From Actinomycetes bacterium (GTDB lineage: Bacteria > Actinomycetota > Actinomycetes > Nanopelagicales > Nanopelagicaceae): DNA of 63,627 nucleotides. The notes below the pieces were generated by a model. It was not told the origin of the DNA and did not search any database. It worked only from the letters and a program-made list of their open reading frames with translations. The position numbers and the translations under genes were made by a program. Of the stretch, positions 1-63,627 are shown in pieces; position 1 is the first letter of the stretch; every line of letters begins with the position of its first letter. The stretch covers positions 1 through 63,627 of the forward strand of contig JANYDL010000102.1 of assembly GCA_025363635.1 (NCBI GenBank). The letters run 5' to 3'.

Positions 1-692
1 GCCTTATCAGCTGGCCCGCTGATAATTAAAGGTGTCCGTGCCTCGTCGATTAAAATTGAGTCAACTTCATCAACAACCGCAAAGTAATGATCCCGCTGTA
101 CACACTCATCAAGAGTCCACGCCATGTTGTCGCGAAGATAATCAAAACCAAATTCATTATTCGTACCATAGGTAATGTCCGCTGCGTAAGCGATACGACG
201 CTCAGAGGGATCCATTGAAGCGAGAATGACGCCAACACTAAGTCCTAGGAATCGATGGATACGACCCATCCATTCACTGTCACGTTCTGCCAAATAATCA
301 TTGACGGTCACGACGTGAACACCACGATCGGCAAGAGCGTTGAGATAAGAAGGCAGAGTTGCAACCAAAGTTTTACCTTCACCAGTGCGCATTTCAGCAA
401 TATTGCCTCGGTGAAGGGCGGCTCCACCCATTATTTGAACATCGTAATGACGCTGTCCCAAAGTACGTGTTGCGGCTTCGCGTACTACAGCAAATGCCTC
501 AGGCAAAATATCATCCAAGGTTTCACCTTTAGTGAGGCGTTCTTTAAAAAGACTCGTTCTTCCTCGGAGTGCATCATCGGTGAGCGCAGAGATTTCCGAC
601 TCATGGGAATTGACCTGAGAGACGATCTTGCTCAGATCGCGAAGTATGCGACCTTCACCTGCTCGCAAGATTCGATCCAAAAATGCTGGCAT
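1..692 (-). CDS. secA: Preprotein translocase ATPase SecA, N-terminal part (runs off left edge)
   Basis: SecA is the ATPase that drives proteins through the SecYEG channel. The frame is open to the window edge, so about 230 N-terminal residues are present. Translation from the ATG at 690-692 starts [14 protein letters not shown]; Walker A GEGKT lies at about residues 104-108, the DEVD box at 208-211 and the SecA motif [11 protein letters not shown] just after. An AGAGAGG stretch eight bases upstream of the ATG is a plausible ribosome site. The gene is downstream of comF; the hpf gene usually found between the two in actinobacteria is absent. N-terminal organisation fits the housekeeping SecA1 type. 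Confidence 0.96.
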
Positions 693-821
693 GCGACTAC
701 CTCTCTCAGATGCGGATCTTCCGCAATGTGTAAATTTCTAAATACCTCAAGTCCTTGAAGCCATAAGGCTTACCACCCAAGCCCAAGGCGCAACCGAGCC
801 AGTTTCTCAGACCCCATTCCA

Positions 822-1493
822 CTATCGTAGGGGCTGAGCCAAAAAGGCCGTAATCCCCGCCACAGGCGTGTATCCACCATCTTTCAAAACCCGTACTGCC
901 TCCGAAAAAGTAGCGCCAGATGTGATGAGATCATCAAGGAGAACCACCGGAAGTTTCCTTGTCGCCCCCACCTTGATGGACATCGCTCCCGACAAATTTC
1001 GGGCTCGGGCGCTGGCATCTAATTTCGATTGATCGATGACCCTTCGTGAATGAAACAAAACATCGCACGTCTGTATTCCCTCAGATTTAGAAAGCCGATT
1101 TGCTAAGTGCGAGACGTATTTTCTTCCTCTACGTCTATTAGCCGAAGGCGAGGACGGCATTGGAACAAGAGCGGGGATGCTCCCCGTGCTTTCAGATAAC
1201 TTGCCGAGAGAATAGCTCAACGCTTGCAAAACTAAGTCATCTGCCTCTTCAATTCCATCTTCCTTAGAAGCCAGCAAAATCCGAGCCACTGTCTTCGAAT
1301 AATGGATGGAAGAAAACAAGGGAATTTGCTCTAGGTGAGATATGTGGCTTTTCATAATCCAGTCTTTTCTGCACTGCGAACACAATCCTTGATGAAGTAT
1401 TGAACAGCCCAGACAGCGCGTGGGAAAGAGAATTTCATAAACGCCGGGGAAGAAATTCACTCGGACATTCTGCGGCTTAGGAAGAGACAGCAT
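822..1493 (-). CDS. comF: ComF family phosphoribosyltransferase-like protein
   Basis: 223-residue ComF-type protein. Four N-terminal cysteines (C27, C30, C38, C41) form a probable zinc site, and the C-terminal phosphoribosyltransferase fold carries the PRPP-binding loop VVLLDDLITSGAT at about 183-195. In competent bacteria ComF is linked to inward DNA transport; its role here is unknown. It follows mtrB by 13 bases with no convincing ribosome site, so it is probably read from the mtrAB transcript. The lipoprotein gene lpqB that normally separates mtrB from comF in actinobacteria is missing. Confidence 0.88.
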   Translation of the reverse strand: MLSLPKPQNVRVNFFPGVYEILFPTRCLGCSILHQGLCSQCRKDWIMKSHISHLEQIPLFSSIHYSKTVARILLASKEDGIEEADDLVLQALSYSLGKLSESTGSIPALVPMPSSPSANRRRGRKYVSHLANRLSKSEGIQTCDVLFHSRRVIDQSKLDASARARNLSGAMSIKVGATRKLPVVLLDDLITSGATFSEAVRVLKDGGYTPVAGITAFLAQPLR

Positions 1494-1507
1494 TAAAACT
1501 GGAAAAA

Positions 1508-3076
1508 TTATGTGGAAGGAAAGTCCACCGGTTGAAGTCTAATTACCCTTGCGTCAATTTCATGACCTGCAACACGAGGTAAAGTCAACACGAAATGAGC
1601 ACCTTGACCAGGACGGCCCCAGGCTTCTAATTCACCATTATGTAAACGAGCATCCTCGAGAGAAATAGATAATCCAAGGCCAGTACCTCCTCGGACCCTT
1701 GCTCGAGAAAGGTCAGCTCGCCAAAATCGATCAAAGACCCGGTATGCGTTCTCCTCCTCCATACCCACTCCATGATCCCGCACTCCCACAGCTACATCAG
1801 ATCGAGTGGTTTTCACCGTTACTTGAATTGGCTTTCCATCTGAATACTCGATGGCATTTGTGAGCAGATTTCTGATGATTCTTTCTACTCGTCGAATGTC
1901 TGCACTTATCACTTCCGGCATCGCGCTTTTTATCAATTCAATGTGAGTTCCGCTTTCTTGGGCCAACAAATTCAAATCAGAAATTGCTCGAGAAATGACA
2001 TTCGCAAAATCAAACTGAACGATCTCCAGAACAGCCACTTCAGCATCAAAACGGCTAACTTCTAGCAAATCTTCAAGAAGCTTTTCAAAGCGGTCCAACT
2101 GAGCTACGAGAAGTTCCGCACTTCTGGCGATGCTCGCGTCAAAATGATCCCTGGCGGAGTAAATCACTTCGGATGCCATACGTAAGGTCGTCAGCGGAGT
2201 ACGAAGTTCGTGAGAAACATCGGAGACGAACCTTTGCTGTACTCGGGATAAATTTTCTAGTCGCGATATCTGCTGTTGCAGCGAGTGAGCCATCTCGTTA
2301 AAAGAATGTCCCAGCCTTCCAATTTCATCATTACCTTTTACTTCCATTCGACGATTCAAATCTCCCGCTGTAAATCCTTCGGAAATACGTGCCGCGTCTC
2401 GCACTGGCCTGACTACTTGACGCACTACGAGGAGAGTAAGAAGAGCGATCAGAAAAAGAAGCGCTAAACCGGAAAAATAGAGTGCGCCACGCAGAAGTGC
2501 GAGCGTCGCTTTTTGATTACTTAAATTGAACAAAAGATACATTTCATAGGAACCACTATTTGGAATGCTTATCTTTTCGCCAACAACTAGTCCGGGGCGG
2601 TAATTGCCATCTTGATAAGAAATTGTGGAATATGCCCATTCAATTCCTTTGCCGGACTGAACCCGTTTTCTCAATTCAGAAGGAATAGAGCTGAGTAGGA
2701 CTAAGTTCGACAATCTTTGAAAATTTCGAGACCCAGCAACCCCTGGATTGGTTTGAAGAAGCGCCACTTCCCTGCCATTAACAGATTCACCTACAACTCC
2801 AGCTGGATTCACCACAATATCTTCAACAATCTTTTTGATCGTTGCCGCTTCCTCATCTGTGGCAACCAAAATACGATATTGAGCATTAAAGATGGCGGAA
2901 CGCGTTTCACCTATTGACGATTCAACTTTCACCTTTCTAATACCGTCTGAGAGTTGACGATACAAAGTGGATCCAGTGAGGGAAATGATTACGAGCCCAA
3001 GCAAAACATTGGAGAAGATGACCTTAAAGGCAAGGGAGTTTCGGATTTTTGTCCGAGAAAAAAATCGATGGTGCAT
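1508..3076 (-). CDS. mtrB: Sensor histidine kinase MtrB
   Basis: Membrane sensor kinase of the MtrAB two-component system, which in actinobacteria couples cell division and wall turnover to transcription. 522 residues from the ATG at 3076, one base after the mtrA stop and preceded by AGGCGGGG; a GTG 39 bases upstream is less likely because it lies inside mtrA and lacks a site. Order: TM helix about 15-37, extracytoplasmic sensor region, TM helix about 195-219, HAMP about 219-271, HisKA with phospho-acceptor H289 in SHELRTP, then HATPase_c with NLLTNA (N box), DHGVGM (G1) and GTGLGLS (G2). All kinase boxes look intact. Confidence 0.93.
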   Translation of the reverse strand: MHHRFFSRTKIRNSLAFKVIFSNVLLGLVIISLTGSTLYRQLSDGIRKVKVESSIGETRSAIFNAQYRILVATDEEAATIKKIVEDIVVNPAGVVGESVNGREVALLQTNPGVAGSRNFQRLSNLVLLSSIPSELRKRVQSGKGIEWAYSTISYQDGNYRPGLVVGEKISIPNSGSYEMYLLFNLSNQKATLALLRGALYFSGLALLFLIALLTLLVVRQVVRPVRDAARISEGFTAGDLNRRMEVKGNDEIGRLGHSFNEMAHSLQQQISRLENLSRVQQRFVSDVSHELRTPLTTLRMASEVIYSARDHFDASIARSAELLVAQLDRFEKLLEDLLEVSRFDAEVAVLEIVQFDFANVISRAISDLNLLAQESGTHIELIKSAMPEVISADIRRVERIIRNLLTNAIEYSDGKPIQVTVKTTRSDVAVGVRDHGVGMEEENAYRVFDRFWRADLSRARVRGGTGLGLSISLEDARLHNGELEAWGRPGQGAHFVLTLPRVAGHEIDARVIRLQPVDFPST

Positions 3077-3077
3077 A

Positions 3078-3764
3078 TTAGACCCCGCCTGTAACTCCCG
3101 CTTTGTAACCAACACCTCGAACGGTCACAACGATTTCCGGATTCTCTGGATCATGTTCCACTTTTGCCCGCAACCTTTGAACATGGACATTAACAAGACG
3201 AGTATCTGTGGAGTGGCGGTAGCCCCAGACTTCGCTGAGAAGTGCGTCACGAGTAAAAACTCGACCTGGTTCCTTCGCAAGCGCAACGAGCAAATCAAAT
3301 TCCAAACGCGTCAGACCAATTGCCTTTCCGCCTCTCGTTACTTGATGAGCAACTAAATCAATTGCGAGGTCAGAAAGAGTTAACTGCCCCGAAAGCCCTG
3401 CTGACGAGCGACGTAATCGCGTACGAATTCGCGCGACCAATTCAGAAGGGTGTTTAAATGGCTTTATCATGTAATCATCAGCGCCAGCTTCTAAACCTTT
3501 TACCACGTCGTGCGTGTCACCCTTTGCACTCAACATGATGATCGGAACCAAGGATTCGGCTCGAATCAGTCGACAAACTTCTATGCCATTGAGGCCAGGC
3601 AGCATCACGTCTAACAAAACTAAGTCGGGAGGATTGGCACGAAATACGTCAATGACCTCATCCCCCCGACCCACCAAATCAACATCTATCCCTGCACCCG
3701 TCAAAACAATGCCGAGCATCTCGGCAAGGTCCTGGTCGTCATCGACGACCATAACAAGGGTCAT
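3078..3764 (-). CDS. mtrA: DNA-binding response regulator MtrA
   Basis: OmpR-family response regulator partnered with MtrB. 228 residues. The receiver domain has the acidic cluster VVDDDQD near the N-terminus, the phospho-acceptor aspartate about D52 in LLDVMLPG and the conserved lysine in MLSAKGD; the C-terminal winged helix ends in the typical VRGVGYK. The ATG at 3764 overlaps the sahH stop (TAATG), which favours it over the in-frame TTG at 3782. In most actinobacteria tmk lies between sahH and mtrA; here the two are directly coupled. Confidence 0.94.
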   Translation of the reverse strand: MTLVMVVDDDQDLAEMLGIVLTGAGIDVDLVGRGDEVIDVFRANPPDLVLLDVMLPGLNGIEVCRLIRAESLVPIIMLSAKGDTHDVVKGLEAGADDYMIKPFKHPSELVARIRTRLRRSSAGLSGQLTLSDLAIDLVAHQVTRGGKAIGLTRLEFDLLVALAKEPGRVFTRDALLSEVWGYRHSTDTRLVNVHVQRLRAKVEHDPENPEIVVTVRGVGYKAGVTGGV

Positions 3765-5053
3765 TAGCTGCCGTGCTCCCAAGAGTTGAGGTACATATCC
3801 TGAGCCGGCGTCAATGTGTCAATCTCGCCACCCATGCTCTTGAGTTTGAGTTTGGCAACTTCCTTATCGATGTGCATTGGGACGTTATGTAGCCCCGCCT
3901 CTAGATTCTTAGATTCTGCGACGAGCCACTCAGCGGTCAAAGCCTGATCCGAAAAGGACATATCCATTACTGCAGCGGGATGACCCTCTGCCGCGCCCAA
4001 ATTGACCAATCGACCTTCTGCCAGAAGTAACAAGCGACGCCCATCTGCCATGACAAATTCATCCGTCTGGTGACGAATCTTACGATTCTTTTTGGAGGAA
4101 TTCTGTTCGAGCCAAGCCACGTCGATTTCAATATCAAAGTGGCCTGAGTTGGCCATGATTGCTCCATCTTTCATGACTGCGAAATGTTCATCTCTAAGGA
4201 CATCGCGATTTCCAGTCACCGTAATAAATACATCTCCGACTGCTGCAGCATCAATCATCGGCATCACTCGGAAGCCTTGCATCATGGCGTCAAGTGCCTT
4301 CGTCGGATCAATTTCTGTAACGATGACATCTGCACCCATACCCTTAGCCCGTTCGGCAACTCCCTTTCCGCAATATCCGAATCCAGCGACCACGAGAATT
4401 CTTCCAGCGAGCAAGAAATTTGTTGATCGGAAAACCGCATCCAAAGTAGATTGGCCCGTGCCGTAACGGTTATCAAACATGTGTTTGGTATCGGTGTCGT
4501 TTACCGCAACCATTGGAAACTTCAGCGCACCATCTTTAGCCATTTGACTTAAACGGATCACGCCGGTCGTCGTCTCTTCGCAACCTCCTGTGATGCCCGC
4601 AAGAAGTTCGGTGCGAGTGGTGTGAAGAGTATTAACCAAATCGCAACCATCATCGAATACTTGGTGCGGCTGAATATCGAGGGCGGCATTGATGTGGGAG
4701 TAGTAACCTTCGCGATCGACAGAATTTCTCGCAAAGACGCTAATACCGAATTCATGAACTAATGCGGCGGCAACATCGTCTTGCGTTGAAAGTGGATTGG
4801 AAGCACAAAGTGCAATCTCTGCTCCACCTACTTTCAAGGTCCGCATGAGGTTGGCAGTTTCTGTCGTGACGTGCATGCAAGCAGCGATGCGCACACCGAC
4901 AAATGGCTTGCTTATGGCAAATCGCTCACGAATCTGAGCCAGGACAGGCATATTGCGCTCTGCCCACTCAATTCGCTTTCTTCCTTCGCTGGCGAGGGAT
5001 GCATCAGCAATTTCGTGGAGTGGAGTTGTCGTCGTTATGGATGCCGTGGTCAC
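3764..5053 (-). CDS. ahcY: Adenosylhomocysteinase
   Basis: Hydrolyses S-adenosylhomocysteine to adenosine and homocysteine, clearing the product inhibitor of methyltransferases. 429 residues, the shorter form of the family, lacking the roughly 60 extra residues of mycobacterial SahH. Visible features are the substrate region AACMHVTTETANLM at about 58-71 and the NAD-binding GFGYCGKG at about 224-231. The start is GTG at 5053, preceded by AAGGAG seven bases upstream. The gene heads a coupled sahH-mtrA-mtrB-comF unit. I found no SAM or SAH riboswitch in the 121-base upstream gap. Confidence 0.95.
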   Translation of the reverse strand: MTTASITTTTPLHEIADASLASEGRKRIEWAERNMPVLAQIRERFAISKPFVGVRIAACMHVTTETANLMRTLKVGGAEIALCASNPLSTQDDVAAALVHEFGISVFARNSVDREGYYSHINAALDIQPHQVFDDGCDLVNTLHTTRTELLAGITGGCEETTTGVIRLSQMAKDGALKFPMVAVNDTDTKHMFDNRYGTGQSTLDAVFRSTNFLLAGRILVVAGFGYCGKGVAERAKGMGADVIVTEIDPTKALDAMMQGFRVMPMIDAAAVGDVFITVTGNRDVLRDEHFAVMKDGAIMANSGHFDIEIDVAWLEQNSSKKNRKIRHQTDEFVMADGRRLLLLAEGRLVNLGAAEGHPAAVMDMSFSDQALTAEWLVAESKNLEAGLHNVPMHIDKEVAKLKLKSMGGEIDTLTPAQDMYLNSWEHGS

Positions 5054-5174
5054 TTAAAATCTCCTTATGTCTTTGATATTCCTCTTCTCAACACCCCAAG
5101 GTTACTGGGTCGGAGAGCATTAGGCACACCGAAGCTAAAGGAGTCAACGTGGCCATGGCTAGATCAGAACGTCT

Positions 5175-6536
5175 TTACATCAAGTGGTTGAGAACTTCCT
5201 TCGTAACCCGGGCCAAACGAGCCTGAGTTCTAGCCTCGACATTGAGCCGAAGAAGGGGCTCGGTATTCGAAGCCCGCAAGTTAAACCACCAGTTCTCAGA
5301 ACTCACAGTGAGTCCATCAAGATGATCGATTGTTATCGATTCCTTCCCAGCATAACTTGACTCAATTGCCACAAGAAGCGCTGCCGCGTCGGCTACAGTC
5401 GAATTTATTTCACCGCTAGAAAAATAACGCTGATAATTCTTGAGTATTTTCGACAAGGGTTTTGGTTGATTTCCTAGAGCAGCAACTGCGTGCAGTGCGG
5501 CAAGCATTCCCGAATCGGCACACCAGAAATCACGGAAATAGAAGTGACCAGAATGTTCACCTCCAAAGACAGCCTTCGTGTCAGCCATTAATTTCTTTAT
5601 ATATGAATGTCCTACTCGACTTCGAACTGCCGTGCCACCTCGCTCTTCAACAATTTCGGCCACCGCTCTGGATGAAATTAAGTTATAAATGATCGTGGAC
5701 TTGGGATGCCGAATTAGCTCGCGTTCAGCTATAAGTCCTGTAAGCGTCGATGGATTAACTACTTCCCCGTTTTCATCAATGAGAAAGCAGCGATCGGCAT
5801 CCCCGTCGAATGCCAATCCGATATCAGCGTTATGTTTCTTCACAGCCTTTTGCAGATCACGAACGTTTTTCGTATCAAGAGGATTTGCCTCGTGGTTTGG
5901 AAAAGTTCCATCGAGTTCGAAATACATTTCGATCAAATCAACATTAAGACGATCAAATACAGGTCGGGCAGTAAATCCAGCCATGCCATTTCCAGCATCC
6001 ACAACAATCTTCAATCTTCGAATGCTTCCGACATCTACCAATGACACTAAGTGATCGACGTATTCATCCAGTAGATCACGATTGGATTCTTGTCCGACCG
6101 ATCGCATCGGGATTGGACTTCCATCGGTAACGAATCTCTCAATCGCCAACAGTCCAGATTCTTTTCCGATCGGGCGTGCACCACTTTTACATAACTTAAT
6201 TCCGTTGTACTGCGCTGGATTGTGGCTAGCCGTGAACATTGCACCAGGCATATTGAGTTTTCCCGAAGCAAAATACAACATATCTGTTGAAGCTAGTCCT
6301 ATCCGCACTACATCCATCCCGTTGGAAGTTACACCAGCAGAAAAGGCCTCCGCCAAAAGGGGTGAGGATGGACGCATATCCTCACCGATAACTACCGTCC
6401 CTGGTTCGCGCTCAATTTCTAGAAACCGAGCAAACCCAAGTCCGGTACGAAAGGCAAAGTCAGGCGAGATTTCAGTATCTACTAAGCCGCGAATGTCGTA
6501 CGCCTTAAAGATTGACGAAGTCGAATTTCCAGACAT
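5175..6536 (-). CDS. manB: Phosphomannomutase/phosphoglucomutase ManB
   Basis: Alpha-D-phosphohexomutase, 453 residues, probably converting mannose-6-phosphate to mannose-1-phosphate for GDP-mannose synthesis together with ManC (11794-12801). Active-site serine loop TASHNP at 102-107 (S104), metal-binding DGDADR at 244-249, sugar-binding GGEHSG at 325-330, and the phosphate-binding RASNTEP near 425. The ATG at 6536 starts two bases after the DUF3499 stop. The manA and SIS-domain genes often found between manB and sahH in actinobacteria are absent. Confidence 0.93.
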   Translation of the reverse strand: MSGNSTSSIFKAYDIRGLVDTEISPDFAFRTGLGFARFLEIEREPGTVVIGEDMRPSSPLLAEAFSAGVTSNGMDVVRIGLASTDMLYFASGKLNMPGAMFTASHNPAQYNGIKLCKSGARPIGKESGLLAIERFVTDGSPIPMRSVGQESNRDLLDEYVDHLVSLVDVGSIRRLKIVVDAGNGMAGFTARPVFDRLNVDLIEMYFELDGTFPNHEANPLDTKNVRDLQKAVKKHNADIGLAFDGDADRCFLIDENGEVVNPSTLTGLIAERELIRHPKSTIIYNLISSRAVAEIVEERGGTAVRSRVGHSYIKKLMADTKAVFGGEHSGHFYFRDFWCADSGMLAALHAVAALGNQPKPLSKILKNYQRYFSSGEINSTVADAAALLVAIESSYAGKESITIDHLDGLTVSSENWWFNLRASNTEPLLRLNVEARTQARLARVTKEVLNHLM

Positions 6537-6538
6537 TG

Positions 6539-6892
6539 CTAGGAAGGTACCGCGCGCAAATGTCCGCGGCGACCGACCTCTTGAACTCTCTGTGTCGCCG
6601 AAATATCTGAATTTTCCACTTGAGGTGCAGCCGCCACCTCACGAACGGCATCGGCAATCGCCATAAGGTCGGCATCTGTGGGTCCAGAATCAAGACTGCT
6701 TCTCTCTTGCCGAATAACGCTCCAACCATTTGGAACTGTCAAGCGATCTCCATGCATCTCGCAAAGGTCATATGCGTGCGGCTCCGAAAATGTAGCCAGA
6801 GGTCCCACGACAGCAACTGAATCTGCGTAAATATAAGTAAGTGTCATTACCGCTCTTTGCCGGCAGCCACCTCGTGAACATCCTCGACCCAT
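6539..6892 (-). CDS. DUF3499 family protein, zinc-ribbon-like
   Basis: Small conserved actinobacterial protein of unknown function. Recognised from the motif order CSRGGC, TLTYIYADS, GPLATFSEPHAYDLCEMH and GWSVIRQ; the two Cys pairs and histidines suggest a bound metal. An in-frame ATG at 6931 would add 13 residues, but the family normally begins just before the CSR motif and the ATG at 6892 has GGTGG five bases upstream, so I chose the shorter form (117 residues). It sits two bases before manB; the association with manB is a conserved neighbourhood. Confidence 0.85.
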   Translation of the reverse strand: MGRGCSRGGCRQRAVMTLTYIYADSVAVVGPLATFSEPHAYDLCEMHGDRLTVPNGWSVIRQERSSLDSGPTDADLMAIADAVREVAAAPQVENSDISATQRVQEVGRRGHLRAVPS

Positions 6893-6983
6893 CGCGCCAC
6901 CAACATTTCTGCCGAGCATATGGGATGTCATAACCTCAGATTAGTGGCAAGAAGTAGTTTTCTTGAGTAAAGACCCGTCAACC

Positions 6984-8285
6984 TCAACGATTTATCACGG
7001 CGATGTCGGCATTGGGTACGGCGGCTCTGGTGATTTCACTTCCTACGACCAGCGGGAAAGTAGCCACTCCACTATTTGAGGAGATTATTGCTCCTCCCGA
7101 AATAATAGAACCCGAGGGCGAGATATCAACAGAGGAAACATTGTCCGGCACTCTCCATGCTGCAATATCGCTCCCTTTTAATCGATTCTTCAAAACTTTC
7201 CCGCTAGTCAAACGAGCAGAAATTGCAACCAAAATTGAATCTCCGGTAAAGACTAAGGTGGGATTTAATCCCCGTACGCCTAAAGTCATAGGTACTAATT
7301 TCGGAGATGCAGCATTCCAGACAATATCTGTGTGGTCTTTTACTTTGAGCGACGTTAATACGCCAGCAACAATGGGTTGATCAGAGCGAATTCGTAATGA
7401 AAATATGGTTGATGCAATAGTTGGACTAAACACCAAGTCTGTTGCTACTCCATGAGTGATATTTACTCCATCTAGTCCAACTGGTGCAAAAACGCCGTCA
7501 GTAGAGATTAAATCCACTCGGACATGGGCATCTGCCGTACCAGGAACCAAAAAGCGAACAACGTGGGAGATGCCATTGCCGGCAGTTCTCTGGTGAGGTA
7601 TTCCTGAAATAACCAGGTCGGTCCCTGCCGAATCCACCGCGTTGACCAGATCTCCGCCCAAACTTTTCAGCCCTTTGCTTCTCTCTTCGACTAAATACGA
7701 ACTTACCCGACCAGATCGTGGTGTCACGCGCACAACGAGACTATCTGATCCAGCAGCAATGGAATCAAGTGAAATGCGAAGCGTGGAATTTTGATGCACC
7801 GGAAACACTTTTGCCGGAAGTGGTCCCTTGCTGTTCCAAAGTGCGACATCCACAAGTGCTTCGCTCAATCCACTATTTACTAAGTAAATCCGACCTTTGC
7901 TCAAAACATTTGCAGAGCCTCCAACGAACCACTGATCACTTTGGGGTGCGCGGCACAAAGTGGCACCGGCCCAGACACCTGACACCCCCTGCCAGGTAAT
8001 GGAGGTCACCGACGGTTGATCCAGCAATATTGCATTGCCATCACTGGCATATATCAATTTCCGAATCGATTGAAAGGCTGAATTTTTTCCTTGTATTTTC
8101 CGGTACGGCGTGGAACTAGACGTGACGGATGTTTGGGATGTGACAGAAGAATCTGAGGGGGGGCAGATCACGGTTGGGTAGCTAGTCGAAAAATTAGTGC
8201 TCTGCACATGTGAAGATACTGAATTAGAAAGAACTACCGTGATCATGAGAGAACCTGTAATGATGAAGCCGCGTCGTTTTCTCAT
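6984..8285 (-). CDS. DUF5719-type exported protein of unknown function
   Basis: 433-residue protein with a basic N-terminus and one hydrophobic helix (about residues 5-22, GFIITGSLMITVVLS), so it is secreted or membrane-anchored. The rest is Ser/Thr/Val-rich and looks beta-rich, with no catalytic motif I recognise. It matches the DUF5719 proteins that actinobacteria encode directly after a giant membrane glycosyltransferase. The ATG at 8285 overlaps the glycosyltransferase stop (ATGA), indicating translational coupling; the longer frame from 8381 lies inside that gene and is rejected. A role in extracellular handling of the glycosyltransferase product is inference. Confidence 0.72.
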   Translation of the reverse strand: MRKRRGFIITGSLMITVVLSNSVSSHVQSTNFSTSYPTVICPPSDSSVTSQTSVTSSSTPYRKIQGKNSAFQSIRKLIYASDGNAILLDQPSVTSITWQGVSGVWAGATLCRAPQSDQWFVGGSANVLSKGRIYLVNSGLSEALVDVALWNSKGPLPAKVFPVHQNSTLRISLDSIAAGSDSLVVRVTPRSGRVSSYLVEERSKGLKSLGGDLVNAVDSAGTDLVISGIPHQRTAGNGISHVVRFLVPGTADAHVRVDLISTDGVFAPVGLDGVNITHGVATDLVFSPTIASTIFSLRIRSDQPIVAGVLTSLKVKDHTDIVWNAASPKLVPMTLGVRGLNPTLVFTGDSILVAISARLTSGKVLKNRLKGSDIAAWRVPDNVSSVDISPSGSIISGGAIISSNSGVATFPLVVGSEITRAAVPNADIAVINR

Positions 8286-11200
8286 TGCATCTCCTCCTGC
8301 GACACATCTCTTTTTCGCTTTCCGCTTGGCAGGGCCATTAAGAGAACTGTCAAGAAAACTAGTAGCTCCAGCGCAAGCCACGCTCGCCTTTTCGTTCCAT
8401 CATGAATCAAAATAAATTTTCCGCCAGCGGTGCTCTGGAATTGTGGCAATCCGTATTGATTTTTGACGCGAACGAGATGTTGAGCACCTTGAATTATTTG
8501 CCATCCTGAATCAAAATTCTCTGCCAAAGATACGGTGCCTGCCGAAGGCGTAGTCCCCTGAGCGGATTCTGCAAGTGTCGGCATTGCTTGTGCGTCACCT
8601 TTCGCGCCGGTGAAGACCAAACGGTCACTGATACCGGAAATTTTCCAAGCGATTCCTGACTGCGTAGATGACATTCTGACGAACCCGCCCAGACCATCTA
8701 TAGAGCGGACAAGTTGTGGATTTGCAGGGTTGAGAGCATAGAGATACTTGATTCCAAAACTAGCGAGGATACGGCTGCTTGCGATTCCGCTCCCATCGAC
8801 TAATTGGCGGACGGCCAAAATAACCACCGGCGAATTCTTTGGCGCCAAATCTGCATCGCCTAGAACTGCATCGCGCTCCCGCGCGATGAAAAAAGATGGC
8901 ACCTCTTGATCGCCAATATTGCGCATTACCAATGTCTTGACGCCAGGGGTAACTGCGAGGAAGGCGGGTAGGACTTGGTTGCGATTGGCTTGGACCGGAC
9001 CTTTTGCACTTGTCGTAATCGCCCAGCCTGAAGCAGTGATGACGTAGAGCAGCGTACTTGCGATCACGATTCCGCCCAGAATATGACGGTAATGGAAACG
9101 AACGCTCGCCAAGCGTTGCCTTAATCCATCCAGGATGATCACGCCAGCACATAGGGATGCAATGGTGGCAAATGCCAACAGGGTACCAGTCCAGATTCGA
9201 ACGTTTGACGAAGATCCGTGACCATTCATAGAAAAAGCGCTCAACATCACTGAAATCAAAATAAAGAAAATACCGAGATTCGAATATCTTCGAACTTTTG
9301 CTGTCGAGAAAGCGGATACAAAAAGAATAAAAGTAATGGGACTGATAACCCACCATGGGAGTGACCCTGGACCGCCGGGATTTGCAAGCAAAGTGAAGTT
9401 TGGAACCCCAGATTCAATGAGCAATCCAGGTTCAAGAAGAAAGCGACTTGGATGGAGCAACGCTTCAAACGACCAAGGTAAACACAAGAGAAAAGGAATT
9501 AACGCTAGAGCAAGGCGTCGCTGCACTCTGTTCACGAAAAGTTTTTTGTTGGAACTCCTTTTATATTCAACAAGATCCCGCGCCACACCAACCATGCTGA
9601 CCGCAAACATTCCAAGATAACCAAGCAAAGAAAATGAGGTTAATATGCTGATCAACAATGAAACTCCGAAAATCATTCTCCATGTTGCAGTTTCTATTTG
9701 TATAAATCGCGGTAGATAGGACACTATTCTCGGAGCGACAATGAGAGCAACAATTGTTCCTAGTCGTCCAGAATTGATCGAAGCGATGGAAACAGGGGAG
9801 ATTGCATACGCCAAACTCGCGCTAACAACGAGCCAAGAATTTTGTGAAAACCTGCGCAGGAGAAAATAGACGGATAACGCCATGAGTAGCGGGGCTACCC
9901 AAAAAAAGAAGGCCATAAAGGCAATCGCTTTCCCCATGTACAGGGTTGAGCCAATTGCCAATATCAATATCCAAGGCGGCGTTGAACTTGAACTGCCCAT
10001 TGCGATTTGATGCCAAGATTGACCGTATTCACGCCAAAGATCGGATGCCCCGAAAGGGGGCATTTCTAAGGCGCCACCCGAGAGAGCGCCGTACCTATGC
10101 GTGGACCACATTGAAACAAAAAATAGTAAAAACGCACTCCCCGCCACTTCAGGTCGCCGGAAGGCCGTGCGCCATCGCAAGGGAGTTGACGGAGTAAGGA
10201 GATCTTCCTCTTCATTGGGTACATCGAGGACGGATCCACTGTCACGAGGAGATGACAAAATTGTCTTGCGCAGGGATTCCACTACACGCGCAAATCCAAG
10301 ACGCAATTGAGACCAACGAGGTGGAATAAATCTGATCACGGTTCGCGAAGATATTAATCTTTCTCTTTTTCGCCTCTTGCGAGCCTCCCATAACTTTGCA
10401 GGACGAATTAGTAAGAGAGCAACAGCGAGGAATTCATCAGAGGCGTAGCCAGGCAACTTCGCGAGAAGATAGCCTAATGAACGCACAGCCGAACCAAAAA
10501 ACAACTGGAAGGCGAGCCATGGCAACATCCACCAAGAGGAATTTGCAAGGAGTACAAACGCGGCGTTCCTACGATCGAGAATAAGTGGCCGATTGAGAAG
10601 TGCGCCCTTCACATCTACATTGCGGCGCTCAGTGGCCGAGGCCTCAGCGTGAAAAGCAACCGCGGCGCTGACGGCGATTACTGTGTGCCCAGCGACGTGC
10701 GCTCGCCAACCAAAATCAACATCATCGCGGAAAAGTTCTAAATTGGAATCGAAGCCCTCTAGTTCCTGAAAAACTTTCCGACGAATGAGAGCGCCAGCAG
10801 TGCTGACAGATAAGACTTCATGTATTCCATCATGTTGACCTTGGTCATATTCTCGTGGCTCCATCCCTGTCCAGCGAGCCCCATTTCCAGCAATGCTCAG
10901 GCCCATTTCAAGCAGGTGGGTGCGGTCATACCAACCAAGTAATTTGGGTCCTGCAACTGCTACATGTGGGCGCTCCGAAACAGCATCAAGCAACGCTTCT
11001 AGAGCGCCAGGCTGTGGAGCGCAATCATCGTGAATCAGCCAGATCCATTCACTTTCGGAATCGCTCTCCGGAAGGCTCAAAACTGCTTTTGCGACTGCAG
11101 CTCCGAAACCTGTATCCCTTTCCATGGAAATCGAGGCGAGCCGTGCATTCTTTAAGAGTTTTGAAGACGCATCCGTGGAACCGGTATCGACGACCAAGGT

Positions 11201-11335
11201 ATGGTCGATAGGTCGAGTTTGGGATGCAAGTGATGCAACAACCTCAGGCAACCATGTCGCGCCATCGTGAACTACAAGAATGGCAGTTACGCGCGGTTGA
11301 TCGATTTCAGGTGTGCTCACTGCGCTCTGCCACAT
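8282..11335 (-). CDS. Giant membrane glycosyltransferase, GT2 domain plus polytopic and extracytoplasmic domains
   Basis: 1017 residues. The N-terminal GT-A fold (about 15-260) has VTAILVVHDGATWLPEVV, an HDD metal-binding site in WLIHDDCAPQPG, and the later FRDDVDFGWR acceptor motif. It is followed by roughly a dozen hydrophobic segments, a soluble region (about 780-980) and a final TM helix with a basic tail. This layout is known in actinobacteria beside DUF5719 but the product is not established to my knowledge. Donor and acceptor are unknown; neighbouring manB and manC make GDP-mannose a reasonable guess for a precursor. The start codon is uncertain (ATG 11335 or GTG 11320, neither with a strong ribosome site). 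Confidence 0.85.
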   Translation of the reverse strand: MWQSAVSTPEIDQPRVTAILVVHDGATWLPEVVASLASQTRPIDHTLVVDTGSTDASSKLLKNARLASISMERDTGFGAAVAKAVLSLPESDSESEWIWLIHDDCAPQPGALEALLDAVSERPHVAVAGPKLLGWYDRTHLLEMGLSIAGNGARWTGMEPREYDQGQHDGIHEVLSVSTAGALIRRKVFQELEGFDSNLELFRDDVDFGWRAHVAGHTVIAVSAAVAFHAEASATERRNVDVKGALLNRPLILDRRNAAFVLLANSSWWMLPWLAFQLFFGSAVRSLGYLLAKLPGYASDEFLAVALLLIRPAKLWEARKRRKRERLISSRTVIRFIPPRWSQLRLGFARVVESLRKTILSSPRDSGSVLDVPNEEEDLLTPSTPLRWRTAFRRPEVAGSAFLLFFVSMWSTHRYGALSGGALEMPPFGASDLWREYGQSWHQIAMGSSSSTPPWILILAIGSTLYMGKAIAFMAFFFWVAPLLMALSVYFLLRRFSQNSWLVVSASLAYAISPVSIASINSGRLGTIVALIVAPRIVSYLPRFIQIETATWRMIFGVSLLISILTSFSLLGYLGMFAVSMVGVARDLVEYKRSSNKKLFVNRVQRRLALALIPFLLCLPWSFEALLHPSRFLLEPGLLIESGVPNFTLLANPGGPGSLPWWVISPITFILFVSAFSTAKVRRYSNLGIFFILISVMLSAFSMNGHGSSSNVRIWTGTLLAFATIASLCAGVIILDGLRQRLASVRFHYRHILGGIVIASTLLYVITASGWAITTSAKGPVQANRNQVLPAFLAVTPGVKTLVMRNIGDQEVPSFFIARERDAVLGDADLAPKNSPVVILAVRQLVDGSGIASSRILASFGIKYLYALNPANPQLVRSIDGLGGFVRMSSTQSGIAWKISGISDRLVFTGAKGDAQAMPTLAESAQGTTPSAGTVSLAENFDSGWQIIQGAQHLVRVKNQYGLPQFQSTAGGKFILIHDGTKRRAWLALELLVFLTVLLMALPSGKRKRDVSQEEMQ

Positions 11336-11367
11336 CCGTCAGTCATCATCGACTGCCCAATGAAAAA

Positions 11368-11643
11368 CTACGCTGGACGGCGCTTAAGGCGTCGGCGCTC
11401 TCGTTCAGATAATCCACCCCAGATTCCAAAGCGCTCATCATGGGCGAGGGCGTATTCCAAACATTCTGATCGAACATCACACGACATGCATACACGCTTT
11501 GCTTCGCGGGTAGAACCACCTTTTTCTGGGAAAAAGGCTTCGGGATCTGTCTGGGCACAGAGCGATCGCTCTTGCCAAGAAAGTTCGATCGTTTCGCCGC
11601 TTATTAATTGAATGGTTGGGCCGTTGGGTCGAATATCTGGCAC
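11368..11643 (-). CDS. whiB2: WhiB-family iron-sulfur transcriptional regulator (WhiB2/WhmD-like)
   Basis: 91-residue Wbl protein that binds a 4Fe-4S cluster and acts with the principal sigma factor; WhiB2-type members control septation. Cluster ligands C29, C52, C55 and C61 are all present, followed by the G[I/V]WGG turn GIWGG at 73-77 and a basic C-terminus ERERRRLKRR. GTG start at 11643 with GAAGGAG upstream. Position next to manC and upstream of manB matches the whiB2 locus of other actinobacteria, although the F420 gene fbiA that usually accompanies it is missing. It has its own promoter with a palindrome (11725-11753). Confidence 0.93.
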   Translation of the reverse strand: MPDIRPNGPTIQLISGETIELSWQERSLCAQTDPEAFFPEKGGSTREAKRVCMSCDVRSECLEYALAHDERFGIWGGLSERERRRLKRRPA

Positions 11644-11724
11644 TCGGATACTCCTTCATAACTTCAGTCACATGACGATCAGTAACTATCGGACCAAACT
11701 CGCTTACGCGAATTCACTACACGA

Positions 11725-11753
11725 ATTACACGCGTGTAATGCCTCTAAGTCAA
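11725..11753 (-). promoter_or_regulatory. whiB promoter with a 16-bp palindrome over the -10 box
   Basis: On the minus strand TTGACT (11753-11748), a 17-base spacer and TGTAAT (11730-11725) form a near-consensus vegetative promoter, 5 of 6 matches in each box. A perfect 16-base palindrome, ATTACACG/CGTGTAAT (11725-11740), covers the -10 box and the adjacent spacer, the place where a dimeric repressor would block RNA polymerase. The predicted leader is about 75 bases and ends in the ribosome site of whiB. Confidence 0.7.
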
Positions 11754-11793
11754 GTCAGGATGGGATGAATTTTTTCTTTACGCAACAAGATTT

Positions 11794-12801
11794 TCACGCT
11801 ATAAGAGCGGTAACCCCATCACGCCCGACATAGGCATGACTCAAATGTGACCCAGAATCAACGGTCGCCCCCTCAGCCACAAAACATTTTGTCAGTGTCA
11901 CATTTCTCAAAACAATTGCATTACTACTAATTATTGAGCCCTCCATCTTCGCTCCATCGCCGATACTCGCGCCTCGACAAACTGAGGTTCCTCCTGAGAG
12001 TTGGGCGGATGGACTGATTATCGACCCCTCCATTGCAAGATAGTCACCCATGTGTCGGTCAAGATTTAAAGAATCTAGAGCAGCAGATCGCGATGTACCA
12101 GCGACAAGGTCACTTGAACCTTGAAGCAAAGTTTGCGGGGTTCCAATATCGATCCAATATGAGCGGTCGATATATCCATATATTTTTCTTCTACTCTCGA
12201 TGAGCTGAGGAAATATATCTCGCTCGATGCTCACAACTTGTTCGACCGGAATATCAAGAAGTACTCGTGGATTAAAAATATAGCAGCCTGCATTTATAGT
12301 GTTGGCTATTGGGTTTTCCATTTTCTCATTGAATGCACTAACACGTCCGTCCTTCCCGGTCGATACACAACCATAGGCTCTTGCATCACTGACTTCCGTT
12401 AAATGTAAAGTGACATCAGCATCCCGAGATTCATGCATCTCTATTTGCTTTGCAAGATTATGCGAACTTAAGACGTCTCCATTAAAAATTGCGATGTTTT
12501 CCAAGCCATTAAGAAATTTCGCAGCATTTCGAATTGCTCCTCCGGTACCCAAAGGTTCTGTCTCAACCGCATATTGAAGGTGGATTCCCCATCGAGAGCC
12601 GTCACCAAAATAAGGGATAAAAACTTCAGAAAGATAGGAAGCAGCCAGAACTATTGAGGTAATCCCGGCATCCTTTGCCGCCATTAATTGATGCTCGGTC
12701 ACGGGAAGTCCCGCAATCGGGAGCATCGGTTTTGGAACAGATCTTGTGAGAGGGAGCAGCCGCGTGCCCATTCCGCCCACGAGCAAAATCCCTTGTGTCA
12801 T
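11794..12801 (-). CDS. manC: Mannose-1-phosphate guanylyltransferase-like nucleotidyltransferase
   Basis: 335 residues. N-terminal nucleotidyltransferase domain with the signature GGMGTRLLPLTRSVPKPMLP near residues 9-28 and catalytic aspartate region FNGDVLSS; the C-terminus has left-handed beta-helix hexapeptides (about 250-335). This architecture is shared by ManC (GDP-mannose) and RmlA2-type enzymes of actinobacteria; proximity to manB and whiB2 favours the mannose assignment. ATG at 12801 overlaps the dapC stop, so it is coupled to a lysine gene, an unusual pairing of convenience. Confidence 0.85.
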   Translation of the reverse strand: MTQGILLVGGMGTRLLPLTRSVPKPMLPIAGLPVTEHQLMAAKDAGITSIVLAASYLSEVFIPYFGDGSRWGIHLQYAVETEPLGTGGAIRNAAKFLNGLENIAIFNGDVLSSHNLAKQIEMHESRDADVTLHLTEVSDARAYGCVSTGKDGRVSAFNEKMENPIANTINAGCYIFNPRVLLDIPVEQVVSIERDIFPQLIESRRKIYGYIDRSYWIDIGTPQTLLQGSSDLVAGTSRSAALDSLNLDRHMGDYLAMEGSIISPSAQLSGGTSVCRGASIGDGAKMEGSIISSNAIVLRNVTLTKCFVAEGATVDSGSHLSHAYVGRDGVTALIA

Positions 12802-13862
12802 TGAGCGCCCTCGAGGCGGCTAACCGCTTCCTCAATTTGGGCATCGCTGGCGGTCAAAGCAATCCGAATATGGCCAGACCCTTTCTCCCCGTAAAAATGA
12901 CCCGGTGTTACCAATATTCCACGTCGGGCAAACCAAGAAACAGTCTCCATATCTCTCTCCCCGCGGGATGTCCAAATATAAAGCCCTGCATCGGTTTTTT
13001 CGGAGCTAAAGCCTAAGGCGCTGAGCGCCGTCACCAGTTTAGAACGTCGCCAGATATAGCGAGCGCGCTGAGCATTTACATGGACGTCATCTTTGAGCGC
13101 CATTTCCATAGCTCTTTGTACGGGGAGCGAAACCATCATCCCTGCATGTTTTCGAATCTCGCGAATACGATTAATTAATTCCGAATCTCCCACAATGAAA
13201 GCCGCCCGATAACCAGCCAAATTCGACCTTTTGGAGAGCGAATGCACTGCAAGAATATTTTTGTTATCTCCACCTGTCCTACTTAAAATCGAGATCGGGT
13301 TAACTGCATCCCCAAATTCCAGGTAGCACTCATCGCAGGCCACTATTGAATTATTTTTTCGAGCCCAAGAAATAACTGCATCAAATTCTGATTCAGAGTG
13401 AGTTCGACCAGTGGGATTTGATGGGGAGTTAACCCACGCTAGGTCGCCTTCTGGCCACGAATCAGGTTTCTCTCCAACTGGCATTGCGGCCGAATTACTC
13501 AGAAGCGCTCCAACTTTGTAGGTGGGATAGGCAATTTCAGGGAAAAGTACTCTCTTTGATTCCAAAAAAGTTGGGAGCCAGGCAACTAATTCTTTGGAGC
13601 CAATTGTTGGCAATACATCGAACTCACCCGAGGCCCCAAGATGAGAGGTCGCCCATTCGCGAATCCCTGCACGTAGTTCTGGAGTCCCCATGGTCAATGG
13701 ATAGCCGGGACTATTAGAAGCCTCTCGTAGCGCGTCCTGGATGAACTCAGGGGTGTCATCGACCGGTGTCCCTACGGAAAGATCTACAATCCCGCGCGGA
13801 TGCGATCTCGCTTCGTCACCGTACGGCGCCAGCACATCCCACGGAAAATCTGGAAGCTTCAG
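12798..13862 (-). CDS. dapC: Succinyldiaminopimelate transaminase DapC, probable CTG start
   Basis: PLP aminotransferase (fold type I) of the succinylase lysine/DAP route, working after DapD (28293-29225). The PLP-lysine lies in SLSKRSNLAGYRA and the C-terminal carboxylate-binding arginine in GHIRIAL. The first standard start is GTG at 13835, but the nine codons before it encode LKLPDFPWD, which matches the conserved N-terminus of actinobacterial DapC. An in-frame TGA just upstream leaves CTG at 13862-13860 as the only start that keeps this segment (354 residues). It follows fdxA by 11 bases, as in many actinobacteria. DapE is not in the window. Confidence 0.88.
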   Translation of the reverse strand: MKLPDFPWDVLAPYGDEARSHPRGIVDLSVGTPVDDTPEFIQDALREASNSPGYPLTMGTPELRAGIREWATSHLGASGEFDVLPTIGSKELVAWLPTFLESKRVLFPEIAYPTYKVGALLSNSAAMPVGEKPDSWPEGDLAWVNSPSNPTGRTHSESEFDAVISWARKNNSIVACDECYLEFGDAVNPISILSRTGGDNKNILAVHSLSKRSNLAGYRAAFIVGDSELINRIREIRKHAGMMVSLPVQRAMEMALKDDVHVNAQRARYIWRRSKLVTALSALGFSSEKTDAGLYIWTSRGERDMETVSWFARRGILVTPGHFYGEKGSGHIRIALTASDAQIEEAVSRLEGAQ

Positions 13863-13873
13863 AGAAAATCAAC

Positions 13874-14191
13874 CTATTCGCGAGGTGGAAGGGCTGTCAC
13901 AACCGCATGGTCTGAATGAGTTAATCCGACTTTAGCCGCGCCACCTGGCGAGCCCAATTCAACGAAGAATTCAGTGTTGGCCTTTGAGTAATCTTTCCAT
14001 GCTTCCGGGACATCGTCTTCGTAATAAATCGCCTCTACCGGGCAGACGGGCTCGCAGGCACCGCAGTCAACACATTCATCTGGCTGAATGTACAACATTC
14101 GATCGCCTTCATAAATGCAATCCACCGGGCATTCTTCAATACAAGACTTGTCTTTCACATCGACACATGGCTCAGCAATTACGTATGTCAA
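13874..14191 (-). CDS. fdxA: Seven-iron ferredoxin FdxA
   Basis: 105-residue electron carrier with eight cysteines: C9, C17 and C21, C25 (3Fe-4S side) and C40, C43, C46, C50 (CVDCGACEPVCP, 4Fe-4S side). The insertion after C9 (VDVKDKS) is the usual sign of the 3Fe-4S cluster in 7Fe ferredoxins. TTG start at 14191, with GGAGG nine bases upstream; no ATG or GTG would keep the conserved MTYVIAEPC N-terminus. Adjacent to dapC, a conserved actinobacterial pairing. Partner enzymes are not evident; the P450 at 50733 is one possible client. Confidence 0.93.
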   Translation of the reverse strand: MTYVIAEPCVDVKDKSCIEECPVDCIYEGDRMLYIQPDECVDCGACEPVCPVEAIYYEDDVPEAWKDYSKANTEFFVELGSPGGAAKVGLTHSDHAVVTALPPRE

Positions 14192-14264
14192 GACTAACCT
14201 CCATTTATACCAATCCGATACTTCAGTTTACGCATTCTAATCACCAAGGATAAGTATTTGTAAT

Positions 14265-14270
14265 TACTCT
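14265..14270 (+). promoter_or_regulatory. -10 box TACTCT of a predicted leaderless transcript (GNAT gene)
   Basis: TACTCT ends six bases before the ATG at 14277 and no ribosome site is present, so transcription is predicted to start at the ATG. No clear -35 box. Confidence 0.5.
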
Positions 14271-14276
14271 TCTCAC

Positions 14277-15248
14277 ATGCCCTCCCGGCCGTTCACCTAT
14301 CCCCCTTGTGAGCCTCCTTCCCATGAGGCTATCGGCAACAAAGTGAGTGTTCGCCTGCGCGATCCAGAGGGCGGGTTTCGAGACATATTAGGTATCTTGG
14401 AAACTGAAACATCCATTCGAAGAAAGAATGGACTTCTCGTTGATTTTTCACCGCAAGATGTCGCTGTCTGGAGAATAGTTGTGACACCCACCGCAAAGGC
14501 GGGCAGAGGTGCACCCCTTTCACTCCGTATCGCTGAAATAGAACGTGTGGCAAGTGCCACTTGGCCAGCAAAAGAAATTGAATACTTAGGAGATTGGCAA
14601 TTACGCGCAACTGGGAAATTCACTAGACGTGCAAATTCTGTATTAGCTCTGGGAAATCCAGGAGTAGATCTTGACGAGGCTCTCCTACATGTGTGCGATT
14701 TCTACACATCTCGAGGACTAACTCCAATGGTTCATGTTGCCCTTCCCACATATGCCGAACTTGCCGAACGCTTGTCAGAGCGTGGCTGGCAGGGCGAAGT
14801 GCACGCGCAAGTCATGGTGACTGACATCGAACCAGAACTCACCGAGGATTCACTTTTCCAAGGCTGGGAAGTCAGCGATTCACCCGGAAAAGATTGGTTC
14901 ACGCTTCAAAAAGATGAAGGAGTAGAGGGAATAGTCACGGCAGTATCGGCTCACTATGTTGGCTTGCGGATGGATGGCGAACTCATCGCAGTTGGGCGGA
15001 CTGCAAGTAATAATGGATGGGCAACCTTAACTCGGCTTTATGTGCGCGAAGATTGGCGAGGCAAGGGCATCGGTAGGGATTTGGTGAATCAACTTTTCCT
15101 CACTGCGAAAAAAGAAGGAATCTCCAAAGTGTTTCTGCAAGTCGACTTGCGGAACCTGGGAGCAATACGTCTTTACGAAGCGCTTGGATTCAGAGTTCAC
15201 CACACTTATAAATATTTATCTCTCGCGCTAGCCGCGCAAAATTTGTAA
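14277..15248 (+). CDS. GNAT family N-acetyltransferase
   Basis: 323 residues. The C-terminal GNAT fold (about 200-315) contains the acetyl-CoA pyrophosphate loop in YVREDWRGKGIGRDLV and the typical YEALGF ending. The N-terminal 90 residues form an extra domain starting VSVRLRD and containing RKNGLLVDFSPQDVAVWR, resembling the SH3-like module found on some actinobacterial acetyltransferases. Substrate is unknown. It is divergent from fdxA and convergent with the DUF6113 gene, from which it is separated by one base. Confidence 0.85.
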   Translation: MPSRPFTYPPCEPPSHEAIGNKVSVRLRDPEGGFRDILGILETETSIRRKNGLLVDFSPQDVAVWRIVVTPTAKAGRGAPLSLRIAEIERVASATWPAKEIEYLGDWQLRATGKFTRRANSVLALGNPGVDLDEALLHVCDFYTSRGLTPMVHVALPTYAELAERLSERGWQGEVHAQVMVTDIEPELTEDSLFQGWEVSDSPGKDWFTLQKDEGVEGIVTAVSAHYVGLRMDGELIAVGRTASNNGWATLTRLYVREDWRGKGIGRDLVNQLFLTAKKEGISKVFLQVDLRNLGAIRLYEALGFRVHHTYKYLSLALAAQNL

Positions 15249-15249
15249 A

Positions 15250-15567
15250 TCAGGAGTTAGCGCGCAAAGTCACTGAGATCAACATGCTTATCAATCCCCC
15301 AACGACAAGCGTATTTCCCTCCCAATCACCTTGTACGAGCAATTCGCCTCCAACACCCAGGGTGCTTGCCCGAATCACAATCACAAACCAGCCAATCATG
15401 CTCAAGACTTTGAAATATCTCTTACCCCAAGCGCGGCCGATCATCCAGACACCAATAGAACTACCTAAAAGAGCAAGCACTAATCCAAAAGGTGAATAAG
15501 CACTGTGGAGAAAGATCGCGGCAGTTCCTAAGACAACTCCCCAAAGAATGGATGCTATCAACTTCAT
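15250..15567 (-). CDS. Small integral membrane protein, DUF6113-like
   Basis: 105 residues with four hydrophobic stretches (about 3-21, 25-45, 54-70, 85-102), so a small four-helix membrane protein. It overlaps the end of mshB by four bases (ATGA), and a small protein of this size and topology follows mshB in many actinobacteria. No catalytic residues are recognisable. A link to mycothiol metabolism is suggested only by position. Confidence 0.7.
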
Positions 15568-16439
15568 TCTGCAACAATTCCAGCGAACAAATTTATCTCA
15601 CGTCCTTCGTGATCGAATGGTCCGGTCGCGGTACCTCGAACTAACGTGTAGTACTCATGTCCCCAGATTGCTAGACCCAACTGATTGGATAAGGCGAAAA
15701 ACGGACCGTCGAGTGAAATCTGCGTTTCATGTGCCTTCATGGCTGCCATTTTCCGATCAACGAATTGATCTGCGTCGACAGCCGCCGTCACTAATGCATC
15801 CTCCTTTGCAAATGGAATGTCATCCGCGCTATCGGCTCCAAAAAAACTAGAACCTAACTTCTTCATTTCTTCAATCCCTTGCTGTATGAGAGATTTTGGA
15901 ATTGCATTCCAGTAGATCTTTTGAATTTTCCATTTATCTGAAAGATCGGCAGCGCGCATAGCTACTCGATGAGCTTGAATATGATCAGGATGGCCATATC
16001 CGCCATTCTCATCATAGGTAATCAATACATGGGGCCGCACTTCATGAATAATCTCAACGAGAAGTGCCGCAGCGCTATCAAGATTCGCCCGCCAAAAAAC
16101 ATCGGGGCGATTGTTTGGTTCCGTTCCCATCATCCCACTGTCGCGAAATTTTAGATTGTCATTTCCTAAGAATCGAAAGTCACTTATTCCAAGTGCCTTC
16201 ATAGCTACCGCAAGTTCGGTTTCTCGGTGAGCTCCCAGTGCGTCTTGTTCGCTACTCGCTAAATGACTCAACCCCGGAACCAAAACTTCACCTTCTTCGC
16301 CTCGCGTACAAACAACAAGGGTGACTTGAGCCCCAAGTTCGGCATACATGGCCATTGTCGCGCCGTTGTTAATCGTTTCATCATCTGGATGGGCGTGAAC
16401 TAGTAATAGACGCATTCCAGAAAAGGGTTTTGAACTCAT
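15564..16439 (-). CDS. mshB: N-acetyl-GlcN-inositol deacetylase MshB (PIG-L family)
   Basis: Zinc deacetylase of mycothiol biosynthesis, converting GlcNAc-inositol to GlcN-inositol. 291 residues from the ATG at 16439, one base after the moeZ stop; the longer frame lies inside moeZ. Zinc and catalytic motifs AHPDDE at 16-21 and HPDH at 150-153 are intact. The PIG-L family also includes mycothiol-conjugate amidase Mca; length, the TRGEEGE segment and the neighbouring DUF6113 gene favour MshB. mshA, mshC and mshD are not in the window. Confidence 0.83.
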
Positions 16440-16440
16440 A

Positions 16441-17622
16441 TCAATACACCGGAAGCGAGGGATCAATTTGTTTTGCCCAGGCCACGACGCCGCCACTGAC
16501 ATGAACCGCATCGGAGAATCCAGCGTTTTTTACAATTGCAAGACATTCGGCCGATCTCACGCCTCCTTTGCAATGCAGGACGATCTTCTTATTGTTTGGC
16601 ATTTTCGACAATGCACTTCCGTCCAAAAACTCTTGCTTTGGAATCAGAACGGCACCAGGAATTCTGACAATTTCCCACTCACTCGGTTCGCGAACATCGA
16701 CAAGAAAAATCTCCGCACTAGAATCCAGCATTTTCTTAAGCTCGATCACAGAAATTGTTGAATCTTGCACAGCCTTCTCCGCTTTCTCTGAAAGCGCACC
16801 GCAGAACGCCTCATAGTCAGGCAACAATTGAGTTTGGGATGGATTGGAACTACAGACGGGGCAGTTGGGATCTTTCCGAACCTTGATTTTTCTATAAGTC
16901 ATTTCCAGGGCGTCATAAACAATTAAAGAGCCGATTAGAGTCTCACCCACGCCTGTTATTAGTTTTATGGCTTCCGTCGTTTGTATTGAGCCAATAGAGG
17001 CGCAGAGCACTCCCAGAACGCCACCTTCGGCACAACTAGGTACCATTCCAGGCGGTGGAGGCTCGGGATACAAGCAGCGATAGCAAGGGCCATATTCAGC
17101 CCAAAAAAGACTAGCCTGCCCATCAAAGCGATAAATCGAACCCCACACATATGGCTTCCCAAGCAGCACACATGCGTCGTTCACCAAATACCTCGTAGCA
17201 AAATTATCCGTGCCGTCAACAATCAGATCATATTGAGCAAAAAGTTCCATCACGTTTGAAACGTCTAATCGCACTTCATGGATATTGACTTGTACATAAG
17301 GATTTATTTCGGCAATTGATTCCTTAGCGCTGAGCGCCTTGCTTTTCCCTATATCGGACTGTCCATGAATGATTTGCCGTTGTAAGTTGGATTCATCGAC
17401 CTTATCAAATTCAGCGATTCCTAGCGTCCCTACGCCTGCGGCGGCCAAATACATCAAGGCCGGTGAGCCAAGTCCGCCTGCTCCGACACAGAGAACTTTT
17501 GCATTCATCAAGCGCCGTTGTCCGACCATCGCGACATCTGGGATAATCAGGTGGCGGCTATATCTCTTCACCTCGTCAACGGTGAGAGATGAGCCTGGGG
17601 CGACTAACGGCGGTACCTTCAT
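16441..17622 (-). CDS. moeZ: Adenylyltransferase/sulfurtransferase MoeZ (ThiF plus rhodanese)
   Basis: 393 residues. E1-like ThiF/MoeB domain with ATP loop GAGGLGS at about 47-53, zinc pairs CYRC and CPVC, then a C-terminal rhodanese domain with active-site cysteine in [11 protein letters not shown]. MoeZ-type enzymes adenylate and thiocarboxylate small sulfur carriers (CysO, MoaD, ThiS) for cysteine, molybdopterin or thiamin synthesis. The ATG at 17622 is where the family alignment begins; the longer frame lacks conservation. CAGACT eight bases before the ATG resembles the -10 boxes seen elsewhere. Divergent from tetR across 73 bases. Confidence 0.9.
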
Positions 17623-17682
17623 AAGGGCGAAGTCTGCCGTAGCGGACTTCGAGAGACAATTCCTCCAGAGACCACTTCCCCG

Positions 17683-17688
17683 TACGAT
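17683..17688 (+). promoter_or_regulatory. -10 box TACGAT of a predicted leaderless transcript (tetR)
   Basis: TACGAT ends seven bases before the ATG at 17696; no ribosome site is visible between them. Confidence 0.5.
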
Positions 17689-17695
17689 GTAGTCA

Positions 17696-18322
17696 ATGAG
17701 CACACAAGAAGTCAGGCCTGATGGCAAGGCACGACTACCTCGAGATGAGCGCCGCGCGCAATTACTAAGCGCCGCCCTTGAGGTCTTCACCTCGGCCGGA
17801 TATCACTCCGCTGCTATGGACGAAATTGCAGATCATGCCGGGGTCAGCAAACCCGTTCTCTATCAACACTTTCCATCCAAACTTGACCTCTATCTGGCGG
17901 TACTTGATTTACATATCGACTCACTTGTCTACAAAATTCAAATGGCAATAGCCTCCACGCCAGAAAATGCCAGCAGGGTAAGCGCCACAATTACGGCGTA
18001 CTTCAATTTTATTGATAGCGAAGGCGAAGCATTCCGATTGCTTTTCGAAAGCGACATGAATGTGGAACCCGCAGTTCGCGAACGTCTCAATCGTATGACG
18101 TACGACTGTGCTGCCGCAGTGAGCGCCGTGATTTCGCTTGACACCGGCCTGCCGCAAGAGGCTGCGATGCTTCTAGGAGTAGGTCTGATAGGAAGTGCTC
18201 AAGTGACTGCACGACATTGGTTGGACCGGGATAGCGTGCTCACTAGACAACAAGCCACTGATTTAGTTTCAAATGTTATTTGGAGAGGAATCTCAGGTTT
18301 TCCTCGTGCAGATGAGCGTTAA
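17696..18322 (+). CDS. TetR/AcrR family transcriptional regulator
   Basis: 208 residues. The N-terminal helix-turn-helix (about 18-65) reads RRAQLLSAALEVFTSAGY and GVSKPVLYQHFPSKLDLY, typical of TetR proteins; the rest is a helical ligand/dimer domain with no recognisable ligand signature. A TetR gene beside moeZ, DUF3107 and a DEAD-box helicase is a conserved actinobacterial neighbourhood. Targets are unknown; the short divergent region to moeZ is the obvious candidate. Confidence 0.9.
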   Translation: MSTQEVRPDGKARLPRDERRAQLLSAALEVFTSAGYHSAAMDEIADHAGVSKPVLYQHFPSKLDLYLAVLDLHIDSLVYKIQMAIASTPENASRVSATITAYFNFIDSEGEAFRLLFESDMNVEPAVRERLNRMTYDCAAAVSAVISLDTGLPQEAAMLLGVGLIGSAQVTARHWLDRDSVLTRQQATDLVSNVIWRGISGFPRADER

Positions 18323-18356
18323 ATAATCCTAATTCGGCATAGTCACAGTTACTCGG

Positions 18357-18362
18357 TAGGAT
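18357..18362 (+). promoter_or_regulatory. -10 box TAGGAT of a predicted leaderless transcript (DUF3107 gene)
   Basis: TAGGAT ends six bases before the ATG at 18369; no ribosome site lies between. Confidence 0.5.
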
Positions 18363-18368
18363 TTATGT

Positions 18369-18626
18369 ATGAGTTCAAAGAAACAACTTGATAATCCCGT
18401 AGCTGAAGTGCGGATTGCAATAGCGGATGTAGCAAGCGAATTATCGTTTGAGTGCCCCTCCACCCTCGGTGAAATTCGTAACGCAGTGAGTCAAGCCCTT
18501 GCCTCTGGTGAACCCTTGGTGCTCAGTGACCTACGTGGTAGAGAAATTATTGTCCCCTCTGGAAAAATCGGATTTGTCGAAATTGGCGAACAATCGGAGC
18601 GTCGAGTCGGTTTCGGCACTAACTAA
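18369..18626 (+). CDS. DUF3107 family protein
   Basis: 85-residue actinobacterial protein of unknown function. Recognised by EVRIAIADVASELSFE near the start, a central LSDLRGREIIVPSGKIGFVEIG and the short C-terminal RRVGFG. It is one base upstream of the helicase start, so the two are probably co-translated. No enzymatic motif is visible; the fold is likely a small alpha/beta domain. Confidence 0.85.
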   Translation: MSSKKQLDNPVAEVRIAIADVASELSFECPSTLGEIRNAVSQALASGEPLVLSDLRGREIIVPSGKIGFVEIGEQSERRVGFGTN

Positions 18627-18627
18627 A

Positions 18628-20007
18628 GTGAGTCTGACTTTTGCCGATCTACCCCTTCGAAAAGAAACGGTAGAAGCTCTCAACGCCAACGGCTTTTTTT
18701 CTCCTTTTGCAATTCAAGAAATGGTTCTGCCTATCGCATTGAGCGATGGTGATGTGATCGGTCAAGCTAAAACAGGAACCGGAAAAACATTGGCCTTCGG
18801 TATTCCAGTGATTGAAAGGGTCATCGGGCCAAACGATGCCGAGTGGGCTGATTTCCCCCACAAGGGTCTTCCCCAAGCCTTAATTGTTGTACCTACCCGA
18901 GAGCTCTGTATGCAGGTCGCCAAGGATCTGCAAGAGATCGCCGAAAATCGATCGATTCGAGTTGCTGCAGTTTATGGTGGTCGTGCATTCGAACCTCAAA
19001 TCGAACAACTTCACAATGGAGTCGAAATAGTTGTAGGCACACCAGGCCGCTTGCTAGATCTATATCGCCAGGGGCAACTTAAATTGAACAAAGTTGGTCG
19101 TCTGGTTCTGGATGAGGCAGATGAGATGCTAGATCTTGGATTCCTTCCAGATGTCGAAAAGATTTTCTCAAGCACACCAATCCGCCAGCAAACAATGCTT
19201 TTTTCGGCGACGATGCCCGGTGACATCATCGCCTTAGCTCGAAGATTTATGAACCAGCCAGTTCACATTCGAACTCAAGAAAATAACGACGAGAGCGCAG
19301 TCGTGTCCCGTGTCGAACAACATGTGCTCCGGGCTCACGCTCTCGACAAAATCGAAATGTTGGCAAGAATATTGCAAGCAGACGGTCGTGGTCCCACGAT
19401 GGTCTTCTGTCGCACAAAACGCACTTGCCAAAAAACCTCAGATGATTTAGTCGAGCGTGGTTTTAAGGCGGCAGCAATCCACGGAGATTTGGGTCAAAGT
19501 GCGCGTGAAAAAGCGCTAGCGGACTTTAAAGCTGGAAAATCTGACGTTCTCGTTGCGACCGATGTCGCTGCACGCGGAATTGATATCGATGGAATTACGC
19601 ATGTCATTAATTATCAATGCCCAGAAGATGACAAAACCTATGTACATAGAATTGGCCGAACTGCGCGCGCTGGTGCCAAAGGAATAGGCGTCACTTTCGT
19701 TGACTGGGACGATATGTCTCGCTGGAGTTTAATTAACCAATCTCTCAAACTCGGACTCGCTGAGCCGCTAGAAACCTATTCTTCTTCGGATCATCTATTT
19801 AGTTCATTAAATATTCCGATCGGGTCCACTGGACGCATGACAAAAGTAGCAACTACCAAAAACGCCACAAGAGATGATGTCGCGGATAAATCGACGCAAG
19901 CGCGTTCTGGCACGAAAGCAAAACATTCGCCAAAACTGGCATCACCTGTCCGCGAGAAAAGTGAGAGAGTCCGTACTCGAAATAAAAAATTTAAAGCAGA
20001 TTCTTAA
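18628..20007 (+). CDS. DEAD-box RNA helicase
   Basis: 459 residues; ATP-dependent RNA unwinding, likely in ribosome assembly or RNA decay. All core motifs are present: Q motif (FADLPLRKE to FAIQ), Walker A AKTGTGKT 47-54, DEAD 162-165, SAT 193-195, and in domain 2 the ATDVAARGID and HRIGRTARAG segments. The last 70 residues are Lys/Ser/Thr-rich and basic, a probable RNA-binding tail. GTG at 18628 is one base after the DUF3107 stop; the open frame further upstream overlaps that gene and is not homologous. Resembles RhlE. Confidence 0.92.
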   Translation: MSLTFADLPLRKETVEALNANGFFSPFAIQEMVLPIALSDGDVIGQAKTGTGKTLAFGIPVIERVIGPNDAEWADFPHKGLPQALIVVPTRELCMQVAKDLQEIAENRSIRVAAVYGGRAFEPQIEQLHNGVEIVVGTPGRLLDLYRQGQLKLNKVGRLVLDEADEMLDLGFLPDVEKIFSSTPIRQQTMLFSATMPGDIIALARRFMNQPVHIRTQENNDESAVVSRVEQHVLRAHALDKIEMLARILQADGRGPTMVFCRTKRTCQKTSDDLVERGFKAAAIHGDLGQSAREKALADFKAGKSDVLVATDVAARGIDIDGITHVINYQCPEDDKTYVHRIGRTARAGAKGIGVTFVDWDDMSRWSLINQSLKLGLAEPLETYSSSDHLFSSLNIPIGSTGRMTKVATTKNATRDDVADKSTQARSGTKAKHSPKLASPVREKSERVRTRNKKFKADS

Positions 20008-20014
20008 AAATCTC

Positions 20015-20635
20015 TCACCACGTCGCGGCGAAACCTTTTATAGCATCCACCAACATTTGGACGGCGATAGCAGCAAGTAATAATCCAGCTATGCGCGCGA
20101 CGAGAGTGACTCCTGCTTCTCGAATCACGCGCAATATCGCAGTAGAAGATAAAAGCGCCAATGCGATCACCAGGTGCACAGCAGCCACTGCAAGTACCAG
20201 AGCAATCACTCTGCCAGTTGTGTGAGCGTGTTGCACAAAGATCATGGTGGCAACAATTGCTCCCGGACCTGCAAGTAAAGGTGTACCTAAGGGCACCAGT
20301 GCGATATTCGTATTTGAATGATCACCATCTTCTGTGCTTTTTCCAGTCAAGAGTTCAAGTGAAATGAGCAAAAGCAAGAGACCGCCGGCCCCTTGTAAAG
20401 ACTGAATTGAAACGCTGAGGTAATTCAAAATAATTCTGCCAAAAAGGGCAAATATGGCAATTACCAGAAGAGAGACGGCAGCAGCCTGCCACGCCAACTT
20501 GCGGCGAATTTTGGGCTCTTTATCTTTTACCAAACTTAGGAAGATAGGAGTTGCTCCGGGGGGATCCATAATGACGAGAAGCGTGACAAAAGCTTGCGCT
20601 CCAAAAGTAATGGTGCTTGCGCTGTCGAGGATCAC
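20015..20635 (-). CDS. MarC family integral membrane protein
   Basis: 206 residues with about six TM helices. Family signature VTLLVIMDPPGATPIFLSL occurs in the first helix and PLLAGPGAIVATMIF in the second half, the MarC/NAAT internal repeat. Function is unsettled (possible small-molecule exporter). The GTG at 20635 overlaps the stop of the PHP gene (GTGA), with GAAGGGTGG upstream inside that gene; longer starts lack conservation. Last gene of the mrp-eamA-PHP-marC coupled chain. Confidence 0.87.
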   Translation of the reverse strand: MILDSASTITFGAQAFVTLLVIMDPPGATPIFLSLVKDKEPKIRRKLAWQAAAVSLLVIAIFALFGRIILNYLSVSIQSLQGAGGLLLLLISLELLTGKSTEDGDHSNTNIALVPLGTPLLAGPGAIVATMIFVQHAHTTGRVIALVLAVAAVHLVIALALLSSTAILRVIREAGVTLVARIAGLLLAAIAVQMLVDAIKGFAATW

Positions 20636-21477
20636 GAACGCACCACCCTTCTCTCGTTCGCAAATGACTCTAACTTCTCCCATTCTTCCCGATGAGTAGT
20701 ATTTTCGCCTAATACATTTAGTTTTCCCGTGCCGTGATAATCACTCGATCCAGTAATGACCAGCCCAAGATTATGGGCAATGGATCGGAGTTCGGCTCGC
20801 TCGAGGCCGCTGTGATCTCGATGATCAACTTCAATTCCATTTAACCCAGCCTGAACCATTGGTTCGAAGTCTTCTGCGCTTAATATCCTTCCTCGTAACG
20901 ATGCAAAGGCATGTGCGATAACGGCAACACCCCCTGCTTTGCGGATATGCTTTATTGCTTCTTCTGGGGTGGGAGCAAGATGTGAAACATAATACGGTGA
21001 GTCATTGTTAAGGAGTCCTTGAAATGCTTCGTCGCGAGATTTTATTAATCCTAATTTGACCAATGCATCTGCCAGATGTGGCCTACCCAGAGTAGCCCCG
21101 ACTGGTTTAGCCGCAATCACATCATCCATTGTTACCGTAATATCTGCGGCATTAAGTAATTGAATCATCTTTATCATTCGGGGAATTCGACTATCACGCG
21201 TCTCCTCTAGCATCACACGCATATCCGAATTATCGCCATCAAAGAGTAATCCCAACATGTGAACGCTTGTCCCTGAAGAGGTAAGACAAGAGATCTCCGC
21301 TCCTAGTACTAATTCAAGGTTCAATCGCAATGCACTCCGGGCTTCATCCCATCCGTCGACGGTGTCATGATCTGTTATTGCTAAGACTGTAAGTCCTTGA
21401 ATCAGAGCTTGATTTACGAGCGCACGGGGAGAATCAGTGCCATCGCTACAGGTCGAGTGCGCATGTAAATCAATCAT
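20632..21477 (-). CDS. PHP-domain phosphoesterase (RNase AM/TrpH-like)
   Basis: 281 residues. PHP metal site residues: H5 and H7 in DLHAHST, D36-H37-D38 in AITDHDT, a later GAEISC and HAF, and the C-terminal SDYHG. Members of this family act on nucleoside 3',5'-bisphosphates or as 5'-3' exonucleases of short RNA; this one has the full metal set, so activity is likely. ATG at 21477 overlaps the EamA stop (ATGA). Confidence 0.87.
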   Translation of the reverse strand: MIDLHAHSTCSDGTDSPRALVNQALIQGLTVLAITDHDTVDGWDEARSALRLNLELVLGAEISCLTSSGTSVHMLGLLFDGDNSDMRVMLEETRDSRIPRMIKMIQLLNAADITVTMDDVIAAKPVGATLGRPHLADALVKLGLIKSRDEAFQGLLNNDSPYYVSHLAPTPEEAIKHIRKAGGVAVIAHAFASLRGRILSAEDFEPMVQAGLNGIEVDHRDHSGLERAELRSIAHNLGLVITGSSDYHGTGKLNVLGENTTHREEWEKLESFANERRVVRS

Positions 21478-22388
21478 GAAATCGCCAATTCGATCGGTCG
21501 AGTGCGCAGGACTACCAACGCACAACCAATAAGAATCAGTGCAATACCTGGGATTACTAGCAAAGCAGGACTCTGTCCCAGCCACCAAAGAGCCAGAAGC
21601 GAACTCACCGGCACTTCAAAAAATATGATGAGCGACACCACGGCGGGAGAAACACGTCTGAGTGCATTATTAAACATGGTGTGCCCAAGTATCTGCGCAC
21701 CAAATATCAATCCTGCAACTATCCACCAATCTTTGGCGCTGAAATGATAGAGAGAAACCGTCGAAGAGAGAGCAATCGGTAGCACTGAGATTGCACAGAC
21801 AAAGTAGCAAACAGATGTGTAGGTTGTAGTTGCAACGCTCTCTTGGGCCTTTGACCCAGCCATCATGTAGGCGGCTGCAAGTGCAGCCGAGATTAAACCA
21901 GCGATATCACCTTCAAATGCTTTTAAAGATATGTGCAAGTCAACACCAGTTACCAAAAGAACACCTAAAAAACTCACCGCCATTCCAAACCAGGCACGAC
22001 TCGGAATGTGGCCTCCAAAAAATTTTACAAACATGGCGGCGAAAATCGGCTGCAACGCAACCATTGCTGTTCCAGCTGCCACGCTTGTCCATCTCATAGC
22101 CAGAAAGAAACCTAGAAAGTGAAGCGCTAAAAGCATTCCTGCGAACACCGACCATGCCATGCCCTTGCGTTCTCGCCACTGGCGATGGCGCAAGGCAAAA
22201 GGCGCAGTCAGAATTGATCCACCTAGATTTCGCCAAAAAATAAGAGTGGAGATTGGCATGGTACTCAAAGCAATGAGAGGTCCAGAGGTGCCAATTCCTA
22301 AGATTCCGATTCCGAGCCTTATAAGATCAGGGCGCGCAGGAATAGCAGTGTGATTGGTTCGAGAGTCTGGTGCGACCTTACTTTCCAT
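21474..22388 (-). CDS. EamA/DMT superfamily transporter
   Basis: 304 residues with ten hydrophobic helices arranged as two EamA repeats (about 20-145 and 165-295). FWRNLGGSI in repeat 1 and ALWWLGQSPALLVIPGIALILIG in repeat 2 are typical. The substrate of these metabolite exporters cannot be read from sequence. The ATG at 22388 shares its A with the mrp stop (TGATG), supporting the short start. Confidence 0.88.
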   Translation of the reverse strand: MESKVAPDSRTNHTAIPARPDLIRLGIGILGIGTSGPLIALSTMPISTLIFWRNLGGSILTAPFALRHRQWRERKGMAWSVFAGMLLALHFLGFFLAMRWTSVAAGTAMVALQPIFAAMFVKFFGGHIPSRAWFGMAVSFLGVLLVTGVDLHISLKAFEGDIAGLISAALAAAYMMAGSKAQESVATTTYTSVCYFVCAISVLPIALSSTVSLYHFSAKDWWIVAGLIFGAQILGHTMFNNALRRVSPAVVSLIIFFEVPVSSLLALWWLGQSPALLVIPGIALILIGCALVVLRTRPIELAIS

Positions 22389-23506
22389 CAGGCAAATCCC
22401 AGCGGCACTCCGACCAAAGATTTTTTGCGGATAATGAGCTGATCGCAAATGAGGTTCACGGCCAGTGAGGCGGGGGAATTTGGGTCGAGAACAACGATTG
22501 GTGTTCCGCTATCTCCACCTGTACGAAGATCGGAATTAAAGGGCACTTTGCCTAGCAATGGAACGTTCGCCCCTACGAGCAAAGAGAGCCGATCTGAAGT
22601 CGCTTCTCCCCCGCCAGATCCAAAGAGGGAAATGACTTCGCCACAATGCGGGCAACGCATATCTGACATATTTTCAATCACGCCGATTAGGTGTTGCTTT
22701 ATTTGATGAGCTATACGTCCAGCACGCTCAGCCACTTCTGCCGCGGCAATTTGAGGAGTCGTGACAACGATAATTTCTGAAGCCGGTACAAGTTGGCCTA
22801 AGGAGATAGCTAAATCCCCTGTGCCAGGTGGAAGATCCACAAAAAGCAGATCCAAATCTCCCCAGTAAGCATCACTTAATAACTGTTCTAACACCCTATG
22901 CAAGAGAGGGCCGCGATATGCAACTGCATCGGAGCGCTCTGGCTTAAACATTTCCATAGAAACGCTTTTCACCCCAAAAGATTCGAGGGGGATAAACATC
23001 TGATCAATGGCCGTTGGCCGTTGTCCCATCAAGCCCATCAATCGAGGGATTGAATGTCCATAAACATCTGCGTCAAGAATTCCTACCCGTAAGCCCTTTT
23101 GGGCTGCTGCGACTGCAAGATTTACTGTTAACGAAGATTTACCCACACCACCTTTACCAGATGCAATTCCAATAACACGAGTCATGGAATCTGGCTGAGC
23201 AAAAGGAATGAACTTTTCGCGACCGTTGCGAAGTAACTTCTTTACGTTATCCCGCTGCTCTTCGGACATGAACCCAAATTCCAGATCTACCTCTTTTACT
23301 TCTGCAATAGAGAGTAGGGCAGAGGTGACATCACTTCGTAAGCGGTCCTGCATGGGGCATCCGGAAATTGTGAGTAATACTTTTACTGACGCCGTTCCCC
23401 CTGAAAAACTCACACTTTCGATCATTCCTAATTCGGGAAGTGCTCTATGCAATTCAGGATCTTGGACTTTGCTAAGGGCCAGATTTATCTCGTCAATTGT
23501 TGTCAT
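22388..23506 (-). CDS. mrp: Mrp/NBP35-type iron-sulfur carrier ATPase
   Basis: 372 residues. N-terminal DUF59/MIP18-like domain (about 1-90, with the conserved cysteine in ISGCPMQ), then a deviant Walker A GKGGVGKS at 117-124, switch region VDLPPGTGD, and the metal-binding CPHC at 285-288. Mrp proteins receive and deliver Fe-S clusters. It overlaps tatB by four bases, the same mrp-tatB-htrA order seen around sigE in mycobacteria. Confidence 0.93.
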   Translation of the reverse strand: MTTIDEINLALSKVQDPELHRALPELGMIESVSFSGGTASVKVLLTISGCPMQDRLRSDVTSALLSIAEVKEVDLEFGFMSEEQRDNVKKLLRNGREKFIPFAQPDSMTRVIGIASGKGGVGKSSLTVNLAVAAAQKGLRVGILDADVYGHSIPRLMGLMGQRPTAIDQMFIPLESFGVKSVSMEMFKPERSDAVAYRGPLLHRVLEQLLSDAYWGDLDLLFVDLPPGTGDLAISLGQLVPASEIIVVTTPQIAAAEVAERAGRIAHQIKQHLIGVIENMSDMRCPHCGEVISLFGSGGGEATSDRLSLLVGANVPLLGKVPFNSDLRTGGDSGTPIVVLDPNSPASLAVNLICDQLIIRKKSLVGVPLGFA

Positions 23507-23802
23507 AATAAATCAGGGTCAATCTTTACAGCGTGCCTTGGCGTTTCATCTTTTTCGTCTAAAGCATCTGCCAATTGTTTCTTGATGAAAGTCTTGGGAT
23601 TAAGATCAGAGGGTTGGAGATTTTCAAAACCAGGTCCCAAGTTTTCTCGCAACTCTTGGGTGGCAGCGTGGGACATCCGCTGAATTTTTCGAACGATAGC
23701 AGCAGCCTCAGATGCCAATTTGGGTAAACGTTCTGGACCCACAAGAATTAATCCCAGGATCGCAAGGCCGATCATTTCCCCAGCACCGATGTCGAAAAAC
23801 AT
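23503..23802 (-). CDS. tatB: Sec-independent translocase subunit TatB
   Basis: 99 residues: a short periplasmic start MFFDIGAGE, one TM helix (about 10-22), the GPERLP hinge, an amphipathic helix and a charged tail. The GAGE start and GPERLPK hinge distinguish TatB from TatA. TatB forms the twin-arginine substrate receptor with TatC, which is not in this window. A TAGGCT -10-like box in the 21-base gap after htrA may give it its own promoter. Confidence 0.92.
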   Translation of the reverse strand: MFFDIGAGEMIGLAILGLILVGPERLPKLASEAAAIVRKIQRMSHAATQELRENLGPGFENLQPSDLNPKTFIKKQLADALDEKDETPRHAVKIDPDLL

Positions 23803-23808
23803 GAGGTC

Positions 23809-23814
23809 AGCCTA
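23809..23814 (-). promoter_or_regulatory. -10 box TAGGCT of a predicted leaderless transcript (tatB)
   Basis: On the minus strand TAGGCT ends six bases before the tatB ATG at 23802, inside the 21-base gap after htrA; an internal promoter is predicted. Confidence 0.45.
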
Positions 23815-23823
23815 CCTGCTGGC

Positions 23824-24972
23824 CTATTGCGCGGCAGCCACCAAGGTAACTTTGGCTTCACGTGCCACTCCAGAGCGTAGATAGCTCAAAGCAACTTCAT
23901 CACCGACATTTTTAGCGCGAATAGCAACGATTAATTCATCCGCATTTGAAATACTTTGACCATCAAATTTCGTGATGATATCCCCCACCTTGAGACCCGC
24001 CTTGTCAGCCGGGCCGTCAATCCTTACAGCACTTGGTGAATTGGCAATCTTCGCTCCGCTACCTCTAAAATTTCTGTCTATCGAAATTCCAATAATCGGG
24101 TAGGTCGCTTTCCCTGATTTTATTAGTTGGTCCGCAGTTTTTTTCGCTTGATTAATTGGGATGGCGAAACCAAGTCCGATTGAACCCGACTGACTGCCGT
24201 ACGAACTTCCCAGTGATGCAATCGCTGAATTGACTCCAATCACAGATCCGGTGGCGTCCACCAGAGGACCACCCGAGTTTCCAGGATTGATGGCAGCATC
24301 TGTTTGCAACGCGTTAATAAACGAATTCTCGCCTGTGCCATCTCCCGCGGTAACCGCACGGTTTTTTGCGCTGATAATTCCCGAAGTAACCGTTCCCGAA
24401 AGTCCAAGTGGGGATCCAACTGCGATTACAGCATCGCCGACCTTTACGGAGTCACTATTTCCTAATTGCAGCGCCGGCAAATTTAGCGCTTTGATCTTTA
24501 TGACTGCTAAGTCGTAGGAAGTGTCACGGCCAATTATCGTCGCCTCATAAGTTTTCCCATTATTGAGGGTGACGGTGAGGACTCCCCCATCACTTGCTCC
24601 TGCAACGACATGGTTGTTTGTCAAAATATATCCAGCACTCTCAATAATGAATCCAGAACCTGTTGCACTTCCATTTGAAGAATCAGAGGCGATTGATACG
24701 ACAGACGGGAGGACTCGTTCCGCAATACCGGCAATGGAATCAGCTTTACGTTCAACGGTGTTAGTGGAAGAAACCAAGTTCACATGATGCCCAAAAACGG
24801 TGCTTCCGCCAGTTACATTTCCAACCGCACTTCCGACAAGGCCAGCAACGACGGCCAGTATCAACGCAGAGCCCAGTGGAATTTGCGTGCGCTTCGGCGC
24901 CATTGTAGGTGGTTCCCACCAAGGTTTTGTCGATGACTGAAAAGTTGATTGTTGCGATGAATCAGGTTCCAT
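23824..24972 (-). CDS. htrA: HtrA-like trypsin/PDZ serine protease
   Basis: 382-residue envelope quality-control protease. Cytoplasmic Pro/Trp-rich start (STKPWWEPP), one TM helix (about 32-52), then an S1C protease domain with catalytic H121 (TNNHVV), D154 (SYDLAVIKI) and S233 (NPGNSGGPL), and a C-terminal PDZ domain (about 290-375, GPADKAGLKVGDIITKFDG). ATG at 24972 has GGAGAGG six bases upstream. In mycobacteria this gene follows sigE and rseA; here both are absent and the next gene upstream is the O-methyltransferase. Confidence 0.94.
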   Translation of the reverse strand: MEPDSSQQSTFQSSTKPWWEPPTMAPKRTQIPLGSALILAVVAGLVGSAVGNVTGGSTVFGHHVNLVSSTNTVERKADSIAGIAERVLPSVVSIASDSSNGSATGSGFIIESAGYILTNNHVVAGASDGGVLTVTLNNGKTYEATIIGRDTSYDLAVIKIKALNLPALQLGNSDSVKVGDAVIAVGSPLGLSGTVTSGIISAKNRAVTAGDGTGENSFINALQTDAAINPGNSGGPLVDATGSVIGVNSAIASLGSSYGSQSGSIGLGFAIPINQAKKTADQLIKSGKATYPIIGISIDRNFRGSGAKIANSPSAVRIDGPADKAGLKVGDIITKFDGQSISNADELIVAIRAKNVGDEVALSYLRSGVAREAKVTLVAAAQ

Positions 24973-25077
24973 TGCCTCTCCTTCAAGAATCAGCACTGCT
25001 CAAGCGATGAGAGTATTCAATACTGTAAATCCGAGAAAATGGTGAGAAATAACTTTTAGCTTTCTCAACGCTGCGAT

Positions 25078-25704
25078 CTAACGCTTCGTGGCGATGAGGA
25101 GTCCATCCCCTACGCCAATGAGCGAGGTGACCCATTGCGTCGAGGCAGAACGAATACTCTTACCCACATCTCGCCGAGCTATCGTTTGTGGATCTCGCTG
25201 AGCAGGATCATTTACTTTGCCGCCGCCAAAGAATGTATCAATGACCAACACGCCACCTGATCGCAGTATCCGATGCGCCTCGTCTACCGAAAGTGGTAGA
25301 TCTTCTGGATCATTTCTCAACACCACAAGGTCGTAGGCGCGATCGGTTAATTTGCTCAAAACATCCATCACTGGATTGGTAATAAGTCGAAATCTTTGTG
25401 GAGCAATCTCGTCATCGGCGAATGCCACACGAGCAATTCTTGCGTGTTCTGCTTCGGAGTCAATTGAAGTCAGCGTGCCGCTTGCAATCATTCCTCGGAG
25501 TAACCAGAGACTTCCAACACCTGATCCAGTACCGACTTCGACCACCGACTGCGCAGAAATCAAGTGTGTTAAGAATGATAGAAACGCACCAGCACCTGAT
25601 GAAATATCCCTTGCCCCGACCTCAAGACCTCGTGCGCGTGCGCGAGTCAGCACCTCGTCTTCTGCAATAAAAGTTTCGATGTAGCTTTGAACATCTGTCT
25701 TCAC
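25078..25704 (-). CDS. O-methyltransferase, class I SAM-dependent
   Basis: 208 residues of the caffeoyl-CoA/catechol O-methyltransferase family. SAM-binding motif I is VVEVGTGSGVGSLWL (about 53-67), followed by acidic loop SIDSEAEH. It matches the methyltransferase that flanks sigE divergently in other actinobacteria. Substrate unknown. It overlaps the pepA stop by four bases, so it is coupled to pepA. Confidence 0.87.
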   Translation of the reverse strand: MKTDVQSYIETFIAEDEVLTRARARGLEVGARDISSGAGAFLSFLTHLISAQSVVEVGTGSGVGSLWLLRGMIASGTLTSIDSEAEHARIARVAFADDEIAPQRFRLITNPVMDVLSKLTDRAYDLVVLRNDPEDLPLSVDEAHRILRSGGVLVIDTFFGGGKVNDPAQRDPQTIARRDVGKSIRSASTQWVTSLIGVGDGLLIATKR

Positions 25705-27185
25705 GCCAACCCCACGATCCAGTCAATGAGAAGTCTGACACCAAAACCAGTTCCGCCCTTGGGATATTCGCCCGAGTCGCTCTCACTTCTCGCCGGCCCG
25801 GCGATATCCAAGTGAACCCAAGTCCGGTCTCCCGCAAAATGTTCGAGAAATAGGGCGGCGGTGACAGAGCCTGCCGAAAACTTAGCAGCACTGGCATTGT
25901 GGTTGAGATCGGCCACATCGCTTTTCAAGGCAGAGGCGTAATCATCAATGAGAGGCATATGCCAGACGCGATCTCCGGATGAATCTCCAAGAGCGTGAAG
26001 CTTTTTAGCGAGTGCTTGGTTTCGCGTATACATCGCTGCATATTGACGTCCCAAGCCAAGTGAGGCAGCACCTGTGAGAGTTGCGATATCAACGAGATAG
26101 TCCGGTGCAAGTTTTGCGTCGGCGTATGCAAGCCCGTCGGCAAGAACCAATCGCCCCTCTGCATCAGTATTAATAATTTCGACGGTGGTTCCACCATATT
26201 GGGTGATGACATCACCGGGGCGCTGAGCGGTGGCAGAGAGAGCATTTTCCGCGCACATGAGAAGCGCCGTGACCTTTACTCTTGGATTCATCTCAGGTAA
26301 AACGCTCATCACGGCCATCACAGCGGCGGCACCGGCCATGTCACTTTTCATGCCAATCATGGCGTCGTATGGACGCTTCAAAGAAATGCCGCCGGTATCG
26401 AAAGTAATTCCCTTACCGACTAGCACAACGTGTGGCCACGACTTCGAACCTTTTGGTGCATAAGTTATCTCGACCATCCGCGGGCCTGGCTTTGGCGATG
26501 ATTGTCCTACTGCTCGCAATCCACCGAAAAGTGAAAGTTCCTTTCCGGAAAATACTTTGACAGAGAGATTGCCTTTTTTTTCAAGTTTTTTTGCTTGGGC
26601 GGCAAACCACGCAGTGGTCTTGATGTTGGAAGGTGTGTGAATGAGATCGCGAGCGAGCCAGACCGCTCGCCCTATTACATTGGCCTTATCTACCTCATCC
26701 GCAAATTCATCACTCACATAGATCGCGTTGGAAGGTCCCGGCGCGTTGTTTGTTTTCATATTCCATTGAAAACTTCCCAGAATTATTGCAAGAGCATGGG
26801 CGCGAATACCTTTTCGAGAAGTTACGACTGCACTGAATAAACTCTTCTTGCTACCGCGCATCTTTCGCCCCAGCGCCGCCCCGCTGGCGCGCATATCACT
26901 GAGGGATACTCTGCCAAGACCAACCAAAATAATGCGCTCGCAACCCACCCCAGGTGCGGAAATCGGAATTTCGAAAATCTCACCAGCTTTGCCCGTTGGC
27001 GCAAAAAATAACAATTCATCTATCAGGTCTATCTCAAAGGCTGACTCGATGCCGATAGCTAATTTCTTGGACTGGGGGAAAGTTATCTTCGCGTCATTGC
27101 CGATCGCATACCCAAGGGCCACAAAGTCAGTCTTGAGCGCTATCGAAGTTTCAAGTGATCGAAGTTTTATTACCTTGGCAGTCAT
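25701..27185 (-). CDS. pepA: Leucyl aminopeptidase (M17)
   Basis: 494 residues; hexameric two-metal aminopeptidase releasing N-terminal residues from peptides. The signature NTDAEGR lies at 339-345, the catalytic lysine in VGKGITFDTGG at about 258, and metal ligand aspartates in KSDMAGAA. N-terminal domain is the usual macro-like fold. ATG start at 27185, 23 bases after DUF3117, so probably the same transcript. Confidence 0.94.
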   Translation of the reverse strand: MTAKVIKLRSLETSIALKTDFVALGYAIGNDAKITFPQSKKLAIGIESAFEIDLIDELLFFAPTGKAGEIFEIPISAPGVGCERIILVGLGRVSLSDMRASGAALGRKMRGSKKSLFSAVVTSRKGIRAHALAIILGSFQWNMKTNNAPGPSNAIYVSDEFADEVDKANVIGRAVWLARDLIHTPSNIKTTAWFAAQAKKLEKKGNLSVKVFSGKELSLFGGLRAVGQSSPKPGPRMVEITYAPKGSKSWPHVVLVGKGITFDTGGISLKRPYDAMIGMKSDMAGAAAVMAVMSVLPEMNPRVKVTALLMCAENALSATAQRPGDVITQYGGTTVEIINTDAEGRLVLADGLAYADAKLAPDYLVDIATLTGAASLGLGRQYAAMYTRNQALAKKLHALGDSSGDRVWHMPLIDDYASALKSDVADLNHNASAAKFSAGSVTAALFLEHFAGDRTWVHLDIAGPARSESDSGEYPKGGTGFGVRLLIDWIVGLA

Positions 27186-27208
27186 AAGGTAGAGGGATCG
27201 TTATTGAA

Positions 27209-27391
27209 TTACTTTTTGACGAGAAGCGCCGCCGCTGCGTGAAGGGCGCTGCCTAAATTCGAGGCTTCTTCGCCGTTAAGTTCCACTACGAGTCTTCCGC
27301 CACCTTCAAGTGGGATACGCATTACCAGGGAGCGAGCTTCTTTCGTGACCTCCATGGGTCCATCACCAGTTCGAGGTTTCATGGCTGCCAT
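27209..27391 (-). CDS. DUF3117 family small protein
   Basis: 60 residues, one of the most conserved small actinobacterial proteins: MKPRTGDGPMEVTKEAR, then RIPLEGGGRLVVEL and a final ALHAAAALL helix. Function unknown. The ATG has AAGGAG ten bases upstream. The 129-base leader contains a repeated heptamer able to form alternative hairpins (27426-27470). The gene heads pepA-OMT. Confidence 0.92.
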   Translation of the reverse strand: MAAMKPRTGDGPMEVTKEARSLVMRIPLEGGGRLVVELNGEEASNLGSALHAAAALLVKK

Positions 27392-27425
27392 ATTTCCGGC
27401 TCCTTTTCGCTTCTCCTGCTAAGCC

Positions 27426-27470
27426 CTAGCCCTTACGGGTTAGTGGTTACGCACCTGTAAGGGGTAAGGG
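27426..27470 (-). repeat. Alternative-hairpin leader of the DUF3117 gene
   Basis: In plus-strand reading, GTAAGGG occurs twice in tandem (27457-27463, 27464-27470) and its complement CCCTTAC once (27430-27436). CCCTTAC lies inside a local hairpin CTAGCCC/GGGTTAG (27426-27432 with 27437-27443), so pairing with either heptamer and the local stem exclude each other. Confidence 0.5.
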
Positions 27471-27520
27471 AGAAGTATCTCGCACATAGCGCCACATTAT
27501 GAAATTGGCAGATATGGGCG

Positions 27521-27709
27521 CTAGATCTGTAAAAACTGGATCATATGGCTACGACCAGTCTGAATAATTGTCACAACAGAGCGTTCGGGCACGCTTAAAA
27601 GCTCCGCAATGTGACTCGGACTCAGCGATCGTAGGTAATGGAGGGTCAGAATGATTCGCTCCTCCTCCGGCAGGCTGGCCAGAAGTTCGGCCAGAGTCTG
27701 CTGTGTCAT
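27521..27709 (-). CDS. Small sigma-region-4-like helix-turn-helix protein
   Basis: 62 residues that are almost entirely one sigma-70 region 4 module: LPEEERIILTLHYLRSLSPSHIAELL then VPERSVVTIIQTGR. It lacks region 2, so it cannot be a complete sigma factor. ATG at 27709 overlaps the LOG stop (ATGA). A small HTH protein near DUF3117 is known in other actinobacteria, but the role is not. It might bind the beta flap or the -35 region as an accessory factor; this is inference. Confidence 0.75.
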   Translation of the reverse strand: MTQQTLAELLASLPEEERIILTLHYLRSLSPSHIAELLSVPERSVVTIIQTGRSHMIQFLQI

Positions 27710-28263
27710 GAGGGCAAGGTTAGCGTGACCCCATTTGCGCATGCTAGAAGGGCTTCTTCCACGCTAGTGCACCATAACAAGAGTTCGCGCTGACCAGGCT
27801 TCACAAAGCCATGCACCTCAAGGTGGTCGAGCAGAGTCTTCAGAGGTTCAAAAAGCCCAAATGGATCCAGAATAATTACTGGTTTGTCATGAAATTTGAG
27901 GAATCTGCCGACCCATATTTCGAAGAGTTCCTCTAACGTTCCAGGGCCCCCCGGGAGAGTAATAAAAGCATCAGATAGAGATTCGATCTTTCCTTTTCTC
28001 TCGCGCATTGATTCCACAATATGAAGTTCATGGCTGTCATGGTCTGCAAATTCAATATCAACCAAATTTTGTGGAATGACTCCGATAGAAATTCCGCCTG
28101 CACTTCGTGCCCCTCTGGCCACCGCGCCCATCATTGATATATGCCCGCCACCAGAAACCAAATCCCATTGACGTTTTCCCAGTGCGACACCAAGGTCGTG
28201 AGCAAGCGCGACATATTTATCATCGATCGTCGGCGACGAAGAACAGAAAACTGCAATGCGCAT
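27706..28263 (-). CDS. LOG/TIGR00730 Rossmann-fold phosphoribohydrolase
   Basis: 185 residues. The LOG signature PGGPGTLEE lies at 104-112 and [16 protein letters not shown] at about 37-52. Family members hydrolyse nucleoside 5'-monophosphates to base and ribose-5-phosphate (cytokinin-activating in some bacteria). Here a role in nucleotide clean-up is plausible. Divergent from dapD with 29 bases between the two start codons, as in mycobacteria where a LOG gene lies near dapD. Confidence 0.88.
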
Positions 28264-28269
28264 CCCCGA

Positions 28270-28275
28270 ACAATA
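28270..28275 (-). promoter_or_regulatory. -10 box TATTGT of a predicted leaderless transcript (LOG gene)
   Basis: Minus-strand TATTGT ends six bases before the ATG at 28263; GCGACA 18 bases upstream is a weak -35. Confidence 0.55.
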
Positions 28276-28280
28276 GAGGC

Positions 28281-28286
28281 TACCCT
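28281..28286 (+). promoter_or_regulatory. -10 box TACCCT of a predicted leaderless transcript (dapD)
   Basis: TACCCT ends six bases before the dapD ATG at 28293. It lies five bases from the opposite-facing LOG -10 box. Confidence 0.5.
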
Positions 28287-28292
28287 TTCCTC

Positions 28293-29225
28293 ATGTCGCA
28301 CGAGCCTCGCAACGCCTCCGGATATGGAATCGCAACTCTGGCTAACGACGGATCACTTTTAGACACCTGGTATCCGGCGCCGACCCTGGGAGCGATGAAA
28401 CAAAATGGCTTCAAGTTCGCCGCGCAACTTCTTAAGGAAGATCGGATCCGAGGCGTTGTGCGAGAGGCAGTTGAGGTCGAAATCGATTTGGATGAAGCGC
28501 CGAAAAACGTGTCCGATGCGTACTTACGTTTACACCTTCTCTCCCACCGCCTCGTCCAGCCTCACGGTCTCAATTTGACTGGAATCTTTGGAGTTCTCAA
28601 TAACGTGGTCTGGACAACTTTTGGACCTTGCGCCATCGAAGGATTTGAACTCACTCGTGCACGCATTCGTGCAGAGCACGGCAGCGTGAACATCTTGAGC
28701 GTAGACAAATTCCCACGGATGGTTGATTACGTGATTCCAAGTGGCGTTCGAATAGCAGATGCCGACCGAGTCCGGCTCGGCGCTCACCTCGCGCATGGGA
28801 CAACCGTCATGCACGAGGGTTTTGTGAATTTTAATGCCGGCACCTTAGGGGCTTCCATGGTTGAAGGGCGCATTTCTGCCGGTGTCGTTGTCGGCGATGG
28901 TTCTGATATCGGTGGGGGTGCATCCATCATGGGAACGCTCAGTGGAGGTGGCAAGGAGATTGTTTCCATCGGCAAAAACTGCCTCTTGGGGGCGAACTCA
29001 GGTCTTGGTATTTCTCTGGGCGACAACTGCGTTATCGAAGCCGGAACATATATAACTGCCGCCGCAAAAGTGAAACTCCCCGATGGTCAGATCGTCAAGG
29101 CAGGGACTCTTTCTGGCGCAAGCAATCTACTTTTCCGAAGGAATAGTCAGAGTGGAAATCTTGAAGTTGTCATGCGGACTGGCACGTGGGGCGGACTCAA
29201 TTCCGTCCTTCACACACATTCATAA
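28293..29225 (+). CDS. dapD: Tetrahydrodipicolinate N-succinyltransferase DapD
   Basis: 310 residues, actinobacterial DapD. Transfers succinyl from succinyl-CoA to tetrahydrodipicolinate in the DAP/lysine pathway. The N-terminal domain precedes a left-handed beta-helix (about 165-275) rich in hexapeptides: [58 protein letters not shown] at 28293 fits family length; the upstream open frame runs through the LOG gene. Its stop overlaps spoIID by six bases, tail to tail. dapE is not adjacent, unlike in many relatives. Confidence 0.93.
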
Positions 29226-30617
29226 ACGTTCTCCAGAGCTACTCAAGCTTGGCAAAGGAGTTGGCACTGTGGTCGGAGTCGTTGACCCACTTACACCAGG
29301 AGTGGAACTCGGAGTCGGAGTTAAGGTAGCCAATGGCGGCATCGGCACTTCAATTATTTGAGCACCGACAACATCAAAAAATGTGGAGGGTAATTTAGAG
29401 CGGGACAGGAATACTGATCCAGAAAGTTGAACCGATTTCCCATTGCTCGAGGTTGCGATGACAAAAGAATTTGACCCACTTGCATTCTTGACTCCAAGAT
29501 TAATCGACATGACATCCGGTAGTGCGAAAATCTGAGCCAAGGTCACCTGAGAAAGTTGTCTCTGCCAATATGCGTAACGCGGATTTGCGACCACATCAAG
29601 TGACCAAAGGTCTGGAACGCTGTGAGCATAAGGAATCTCCGTGCCCCATGCGTCACGAGCGCTCTCAGTTTTGCCCCAAGAGGATGAAAAATAATACGCA
29701 CTTATCGGAAGTGAGTGATACAAAATAACGTAGCCAGAGGAATCATCTGAGGAGGTCGTCGCAACCGCCGCCTTCCAAAGCTTCCCATATTTTGCTTCAC
29801 TTTCTTTAGCAAACCCAACGAATGTTTGGTCTTGAGATGATCCATAAATATCGCAATCACAAGCCGTCTTAATTGAGCCGAGACGATTTAGCGCATATGT
29901 TCTCGCTGCAATTGCTTGTGCTTGCATAGCGGCCAACGGCCATGAAGATGGAACTTCACTGATTCCCCATAAATATTCATCATGCAATCGCACTGTATTT
30001 GTCATTTCAATGCGGTAACCAAGGGTCGAGGCTTTCACTAATTTGATTTGAATTTGGCCATAGCGATATTTCGCCGTCACAGACCCGACTTTGACTGAAA
30101 GCAGCGCACGCACTCCATCCAAATAACGAGTTCCAGACCAACGAATTGTCCACATTTTTCCGCTAGGAAGTGTTTGAACATTTCCTAACAAAGGTTTGAC
30201 ACTTGGGAAAAGGGCATTGCCTAGAAGAGTGAAGTTCAATACCTCTTTAGCCTTTAGGGACTGTAGGGGGATCGCTGCCGCATTTTCCTTACCATCACCA
30301 GAAAATATCTGGACCGAGCCATTTACAGTGTCTGTTGTGAGCGAGAGCGAAGTTAAAAGATGCCCGATGTTGACTCGCATATTCTGACTATCATCGACCG
30401 GCTCAACTGTTACGCCTGTGTAGTAGTACTGCAAAATTTCTGTCGCTGACTTTCCCTCAAGCGCTTGACCCCGTGCTCCAAATTGACTCATGCCAATGCC
30501 ATGACCGAAACCGGAACCTGAAAAAGTAAAACTCGGAGGAACGCTTGCTCCAAAACTCGCAGTAACCCCCGAGAAAAATAGGACTATGAATAAGAATGTA
30601 GTTTTAAATGTCCTCAT
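29220..30617 (-). CDS. SpoIID/LytB domain exported protein
   Basis: 465 residues. Signal peptide (about 5-24, ending FGASVP), then the SpoIID/LytB core: [19 protein letters not shown] at about 34-52, [24 protein letters not shown] and [16 protein letters not shown], motifs of the family that acts on denuded glycan strands of peptidoglycan. The last 40 residues are Pro/Thr/Ser-rich. It overlaps the Wzt-like gene by 14 bases, which links it to the export operon. Enzyme activity is inferred. Confidence 0.87.
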
Positions 30618-31404
30618 TGACGGCAGCACTCTTCTTCACCTTCAAGAATTTCTCGTAAGCGTCCACGACTTCGTTGGGTTCCCCCCTTTGGATCAAAGCA
30701 CCTTTGTGCAACCATGCCACTTCATTGCATACATCTCGAATAGTGCCCAGCCCATGACTCACCAAAATTAATGCTCGCGCATCACTTCGCAATTCCTTGA
30801 TTTTGTTAAGGCTCTTTTCTTTGAATTTTGCGTCACCAGTACTTAGCGCTTCATCAACAATAAGAATGTCAGGTCGGACAGTTACGGCAACGGAAAAACC
30901 AAGTCGCGCAAACATCCCACTCGAATAGGTCCGCATCGGCGCCTCGATTGCGTCACCTAGTTCAGCAAAATCGGCAATCTCCTCAAAGTGCGCTGCAATT
31001 TCTTTGCGAGACATACCCGCAGCAAGCCCACCCAATTGAACATTTTCCCGCCCAGAAAGTGCTGGGTTGAATCCCACTCCCAACGCAAGCAATGTGCTGA
31101 CCTTTCCATAAACTTCGACTCGTCCTTGAGAAGGCGGCAAAATTCCAGAGATTACCCGCATCAGCGTTGACTTTCCTGCACCGTTAGCACCAACAACCCC
31201 GAGTACAGACCCATATGGCACATCAAGCATCACGTCATCTAGCGCTCGAACTATTCGAGTTTGCTTCGTCCCTCGACCCAATGCCCGAACTCGAGCCTTA
31301 AGAGTTGGTCTTTTGTCGATGGTCGTTGTGTAGGTAAGGCCCAGGTGCTGAACAGATATTGCTAGGTCTCCTGGCTTATGTTCGTTATTAAACGCGGACG
31401 GCAA
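30604..31404 (-). CDS. Polysaccharide ABC exporter ATPase (Wzt-like)
   Basis: 266 residues with Walker A GANGAGKST at 72-80, signature YSSGM and Walker B ILIVDEAL. The long segment before Walker A and the short C-terminus without a carbohydrate-binding domain match the Wzt-type ATPase of the actinobacterial galactan/teichoic-acid export pair. Chosen start is TTG at 31404 with AGGGAG seven bases upstream; it overlaps the permease end by 17 bases. Longer starts lie deep in the permease gene. Confidence 0.86.
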   Translation of the reverse strand: MPSAFNNEHKPGDLAISVQHLGLTYTTTIDKRPTLKARVRALGRGTKQTRIVRALDDVMLDVPYGSVLGVVGANGAGKSTLMRVISGILPPSQGRVEVYGKVSTLLALGVGFNPALSGRENVQLGGLAAGMSRKEIAAHFEEIADFAELGDAIEAPMRTYSSGMFARLGFSVAVTVRPDILIVDEALSTGDAKFKEKSLNKIKELRSDARALILVSHGLGTIRDVCNEVAWLHKGALIQRGEPNEVVDAYEKFLKVKKSAAVNEDI

Positions 31405-32227
31405 AATCGCGCTCCCTTGATAGGAAATAGTAAGTACCAATGAAGAGAAAGCCGAGAGCCCACGCAAGTCCTTGAACCAGACTCATCATGTGCGGGGCTT
31501 TAGCATGCACCATGCTTCGAGACCACGAATCTAGGATCGGAAAAAGTGGATTAAAAGCCTCGAATTTACGAATTGAAGGCTTGAGCTGAGCTACTTCATA
31601 AAGAATGGGCGAGAGGTACAACCATGTGCGACTGAAATACGGCAAGAAACTTGAGACGTCTCGAAAATATACGTTGACACAAGAAATTAAAATTGAAAGT
31701 CCAAGCGCCATGATCGCGGTGATGAATGCAACAGGAATTGCCCACAACATTTCCCACCTTACTGGCAAGCCAATGACGGTGCGAATAACCAAAAAAACAA
31801 AAACTGTTGGAAGGAATCGAATGAGGCCAATCAGTGCAGCAGATATTGGAAGCATTATTCTGGGAAATGCAGTATTCAAAATAAGTTTCTGTCCCTTTAC
31901 GACTGAGCGCGAACCCCCAGCCAAGGTATTCGATACAAAATAAAAGAGAAAAAGGCATGCTGTTAAATGCGCATAACGAATCTTGTCGCTATGTCCTCCG
32001 ATAATGACAATTAAGAGGAAATAGACACCTGAGAGCAAGAGTGGATTTATGATCAACCACACTTGGCCGAAAACAGTGTCGAAGTGTTTCGAGTGCAATT
32101 CTGACCGCGAATACTCTGAAATGAAAGAACGTCTTGCCCAGAGCGAGCGCCAATAGCGGCGTAAGGGTGGTAGGCCCGCGCGAAAAGGCTGATAGACCTC
32201 TATGGGAGCCGACGTCGATTTTTCCAC
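31388..32227 (-). CDS. Polysaccharide ABC exporter permease (Wzm-like)
   Basis: 279 residues, ABC-2 type permease with six TM segments and the amphipathic N-terminal segment RSELHSKHFDTVFGQVWLIINP typical of Wzm/TagG. With the Wzt-like ATPase it would move a lipid-linked glycan across the membrane. GTG start at 32227, with TAACCT six bases upstream on the minus strand (possible leaderless promoter). Confidence 0.87.
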   Translation of the reverse strand: MEKSTSAPIEVYQPFRAGLPPLRRYWRSLWARRSFISEYSRSELHSKHFDTVFGQVWLIINPLLLSGVYFLLIVIIGGHSDKIRYAHLTACLFLFYFVSNTLAGGSRSVVKGQKLILNTAFPRIMLPISAALIGLIRFLPTVFVFLVIRTVIGLPVRWEMLWAIPVAFITAIMALGLSILISCVNVYFRDVSSFLPYFSRTWLYLSPILYEVAQLKPSIRKFEAFNPLFPILDSWSRSMVHAKAPHMMSLVQGLAWALGFLFIGTYYFLSRERDFAVRV

Positions 32228-32233
32228 AACGAC

Positions 32234-32239
32234 AGGTTA
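32234..32239 (-). promoter_or_regulatory. -10 box TAACCT of a predicted leaderless transcript (Wzm-like gene)
   Basis: Minus-strand TAACCT ends six bases before the GTG at 32227, within the 40-base gap after the GT2 gene; no ribosome site. Confidence 0.45.
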
Positions 32240-32267
32240 CCGTAATGAAAGCCTGGAAACCCTTGGT

Positions 32268-33266
32268 TTAACTTGGCGGCACAAAAGAACGTGACGAAGT
32301 TATGAATCCTGCACCCCATGACATATGCATGGTCAACAAAATCATAGGAAGGCGCATACGTTCGACGAAACCTCTCCCAATAAGCGCTGATGCAATCACT
32401 AAGAACATGAGATAAATGCAAGCCGGAATAAATCCCACAGGAGCAATGAATGCGCCAACAAATATTGAGATAACAGTTCCTATTAGCGCGAAAGGCGGCG
32501 CCAAGTAGCGCAGATTCACGGTTCCTTGATGTCGACGGGTAACCACCCTTCTCCATCGGCCGTACTCGAAATACTGTTTTGCAAGCGCACGCAAAGTGGG
32601 ACGAGGCCGATAAGTCACATGAAGTTTCGGATCAAAATAAATAATTCCACCTTGATTGCGCAATCGAAAGTTGAGTTCCCAATCTTGAGCTCTTGTAAAT
32701 CTCTCATCAAACCCGCCAACTGAGATGAGAGCTTCGCGCAAGAAAACTCCTAAATAGACGGTGTCTACCGAACCGGCCGCTCCGCCGGTGTGAAATCGAG
32801 ATGCACCGACTCCAAGTGGACTCCGCATTGCTCGCGCCACCGCTTTTTCAAATGTAGTGACACCAACAGCTGCCATCACGCCGCCGACATTCACTGCCCC
32901 GGTTTCTTCCAGAAGTTTTACCGCGACGGAGATGTAATTGGAAGGAATTTCTGCATGTCCATCAACTCGAACGATGATTGAGTAACGCGATGCAGCAATT
33001 GCGAGGTTGAGACCATTGGCTGTTCTGCCTGAAGGATTTTCGACAAGTACAACTCGAGGATCTCTTTTTCGAATCTTCCCAGCAATTTCAAGGGTTCGAT
33101 CTCGGGATGGACCAATCGCCAAAATGACTTCCATATTACCGAGATAATCCTGAGAGAGAATTGCATCAACTGCACGCTCTAAATAGGCCTCTTCATTAAG
33201 AAGGGGTAAAATAACAGAGACTCCATTCGGAGTTTCAGTATTATTGGAAATCAAAGGTGTCCTCAC
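32268..33266 (-). CDS. Family 2 glycosyltransferase, ExoA-like
   Basis: 332 residues. GT-A fold with VSVILPLLNEEAYLERAV, the metal-binding RVDGHAE region and acceptor motif QDWELNFR; three hydrophobic helices at the C-terminus (about 250-320) anchor it in the membrane. Resembles succinoglycan ExoA-type enzymes. First gene of the export operon. GTG start at 33266, with GAGG five bases upstream; the start sits within a tandem 11-base repeat (33256-33277). Confidence 0.87.
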   Translation of the reverse strand: MRTPLISNNTETPNGVSVILPLLNEEAYLERAVDAILSQDYLGNMEVILAIGPSRDRTLEIAGKIRKRDPRVVLVENPSGRTANGLNLAIAASRYSIIVRVDGHAEIPSNYISVAVKLLEETGAVNVGGVMAAVGVTTFEKAVARAMRSPLGVGASRFHTGGAAGSVDTVYLGVFLREALISVGGFDERFTRAQDWELNFRLRNQGGIIYFDPKLHVTYRPRPTLRALAKQYFEYGRWRRVVTRRHQGTVNLRYLAPPFALIGTVISIFVGAFIAPVGFIPACIYLMFLVIASALIGRGFVERMRLPMILLTMHMSWGAGFITSSRSFVPPS

Positions 33267-33277
33267 GGTGTCCTCAC
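33256..33277 (+). repeat. Tandem 11-bp duplication at the GT2 start codon
   Basis: GGTGTCCTCAC is repeated twice without a gap (33256-33266 and 33267-33277). On the minus strand each copy begins GTGAGGACACC; only the copy at 33266 is in frame with the glycosyltransferase, the other supplies the GAGG ribosome-like site. Confidence 0.85.
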
Positions 33278-33290
33278 GCTATCGTCCAAG

Positions 33291-33296
33291 TACGCT
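33291..33296 (+). promoter_or_regulatory. -10 box TACGCT of a predicted leaderless transcript (LCP gene)
   Basis: TACGCT ends six bases before the GTG at 33303; no ribosome site. Confidence 0.5.
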
Positions 33297-33302
33297 CTCC
33301 CT

Positions 33303-34466
33303 GTGAAATCACGCCGATACATCCGAATCATAACTTCCCTCTCGGTGGGTGTGGTGTTAGTTTCAGGTCTGTCATGGCTTGGTCTTGGTCACGTTACCGG
33401 TTCGATAAAGAGAGTTGATGCTTTCGCTGGTCTCAAGGCCAGACCCGTAAAGGCATCAACAGCCGTCAACTATCTTCTCGTCGGTTCTGATACTCGCGTC
33501 GGCCTAACCCCTGCTGAGTTAAAGGCACTTCGCGTGGGAAGCACAGCCTCTGCAGCGGGAAAGCGCTCTGACACAATTTTGCTAGTTCACATTAGTAAGG
33601 CGCGCGACAAGGCAATCATCATTTCGCTTCCACGGGACACGCTTGTGACTATTCCTGAACGTGTTGATACAAATGGAAAAATAATTCCTGCATCTCAAGC
33701 AAAACTTAATGCTGCCTTCAGTTGGGGAGATGCTCCACTGCTTATTCAGGTGATTGAGTCCAAAACAAATTTGCGTATCGATCATTACGTGGAAATTAAT
33801 TTTGCTGGATTCGCACATATGGTGGATGCTTTAGGTGGAATTCAAGTTTGCTCCAAAGTAAATATCAATGATCCAAAGAGTCACTTAATCATGAGCGCCG
33901 GAATTCACACATTAGGTGGCATTGAAGCTCTCAAATATGTTCGCACCCGAGATTTTGATGGCATGGGAGATTTGGGGCGGATGCAACGTCAACAGCAGTT
34001 TATGAGTTCGGTGTTACGTAAAGCTACAAGCTCCGGCGTGCTTCTCAATCCGATCAAACTTGTCGATTTCTTAAATGCAGCAATGGCAACGGTCAAAACG
34101 GATGCTCAACTCAATACATCAGATTTGCTTACCTTAGCGCAACAGTTGCGAAACCTATCTGCCACCAAAGTTCGAACACTCACGGTTCCTCTTTCTAACG
34201 TGAATTATTCGGTTCCCGGGCTAGGTTCTACTGTGATGTGGGATCCAGTTCTCGCTCCCCAACTTTTTCAACGATTGCGCGATGATGCTGCAGTTGTGGA
34301 TCTAGTCACGCCGAGCCCCACGGCAGCACAATCAACAAGCGCCAGTCCAAAAAAGACTTCTAGTGCTTCGGCCACAGCGAGCTCCACACCGACTCCCAAG
34401 GCGACAATTGTTGATAAATTCAAAACCAGAACTGCCAATGAAAATCCTTGCGGAGCACTTAAATAG
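33303..34466 (+). CDS. LytR-CpsA-Psr (LCP) family glycopolymer ligase
   Basis: 387 residues. One N-terminal TM helix (about 8-28), then the LCP domain with pyrophosphate-lipid binding residues in LLVGSDTRVG, KRSDTILLVHI and SLPRDTLV, and the late YVRTRDFDGMGDLGRMQRQQ. LCP proteins attach polymers from lipid carriers to peptidoglycan, fitting the divergent Wzm/Wzt export operon. The last 45 residues are a Ser/Thr/Pro/Lys-rich tail with no LytR_C domain. Confidence 0.92.
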   Translation: MKSRRYIRIITSLSVGVVLVSGLSWLGLGHVTGSIKRVDAFAGLKARPVKASTAVNYLLVGSDTRVGLTPAELKALRVGSTASAAGKRSDTILLVHISKARDKAIIISLPRDTLVTIPERVDTNGKIIPASQAKLNAAFSWGDAPLLIQVIESKTNLRIDHYVEINFAGFAHMVDALGGIQVCSKVNINDPKSHLIMSAGIHTLGGIEALKYVRTRDFDGMGDLGRMQRQQQFMSSVLRKATSSGVLLNPIKLVDFLNAAMATVKTDAQLNTSDLLTLAQQLRNLSATKVRTLTVPLSNVNYSVPGLGSTVMWDPVLAPQLFQRLRDDAAVVDLVTPSPTAAQSTSASPKKTSSASATASSTPTPKATIVDKFKTRTANENPCGALK

Positions 34467-34490
34467 GTCTTTTTGGCTCAGCCCTGCTTC

Positions 34491-34496
34491 TAGACT
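34491..34496 (+). promoter_or_regulatory. -10 box TAGACT of a predicted leaderless transcript (UDP-glucose dehydrogenase)
   Basis: TAGACT ends seven bases before the ATG at 34504; identical hexamers precede the nucleoside hydrolase and ribokinase genes. Confidence 0.5.
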
Positions 34497-34503
34497 AAGC
34501 ATT

Positions 34504-35814
34504 ATGAAATTGCGTCTTTCGGTCATCGGCACCGGCTATTTAGGCGCCACACATGCAGTCTGCATGTCATCGCTAGGTTATAACGTGGTTGGGATCGATC
34601 ACGATCCTGAAAAAGTTGCGATGCTCAATGACGGACATCTCCCCATGTATGAACCAGGACTCGAAGAATTATTGAAAGAGCAATTGGCCACTGGCAAGTT
34701 GAGTTTTTCTACGGATTTTGCTGACCTCGCAACAGCCGATGTTCACTTCGTGTGCGTAGGTACTCCGCAAATGAAAGATAGTTTGGCGGCGGACTTGACC
34801 TACATTGAATCATCGATCGCTGCATTATCGCCACATCTCAAATCTGGATCACTCGTTGTCGGAAAATCGACTGTTCCCGTCGGTACTGCGCAACATTTGC
34901 GTGAAACTCTTGCGTCGACTGCACCGCAAGCAGACTTGGCTTGGAACCCCGAATTTTTGCGCGAGGGATTTGCCATCGAAGATACTTTGCGTCCCAATCG
35001 GCTGGTTATCGGAGTGACGAGTGATCGTGCAGAATCAATTTTGCGTGAGGTTTATGCGCCGATAATCGCTTTGGGTACTCCATGGATTCGCGCCGATCTG
35101 CCGACTGCCGAATTGGTTAAGGTCGCTGCGAATTCTTTTCTCGCGACAAAGATTTCTTTCATTAATGCCATGGCAGAAGTGTGCGAAGCAGCAAATGCGG
35201 ATGTCACAATTCTTGCGAATGCAATTGGGTACGACCCGAGAATCGGTCATAAGTTCTTACAAGCAGGCATCGGCTTTGGCGGAGGTTGTCTGCCTAAGGA
35301 CTTACGTGCATTTATGGCTAGGGCCGGTGAGTTAGGCGCTAGTCAAGCCCTTGAATTCTTGCGTGAGATAGACGCAATCAATCTACGGGCTAGACAACGT
35401 GTAATTGATGTCGTTCGCAAATTCGTTGGAGATGACTTAACGGGTAAGACGATTGCAATTCTCGGCGCTGCATTCAAGCCAGAAAGTGATGATGTACGTG
35501 ATTCACCGGCCCTAGACATTGCGGCTCAATTACATACTGCAGGCGCGCTGATAAAAATCCATGATCCTAAGGCGTTAGTAAATGCCAAAAAGCGTTTCCC
35601 CCTGCTTTCTTTTGCCTCAAACATCAATGATTGCTTCAAAGATGCCGATTGTGTATTGCATTTGACCGAATGGCGCGAATATCGCCAACTCGATCTGGAA
35701 CAGATCCGTGGACTTGTTAAGAATCCACTTATAATTGATGGAAGAAATGCCCTTGATAGAGAGGCTTGGAGGACCGCAGGCTGGACATTCCACGCTCTTG
35801 GGAGGTCGGATTAA
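34504..35814 (+). CDS. ugd: UDP-glucose 6-dehydrogenase
   Basis: 436 residues; oxidises UDP-glucose to UDP-glucuronate with two NAD. Rossmann motif VIGTGYLGATHA near residue 6, catalytic cysteine in GFGGGCLPKDLRAF at about 260, and the C-terminal NAD/UDP domain with AFKPESDDVRDSPA. Next to the LCP and export genes, it probably supplies glucuronate to the exported glycan. ATG at 34504 chosen because MKLRLSVIGTGYLG is the family start; the longer frame overlaps the LCP gene. Confidence 0.93.
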   Translation: MKLRLSVIGTGYLGATHAVCMSSLGYNVVGIDHDPEKVAMLNDGHLPMYEPGLEELLKEQLATGKLSFSTDFADLATADVHFVCVGTPQMKDSLAADLTYIESSIAALSPHLKSGSLVVGKSTVPVGTAQHLRETLASTAPQADLAWNPEFLREGFAIEDTLRPNRLVIGVTSDRAESILREVYAPIIALGTPWIRADLPTAELVKVAANSFLATKISFINAMAEVCEAANADVTILANAIGYDPRIGHKFLQAGIGFGGGCLPKDLRAFMARAGELGASQALEFLREIDAINLRARQRVIDVVRKFVGDDLTGKTIAILGAAFKPESDDVRDSPALDIAAQLHTAGALIKIHDPKALVNAKKRFPLLSFASNINDCFKDADCVLHLTEWREYRQLDLEQIRGLVKNPLIIDGRNALDREAWRTAGWTFHALGRSD

Positions 35815-36209
35815 TGTCTAGCCACATCGACGAAATTCTCGCTTTGAAGACGTGGGCAATCGTCGGTTTAAGCTCCAATGAAGATCGCCCGGCCTTTGAG
35901 GTTGCTGCACTTCTTAAATCAAAAGGCCATCGGATTGTGCCGGTCCACCCGAAAGGCGAAATGGTCCATGGAGAGATCGGCTATACATCCCTTTCTGCTA
36001 TTCCATTTGCGGTGGATGTCGTTGACTGCTTTGTGAATTCGAGATTGGTTGGAGTTGTGATCGATGAAGCAATCGCAATCAACGCTAAAGCCGTGTGGTT
36101 ACAACTTGGCGTAATTGACGAATCGGGAGTTGATCGCGCCCAGCGGGCGGGGCTACTCAGCGCCATGAATAAATGCCCTGCTATCGAATATGGAAAACGC
36201 GGGAACTAG
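35814..36209 (+). CDS. CoA-binding (YccU-type) protein
   Basis: 131-residue single CoA_binding domain: [19 protein letters not shown] then [10 protein letters not shown] and [20 protein letters not shown]. Such small proteins bind CoA or nucleotides; function is unknown. The ATG at 35814 shares a base with the ugd stop (TAATG) and has GGGAGG eight bases upstream. Converges with purE with a four-base overlap. Confidence 0.88.
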
Positions 36210-36718
36210 AATCCCGTTTTTTGACGTCGTCTGGCTTTGAGATTCTCGCCCTTCGCTTTAGCCTCGTCGTGAATTTGCGCCATATTGGCAATAATCTTGG
36301 CTGAAATCTCGGGGCTCGATATTCCCAACATGCGTGCGGCAAGAAGTCCTGCATTCTTAGCCGCACCCACGCCGACAGTTGCTACCGGAATCCCCGAGGG
36401 CATCTGTACGATCGAGAGAAGCGAATCCATTCCATCCAATACCTTCAAAGCAATCGGTACTCCAATAACGGGAAGCGGAGTCAGTGCGGCAATCACTCCC
36501 GGAAGCGCGGCTGCACCACCGGCGCCGGCGATGATGACTCTCACGCCATCGGTATGAGCGTTCTGCGCAAAATCAATGGTCTCAAGTGGCATCCGATGCG
36601 CCGAAATAACTTGGACCGAATAACTGATTCCAAATCCATCTAGAACGTTAGCCGCCTCTTCCATAATCGGCCAGTCAGAATCCGATCCCATCACGATTGC
36701 GACCGTTGACTCACTCAT
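36206..36718 (-). CDS. purE: N5-carboxyaminoimidazole ribonucleotide mutase PurE
   Basis: 170-residue class I PurE, converting N5-CAIR to CAIR in purine synthesis. Motif GSDSDWP at 12-18, SAHRMP about 40-45, and [11 protein letters not shown] about 66-76 are intact. It overlaps the degenerate purK-like gene by eight bases. Class I PurE needs N5-CAIR made by PurK, so the state of the neighbouring gene matters. Confidence 0.94.
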
Positions 36719-37544
36719 CTATGACTCCGTTCATAAAATCGAGGGCATGTTCGATGCTTAACCGTAAGTCAAAAAGGCTACTTCCGTGCACCACCACCGA
36801 GCCTTGAAACCCCTCTGCTTCGATCCCGAATTGCTCAAATTTAAGATCAGAGTTGCGTGCCATGAGATGAAGATAGGGCCTGAAAAGATTCGCCTCTGAC
36901 TCCCCTGCAAAATATCCCGTTACGACTATCGGTGAGACCAGTCGTGTATCGCCAAGTGGTAGATCAAAAAGAGCGCGGACATGTTGCTCATACTGATCGG
37001 TCTTAGCCCCCCAAGCACTCCAGGATCCCCAGATGCTCGGACCTACATGCAGAGAATTGATCGCATAATCTGAACCTTCCTTCTTGAAGCCCACCAAAGC
37101 AACGCCAACGAGATTGATACTCATGGCTATTTCAAGGGCACGTCGCTGATAAATACGCGCATCCCAGGCGACAGTGGAGAGAATGATGCCTCCTCTGAAC
37201 TGATCTATCTCCATGGGAGACCAGGTCGCGGCCTGACCATGGGGTGAACGTGCCACGAGTAGATGAACATCTGCTTGGCGAGGATCGCCAAAACTTTCGA
37301 TTTCTGGAGAAGGACGAACGGTATGTCCCTGTGCATTCAAGTTGCGTAGTAGCGAACTGGATACCTCTTTACTAGTGCGAGTTACTACATCACTTCGTTC
37401 AAGAAAACCATTGAGTTGGGGAAGATCTCGACTATCGCCCAAAAAGATTTCGACGTTGATCCCAATACGAGAGGCTGAAAATTCAAGGGCCTTACTCTCT
37501 CGTCCAGTATTGAGAATTCCTAAGGTTGGGAATTTTGGGTTCAT
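36711..37544 (-). CDS. Degenerate PurK-like protein (missing ATP-grasp core)
   Basis: 277 residues against about 370-390 for PurK. The C-terminal half is clearly PurK-derived: [57 protein letters not shown]. But the N-terminal GxGQL nucleotide loop reads [10 protein letters not shown], roughly 100 residues holding the ATP-binding part (including the usual lysine and GGYDG loop) are gone, and the catalytic NEIAPRxHNSGH is replaced by [14 protein letters not shown]. The frame is intact and coupled to purE and birA, so it is a maintained gene rather than an obvious pseudogene. Function unknown; it may bind PurE or AIR. Confidence 0.8.
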
Positions 37545-37551
37545 CTGTCTC

Positions 37552-38334
37552 TTATTCCTGGTGCAAGTGAATTACGTCTCCGACCGTCACCCGCGTTCCA
37601 TTGGATAAAACCAGTGCACCTGAAGAATCGACGTTGACAGCGTTCTCTTCTAGAGATCGCCCGCTAGGAGTCTGGATTCGTATCCTTTTGCCAATAGTGG
37701 AAGATGCCTGCCGATATTTTTCTACCAATTCAGATTCATCTATCTCCCAGGCAGAAAGATATTTTGAGAATGATTTAAGTATTTCAATAAGAAGACGTTC
37801 TCTTTCTAAAAGTACAAAACCTTCTATCCAAAGGGATGTGGCATTCTCAAAACCTATCTCCTCACGAGGAGTAATGACATTCATCCCAATGCCAATTACC
37901 ACTCCATCTCCTACTCGTTCTGACAAAATTCCCGCGACTTTCTTTTCATTAAGCAATACGTCATTTGGCCACTTTAAGGAAAGTTTTTTTGAAATATCAG
38001 TCCCAAAGACTTTGTTCATTGCAGCTATAGCTGACTGCCCAGCCAGCAGTGGCAACCATCCCCACTCTTGATGTTTTGTTTGCGGAACTATAAAGAAAGA
38101 AAAAAGTAATGACGATCTCGGTGGGGCTTCAAATCGCCTATCAAGTCTGCCACGACCCGCACTTTGAAATTCAGTGGCGAGAACGTCGCCATGTTTTGCT
38201 ACACCGACGCGGACGCTCCGTGACAAATCAGTTTGCGTTGAACCTGTCTCTTCAACAACATTTACCCGCCAGTAACTTTTCTTCAAAGCGTCATTTATCT
38301 CATTGCTATTGAGAGGCAGACCTAATGGGCTCAC
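37552..38334 (-). CDS. birA: Biotin--[acetyl-CoA-carboxylase] ligase BirA (monofunctional)
   Basis: 260 residues from GTG 38334. Biotinylates the BCCP domain of the carboxylase at 40702. Motifs GRGRLDRRFEAP and KWPNDVLLNEKKVAGIL are present, with the C-terminal SH3-like cap; no N-terminal HTH, so not a repressor. ATG at 38370 would overlap accD5; the GTG is preferred because TACGGT lies seven bases before it. Divergent from its target operon, a conserved arrangement. Confidence 0.9.
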   Translation of the reverse strand: MSPLGLPLNSNEINDALKKSYWRVNVVEETGSTQTDLSRSVRVGVAKHGDVLATEFQSAGRGRLDRRFEAPPRSSLLFSFFIVPQTKHQEWGWLPLLAGQSAIAAMNKVFGTDISKKLSLKWPNDVLLNEKKVAGILSERVGDGVVIGIGMNVITPREEIGFENATSLWIEGFVLLERERLLIEILKSFSKYLSAWEIDESELVEKYRQASSTIGKRIRIQTPSGRSLEENAVNVDSSGALVLSNGTRVTVGDVIHLHQE

Positions 38335-38340
38335 GACTAG

Positions 38341-38347
38341 TACCGTA
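38341..38347. promoter_or_regulatory. Overlapping divergent -10 boxes of birA and accD5
   Basis: Plus-strand TACCGT (38341-38346) ends six bases before the accD5 ATG; minus-strand TACGGT (38347-38342) ends seven bases before the birA GTG. The boxes share five base pairs, so polymerase can probably serve only one gene at a time. Confidence 0.55.
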
Positions 38348-38352
38348 GGGGT

Positions 38353-39924
38353 ATGAGCCGTGATCTGCATACAACTTCAGGGAAAATTCAAGACCTGCGT
38401 GACCGACTAGATGAAGCGGTCCACGCTGGCTCGGCGCGAGCCATCGAAAAGCAGCACGCAAAGGGAAAGATGACCGCGCGCGAGCGCATCAATGCCCTTC
38501 TTGATGAAGGATCATTCACTGAACTCGATGAATTCGCACGTCACCGTGCAACTGGTTTTGGAATGGAAAAAAATCGACCCTATGGAGATGGCGTCATTAT
38601 TGGCTACGGCACTATCGATGGACGTAACGTGGCGCTGTACTCCGAAGATTTCACTGTGATGGGCGGAAGTCTGGGCGAAGTGTATGGTGAAAAAATTGTC
38701 AAAATCGCGGAGTTCGCGTTAAAGAATGGCATCCCGCTGATCGGAATAAATGACTCCGGTGGCGCCAGAATTCAAGAGGGTGTCGCTTCGTTAAGCGGAT
38801 ACGGAAAAATCTTTCGGCTCAACACACGATCCTCGGGTGTCATTCCACAAATTTCACTCATCCTCGGGCCCTGTGCTGGCGGGGCGGCCTACTCACCAGC
38901 GCTCACGGACTTCACAGTCATGGTTAATGAAACTTCCCACATGTTCATCACTGGACCCGACGTAATTAGAACCGTGACAGGCGAAGAAGTGAACATGGAA
39001 GATCTGGGCGGGGCCCACACGCATAATGCCCGCACGGGTAATTCTCACTACCTTGCAGAAAATGAGGCGGATGCACTCGACTTTGTAAAAGCCTTGCTCT
39101 CATACCTACCCAGCAACAATATGGACGGCGCCCCGATTTTGCCTGCGACCGAGACCTTGGATAAGAAGAGCTCAGATCTAGAACTTGACACACTTATCCC
39201 TGACAGCCCCAACCAACCGTACGATATGAAAATTCTTATTCAGGCTCTCCTTGATGAAGCAGAATTTTTGGAAGTGCATGCTCTTTTCGCGCCAAACATC
39301 GTTGTAGGTTTTGGAAGAATCGAAGGTCATTCCGTAGGAATTATTGCTAGCCAACCACAACAGCTTGCGGGGACCCTCGATATAGATTCAAGTGAAAAGG
39401 CCGCTCGCTTCTTGCGATTCTGCGATGCCTTCAGCATTCCCATCGTCACACTCGTAGATGTTCCTGGATTCTTACCTGGCACAGAACAAGAATGGAACGG
39501 CATCATCCGACGCGGTGCCAAACTTCTTTATGCATATGGCGAAGCATCAGTGCCGATGGTGACGCTTGTGACTCGAAAAGCTTACGGCGGAGCGTTTATC
39601 GTTATGGGCTCAAAATATATTGGGGCAGATGTCAACCTGGCTTGGCCCAGTGCAGAAATTGCCGTGATGGGGGCACAAGGCGCGGTCAACATCTTGTATC
39701 GCAAGGAGCTAAACGAGGCCGAAAATGCGGTCGATTTGCGTGCCTCGCTGATCAACGAATACAACGAAACCCTTGCAAATCCATACCTCGCCGCCGACCG
39801 TGGCTTTATCGATGCAGTCATCGAACCTAATCAAACACGGGAGTACATCACGAAAGCCCTCCGGGCCCTCAAGACTAAACGTGACTCTCTTCCCGCTCGC
39901 AAGCACGGAAATATTCCACTGTGA
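38353..39924 (+). CDS. accD5: Acyl-CoA (propionyl-CoA) carboxylase beta subunit AccD5
   Basis: 523-residue carboxyltransferase. Twin crotonase folds with oxyanion motifs [10 protein letters not shown] and [12 protein letters not shown] (N-terminal), and [14 protein letters not shown] (C-terminal). It transfers carboxyl from biotin on AccA3 to acyl-CoA, feeding fatty acid or propionate metabolism. Order accD5-accE-maf-accA3 is typical of actinobacteria. ATG at 38353 lacks a ribosome site but has TACCGT six bases upstream. Confidence 0.95.
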
Positions 39925-40088
39925 AACAGATACGTTTTACCGTTACCGTCGGAGAACCTTCGAAAGAAGAGCTTGCAGCCCTTGAGCAAGCTCTCCGTAT
40001 GCATGAGCGACCAGCGGAAGAAAGTGCCACAAAAAAAAGCACGTGGGGAAAACCAATTTTACGTCGGCCATTAAAGCAGAATCTGTAA
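39921..40088 (+). CDS. accE: Acyl-CoA carboxylase epsilon subunit AccE
   Basis: 55-residue gene, too small for many gene callers. GTG at 39921 overlaps the accD5 stop (GTGA). The protein starts [20 protein letters not shown] and ends with a tryptophan-containing [10 protein letters not shown], the VxxGxPxxEELAAL...W...LR.PL pattern of actinobacterial epsilon subunits that bridge AccA and AccD. Its stop overlaps the maf start (TAATG). Confidence 0.88.
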
Positions 40089-40705
40089 TGGCGGAGTTCA
40101 TTCTCGCTTCGGCTTCACCTTCACGAAAGAAACTTCTCGAAGCTGCAGGTATCCATCCGCGAATCGTCGTAAGCAATGTTGATGAAGAAGATCCAATATA
40201 CGAATCAATGAATCCAAGCGAGATGGTTTTGGCGCTAGCGATTGTTAAGGCTCACACAGTTCGAGCCCTAGTGGATCAACCTTGCCTCATACTCGCATGT
40301 GATTCTACTTTTGAATTCAACGGAGTCTCACTTGGTAAACCTCTGACCCACGAGAATGCAATCGCGCGTTCGCGCATGGTGAGTGGAAAATCAGGGCTGC
40401 TACATACTGGCCACTGCCTGATTGACACGGTTCGCGGTGTTGAAATCTCAGATATCGCCACAACAAAAGTGAACTTTTCAACAATCACTGACCAAGAAAT
40501 TGAGGATTACGTTGCCTCTGGCGAGCCATTAAACGTGGCCGGCGGATTTACCTTGGATGGGGAAAGTAGTGCTTTCATTTCCTCAATTGAAGGTGACTAT
40601 TCAAATGTCATTGGACTTTCTATTCCCCTTCTAAGGACCATGACTACACATTTGGGATATACATGGCGTCAGGTACGAGAACTCAGTATCGGAGAAGATT
40701 CATGA
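40088..40705 (+). CDS. maf: Maf nucleotide pyrophosphatase
   Basis: 205 residues. Hydrolyses non-canonical or modified NTPs (m7GTP, UTP, TTP types). Signature [15 protein letters not shown] at 4-18, [12 protein letters not shown] and the conserved [10 protein letters not shown], where most Maf proteins have ADTxV; the TF substitution is noteworthy. ATG at 40088 overlaps the accE stop, and the Maf stop overlaps the accA3 start (ATGA). Confidence 0.9.
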
Positions 40706-42423
40706 AAAGCGTGCTCATAGCTAACCGTGGTGAAATAGCCGTCAGAATTATTCGAGCGTGTAAAGATCACGGGCTGAAAAGTATCGCGCTTTATTCTGAT
40801 GAAGATCGCGGCTCAGTTCATGCGCAGCTTGCTGATGCGGCTTATTCGCTTCCTGGTGTGACGGCTACGCAGACTTATTTGAATATTGAAAAAATTATCG
40901 AAATCGCGATGCAATCAGGGGCCGAAGCGGTTCACCCCGGTTACGGGTTTCTTTCCGAGAACGCCATCTTTGCTCAAGCCGTCATTGATGCGGGCCTGAT
41001 TTGGATCGGCCCATCACCAGATGCAATTCGATTGCTTGGAGATAAAGTCTCGGCTCGAAAGATTGCTGCCTCCGTAGGTGCTCCATTGGTCGCAGGTACC
41101 GCTGACCCAGTCGAGACGTATGAAGAAGTTCTCACTTTTGCCCAAGAACATGGGTTGCCAGTAGCAATCAAAGCCGCACATGGCGGTGGTGGTAGAGGTC
41201 TAAAAGTCGCACGTACGATGGAGGAAATTCCCGAACTCTTTGGCTCTGCTGTTCGTGAGGCGATCACAAGTTTTGGTCGAGGCGAATGTTTTGTCGAAAG
41301 ATACCTCGACAAACCACGCCATGTAGAGACTCAAGTGCTCGTCGATTCGTTCGGTCACGCAGTCGTCATTAGTTCGCGAGATTGTTCTCTTCAGCGCCGC
41401 CATCAAAAGCTTGTTGAAGAGGCGCCAGCGCCGTTCCTCTCCACTGCGCAAACTGAGGAGCTGTATCGCTCATCTAAAGCGATCATGAAAGCAGCTGGGT
41501 ACGTTGGCGCAGGTACATGCGAATTCCTCGTTGGGCTCGATGGCACGATTTCATTTCTTGAGGTCAACACTCGACTCCAAGTGGAACATCCAGTCAGCGA
41601 GGAAGTGACGGGCATTGATTTAGTTCGAGAGCAGTTCCGCATTGCAATGGGTGAGCCGCTCGGATTCGACGATCCCGTGATTCGCGGTCACTCCATCGAG
41701 TTCCGAATCAATGGAGAGGATCCGGGCCGCTCTTTCTTACCGGCACCTGGACGAATCAGCGAATGGCAAATCCCTTCTGGTCCAGGGGTGAGAGTTGACG
41801 CAGGTTTCCAACGCGGAGATGTTGTCGGAGGAAATTTTGATTCACTCCTTGCAAAATTAGTTGTCACTGGAAGCACCCGCGAACAAGCCATCGAACGTGC
41901 CCGTAGAGCTCTCAGCGAATTTACCATCGGTGGACTCGCGACCGCTCTGCCCTTCCATCGTGCAATTCTAAATGACCCAGCCTTTACAGAAGATTTCAAG
42001 GTATATACAAGCTATATTGAAAACGAATTTGTCAACGAGATTCCGCAATTTTCGGTCCAAAAACCAGGTCACACTCTTACCCACGCTGCGCCCGAAAATT
42101 TTGTCGCAGAAGTCAATGGGCACCGTTTCGATGTTGTATTGCATGCGCCAGAGCCAATTCATAAGCGCCACCGTGCAAAGGAGGGAATGACAGGGGTTGT
42201 CACTGGTACTGGCTTACTCAGTCCCATGCAAGGCACCGTGGTCAAAATCGCTGTGCTTGAGGGCGATGTGGTTGAAGTCGGAGATCTCGTCATAGTTCTT
42301 GAAGCGATGAAAATGGAGCAGCCATTGATGGCGCACAAATCAGGCATTATTTCCAATCTCACAACCGTCATCGGAGAGAACATTTCCAATGGAGGAAAAC
42401 TCTGTGACATTATTGATGTATGA
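40702..42423 (+). CDS. accA3: Biotin carboxylase/BCCP alpha subunit AccA3
   Basis: 573 residues. Biotin carboxylase domain (about 1-450) with [20 protein letters not shown]-grasp loop [12 protein letters not shown], and catalytic [15 protein letters not shown]-terminal BCCP domain with the biotinylated lysine in LEAMKMEQP (about 530). Works with AccD5 and AccE. Overlaps maf and punA start/stop by four bases each. Confidence 0.95.
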
Positions 42424-43250
42424 CTTCTTCAGAGGCACTCTATAAAGATCCACTAGGCACGGCTCAAAAAGCAGCAGATGAAATTGGCGAGAGAACTGGT
42501 GTTGCAAAGCACGATATTGCGCTCGTCATGGGATCTGGTTGGGTCGGAGCAGTTGATGCTCTAGGAAATCCGTCATACGAATGTGACGCCCACGAGATAG
42601 CGGGCTTTCTCCCACCAACGGTCGAAGGACATTCTGGAAAAGTTCGCTCTTACGCGCTGGATGGAGATACCGGGCCGATCCGAGCGCTGGTATTTCTCGG
42701 TCGCACGCATTATTACGAAGGTAAAGGAATGGAACCTGTCGTACATAGTGTTCGCACCGCAGTGAAAGCGGGATGCAAGGTAGTGATCCTCACCAATGCA
42801 TGTGGGGGCATTAACACCGCCTACAAAGTGGGACAACCTGTTTTAATTCGCGATCACATTTCGCTCACCGCCGCGAGCCCACTGATCGGTGCGGATTTCG
42901 TTGACTTAACTGACCTCTACAGCAAGCGAATCCGCGCCATCGTAAAAGCAGAGGATGATTCTCTTCAAGAAGGTGTTTACGTTCATTGGCGTGGTCCGGC
43001 GTACGAGACGCCAGCCGAGATTCTCATGATGCGCACTCTCGGGGCAGATCTTGTTGGTATGTCTACCGTTCCAGAAGCCATCGCAGCCCACGCACTTGGG
43101 GCTGAAATTCTTGGAATTTCACTCGTCACCAATGCCGCTGCTGGAGTTACTGGTGAAAAACTCAATCACGAAGAGGTCATCGCTGCGGGTAAAGCTGCCG
43201 CAAGTCGCATGGGAGCACTTCTCAAAGGTGTCATTCCGAAACTACTCTGA
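42420..43250 (+). CDS. punA: Purine nucleoside phosphorylase (trimeric, PunA/PNP family 2)
   Basis: 276 residues. Phosphorolysis of inosine/guanosine to base and ribose-1-phosphate. Motifs: phosphate loop [27 protein letters not shown], and purine-binding [15 protein letters not shown] with VTNAAAG late. ATGA overlap with accA3. Adjacent to a phosphohexomutase, as in mycobacteria. Confidence 0.93.
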
Positions 43251-43254
43251 CCCT

Positions 43255-44898
43255 ATGAATTCCGCTCTGCTCGCCGAAATTGAAGCGTGGATTTCTGACG
43301 ATCCTGATCCAATCACTGCCCAACAATTAACAGACTTGATTGCTCGTGATGATGAAGCGACACTCAAGAAACATTTCTCGGGTTTTCTTCAATTCGGTAC
43401 GGCTGGACTTCGTGGCCCGATTGGTCCAGGTCCTTCGTGTATGAACCGCGCAGTGGTTGGTCGCACTGCGGCTGGGCTTGCGAAATATATGAAAGATCGT
43501 GGGCTCACGAGCATTGTCATCGGACGCGATGCACGCCATGGCTCAGAAGATTACACATTCGAAACCGCGGAAATTATGAGTGGAGCGGGGATGAAGGTTT
43601 CAATTCTTCCACGTCCGCTTCCCACGCCAGTCTTAGCATTTGCTGTTACCGCACTAGGGGCAGATGTCGGGGTCATGGTTACTGCTAGCCATAACCCACC
43701 TCAAGACAATGGGTACAAGGTTTACATAGGGCCTACCGCTGATGGAATTGATTACCGCTCTTCACAAATAGTTTCACCCACGGATGAATATATTTCAAAG
43801 GAAATAGCAGCCATCACCTCGCTCGCTTCGCAACCCAGGGGAACAGAGTGGACGATTCTCAAAGAAGATATCGTCGAGAAATATATCCATCGCACTTCTG
43901 CTTTATGCAAAGCCCCGGGTGATCTCAAAATTGTTTACACGGCGTTGCACGGCGTGGGCACTGCAACAATTCAACGCGTATTTCATTCTGCTGGATTCGC
44001 TTCGCTCATTCTCGTTGACGCACAATCCGAACCGGATCCTGATTTTCCTACGGTGGCCTTTCCTAATCCGGAAGAGCCAGGTGCTATTGATTTGGCTCTT
44101 GAGACTGCCCGAGCCTTTGACGCAGATCTCGTTATCGCTAATGACCCTGATGCCGATAGGTGCGCTGCGGCAGTAAATGACCCCGATACTGGTTGGCGGA
44201 TGCTCCGTGGTGACGAACTGGGTGCACTTTTAGGCGAATACATTGCGCGCAACACATCTAGAGGAATCCTCGCTAATTCCATTGTGTCTTCGTCCGTGCT
44301 TAAGAAAATTGCCGCTCATTACAATTTAGATTTTCTTGAAACTCTTACTGGCTTTAAGTGGCTAGCAAAAATTCCCGGACTAACTTTTGGTTTCGAAGAA
44401 GCTCTCGGATACTGCGTAGATTCTTCCTCAGTAAATGACAAGGATGGAATATCTGCAGCGCTCATGCTTGCCCAGCTAACTACGGAATTGAAACAAGAAG
44501 GAAAGACTCTTCTTAATTTACTTGAGGAAATTTGGCTTCGCCATGGATTTCATGGCACCGAGCAAATCTCAATTCGCGTAAGCGATTTATCTCAAATTGT
44601 CAGAACTATGGAGGAAATTCGCGCAACTCCACCATCTGCAATTGCAGGTAAGGAAGTTACCGCTGTCGATGACCTACTTAAGCCAAAGGATGATCTTCCT
44701 CCCACTGATGGAGTCCGCATATGGCTGGAAGACAACATCCGCATCATCATTAGACCCAGTGGGACCGAAGCGAAAATAAAGTGCTATATCGAAGTAGTAA
44801 CCAATGGACCCAAAGCGCGCGATGACTCGGCTTCTGTCATTGCATCTCTCAAACCAGTGCTCACCGCCTTGCTTACTGGGCAAACTCCTATCAGTTAA
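43255..44898 (+). CDS. Phospho-sugar mutase (PmmB-type, possible phosphopentomutase)
   Basis: 547 residues of the alpha-D-phosphohexomutase superfamily, longer than ManB. Active-site TASHNP at 143-148 (S145), metal site ANDPDADRCA, substrate loop FGFEEALGYCVD and phosphate site RPSGTEAKIK. Placement beside punA and near deoA/deoC suggests it may interconvert ribose-1-P and ribose-5-P (or the deoxy forms), since no DeoB-type mutase is seen. Hexose activity is equally possible. ATG at 43255, four bases after the punA stop; the longer frame lies within punA. Confidence 0.88.
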   Translation: MNSALLAEIEAWISDDPDPITAQQLTDLIARDDEATLKKHFSGFLQFGTAGLRGPIGPGPSCMNRAVVGRTAAGLAKYMKDRGLTSIVIGRDARHGSEDYTFETAEIMSGAGMKVSILPRPLPTPVLAFAVTALGADVGVMVTASHNPPQDNGYKVYIGPTADGIDYRSSQIVSPTDEYISKEIAAITSLASQPRGTEWTILKEDIVEKYIHRTSALCKAPGDLKIVYTALHGVGTATIQRVFHSAGFASLILVDAQSEPDPDFPTVAFPNPEEPGAIDLALETARAFDADLVIANDPDADRCAAAVNDPDTGWRMLRGDELGALLGEYIARNTSRGILANSIVSSSVLKKIAAHYNLDFLETLTGFKWLAKIPGLTFGFEEALGYCVDSSSVNDKDGISAALMLAQLTTELKQEGKTLLNLLEEIWLRHGFHGTEQISIRVSDLSQIVRTMEEIRATPPSAIAGKEVTAVDDLLKPKDDLPPTDGVRIWLEDNIRIIIRPSGTEAKIKCYIEVVTNGPKARDDSASVIASLKPVLTALLTGQTPIS

Positions 44899-44983
44899 CT
44901 CTTAGTCATCGTTTCGGGGTTCTAAAATTTGTCCGTCAACGTAACAGGTTTTGCAAAATGAATTATGAGCAGCGCGACTCCAA

Positions 44984-45484
44984 CTAAGATGGGTTCTGTG
45001 TCTCCCAAATTTCAAACGCCCAAAAGTCAATGTCGTCAAGATTAAAAACGTTCATGGAGTTTGTTGCCAATATGTCCGATATCTGCGCTCGATGTTCGGA
45101 TGAATGATGAACGGCTTGCGCGAGAATTGTTGAAGTCAAAAATTCGGCCTGATTACCGAGTCTTTTAAAACTATGCGGTTGTTCGGGAGAATCGATGAGG
45201 GCGAGCAATTGTGCCTCTCGAGATTTAAACAATTCAGAGAGATCAGAAATACCAGATGCTGCCGAAGGCACTGCAATATCTCCTGGCGCAGTTTCATGTT
45301 GAAGCCTGGAAATCAATCGACCTTCTGCAGTCACAATGTGGTGAACGATTCCGCCCACTGTCCAGTCAGGGTTCCAGGCTGAGAAATTGATCGCCTCATC
45401 CGGCAATCGACCAAGTACCTCAAGCATCTGAGAATTAGCCCAAGCCATATGCCGAAATATTCTCTTTGTTATTTCGTTAGTCAT
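44984..45484 (-). CDS. DinB/YfiT-like putative metalloenzyme
   Basis: 166-residue four-helix DinB fold with the three-histidine metal site: a first histidine in GGIVHHIVTAE (about 45-55) and the later HHSSEHRAQI. In mycothiol-making actinobacteria such proteins can be thiol S-transferases, which would fit the mshB gene at 15564, but the substrate is unknown. Convergent with the phospho-sugar mutase, with 85 bases between; I see no clear terminator there. Confidence 0.82.
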   Translation of the reverse strand: MTNEITKRIFRHMAWANSQMLEVLGRLPDEAINFSAWNPDWTVGGIVHHIVTAEGRLISRLQHETAPGDIAVPSAASGISDLSELFKSREAQLLALIDSPEQPHSFKRLGNQAEFLTSTILAQAVHHSSEHRAQISDILATNSMNVFNLDDIDFWAFEIWETQNPS

Positions 45485-45539
45485 GCACCCAAGACCTTTA
45501 TCTTTGATCTATTTACTAAACTGCACAATCTGCCGCTTA

Positions 45540-46487
45540 TCACCAATTGGAATCCACAGTTGACAGCCACAATTGCCGAATTGCTTCGACATCTAAATCA
45601 AGGGCCACGTCGACATTGGCAGAATCTGCAAGTCGAAGCGGTTCAATATCCAATTCCAGCGGTGGCCTGCGATCACATATAGTTTGTCCTCGAGCCGGGC
45701 CTGATGATGTGTCCACAACGACGTCAAACTTTTTGTATGTAATTAACTCTGGAGCCACAACGGCGATCACTGCTCCGGCATCTCCAATGGTTACAGGCGA
45801 TCCGATTCTTTCGATGAAGGCAGCAATAAGCGAACCTGCAAAAACGCCAGATGGATCGCTAGATTTTTTCAATCGCTCAGCTTCTCCAGATGTGATACCC
45901 GGACGCATGAAGACATCTAGCCCATACATCGTGATGGGTACGCCACTTTGAAAAACTATCGCTGCCGCTTCGGGATCATGCCAAATATTGAACTCTGCTG
46001 CTGGGGTTGCATTGCCCGCTGAAGCCGAACCGCCCATCAAGGTGATTCCCTTTAATTTCTTCGCCGTTTCGGGAAATGCTCTTAAAAAGAGAGCAATATT
46101 TGTGAGAGGTGCAAGTGGGATAAGGGTCACAGGCGTCGCTGAGTTCTCAATTAAGTCTCTGATGAGTTCAACTGCACTCCTGCCATCAACTTTGCGAGCC
46201 GATGGAGGCAGGCCAAGATCTCCCATCCCGTCGGCGCCATGCACATATTCTGCATAATGAGATTTACCAAGGAGCGGACGGACAGCTCCGCGCGCAACAG
46301 GTACATCTCCCACTCCCGCTGCATCAAGAACAAGAAGAGTATTGGTGACAACTTGGTCTACGTTGGTATTTCCATCCACGCATGTAACACCTAGAAGGTT
46401 CAAATCCGGATGCCGAGCGGCAAAAAGTATCGCGTATGCATCATCAATACCTGTATCGACATCCAAAATTACGGGGGTGCGAGTCAT
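45540..46487 (-). CDS. Inosine-uridine preferring nucleoside hydrolase
   Basis: 315 residues. Calcium-binding DVDTGIDDA at 9-17 and later EFNIWHDPEAA define the family, which hydrolyses ribonucleosides to base and ribose. Ribose would be phosphorylated by the divergent ribokinase. ATG at 46487 with TAGACT seven bases upstream. Confidence 0.92.
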   Translation of the reverse strand: MTRTPVILDVDTGIDDAYAILFAARHPDLNLLGVTCVDGNTNVDQVVTNTLLVLDAAGVGDVPVARGAVRPLLGKSHYAEYVHGADGMGDLGLPPSARKVDGRSAVELIRDLIENSATPVTLIPLAPLTNIALFLRAFPETAKKLKGITLMGGSASAGNATPAAEFNIWHDPEAAAIVFQSGVPITMYGLDVFMRPGITSGEAERLKKSSDPSGVFAGSLIAAFIERIGSPVTIGDAGAVIAVVAPELITYKKFDVVVDTSSGPARGQTICDRRPPLELDIEPLRLADSANVDVALDLDVEAIRQLWLSTVDSNW

Positions 46488-46494
46488 GCGGTGG

Positions 46495-46500
46495 AGTCTA
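46495..46500 (-). promoter_or_regulatory. -10 box TAGACT of a predicted leaderless transcript (nucleoside hydrolase)
   Basis: Minus-strand TAGACT ends seven bases before the ATG at 46487. Confidence 0.5.
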
Positions 46501-46519
46501 GGTTAAAAGATCCCTTTCC

Positions 46520-46542
46520 TCTAACACGCTCGCCTCGTTAGA
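46520..46542. promoter_or_regulatory. Inverted repeat between nucleoside hydrolase and ribokinase
   Basis: TCTAAC (46520-46525) and GTTAGA (46537-46542) form a dyad with 11 bases between arms in the 65-base divergent region. The right arm overlaps the ribokinase -10 box. Candidate operator. Confidence 0.4.
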
Positions 46543-46544
46543 CT
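46539..46544 (+). promoter_or_regulatory. -10 box TAGACT of a predicted (near-)leaderless transcript (rbsK)
   Basis: TAGACT ends eight bases before the rbsK ATG at 46553. Confidence 0.45.
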
Positions 46545-46552
46545 TCTCGAAT

Positions 46553-47485
46553 ATGAATACCTCAACTCGCGATTCATGCATAGCGGTCATCGGCAGTTCA
46601 ATGATGGATCTAACTTGTTATGCAAAAGCGATACCGGGGCCAGGCGAGACCGCTTTCGGAGACTTATTTACCACAGGCTTCGGTGGCAAGGGAGCGAACC
46701 AAGCAGTGATGGCTCAACGGGCGGGTGCACAGGTATTTGTGGTTGGCAAAGTTGGCGATGATCTTTTTGGAAAGTCAATACGAGAAAATTTTGAAGCTCA
46801 AGGGATCGTTACCAATTTTCTTGAGAGTTCTTCACTGCCGACAGGAGTGGCGCACATTTGGGTGGATTCCAGTGGTGAGAATCGAATCATCATTGTGCCT
46901 GGTGCTAACCACGAGATCGACCCATCTGTTGCGGCTGGAGCCATCGCAGATATATCAAATGCCAAAATTGTCATAGGCCAGTGTGAGTTAAAACAAGAAG
47001 TAACCCTCGCGGCATTTCGCGCTGCAAAGCGCAATGGGGCGACGACGATCTTGAATCCTGCCCCCTACCAACCGCTCTCTGCAGAATTGCTCTCCCTCAC
47101 AGATTGGCTTGTCCCGAATGAGGTCGAGTTCTCACAAATCCATCTCAAAAATCTTTTGCCAACCAGTGATGAAGTCATCGCATCACTTCGTCCTGGTCAA
47201 AACATTGTTGTGACACTTGGTTCTGAAGGTGCGGCAGTGGTCAATGCAACAGGCGCGGTCACGCGAGTATCGGCACCAAAAGTAACTGCAGTAGATTCCA
47301 CCGGTGCCGGAGACTGCTTTATCGGAACATTCGCTTCCTCCCTACTTATGGGACATGATCCGATCACTGCAGTACGTCTTGGATGCGAAGCCGCGTCCAT
47401 CAGCGTCACTCGCAAAGGTGCCCAATCCTCCTACCCATCGAAGGATGAGATGGGCGAGTTAATCAATAAGGTGATCTCATCATGA
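46553..47485 (+). CDS. rbsK: Ribokinase (PfkB family)
   Basis: 310 residues. N-terminal PfkB signature GFGGKGANQAVMAQRAGA (about 44-61) and C-terminal VDSTGAGDCFIGTF (catalytic aspartate in GAGD). Phosphorylates ribose, probably from the nucleoside hydrolase encoded divergently. The end overlaps deoC (ATGA), starting the rbsK-deoC-ALDH-ALDH operon. A deoxyribokinase activity cannot be excluded. Confidence 0.9.
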   Translation: MNTSTRDSCIAVIGSSMMDLTCYAKAIPGPGETAFGDLFTTGFGGKGANQAVMAQRAGAQVFVVGKVGDDLFGKSIRENFEAQGIVTNFLESSSLPTGVAHIWVDSSGENRIIIVPGANHEIDPSVAAGAIADISNAKIVIGQCELKQEVTLAAFRAAKRNGATTILNPAPYQPLSAELLSLTDWLVPNEVEFSQIHLKNLLPTSDEVIASLRPGQNIVVTLGSEGAAVVNATGAVTRVSAPKVTAVDSTGAGDCFIGTFASSLLMGHDPITAVRLGCEAASISVTRKGAQSSYPSKDEMGELINKVISS

Positions 47486-48429
47486 ATCAAAACACCGTGG
47501 TCGATGGCAGCGAAAAGTCGCTCCTAAATTTTCTTGGAAACCTGTCAGGTGTTGATCAAACCGGAGCGAATGCCCGCGCAGCAATGTTAGGGACTCGAAG
47601 TATCAAGACCTCGTCCAAAGCAAAAGCCATTGACCTTGCAATCTCGATGGTGGACCTCACAACTCTCGAGGGAGCAGATACACCGGAAAAAGTTCGCGCT
47701 TTATGCAGCAAAGCTGTGCGTCCTGATCCAAGCGATCCCACGGTGCCGAGTGCGGGAGCAATTTGCGTCTACAACGACATGGTTGGCATCGCCCGAAATC
47801 ATTTGGATTCGATCGGAGGATCTCATATTCCTGTGGCGGCAGTCGCTACCGCTTTTCCAGCGGGTCGCGCTTCTATGGAAGTGAAACTGCAAGATACAAC
47901 GGATGCACTTGCTGCCGGAGCTGGCGAGATTGATATGGTCATTGATCGAGGCGCATTTCTATCAGGTCGATATATGAAGGTCTTCTCCGAAATTCAACAG
48001 ATACGAGCTCTTTGCGCGCATAATGCGCACCTCAAGGTCATCTTGGAAACGGGCGAACTCACGACCTATGACAATGTACGAAAAGCTTCATTCCTAGCAA
48101 TGCTTGCAGGTGCCGATTTTATCAAAACTTCCACGGGCAAAATTTCGCCCGCGGCTACTCCCCCCGTGGTTTTAGTCATGCTCGAAGCAGTTCGCGATTT
48201 TCATACAATGACTGGCGTGAGAATTGGCGTTAAGCCCGCGGGTGGAATTCGTAATACCAAAGATGCAATCAAACAACTTGTTTTAGTAAATGAGACAGCG
48301 GGGCCAGAATGGCTCACTCCAACTCTTTTTCGAATTGGGGCTAGCGCCTTACTGAACGACCTACTCATGCAACGCATGAAATTGCGTGATGGCTTTTATC
48401 CAAGTCCTACCTACGTGACGATCGATTAA
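47482..48429 (+). CDS. deoC: Deoxyribose-phosphate aldolase DeoC
   Basis: 315 residues, the long DeoC form. Cleaves deoxyribose-5-phosphate to acetaldehyde and glyceraldehyde-3-phosphate. Schiff-base lysine in DFIKTSTGK, second active-site lysine in IGVKPAGGIR, and VILETGEL are visible. Coupled to rbsK; followed after 10 bases by the ALDH pair, which would remove acetaldehyde. Confidence 0.94.
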   Translation: MNQNTVVDGSEKSLLNFLGNLSGVDQTGANARAAMLGTRSIKTSSKAKAIDLAISMVDLTTLEGADTPEKVRALCSKAVRPDPSDPTVPSAGAICVYNDMVGIARNHLDSIGGSHIPVAAVATAFPAGRASMEVKLQDTTDALAAGAGEIDMVIDRGAFLSGRYMKVFSEIQQIRALCAHNAHLKVILETGELTTYDNVRKASFLAMLAGADFIKTSTGKISPAATPPVVLVMLEAVRDFHTMTGVRIGVKPAGGIRNTKDAIKQLVLVNETAGPEWLTPTLFRIGASALLNDLLMQRMKLRDGFYPSPTYVTID

Positions 48430-48439
48430 GCGGGAGAAA

Positions 48440-49891
48440 ATGACAACCTTCGATTACGCCCCAGCGCTTGAATCACGATCAATAGTCACCATAGACCCTT
48501 CGTACGGACACTTTGTCAATGGTAGGTTCATCGAAGGCAAGAATCATTTTGCCTCAATCAACCCCTCTAACGAAGAAGTACTTAGCCAAATCGCTCTTGC
48601 AGGATCCGCGGATGTTGATCTCGCTGTAAAAGCAGCCAGAGGGGCATATGAAATCACCTGGTCGGTGATGCCAGGCAGGGAACGTGGAAAGTATCTCTAT
48701 CGAATCGCGCGAATTATGCAAGAACGCGCGCGTGAATTTGCGGTTCTGGAGACCCTCGACAATGGCAAGCCAATCAGAGAATCACGCGATATCGATATTC
48801 CATTAGCAGCGGCACATTTCTTTTACCACGCAGGGTGGGCTGACAAACTCGATTACGTCGGCCTTGGACAATCTCCCCGTCCACATGGAGTCGCGGGTCA
48901 GATCATTCCCTGGAACTTCCCTCTCTTGATGCTGGCGTGGAAAGTAGCCCCTGCGCTGGCAGCAGGTAATACCGTTGTACTCAAACCAGCAGAGTCAACA
49001 TCACTCACTGCGCTCCTTTTTGCCCAGGTATGCCAACAGGCCGAACTTCCCGCAGGCGTGGTCAACATCATTACCGGCAATGGGAGTACTGGAGCACTCT
49101 TAGTGGATCACCCTGGCGTGGATAAAATCGCATTCACTGGCTCAACCGAAGTCGGTAAAGCTATAGCCCGTGCAATTGCACCAACCAAGAAAAAAGCAAC
49201 GTTGGAATTGGGTGGGAAAGCTGCAAATATTATTTTTGATGATGCCCCGATAGATGAAGCGGTCGAGGGCATCGTCAATGGAATCTTTTTTAACCAAGGT
49301 CACGTATGTTGTGCCGGATCCAGACTCCTTCTCCAAGAAAATATCGCGGAGCAGACAATTGAGGCGTTGAAAGTAAGAATGGCAAAAATACGAGTCGGAA
49401 ATCCTCTCGACAAGAACACTGATCTTGGAGCAATTAATTCTGCAGAACAGCTGAGCAAAATTGAATCGCTTTCCGCCTCAGGCGATGATGAAGGGGTTCA
49501 TCGCTGGAGTCCACCGTGCGAACTACCCGCAAAGGGATATTGGTTTCCTCCCACAATTTTTACGGGCGTTACTCAAGCCAATCGAATTGCACGAGAAGAA
49601 ATATTTGGTCCCGTACTTTCCATCTTGACATTTCGAACCCCCGCAGAGGCGATCGAAAAGGCGAATAACACGCCATATGGACTCTCGGCTGGAATTTGGA
49701 GTGAGAAAGGCTCGCGCATTCTGTGGGCCGCTCAACAATTACGAGCTGGTGTTATTTGGGCAAATACCTTTAATAAGTTCGACCCCGCTAGCCCTTTTGG
49801 TGGCTACAAAGAATCCGGATGGGGACGAGAAGGTGGTCGTCACGGCCTCTCTGCCTACCTTTTGAGTAATGAAAACGGTGAAGAAAAATGA
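48440..49891 (+). CDS. Aldehyde dehydrogenase, catalytic partner (ALDH16-like N-terminal half)
   Basis: 483 residues, complete ALDH. PWNF at 157-160, cofactor lysine K182 (VVLKPAE), general base E256 (LELGGK) and catalytic C290 in NQGHVCCAGSR. Coming after deoC, it likely oxidises acetaldehyde. GGGAG lies just upstream of the ATG. It overlaps the next gene (ATGA), which encodes a second ALDH-like domain; together (about 765 residues) they look like a split ALDH16. Confidence 0.9.
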   Translation: MTTFDYAPALESRSIVTIDPSYGHFVNGRFIEGKNHFASINPSNEEVLSQIALAGSADVDLAVKAARGAYEITWSVMPGRERGKYLYRIARIMQERAREFAVLETLDNGKPIRESRDIDIPLAAAHFFYHAGWADKLDYVGLGQSPRPHGVAGQIIPWNFPLLMLAWKVAPALAAGNTVVLKPAESTSLTALLFAQVCQQAELPAGVVNIITGNGSTGALLVDHPGVDKIAFTGSTEVGKAIARAIAPTKKKATLELGGKAANIIFDDAPIDEAVEGIVNGIFFNQGHVCCAGSRLLLQENIAEQTIEALKVRMAKIRVGNPLDKNTDLGAINSAEQLSKIESLSASGDDEGVHRWSPPCELPAKGYWFPPTIFTGVTQANRIAREEIFGPVLSILTFRTPAEAIEKANNTPYGLSAGIWSEKGSRILWAAQQLRAGVIWANTFNKFDPASPFGGYKESGWGREGGRHGLSAYLLSNENGEEK

Positions 49892-50736
49892 GCGAGCGTA
49901 TTGAAGTAAAAAAGACCTACAAATTGTTCATTGGTGGCGCTTTCCCGCGGAGTGAATCAGGACGGACCTATGAAATCTTTGCACCAGACGGATCATTCAT
50001 CGCCAATCCTTCCCTCGCCTCTCGAAAGGATTTACGCGACGCCGTCGTGGCCGCTCGAGCCGCACACGCCGGCTGGACAGCGGCAACTGCCTACAACCGA
50101 GGGCAGATTCTCTATCGCATTGCGGAAATGCTTGAAGGTCGAGCCGACCAATTCGCAAGAGAAATAGCTTCTCTTGAGGGCATAAATGAGCAAGATGCCT
50201 TACAGGAAGTCCACTCAGCGATAGATCAATGGGTTTGGTATGCGGGTTGGAGTGACAAACTCTCTTCCATTGCGGGTTCAACAAATCAAGTATCTGGACC
50301 TTTCTACAATTTTACGATTCCAGAAGCTATGGGAGTGGTAGCGGCAATCGCCCCCGAATCTCCAAGCCTTCTTGGTCTCGTGAATGCGATAGCCCCCATC
50401 ATCGTTTCGGGAAACACAACAATTGTTTTAGCAAGCACTCGCTCTCCCTTGCCCGCAATTACATTTGCAGAGGTGCTTGCAACCAGCGATCTCCCTCATG
50501 GAGTAATTAATATTCTGACTGGCAATAAATCAGAACTCACACCCTGGTTTGCTTCGCATATGGACATCAATGGTCTTGATATTTCGGGTCTTGAAGATTC
50601 ACAGATGGTTAATGATGTAAAGATCGCTGGCGCAGACAATCTCAAAAGAATCCACTCATTTCATGAGAGCGCAAGTCCTCAACGAATTCTCTCCTTCATG
50701 GAAGCCAAAACCATCTGGCACCCCATCGGAATTTAG
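49888..50736 (+). CDS. Truncated non-catalytic aldehyde dehydrogenase-like subunit
   Basis: 282 residues, ALDH N-terminal fold only. It aligns with its neighbour from the start (YKLFIGGAFPRSESGRTYE), but PWNF becomes PESP (156-159), the cofactor lysine position K182 is alanine (VLAS), and the regions with catalytic Glu and Cys are missing; it ends with a typical ALDH tail SFMEAKTIWHPIG after an internal loss. Such a pseudo-ALDH following a full ALDH is the domain plan of ALDH16 proteins. ATGA-coupled to its partner, so a heteromeric enzyme is likely. Confidence 0.82.
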   Translation: MSERIEVKKTYKLFIGGAFPRSESGRTYEIFAPDGSFIANPSLASRKDLRDAVVAARAAHAGWTAATAYNRGQILYRIAEMLEGRADQFAREIASLEGINEQDALQEVHSAIDQWVWYAGWSDKLSSIAGSTNQVSGPFYNFTIPEAMGVVAAIAPESPSLLGLVNAIAPIIVSGNTTIVLASTRSPLPAITFAEVLATSDLPHGVINILTGNKSELTPWFASHMDINGLDISGLEDSQMVNDVKIAGADNLKRIHSFHESASPQRILSFMEAKTIWHPIGI

Positions 50737-51920
50737 TGTGCCCTGATCTCAATCTTTTCATAACCTCTGAGAACGAAGGTCGGACGTCTAACTGGCTCGG
50801 ATGCCAATTCCAATGCAGGAAAACGTTCGCATAGCGCTGGCAATGAAATACCCATCTCTAGACGTGCAAGTGGGCCACCTAAACAAAAATGAATTCCTGC
50901 TCCAAAACCGATATGTGGATTTGGATCGCGAGTTAAATCCATTTCATCGGCACGAACAAATATTTCTTCATCTCTATTCGCTGATCCGATGAGGGCAGCG
51001 ATCTTCTGTCCTGCTTGAATGCCAACTCCACCAATTTCCGTATCTTCGGTCGCAGTTCTCTCAAACATTTGGAGGGGAGCATCAAAGCGGAGAAACTCCT
51101 CGATCGCGGTCACAGCAATTTCTCGCGGCTTCGTCCGCAAGAGATTCGCTTGCTCAGGCCGCTTCAACGCAGAGACCATCCCATTTCCGAATGCATTAAC
51201 GCTTGCTTCATGGCCCGCGTTGAGAAGCAGAACGCACGTAGCAATAAGTTCTTGCGCATTGAGCTTCTCACCATTTTCCTCTACCGCCGCTAAATCACTT
51301 ATTAAGTCGACACCAGGAGTAATTTTGCGAGCCTCCATGAGCCCGCGCACATATTCTGCAAACTCTCTTGCCGCGGCCTTCGCTTCTTCTTGGTGATGTA
51401 AGGGAGGATTGACTTCATACATCTTCACGATGGATTGAGACCAAGGCCTGAGGAGATGTTCGTCCGAGGTAGGAAATCCCAAAAGAGCGGCAATCACTTT
51501 CACAGGCAAAGGTTCGGCAAAATCAGCAATCAGATCAAAGGTCAACCCCGATTTCACTTTCTTATCGATCGCGTCGAGAAGTTGCTTCGTCAGCCGTTCA
51601 ATATCGGGACGTAACGCCTCGATTTTTTGTCGGTTGAATGCCTTCGCAACTAGACCACGAAGCCGTGTGTGCTTAGGAGGCTCGCTGTCCAACAGAGAAT
51701 CTGAGTGGAGCCAATTAAAGGTTTCCCATTCAAATTCAGGCGTTCGAGGATTGTATATGCGTCCTAATGATTTATTTCGAAATACAGCATTTGCATCTCC
51801 ATGATTAGGCGCAAGGAACATGTTGAGTTCATCATCCCAAACAGGTTTGCCATTCTGACGTAACTGCTTCAGGAGCGAATACGGATCTTCTAAAAATGCA
51901 GGCGTGGAAAACTTGCTCAT
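50733..51920 (-). CDS. Cytochrome P450
   Basis: 395-residue soluble bacterial P450. Heme ligand C346 in FGAGIHFCLGG, ExxR in EEFLR, and I-helix oxygen-activation motif AGHEAS (Ser replaces the usual Thr). Start ATG at 51920 overlaps the add stop (ATGA), so it is the last gene of the nucleoside uptake operon. No dedicated ferredoxin or reductase lies beside it. Substrate unknown; context points to a nucleoside, nucleobase or methylated derivative, which is inference. Ends tail-to-tail with the ALDH-like gene, overlapping four bases. Confidence 0.92.
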   Translation of the reverse strand: MSKFSTPAFLEDPYSLLKQLRQNGKPVWDDELNMFLAPNHGDANAVFRNKSLGRIYNPRTPEFEWETFNWLHSDSLLDSEPPKHTRLRGLVAKAFNRQKIEALRPDIERLTKQLLDAIDKKVKSGLTFDLIADFAEPLPVKVIAALLGFPTSDEHLLRPWSQSIVKMYEVNPPLHHQEEAKAAAREFAEYVRGLMEARKITPGVDLISDLAAVEENGEKLNAQELIATCVLLLNAGHEASVNAFGNGMVSALKRPEQANLLRTKPREIAVTAIEEFLRFDAPLQMFERTATEDTEIGGVGIQAGQKIAALIGSANRDEEIFVRADEMDLTRDPNPHIGFGAGIHFCLGGPLARLEMGISLPALCERFPALELASEPVRRPTFVLRGYEKIEIRAH

Positions 51921-53014
51921 CTCTCGGATGCGATCGCGGCGTACCCTGGCTTGATCACTTGCTCGATAATAACCAAGCGTTCTGGGTAGGGAATGAATGC
52001 GCTCTTCATCGCGTTAATCGTCACTCTCTGAAGCTCCGCCAAATCCCACTTAAAGGCTTTAACAACTTGTTCCATTTCCTGCGACATTGAAGTCTGACTC
52101 ATCAAACGATTGTCGGTATTCAAAGTGACTCGAAATCTCAATTTAGTTAAAATTCCTATGGGATGCTCCCCAATATTTTTTGCGGCACCTGTTTGAAGGT
52201 TAGAAGTCGGACATAGCTCAAGAGGTATACGACGGTCGCGCACATAGGAGGCAAGTAAGCCAAGTTTTGGCGTCAAGCCGCTCATATCAATATCATCAAT
52301 AATACGAACCCCATGACCCAGGCGCTCTGCTCCGCAAAGTTGGATAGCCTCCCAAATTGAAGGAAGCCCGTACGCTTCGCCAGCATGAATTGTGAAATGG
52401 GCATTTTCATGACGAAGATAGTCAAAGGAATTCTTCTGCACGCTAGGTGGGAAACCATCTTCGGGGCCCGCGATATCAAAACCTACAACGCCTTTGTTGC
52501 GATATTTCACTACCAATTCAGCGACTTCTTGTGACCGATTATTTTGACGCATTCCACACAATAGAGATTCCACTCGAATGTGCAGTCCTTCAGAGTCGGC
52601 TTGAGCCTCGCCTTGCCGATAACCCTCGAGCGTCGCTTCGATGACATCGGAAAGTGAAAGCCCTTGCTCTGTGAATAACTCTGGAGCCCCACGAACTTCC
52701 GCGTACACAACCCCGTCACGAGCCAGATCAAGAGCACATTCGCGCGCAACTCGAATAATATTCTCGCGCGTCTGCATCACCGCAATCGTGTGACTAAAAG
52801 TTTCTAAATAGCGAACTAAGGAACCCGAGTCGCAGGCCTCCCGAAACCACGTCGCCAACTCCGTAGCGTTATGGGTAGGTAATTTTTCGTATCCAATTTC
52901 TTGTGCAATATCGATGATAGTTTGCGGGCGAAGACCACCGTCGAGATGATCATGCAAAAGAACCTTTGGGGCTTTTCTTATTTGATCTTTGGTTGGGATG
53001 CTATTCAAACTCAC
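51917..53014 (-). CDS. add: Adenosine deaminase
   Basis: 365 residues. Deaminates adenosine to inosine. Zinc and catalytic motifs: HDHLDG near the N-terminus, HAGE, SNLQTGA, and LNTDN, where the second residue of the usual Asp-Asp pair is Asn, as in other actinobacterial Add proteins. GTG at 53014 has AGGAA upstream; a longer frame would overlap deoA. Coupled to the P450 downstream. Confidence 0.92.
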   Translation of the reverse strand: MSLNSIPTKDQIRKAPKVLLHDHLDGGLRPQTIIDIAQEIGYEKLPTHNATELATWFREACDSGSLVRYLETFSHTIAVMQTRENIIRVARECALDLARDGVVYAEVRGAPELFTEQGLSLSDVIEATLEGYRQGEAQADSEGLHIRVESLLCGMRQNNRSQEVAELVVKYRNKGVVGFDIAGPEDGFPPSVQKNSFDYLRHENAHFTIHAGEAYGLPSIWEAIQLCGAERLGHGVRIIDDIDMSGLTPKLGLLASYVRDRRIPLELCPTSNLQTGAAKNIGEHPIGILTKLRFRVTLNTDNRLMSQTSMSQEMEQVVKAFKWDLAELQRVTINAMKSAFIPYPERLVIIEQVIKPGYAAIASER

Positions 53015-53033
53015 AACATTTCCTAACTCTCCG

Positions 53034-54338
53034 TTAATCAATAATCCGATCCACAATCAAAGGCAGACGTTCAACCTTACCGTTAGCTGGTCGCTCCCCA
53101 ATAACGATCGAATCCGCCAAAATCTCAAGAGCTCGAGCAAAACGCTCAGGAGTATCAGTGTGCAAGGTATAAATGGGCGAGCCAAGTTTTACGTCTTCAC
53201 CAGGCTTGTGATGAATTTCGATCCCCGCCCCCGCTTGCACCGTCTCGCCTTGACGGGATCGACCAGCGCCTAGCCGCCATGTTGCAACACCGACCTTCAT
53301 CGCGTCCATCGAGAGCATCGTGCCGCTGCTTTGCGCTGTGACTACGACACTTTCTTTCGCAACTGGAAGCGAAGCGTCTGGATCTCCACCTTGCGCTGTG
53401 ATCATACGACGCCATGTATCCATTGCACTTCCATCACGAAGTGCAATTCCTGGATCTTTGCCCGTGATTCCTGCCGCATCCAGCATTTCACGAGCCAAAA
53501 TCAAAGTAAGTTCCACGACATCAGCAGGACCGCCACCTGCAAGAACTTCCACAGCTTCGCGAACCTCCAATGCATTACCAGCGGTGAGACCAAGTGGCAC
53601 ATCCATTGCCGTTACAAGGGCACGTGTATGCACTCCCGCTCTCTTGCCGAGATTGACCATCGTGTGCGCCAATTCGCGCGCACGATCAGGATTGCTCATA
53701 AACGCGCCACCACCAGTTTTTACATCCAGCACAAGAGCAGCGGTACCTTCGGCAATCTTCTTACTCATGATGGAGGAGGCAATAAGCGGAATTGCTTCTA
53801 CGGTCGCGGTGACATCGCGAAGCGCATAAAGCTTCTTGTCGGCAGGTGCTAGACCGGCACCCGCTGCACATATAACTGCCCCACACTCCTTCAGTACGCC
53901 GAGCATCTCATCGTTGGTGAGAGATGCCCGCCATCCAGGGATTGATTCCAATTTATCGAGAGTTCCACCTGTATGCCCTAGACCGCGTCCTGATAATTGG
54001 GGAACCGCGCCGCCGCATGCTGCGACAAGTGGTGCAAGTGGCAAAGTGATTTTGTCCCCGACTCCGCCCGTTGAATGTTTATCTACTGTTGGGCGATCAA
54101 GCATTGACCAATTCATTCGCTCGCCACTTTTAATCATGGCATCTGTCCATCGTGAAATTTCGTGCGAATTCATACCATTAAGAAGAATCGCCATGAGCAA
54201 TGAGGACATTTGTTCATCCGCAACTGCACCACGTGTGTAAGCGTCAATGATCCAATCAATTTGCAGATCAGATAATTCGTGCTTATCGCGCTTAGCCGCG
54301 ATAACTTCTACAGCAGAGAAAGCTTCTACTCCACTCAT
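53034..54338 (-). CDS. deoA: Thymidine phosphorylase DeoA
   Basis: 434 residues. Phosphorolysis of thymidine/deoxyuridine to base and deoxyribose-1-phosphate. Signature SGRGLGHTGGTLDKLESIPG and phosphate loop KHSTGGVGDK are intact. ATG at 54338 starts MSGVEAFSAVEVI, close to the family N-terminus; ATG at 54362 is an alternative that overlaps cdd by 11 bases. Sits between cdd and add in one operon. Confidence 0.94.
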   Translation of the reverse strand: MSGVEAFSAVEVIAAKRDKHELSDLQIDWIIDAYTRGAVADEQMSSLLMAILLNGMNSHEISRWTDAMIKSGERMNWSMLDRPTVDKHSTGGVGDKITLPLAPLVAACGGAVPQLSGRGLGHTGGTLDKLESIPGWRASLTNDEMLGVLKECGAVICAAGAGLAPADKKLYALRDVTATVEAIPLIASSIMSKKIAEGTAALVLDVKTGGGAFMSNPDRARELAHTMVNLGKRAGVHTRALVTAMDVPLGLTAGNALEVREAVEVLAGGGPADVVELTLILAREMLDAAGITGKDPGIALRDGSAMDTWRRMITAQGGDPDASLPVAKESVVVTAQSSGTMLSMDAMKVGVATWRLGAGRSRQGETVQAGAGIEIHHKPGEDVKLGSPIYTLHTDTPERFARALEILADSIVIGERPANGKVERLPLIVDRIID

Positions 54339-54351
54339 TGAGCGTTCATTC

Positions 54352-54753
54352 TTATCGTTCATTGCGATCTAGATCATCAGGACCGAAAGCCCATGGCAGC
54401 ATCGCGGACATTTTCATGGGACCATCGATTGTCATCAGTAAGAGATCAGGACCACCATGTTCAAAAAGTAGTTGGCGACAACGACCACAAGGGGCTAAAA
54501 AATCGCCTTTCCCGTCAACGCAGAGGACTGCAACTAGCCGCCCACCGCCGCTCGCAGAGAGCGCGGACACCATCCCGCACTCTGCGCAGAGGCCAAGTCC
54601 ATAAGAAGCATTCTCAACATTACAACCACTAACAATCCGACCATCGGTTACCAGCCCTGCTACTCCTACTGGGAATTTGGAGTATGGAACATAGGCTTTC
54701 TTGCTTACCTCGATAGCGGAAGTACGCAAAACTTCCCAATCAATAACCAGCAT
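54352..54753 (-). CDS. cdd: Cytidine deaminase
   Basis: 133-residue homotetrameric type. Zinc site: CAEC (with catalytic Glu) and PCGRCRQ. Converts (deoxy)cytidine to (deoxy)uridine ahead of DeoA. ATG one base from the permease stop, with GGAG eight bases upstream. Confidence 0.93.
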   Translation of the reverse strand: MLVIDWEVLRTSAIEVSKKAYVPYSKFPVGVAGLVTDGRIVSGCNVENASYGLGLCAECGMVSALSASGGGRLVAVLCVDGKGDFLAPCGRCRQLLFEHGGPDLLLMTIDGPMKMSAMLPWAFGPDDLDRNER

Positions 54754-56004
54754 TTAGGATGCTCCTCCACGTCGATATGGAATTCCATCTGCTGCCGGCC
54801 CGCGTAATCGTTGCGACAACAAAGAGAGAACTAAGAGAGTGGCGATGTAAGGAGTCATCGTGACCAATTGTCCTGGCAACTCTGTATAGGCCGTGTAAAA
54901 CCAGCCGAAGAAACCGGCAACTGCTAGACCAAAGATGGCTTGAATGATGCGCGCCTTGCGGAAATTACGGATGGCACCAAAAAGCAAAACTGCCACGACG
55001 AGGATGAGAAGGGCATGAATTGCTGCTGCATCACGCAGTTGGAGCGCATCTGCAAATCCGAATAGGCCAGCACCTGCGAGCAGTCCGCCTGGGCGCCAGT
55101 TTCCAAAGAGCATCGCGGCAAGTCCGATATAACCCCGCCCTCCAATCTGATTCTCTTGGTAATGATTTGCCGCAACAATCGCCAGAAAACCACCACCAAG
55201 ACCTGCGAAGGCTCCAGAAATAATCACTCCCGCATATTTCATCGCGTAAATATTTACTCCTAGAGATTCTCCTGCGATTGGGGATTCTCCTGCGCTACGA
55301 AGTCGCAATCCAAAAGATGTACGCCAAAGGATGAAATATGAAATCGGAACTAACGCAATCGCAATTACAGTAATCATTGAGAGATTTCCAGTGATGCCTC
55401 GAAGAATGCTGGCGAAGTCTGAAATCAGGAACCAGTTTCTATCGGCTAACTTTTGTAAAAGATCGGGGCTTTGCCATCCAAAAATATGTCCACCCGAAAG
55501 TATCGGCAAGCCATTGAGAGGAATCGGATTTACGTCTGGGGATTGAGAGGGTCCGGGCCAGGATCCACCATGAGCCAAAATCGTTGATAAATAACGGGCA
55601 AGTCCGGCCGCGATGATATTGATAGCGACGCCGGAGACCACATGATCAACTCCAAACGTAATTGTCACTAATGCGTGGAGTAGAGCTCCAAACATCCCGC
55701 AGAAAATTGCCCCGAGGAGACCCACCCACGGACCGAATTTGCTTCCGAAGAAACCTCCACCCCAAGCTCCCATGATCATCATGCCTTCGAGGCCAATATT
55801 GACCACACCCGAACGCTCTGAGAAAAGGCCTCCCAGGCCTGCCAGGACGATCGGTACTGAAAGCAGGAGAGCGGCGCTAGCGGTTCCAACGCTGGTGAGA
55901 TCGGAGGCGCCGGTGACTAAACGAATAACAGAAAGAGTAAGGACGACTCCAAATACAATTGCATATATTTTCTTGGCACCCACAAGAGTCTTAAATCGCA
56001 ACAC
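54754..56004 (-). CDS. Nucleoside ABC transporter permease (NupQ-like)
   Basis: 416 residues, BPD_transp_2 family with about ten TM helices and the motif GLGGLFSERSGVVNIGLEGMM near residues 55-75. One of two permeases of a BMP-type nucleoside importer. GTG at 56004, two bases after the preceding gene stop. N-terminus has two extra helices relative to the partner permease. Confidence 0.9.
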   Translation of the reverse strand: MLRFKTLVGAKKIYAIVFGVVLTLSVIRLVTGASDLTSVGTASAALLLSVPIVLAGLGGLFSERSGVVNIGLEGMMIMGAWGGGFFGSKFGPWVGLLGAIFCGMFGALLHALVTITFGVDHVVSGVAINIIAAGLARYLSTILAHGGSWPGPSQSPDVNPIPLNGLPILSGGHIFGWQSPDLLQKLADRNWFLISDFASILRGITGNLSMITVIAIALVPISYFILWRTSFGLRLRSAGESPIAGESLGVNIYAMKYAGVIISGAFAGLGGGFLAIVAANHYQENQIGGRGYIGLAAMLFGNWRPGGLLAGAGLFGFADALQLRDAAAIHALLILVVAVLLFGAIRNFRKARIIQAIFGLAVAGFFGWFYTAYTELPGQLVTMTPYIATLLVLSLLSQRLRGPAADGIPYRRGGAS

Positions 56005-56006
56005 GA

Positions 56007-57107
56007 TTACTCACCGACCTTTACAAGAGCTTCACTATGGAGAGTGAGTTTGTATCTGCGCACCACTTCATATGCAACTACGGCGCTGAGCAAAATTGAG
56101 CCTTGCATGATGACGTACGTTTCAGGAGCAATATTTATCAGATCTAGAGTCTGTGATGCGACTTCAAGAAAGCCAAAGAGACAAGCGCTAATACCCATTG
56201 CTAGGGCAGAGTTTCTACCCAAAAGTGCAATTGCAATGGCTGAGAACCCAATGCCACCGCGAAATCCTAAGTTGTAGCTGTAGGTTTCCCCCATTAAAGT
56301 TGGAAGGCCTGCTAAGCCAGCGATCGCACCGCTACCCACCAGAGCAATAATTGTCATTCGCTTTGCATTAACGCCACTCACTCTCGCAGCCATGGGATTC
56401 AGCCCGCTTGCGCGTAGTTCAAAGCCAAATCGAGTTCTGTTAACAAGGAACCAGAATGCAAACCCCATTGCAATCGATACAACAGCCATGCCATAGACAC
56501 CCGCGCCTGGTTGATTTTGGATTCCAAATTTACGCAATAGTGGCATTAGGTTTGGAAACTGGGCACTCTTAGGTAAGGGTTTAGTCTCCAAGTTATAACC
56601 CGTTGCTTGTTTCATCGCGAAATGTTTTGAAAGCAAATAGGCAGAAAGTCCACCTGCCATCAAGTTGAGCATGATCGTTGAAATTACTTCGCTCACCCCA
56701 CGCTTTACTTTCATATATGCGGCAATTGCTGCCCAACTTCCTCCAACCAACATCGCAATCAGCATCACAGCGATAACGTGCAAAACCGGAGGAAGGGAAA
56801 ATTTAGAACCAAAGAAGGCTGCAAAAAGCGCTCCCAATCTCAGTTGGCCCTCAACGCCAATATTGAAAAGCCCCGCTCTAAAAGTCAGAGCAATCGCAAT
56901 CGCTGCGATGTAGTAGGCGGTGGCAAGGTTAGCTGCAGCCATCAAGGATGCTGACCGCGTCCCGTACTCCCACATCAAACTAAATGCGGCTGCCGGAGAT
57001 TTATGAGTTGCTAAGACCGCAAGGCTCGATACTGACAAACTAAAAAACGCGGCGAATAGTGGAGCAGCTAGTGCGAGTGCAATTTTCGATGATTTGAGTC
57101 TATTCAT
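56007..57107 (-). CDS. Nucleoside ABC transporter permease (NupP-like)
   Basis: 366 residues, about nine TM helices; conserved FRAGLFNIGVEGQLRLGAL at about 77-95 and GFSAIAIALLGRNSALAM in the last third. Forms the channel with the 54754-56004 permease. ATGA overlap with the ATPase gene upstream. Confidence 0.9.
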   Translation of the reverse strand: MNRLKSSKIALALAAPLFAAFFSLSVSSLAVLATHKSPAAAFSLMWEYGTRSASLMAAANLATAYYIAAIAIALTFRAGLFNIGVEGQLRLGALFAAFFGSKFSLPPVLHVIAVMLIAMLVGGSWAAIAAYMKVKRGVSEVISTIMLNLMAGGLSAYLLSKHFAMKQATGYNLETKPLPKSAQFPNLMPLLRKFGIQNQPGAGVYGMAVVSIAMGFAFWFLVNRTRFGFELRASGLNPMAARVSGVNAKRMTIIALVGSGAIAGLAGLPTLMGETYSYNLGFRGGIGFSAIAIALLGRNSALAMGISACLFGFLEVASQTLDLINIAPETYVIMQGSILLSAVVAYEVVRRYKLTLHSEALVKVGE

Positions 57108-58609
57108 GATGCACCAGTCATCGCGGACCCAAGACTTTCCGGTGTCGTGCTCTTTGGATCAAGAGTTGCCGTAATTTTTCCGCGCAACATCACGAGAAGT
57201 CGATCTGACATTCCAATCAACTCCTCTAGATCTGCGCTAATCATCACGATGGCCATGCCTGATTCTCGCGCCCGACGTAACTCATTCCAGATATCTGCTT
57301 GTGCACCAACATCTACTCCGCGCGTTGGATGCGATGCCAGGAGCAATGAAGGATTTCCACGCATTTCTCGCCCGACAATAAATTTCTGTTGGTTTCCACC
57401 CGATAAGGCCATAGCTAATGTGTCAGGTCCGGGCGCACGGACATCGAACTCTTCCATGATGGAGATCGTGTCTGCCAAAGTAGATTTCACATCAATGACG
57501 AAACCATTCATTACTGGCTTACCTCTTTGATGACCAAGAATTCTATTCTCCCAAAGGGGTGAAGCCATCAACAATGCTTGACGTTGACGATCCTCTGGGA
57601 TAAATCCAATACCTAAATCGCGCCGCTGCGAGACCGAAAAATGGTCCAGAGACTCCCCCTTGAATAAAACCTCTCCGCTGTATTTGCGAAGACCCAATAT
57701 TGCTTCGATTAATTCACTCTGACCATTACCTTCAACGCCAGCGATTCCGAGTACTTCGCCGGCATGTAATTCAAAACTGACTTCGCTGATGAGATCTCGG
57801 GCACCTGATGGAGAAGGAACCGTTACGTTCTTTAGTGAAAGGGTTACCGAATCCCTCCGAGGAGTTCCGTGTATCTCCGGGGAAGGGAGTTCGCTTCCGA
57901 CCATCAACTCTGCCAATTGTTTTGCGGTTACATCCTTGGCCTGCACCTCAGCAACCGTACTTCCTGCGCGAACCACCGTTACATCATTTGCAACCCGTAG
58001 AACTTCATCCAGTTTGTGCGAGATGAAAATTACGGTAAGTCCATCTTCCCGTAGCCCATGAAGAGCGCCGAAAAGTTCATCAACTTCCTGAGGTACTAAA
58101 ACAGCGGTTGGCTCATCAAATATGAGAATCCGAGCACCGCGATAGAGCACTTTAAGAATCTCCACACGTTGACGTTGACCTACACCCAAATCTTCAACTA
58201 GCGCGTCTGGATCTACATCGAGTCCATAGGCAGAAGACATTTCGAGAATTTTCTTACGAGCCTCGTCAACATTTATGACGCCGCGCTTAGTGGGTTCATA
58301 GCCCAGAATAACGTTCTCTAGCACTGTGAAATTGTCGGCGAGCATAAAATGCTGATGCACCATGCCAACTCCAGCTGCGATCGCATCTGCTGGTTTTTTA
58401 AATGACACTTGCTTATCTTCAATAAAGATCTCACCGCTATCGGGCTGTTGCATTCCGTACAAAATTTTCATGACGGTTGATTTGCCAGCACCATTTTCAC
58501 CAACAAGGGCATGCACCGAACCGCCTTGGACTTTCATTGAGACATCCCGGTTGGCAACTACTCCTGGAAATCGCTTACTGATATTCCGAAGTTCTACGGC
58601 ATAAGCCAC
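57104..58609 (-). CDS. Nucleoside ABC transporter ATPase (NupO-like, duplicated)
   Basis: 501 residues with two ATPase halves. First half: Walker A GENGAGKST, signature LGVGQRQRVEI, Walker B ILIFDEPT. Second half: degenerate Walker A GVEGNGQSE, signature LSGGNQQK and ASHPTRGVD in place of a canonical Walker B glutamate, as usual for the sugar/nucleoside importer class. GTG at 58609 lies ten bases after GGAG; the TTG at 58618 is too close to it. Separated from the BMP gene by a strong terminator. Confidence 0.92.
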   Translation of the reverse strand: MAYAVELRNISKRFPGVVANRDVSMKVQGGSVHALVGENGAGKSTVMKILYGMQQPDSGEIFIEDKQVSFKKPADAIAAGVGMVHQHFMLADNFTVLENVILGYEPTKRGVINVDEARKKILEMSSAYGLDVDPDALVEDLGVGQRQRVEILKVLYRGARILIFDEPTAVLVPQEVDELFGALHGLREDGLTVIFISHKLDEVLRVANDVTVVRAGSTVAEVQAKDVTAKQLAELMVGSELPSPEIHGTPRRDSVTLSLKNVTVPSPSGARDLISEVSFELHAGEVLGIAGVEGNGQSELIEAILGLRKYSGEVLFKGESLDHFSVSQRRDLGIGFIPEDRQRQALLMASPLWENRILGHQRGKPVMNGFVIDVKSTLADTISIMEEFDVRAPGPDTLAMALSGGNQQKFIVGREMRGNPSLLLASHPTRGVDVGAQADIWNELRRARESGMAIVMISADLEELIGMSDRLLVMLRGKITATLDPKSTTPESLGSAMTGAS

Positions 58610-58660
58610 GGGCTTCAATCTCCTCTACACATTAGATAAAGACGCGACATCCACGCCAAT

Positions 58661-58707
58661 AAAAACGTTCGGTCCAATGGGGAGATTTAACTCCTCATTG
58701 GACCGAA
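58661..58707 (-). terminator. Intrinsic terminator after the BMP gene
   Basis: Seventeen-base stem (58668-58684 with 58691-58707, one G-U pair) and a six-base loop; on the minus strand it is followed by CGTTTTT. It lies between the BMP gene and the ATPase gene of the same importer, so it should limit read-through into nupOPQ. Confidence 0.88.
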
Positions 58708-58727
58708 ACGCCACTACTAAACGCTGA

Positions 58728-59783
58728 TTAAGGCTTGGTTGGAACCTTAATTTTGCCAGAAATGATTGCTGCGGTAGCTGCATCAATTTGCTTCTTGTAC
58801 TTATTGATGAATCCACCTGAGTACGAGACTCCAACGCCACCACGTGAAAGATCGTAGTTACGTCCATAGATTCCAGCGACTGGGTCAATAACATCGTTGA
58901 CAGAACTTCCTGCAACAGCCTCAGAAATAACGTCATATACGGCGTTATCTACGCGCTTTGTCATGGAGGTAAGCATGTTCTTCTTCTGTGCTGCCGATGC
59001 GGTGAGGTACTGATCGGAGTCGACTCCGATTGTCCAAACCTTCTTGCCAGCGGCTGCGGCATCTGCGGCTGCTGCAAAGTTACCTGCACCAGATCCACCT
59101 GCTGCAGAGTAAATGACATCGATCTTCTTATCGATCATGCCGTTAGCAATAACCTTTGCCTTTGCAGGGTCATTGAACCCACCAAAGTCAGGTGGCTCTG
59201 TGACGTACTTGACGTCAACAGTTGCCTTCTTATTGGTTGCCTTCACACCGGCAACAAATCCTGCTTCGAATTCCTGAAGCAATGGAATACGTACTCCGCC
59301 GATATAACCGATCTTGCCTGTCTTAGAAGCAAGAGCGGCCGCAACACCAGCTAGGTATGAACCTTGACCAGCCGCGAAGACGAGTGATGCAACGTTGAGA
59401 AGATCAACGGATGCATCATCAACAATTGCGAAGGAAACTTTTGGATAATCTTGTGCAACCTTCTTCAATGGACCGCCATAAAGAAAGCCGATTGCAATGA
59501 TTGGGTTGTATCCGTTGCTAGCAAGAAGACGAAGTTTTGCCTCTCGCTCTGAATCGCTACCAACGGTGACAGTTACTTCTTTTGCCGATACGCCAAACTT
59601 CTTCTTCGCACGATCGAGACCTGCAGCAGCTGAGTCATTGAATGACTTATCGCCACGGCCACCGATGTCGTAGGCGACACCAACTTTGACCTTTGATGCT
59701 GCACTTGCACTGGGGACGACCAGCAAGCCAGCTGCAAAGGTTGTGGCCGCAACTACAGCGACCAAACGCAATGATTTTCTCAA
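58728..59783 (-). CDS. BMP-family nucleoside-binding protein of the ABC importer
   Basis: 351 residues. Signal peptide MRKSLRLVAVVAATTFAAG to PSASAAS, then the BMP domain: VGVAYDIGGRGDKSFNDSAAAG, IGFLYGG, DDASVDLLNVASLVFAAGQGSYLAG. TTG at 59783 with GGGAGGA six bases upstream is the only start with a good site and a clean signal peptide. Unlike most Gram-positive relatives there is no lipobox cysteine, so the mature protein would not be lipid-anchored by the usual route. Codon choice looks highly biased, fitting strong expression. Confidence 0.9.
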   Translation of the reverse strand: MRKSLRLVAVVAATTFAAGLLVVPSASAASKVKVGVAYDIGGRGDKSFNDSAAAGLDRAKKKFGVSAKEVTVTVGSDSEREAKLRLLASNGYNPIIAIGFLYGGPLKKVAQDYPKVSFAIVDDASVDLLNVASLVFAAGQGSYLAGVAAALASKTGKIGYIGGVRIPLLQEFEAGFVAGVKATNKKATVDVKYVTEPPDFGGFNDPAKAKVIANGMIDKKIDVIYSAAGGSGAGNFAAAADAAAAGKKVWTIGVDSDQYLTASAAQKKNMLTSMTKRVDNAVYDVISEAVAGSSVNDVIDPVAGIYGRNYDLSRGGVGVSYSGGFINKYKKQIDAATAAIISGKIKVPTKP

Positions 59784-59836
59784 GTTATTCCTCCCGGAGG
59801 GCCCATGTCTGTCATGGGGCATTTTCGGTTAGCCTA
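59784..59836 (-). promoter_or_regulatory. BMP gene leader with hairpin and candidate -10 box
   Basis: Minus-strand TAGGCT (59836-59831) is a TANNNT box about 48 bases before the TTG start. The predicted leader holds hairpin CCCATG/CATGGG (59802-59818) and a CCTCC that can pair with the GGAGG ribosome site beside it. Confidence 0.4.
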
Positions 59837-59947
59837 GTCGGCGAAGTGCCAGAAAAGTAGTTGCTGGAGCGTGATTCCGGACGTGGCATGTAACATCTCG
59901 GTAAACCCTCAACCACAACTAGAAAGTTTTGCCCGTGCGAAAATTCT

Positions 59948-60946
59948 TCAGCGCACCAAACCCAGGTTTGTGTAAGCCAAATTCAATGTCTTTTCAGCTT
60001 CTACCCGTGCCTTTGCGGCACCCTCGTGCAAAATCTGAATGAGGGCTGGCTCATCTTCAAGCAAGTTCAGCGCCCTCTCACGGATAGGAGAGAAATAGGT
60101 AACGAATGCCTCGGCAACCGCGGACTTAAAATCACCATAACCCACGCCTTCAAAAGCATCTTCCAGTTGAGGAATCGTTTTCCCAGTCAGTGCCGATTGA
60201 ATCGTCAACAAATTGCTAATCCCGGGTTTTTCCACCTCATTGAAACGGACTTCTTTGCCCATATCTGTAGTCGCCCCTTTAATTTTCTTCACGTTTTTCG
60301 CAGGGTCATCCATTATTTCCAAGACTCCATTAGTTGACCCAGAGGATTTACTCATTTTTGAAGTTGGATCCTGTAAATCAAAAATCTTTCCTCCAGATTT
60401 GAGAATAAAAGCCTCTGGTAAATTAAAAGTTGTCCCGTATCGCGAATTAAATCTACCCGCAAGATCACGAGTGATCTCGATATGCTGTCTTTGATCCTCA
60501 CCAACGGGAACTAGGTCAGCCTGATAGAGCAAGATGTCAGCTGCCTGCAACATAGGATATGTAAATAGTCCAACTACGGTTCGATCTGCACCGTTCTTCT
60601 GCGACTTATCTTTAAATTGCGTCATGCGACTGGCCTCACCAAAGCCGGCCATGCATTCCATAACCCATCCCAATTGGTTATGCGCGGCAATATGAGATTG
60701 CAAAAATATAGCGCTCCTCTTGTGATCAACGCCAAGGGCCAAAAGTTGGGCGGCAGCGGCCAGTGTCCTCTTGCTTAATATTTCAGGCTTGGTCTCCACC
60801 GTTAGGGCGTGAAGATCTGCAATGAAATAGAAGACTTCATAATCTTCTTGCAACGAAATCCATTGACGGATTGCCCCGATGTAATTGCCGAGGTGAAAGG
60901 ATTCGCCGGTCGACTGAATGCCTGAGAGAACTCTTTTGCGCGTCAT
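59948..60946 (-). CDS. trpS: Tryptophanyl-tRNA synthetase
   Basis: 332 residues, class I. HIGH-equivalent HLGN at 18-21 and KMSKS at 197-201; standard bacterial length. Starts four bases after the CNNM gene stop, so probably co-transcribed with it; no T-box or leader is possible in that gap. Confidence 0.95.
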   Translation of the reverse strand: MTRKRVLSGIQSTGESFHLGNYIGAIRQWISLQEDYEVFYFIADLHALTVETKPEILSKRTLAAAAQLLALGVDHKRSAIFLQSHIAAHNQLGWVMECMAGFGEASRMTQFKDKSQKNGADRTVVGLFTYPMLQAADILLYQADLVPVGEDQRQHIEITRDLAGRFNSRYGTTFNLPEAFILKSGGKIFDLQDPTSKMSKSSGSTNGVLEIMDDPAKNVKKIKGATTDMGKEVRFNEVEKPGISNLLTIQSALTGKTIPQLEDAFEGVGYGDFKSAVAEAFVTYFSPIRERALNLLEDEPALIQILHEGAAKARVEAEKTLNLAYTNLGLVR

Positions 60947-60950
60947 GTAA

Positions 60951-62288
60951 TCATTCTTCCACGGGTGAGGGAGGTCTGGATATTAATAAATCTCCTGCGC
61001 GTTTACCCTCCATCGAAAGGACAGCGATACGCGCTCCTTCAACGACAATCACATCTGAAATCTGAGGGATTCTCCCCAATGCATGGGCGACTAATCCGCT
61101 AGCAGTCTCATACGGTCCATCTGGAAAGTCGATCCCAGTTTCGTCGCGCAAATTCTCCATCGAAATTAACCCGTCGACTTCAAAATCTCCGGTGCGGATT
61201 TCGTGTTGGACTTCGCCCTTGACGTCGTCATATTCATCACGGATATCTCCGATGAGGCATTCAACTAAATCCTCCATAGTGATGATGCCATCTGTTCCAC
61301 CATACTCATCCAGAACAATCGCAAGATGTTGGCGCTGATTTCGCATCTCTGTCAGAGCTGGAAGGACGCCCTTTGTGCCAGGCAAGAACATGATGGGACG
61401 AACTATCTCCTGAATCTTTTCGCCATTACCTGCAAGAGAAGTATCAAGGAGATCTCGCACGTGAATGAATCCAACTACTTCGTCACTCGATCCGCGCACC
61501 ACGGGATAGCGAGAGTGTGCCCTGTCGACTGCGAGCGCAATGGCCTTGCCGACTGTCAGTGAGCCGTCCAAAAAATCTACTTTTGTACGTGGCACCATTA
61601 CTTCGTGCACTTGTCGCTCGCTTGCATTGAAAACTTCCTCAACGATTTCACGTTCTTCGTCCGTCAGCGCTGCGTGTCCGCTTACGAGATCAAGTAATTC
61701 CTCTTCTGACATTTGTTCGCGAATCTCTTTTGGATCAACACCGAAAATCCGGACAACAAAATCCGTTGAATGCGAGAGCAACCAAATTACGGGTCGGAAA
61801 AATGCAGCAAGAACATCAATGCTGGGAGCCGATGCCAGAGCAATGGCTTCAGTTCGGAAAAGTGCCAATCTCTTTGGAACTAGCTCACCCAATACCAATG
61901 AGAAATATGCGATGATCAATGTGAGTCCCAAGAGGGAAATCGTGTTGCTCCACCCAGGGGAGAAACCTCGTCCCTCGAGCCACGGCTCGACATAAGTGCC
62001 GATTCGCTCTGCGCCAAGGGCTGCGGAGAGAAAACCGCAGACGGTCACTCCTACTTGGGCTGCGGCAAGAAATCTGTTGGGGTTTTTTGACAGATGAGCC
62101 ACCCTCGCTCCGCGGCGGCCCCGCGTAGCCATCTGGCGAATCTGGCTATCGCGCAGGGAGATCAATGCGATCTCGGCGGCCACAAAGAGCGCCGCAAGCA
62201 GAATCAAGCCCAGGACAACCCCAATATCCACAAAAAGTCCAGAAATCGGCCTGCCCTCAAGGTGTGTGGCGGCGACACGTATTTCCAT
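60951..62288 (-). CDS. CNNM/CorC-family membrane protein (hemolysin-like)
   Basis: 445 residues. N-terminal DUF21/CNNM domain (four hydrophobic segments, about 20-170), paired CBS domains (about 205-330, with MVPRTKVDFLDG), and a C-terminal CorC_HlyC domain. Relatives are linked to magnesium/cobalt efflux. ATG at 62288 is preferred over ATG 62309 because TACGCT lies seven bases before it and there is no ribosome site for either. Confidence 0.9.
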   Translation of the reverse strand: MEIRVAATHLEGRPISGLFVDIGVVLGLILLAALFVAAEIALISLRDSQIRQMATRGRRGARVAHLSKNPNRFLAAAQVGVTVCGFLSAALGAERIGTYVEPWLEGRGFSPGWSNTISLLGLTLIIAYFSLVLGELVPKRLALFRTEAIALASAPSIDVLAAFFRPVIWLLSHSTDFVVRIFGVDPKEIREQMSEEELLDLVSGHAALTDEEREIVEEVFNASERQVHEVMVPRTKVDFLDGSLTVGKAIALAVDRAHSRYPVVRGSSDEVVGFIHVRDLLDTSLAGNGEKIQEIVRPIMFLPGTKGVLPALTEMRNQRQHLAIVLDEYGGTDGIITMEDLVECLIGDIRDEYDDVKGEVQHEIRTGDFEVDGLISMENLRDETGIDFPDGPYETASGLVAHALGRIPQISDVIVVEGARIAVLSMEGKRAGDLLISRPPSPVEE

Positions 62289-62295
62289 GTGCCCA

Positions 62296-62301
62296 AGCGT
62301 A
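62296..62301 (-). promoter_or_regulatory. -10 box TACGCT of a predicted leaderless transcript (CNNM gene)
   Basis: Minus-strand TACGCT ends seven bases before the ATG at 62288, favouring this start. Confidence 0.5.
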
Positions 62302-62387
62302 TCGGGCATCTACCAGGCGCCTACGGCGATTCTTGAGCCCGCCCTTCCATAAGCAGGTGCGCATACCGTATTCTCCGCTCCACGGCG

Positions 62388-62481
62388 CTTAGGGCTCGCT
62401 CCTAAGAACCGTCTGCGTGTGGCTCTCATGGGCGACACCGGTGACCTTCATCCAACGGACCGTCGGGCACGTACCTGCCCG
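62388..62481 (+). promoter_or_regulatory. Structured 5' leader of the MsiK-type gene
   Basis: Two hairpins precede the ribosome site: CTTAGG/CCTAAG (62388-62393 with 62401-62406) and CGGGCA/TGCCCG (62464-62469 with 62476-62481). The second ends five bases before the GGAG core of the ribosome site and could affect its access. A TACCGT box at 62364-62369 is a possible -10. Confidence 0.45.
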
Positions 62482-62497
62482 GAGAAGGAGTTATGTC

Positions 62498-63580
62498 ATG
62501 GCCTCTGTCGTATTCGACAAAGCGACCCGTATTTACCCGGGTCAAACAATCCCAGCAGTAGATAAATTAGATCTCACCGTTAATGATGGTGAATTTCTAG
62601 TTTTGGTTGGACCATCTGGTTGCGGAAAATCAACTTCGCTTCGTATGTTGGCCGGACTTGAAGAAATTGATAACGGTCGGATCTTGATCGGTGATCGTGA
62701 CGTTACGAATATCGCTCCAAAAGATCGCGACATCGCCATGGTCTTCCAGTCATATGCTCTTTACCCACATATGACCGTGGCAGAGAACATGGGCTTCGCA
62801 CTCAAGATCGCTGGAACGGCAAAAGAAGAACGCGATCGTCGAGTACTCGAAGCGGCAAAGCTTCTCGATCTTGAGCCATACCTTGATCGCAAGCCAAAGG
62901 CTCTCTCTGGTGGACAACGCCAGCGCGTTGCAATGGGTCGCGCAATTGTTCGTGAGCCTCAGGTCTTCCTTATGGATGAGCCACTCTCCAACCTTGACGC
63001 CAAGTTGCGTGTAGCAACTCGTACGCAGATTGCCGCACTACAGCGTCGTCTCGGAATTACAACAGTGTATGTAACGCACGACCAAGTTGAAGCTATGACC
63101 ATGGGTGATCGCGTTGCAGTTCTCAAAGACGGTTTGCTACAGCAAGTTGATACACCTCGCAATCTTTACGACAATCCAAAGAACGCATTTGTTGCGGGCT
63201 TTATTGGTTCACCTGCCATGAACTTACTTCAGGCTCCGGTAAATAATGGAAGTGCCCAACTCGGATCATTCACTGTTCCGGTTCCTACCCACTCAGGTAG
63301 CAACGTCACGGTTGGTATTCGCCCAGAAGGCTTCACTCCTGCCTCTGATGGATTCCATGTTCTCGTGGAAGTTGTTGAAGAACTTGGTGCAGATGCCTTT
63401 GTATATGGAAAGCCAGCTGATCCAACAGTGAAATTTGCCAACGCCACGGATGAAGGTGCACAAGTGATTGTGCGTTGGGATCCAAAGAGCCCACCAAAGC
63501 CAGGTTCAACAATTTCGGTTGTTGCCAATCCAAACGCCATCCACCTATTCGATGCAGTGTCTGGTGAGCGTCTGAAATAA
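62498..63580 (+). CDS. msiK: Multiple-sugar ABC transporter ATPase (MsiK/UgpC type)
   Basis: 360 residues. Walker A GPSGCGKST at 38-46, Q-loop VFQSYALYPHM, signature LSGGQRQRVAMGRA, Walker B VFLMDEPLSNLD, H-loop VTHDQ, then the MalK-type regulatory/TOBE domain (about 235-360). No binding protein or permease accompanies it, as with the shared MsiK ATPase that powers several sugar importers in Streptomyces. ATG at 62498 with GAAGGAG seven bases upstream. Strong terminator follows; codon use suggests high expression. Confidence 0.92.
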   Translation: MASVVFDKATRIYPGQTIPAVDKLDLTVNDGEFLVLVGPSGCGKSTSLRMLAGLEEIDNGRILIGDRDVTNIAPKDRDIAMVFQSYALYPHMTVAENMGFALKIAGTAKEERDRRVLEAAKLLDLEPYLDRKPKALSGGQRQRVAMGRAIVREPQVFLMDEPLSNLDAKLRVATRTQIAALQRRLGITTVYVTHDQVEAMTMGDRVAVLKDGLLQQVDTPRNLYDNPKNAFVAGFIGSPAMNLLQAPVNNGSAQLGSFTVPVPTHSGSNVTVGIRPEGFTPASDGFHVLVEVVEELGADAFVYGKPADPTVKFANATDEGAQVIVRWDPKSPPKPGSTISVVANPNAIHLFDAVSGERLK

Positions 63581-63593
63581 ATAGATTCCGTCG

Positions 63594-63627
63594 AAAAGCC
63601 CCTGAGATTTTCAGGGGCTTTTCTTTT
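63594..63627 (+). terminator. Intrinsic terminator after the MsiK-type gene
   Basis: Perfect 12-base stem AAAAGCCCCTGA/TCAGGGGCTTTT (63594-63605 with 63611-63622), five-base loop, and a T-rich end running to the window edge. Confidence 0.93.

Follow-up and report, generated by a model that had tools for sequence, protein, structure and literature searches.

A perfect 16-bp palindrome in the whiB promoter of the window, the whole 63,627-nucleotide stretch of DNA analyzed here, is in all likelihood the operator of McdR (ResR, Rv1830 ortholog), a predicted site at which McdR would repress whiB by covering the -10 hexamer. Judged by its sequence, the palindrome is very probably the docking site of this known restrainer of cell division. 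The kind of operator appears to be a known one, whereas its register and lineage are new, and a second McdR-type site downstream of crgA was unexpected. In mycobacteria the McdR-whiB2 loop has a bearing on drug resilience, and it would extend to distant small-genome actinobacteria and to most of the class, with operator places 14 bp apart between lineages and the -10 letters re-used. It also predicts a division switch for lineages without genetics. The second conserved site, lying by DnaA-box-like repeats, could link McdR to replication.

The palindrome in the whiB promoter

On the minus strand the whiB promoter reads TTGACT-TAGAGGCATTACACGCG-TGTAAT. The palindrome, both hexamers and the 17-bp spacer lie exactly where the original prediction had placed them (Table 1). 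The promoter is absent from the output of our sigma-70 scan because the scan demands A at position 2 of the -10 hexamer. The palindrome is upstream of the expected whiB transcript start, and no Rfam match to an RNA element was obtained within 11300-11850. The gene belongs to the WhiB2/WhiB class by its Whib domain and because it is 83-88% identical to the top WhiB match in each of ten genomes found via named mycobacterial loci. These top matches are taken to be WhiB2 on the strength of class resemblance.

Table 1. Features of the whiB promoter region in the window
Feature	Positions	Strand	Basis or remark
Perfect 16-bp palindrome ATTACACGCGTGTAAT	11725..11740	none	sequence check
Candidate McdR-type operator, register O1, CATTACACGCGTGTAATT	11724..11741	-	motif scoring; 11/12 fixed letters of AATnACAnnnnTGTnATT
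-10 hexamer TGTAAT	11725..11730	-	entirely within right operator half-site TGTnATT
-35 hexamer TTGACT	11748..11753	-	17 bp from -10
Register O2, AATTCGTGTAGTGAATTC	11710..11727	-	usual operator place in mycobacteria and the greater part of the class; 6/12, background level
whiB, WhiB2/WhiB class, 91 aa, GTG start	11368..11643	-	PF02467, 95.6 bits
Sugar-1-phosphate nucleotidyltransferase, upstream neighbor, outside the operator	11794..12801	-	mannose-1-phosphate guanylyltransferase-like, below NCBIfam cut-off

Perfect 16-bp palindromes are expected by arithmetic at 4^-8 per position, or about one in a window of 63.6 kb. The symmetry alone is therefore unremarkable, and the case for the palindrome rests on its position and conservation. 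With up to three mismatches its sequence was found once in the window (0.19 expected) and at 8 sites in the genome, as against 1 for the reversed control. Six of the seven two- or three-mismatch matches elsewhere in the genome are inside open reading frames.

Match to the McdR operator

McdR/ResR (Rv1830), a MerR-family protein, represses whiB2 in mycobacteria through AATnACAnnnnTGTnATT, as established by EMSA and reporters; the 4-bp gap of this motif is needed, since spacer mutants abolish regulation (PMC9040748). For the M. tuberculosis whiB2 promoter, binding is reported to be sequence-specific with a dissociation constant of 0.33 ± 0.15 µM (PMC10336103). The sole mismatch between the 18-mer of the window and this motif is its outermost letter (C for A), and the gap of 4 bp is present as ACA-CGCG-TGT. 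The original prediction had suggested that the regulator may be one without an earlier link to genes of the WhiB2 type. That part finds no support, as the sequence is that of the published McdR/ResR operator and an McdR ortholog is encoded in the genome.

The genome of the window shares with the mycobacterial system (PMC9040748, PMC10336103) an 18-bp inverted repeat with a 4-bp gap, a whiB2-type target, overlap with the core promoter, and an orthologous regulator in the same gene neighborhood. Besides the first motif letter, and besides being predicted, the operator of the window differs in its place. In mycobacteria the left half-site is at the -10 and the right half around the start site, whereas in the window the site is 14 bp further upstream, with its right half-site on the -10. 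Because it has the right gene and core promoter but sits on the -10 rather than around the start site, we claim it as a positional variant and not as the mycobacterial arrangement.

Conservation and register

WhiB was searched in 100 genomes, including that of the window, of which 61 are from the window's family (f1) and 39 from other families of the class. Upstream DNA was extracted for every genome with a WhiB2 ortholog. Three f1 genomes in which this ortholog was not found (G030, G049, G059) were taken out of the promoter counts, leaving 58 promoters. Two registers were scored: in O1 the right half covers the -10, and in O2, which lies 14 bp downstream, the left half does.

All 58 f1 promoters retain the inverted repeat over the -10. 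By fixed letters of 12, O1 scored 10 in 6 genomes, 11 in 42 and 12 in 10, and O2 scored 3-8. In an offset scan of the same family the mean was 11.1 at O1, compared with about 0.8-5.5 at control offsets (-25 to +39). The operator letters T3, ACA, TGT and ATT are invariant. Variation inside the 18 bp falls on motif n positions 4 and 8, on n position 10 in two genomes, and on the outer AA, which is weakly kept in the left half. The columns between the -35 and the operator carry 0.2-0.9 bits, one G excepted. The original prediction had seen here a symmetric repressor operator of a WhiB2-type gene that may place a dimer over the -10, to be doubted if the palindrome was not conserved in close relatives and no protein bound it. 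The palindrome is conserved upstream of whiB in these relatives, which supports a predicted operator of this kind.

That the symmetry of the promoter letters arose by chance and serves no regulator has next to no probability. About one such palindrome is indeed expected per window, but the left arm TnACA never varies among the 58 promoters, and we know of no sigma factor that needs these letters. Moreover, the 14-bp core TTACACGCGTGTAA had 31 perfect copies among the matches listed, in a search of 60 genomes with at most one copy per genome, and all 31, when compared with whiB positions, sit upstream of whiB.

Outside f1 the register differs. Ten genomes chosen from 80 named mycobacterial mcdR loci all have O2 at 12/12 and O1 at 5-9, and it follows that the operator shifted register in the lineage of the window. 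For the other families of the class, 38 of 39 genomes were scored: O2 reached at least 10 in 29, O1 at least 10 in 17, and both in 10. G069, missed by the pattern, was left out of these counts, and its whiB has TGACACGCGTGTAA upstream; G097 was scored and counted as a miss, and the promoter pick there probably failed. O1 without O2 was found outside f1 in f5 (2/2), f3 (1/1) and f2 (1/1). On a short McdR tree of 142 columns, in which most forks are open, this distribution needs more than one register change, with 6 rows scored "weak" excluded from the change count. As far as sequence goes, the McdR-type operator is class-wide and its register is the feature particular to f1. In other families of the class, for example at L066, L073 and L090, the -10 letters TGTAATT are common to two McdR-type sites that overlap, and the downstream half is often CGTGTC, which includes the WhiA core in reverse.

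Proposed mechanism and other readings of the site

A dimer of McdR would bind the half-sites AATnACA and TGTnATT across the 4-bp gap. The -10 hexamer itself makes up the right half-site, so that bound McdR would exclude RNA polymerase and lower whiB expression, and the WhiA/WhiB division programme would be held back. Mycobacteria and the greater part of the class carry the operator 14 bp downstream, with its left half overlapping the -10; in f1 it has been displaced one step upstream, and the -10 letters are still shared. By analogy with mycobacteria, we infer that McdR binds and represses whiB in the organism of the window, with occlusion as the mode. This register is unlike the experimentally proven one, and position-dependent regulation could therefore differ.

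Activation of whiB by MerR-style promoter distortion is very unlikely. McdR belongs to the MerR proteins, among which activators dock on inverted repeats that lie between the -35 and the -10, and the site extends into the spacer. However, 55 of the 58 f1 promoters have a spacer of 17 bp, which is already optimal, while MerR activation uses 19-20 bp (PMC9040748). The dyad is about 2.5 bp from the start of the -10 and not in mid-spacer, and mycobacterial McdR is a repressor of whiB2. The 17-bp spacer and the dyad over the -10 thus favor simple polymerase exclusion by McdR.

A BldD-type (c-di-GMP) repressor operator has a slim chance. In Streptomyces, whiB is a reported target of BldD, the TNAC and GTNA half-sites of BldD are present here, and the genome of the window encodes a divergent BldD-like C-terminal domain (E 3e-9). 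The BldD box, however, is TNAC-N5-GTNA (PMC4151990) and the gap here is 6, so the site failed as a BldD box. In addition, the operator is found in genomes without a BldD-like_C match: G062, G063 and G064 have the McdR motif at 11/12 (O1), 12/12 (O2) and 11/12 (O1), respectively. The genome of the window has two such divergent BldD-like matches, at G000:C30:23684 and G000:C6:75187. A text search of a review of WhiB proteins (PMC6282962) gave neither "BldD" nor "whiB promoter".

Autoregulation by WhiA/WhiB through GACAC sites stands at equally long odds. WhiA is encoded in the genome and works with WhiB, the letters ACAC/GTGT are shared, and the downstream half that many members of the class have, CGTGTC, holds GACAC in reverse. 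Both arms in the window are TACAC and not GACAC, and the site was rejected as a WhiA site for this reason. WhiA binds an asymmetric site as a monomer (PMC3781837), so that a palindrome of fixed gap is not called for by WhiA, in contrast to the symmetric site found here.

The use of the site by another dimeric regulator, for example FtsR, is slimmer still as a prospect. Sequence alone does not name the bound protein and the gene for FtsR lies close to mcdR, but the FtsR motif AACCCTAAAGTAAAGGTTGAGGGTA (PMC6683498) is unrelated to the site, which fits the McdR motif at 11/12.

McdR and its gene neighborhood

The McdR ortholog of the window's genome is at G000:C6:19950-20459. It is a MerR-family protein by its MerR_1 helix-turn-helix (PF13411, 55.4 bits, cut-off 21.6) and is 64% identical to the protein of the Mycolicibacterium-like genome G063. 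The gene order is gcvH, FHA protein, FtsR (NF050798, 290 bits), BFN nuclease, small membrane protein, mcdR and gcvP; gcvH, the FHA protein and gcvP were named from reading of the translations. These surroundings match the conserved neighborhood cg1630-cg1633 described earlier (PMC6683498). Orthologs were found in 97 of the 100 genomes searched (E ≤ 1.2e-53) and not in G055, G067 and G083. The G055 promoter carries the operator, yet no mcdR ortholog was found in this assembly, which is 89% complete.

In 81 extracted McdR rows of the 97, the recognition segment YRQLDYW is identical, and the next A, R and T are present in 80, 81 and 81 rows, respectively. Since this segment is nearly invariant, the same half-site should be read. 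A PDB sequence search gave no structure of a close relative, the best match being a MerR-like protein (E 5.5e-6).

In mycobacteria, WhiB2 activates mcdR through cGACACGc. Of the 30 family loci L191-L220, 25 have a GTGTC/GACAC box in front of mcdR and the remaining five have GTGTT; the orientation of the box is opposite to the mycobacterial one. We infer from these sequences that the return arm of the loop, from WhiB2 to mcdR, may have its counterpart in the mcdR promoters of the family. The mcdR promoter (L171:5340-5400; L191-L220) also has a conserved palindrome, AACCTCTACTTGAGGTT, which is FtsR-motif-like and is followed by the CGTGTCG (GACAC) box.

A second McdR-type site downstream of crgA

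Other one-mismatch McdR-motif sites in the genome of the window are four. Three are in or at the start of coding sequence, as read, and look like chance; the fourth is directly downstream of crgA, at G000:C98:19961-19978 (L385, L406). A search with TNACANNNNTGTNATT led to a perfect McdR-type site that recurs directly after crgA across the class (family and class loci, L386-L475). In the family it scores 11-12 of 12 in 27 of 29 scored loci (33 given, 4 not placed), the misses being G046 and G057 of one genus; in the rest of the class at least 10 is reached in 27 of 38 loci. G035, of the same genus as the two misses, has a McdR-type site at G035:C1:1314491 (L398), between gyrB and a response-regulator gene. 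That this site is away from crgA suggests that crgA is not the gene served by the element.

Directly after the crgA-downstream site are DnaA-box-like paired repeats, with the f1 consensus AATTACACcggTGTAATTCTCCACAtgGTGGAtAActccTGTGGATAA in 31 of 33 loci and similar repeats in 25 of 38 loci of the rest of the class; as a control, 2.55 million positions in other loci gave 6 hits. The composite element is probably origin-proximal. A limited literature search found no report of a McdR-type/DnaA-box site downstream of crgA. We put forward tentatively, as an idea somewhat more apt to be wrong than right, that McdR has since ancient times coordinated division and replication throughout the class, by way of two kinds of site that are both conserved. 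These would be the whiB operator, its register shifted in several lineages, and the crgA-downstream composite, where McdR and DnaA would influence one another close to the origin. Overexpression of McdR in M. smegmatis raises the origin-proximal copy number (PMC9040748), and this rise would be explained if McdR and DnaA do act through the composite element.
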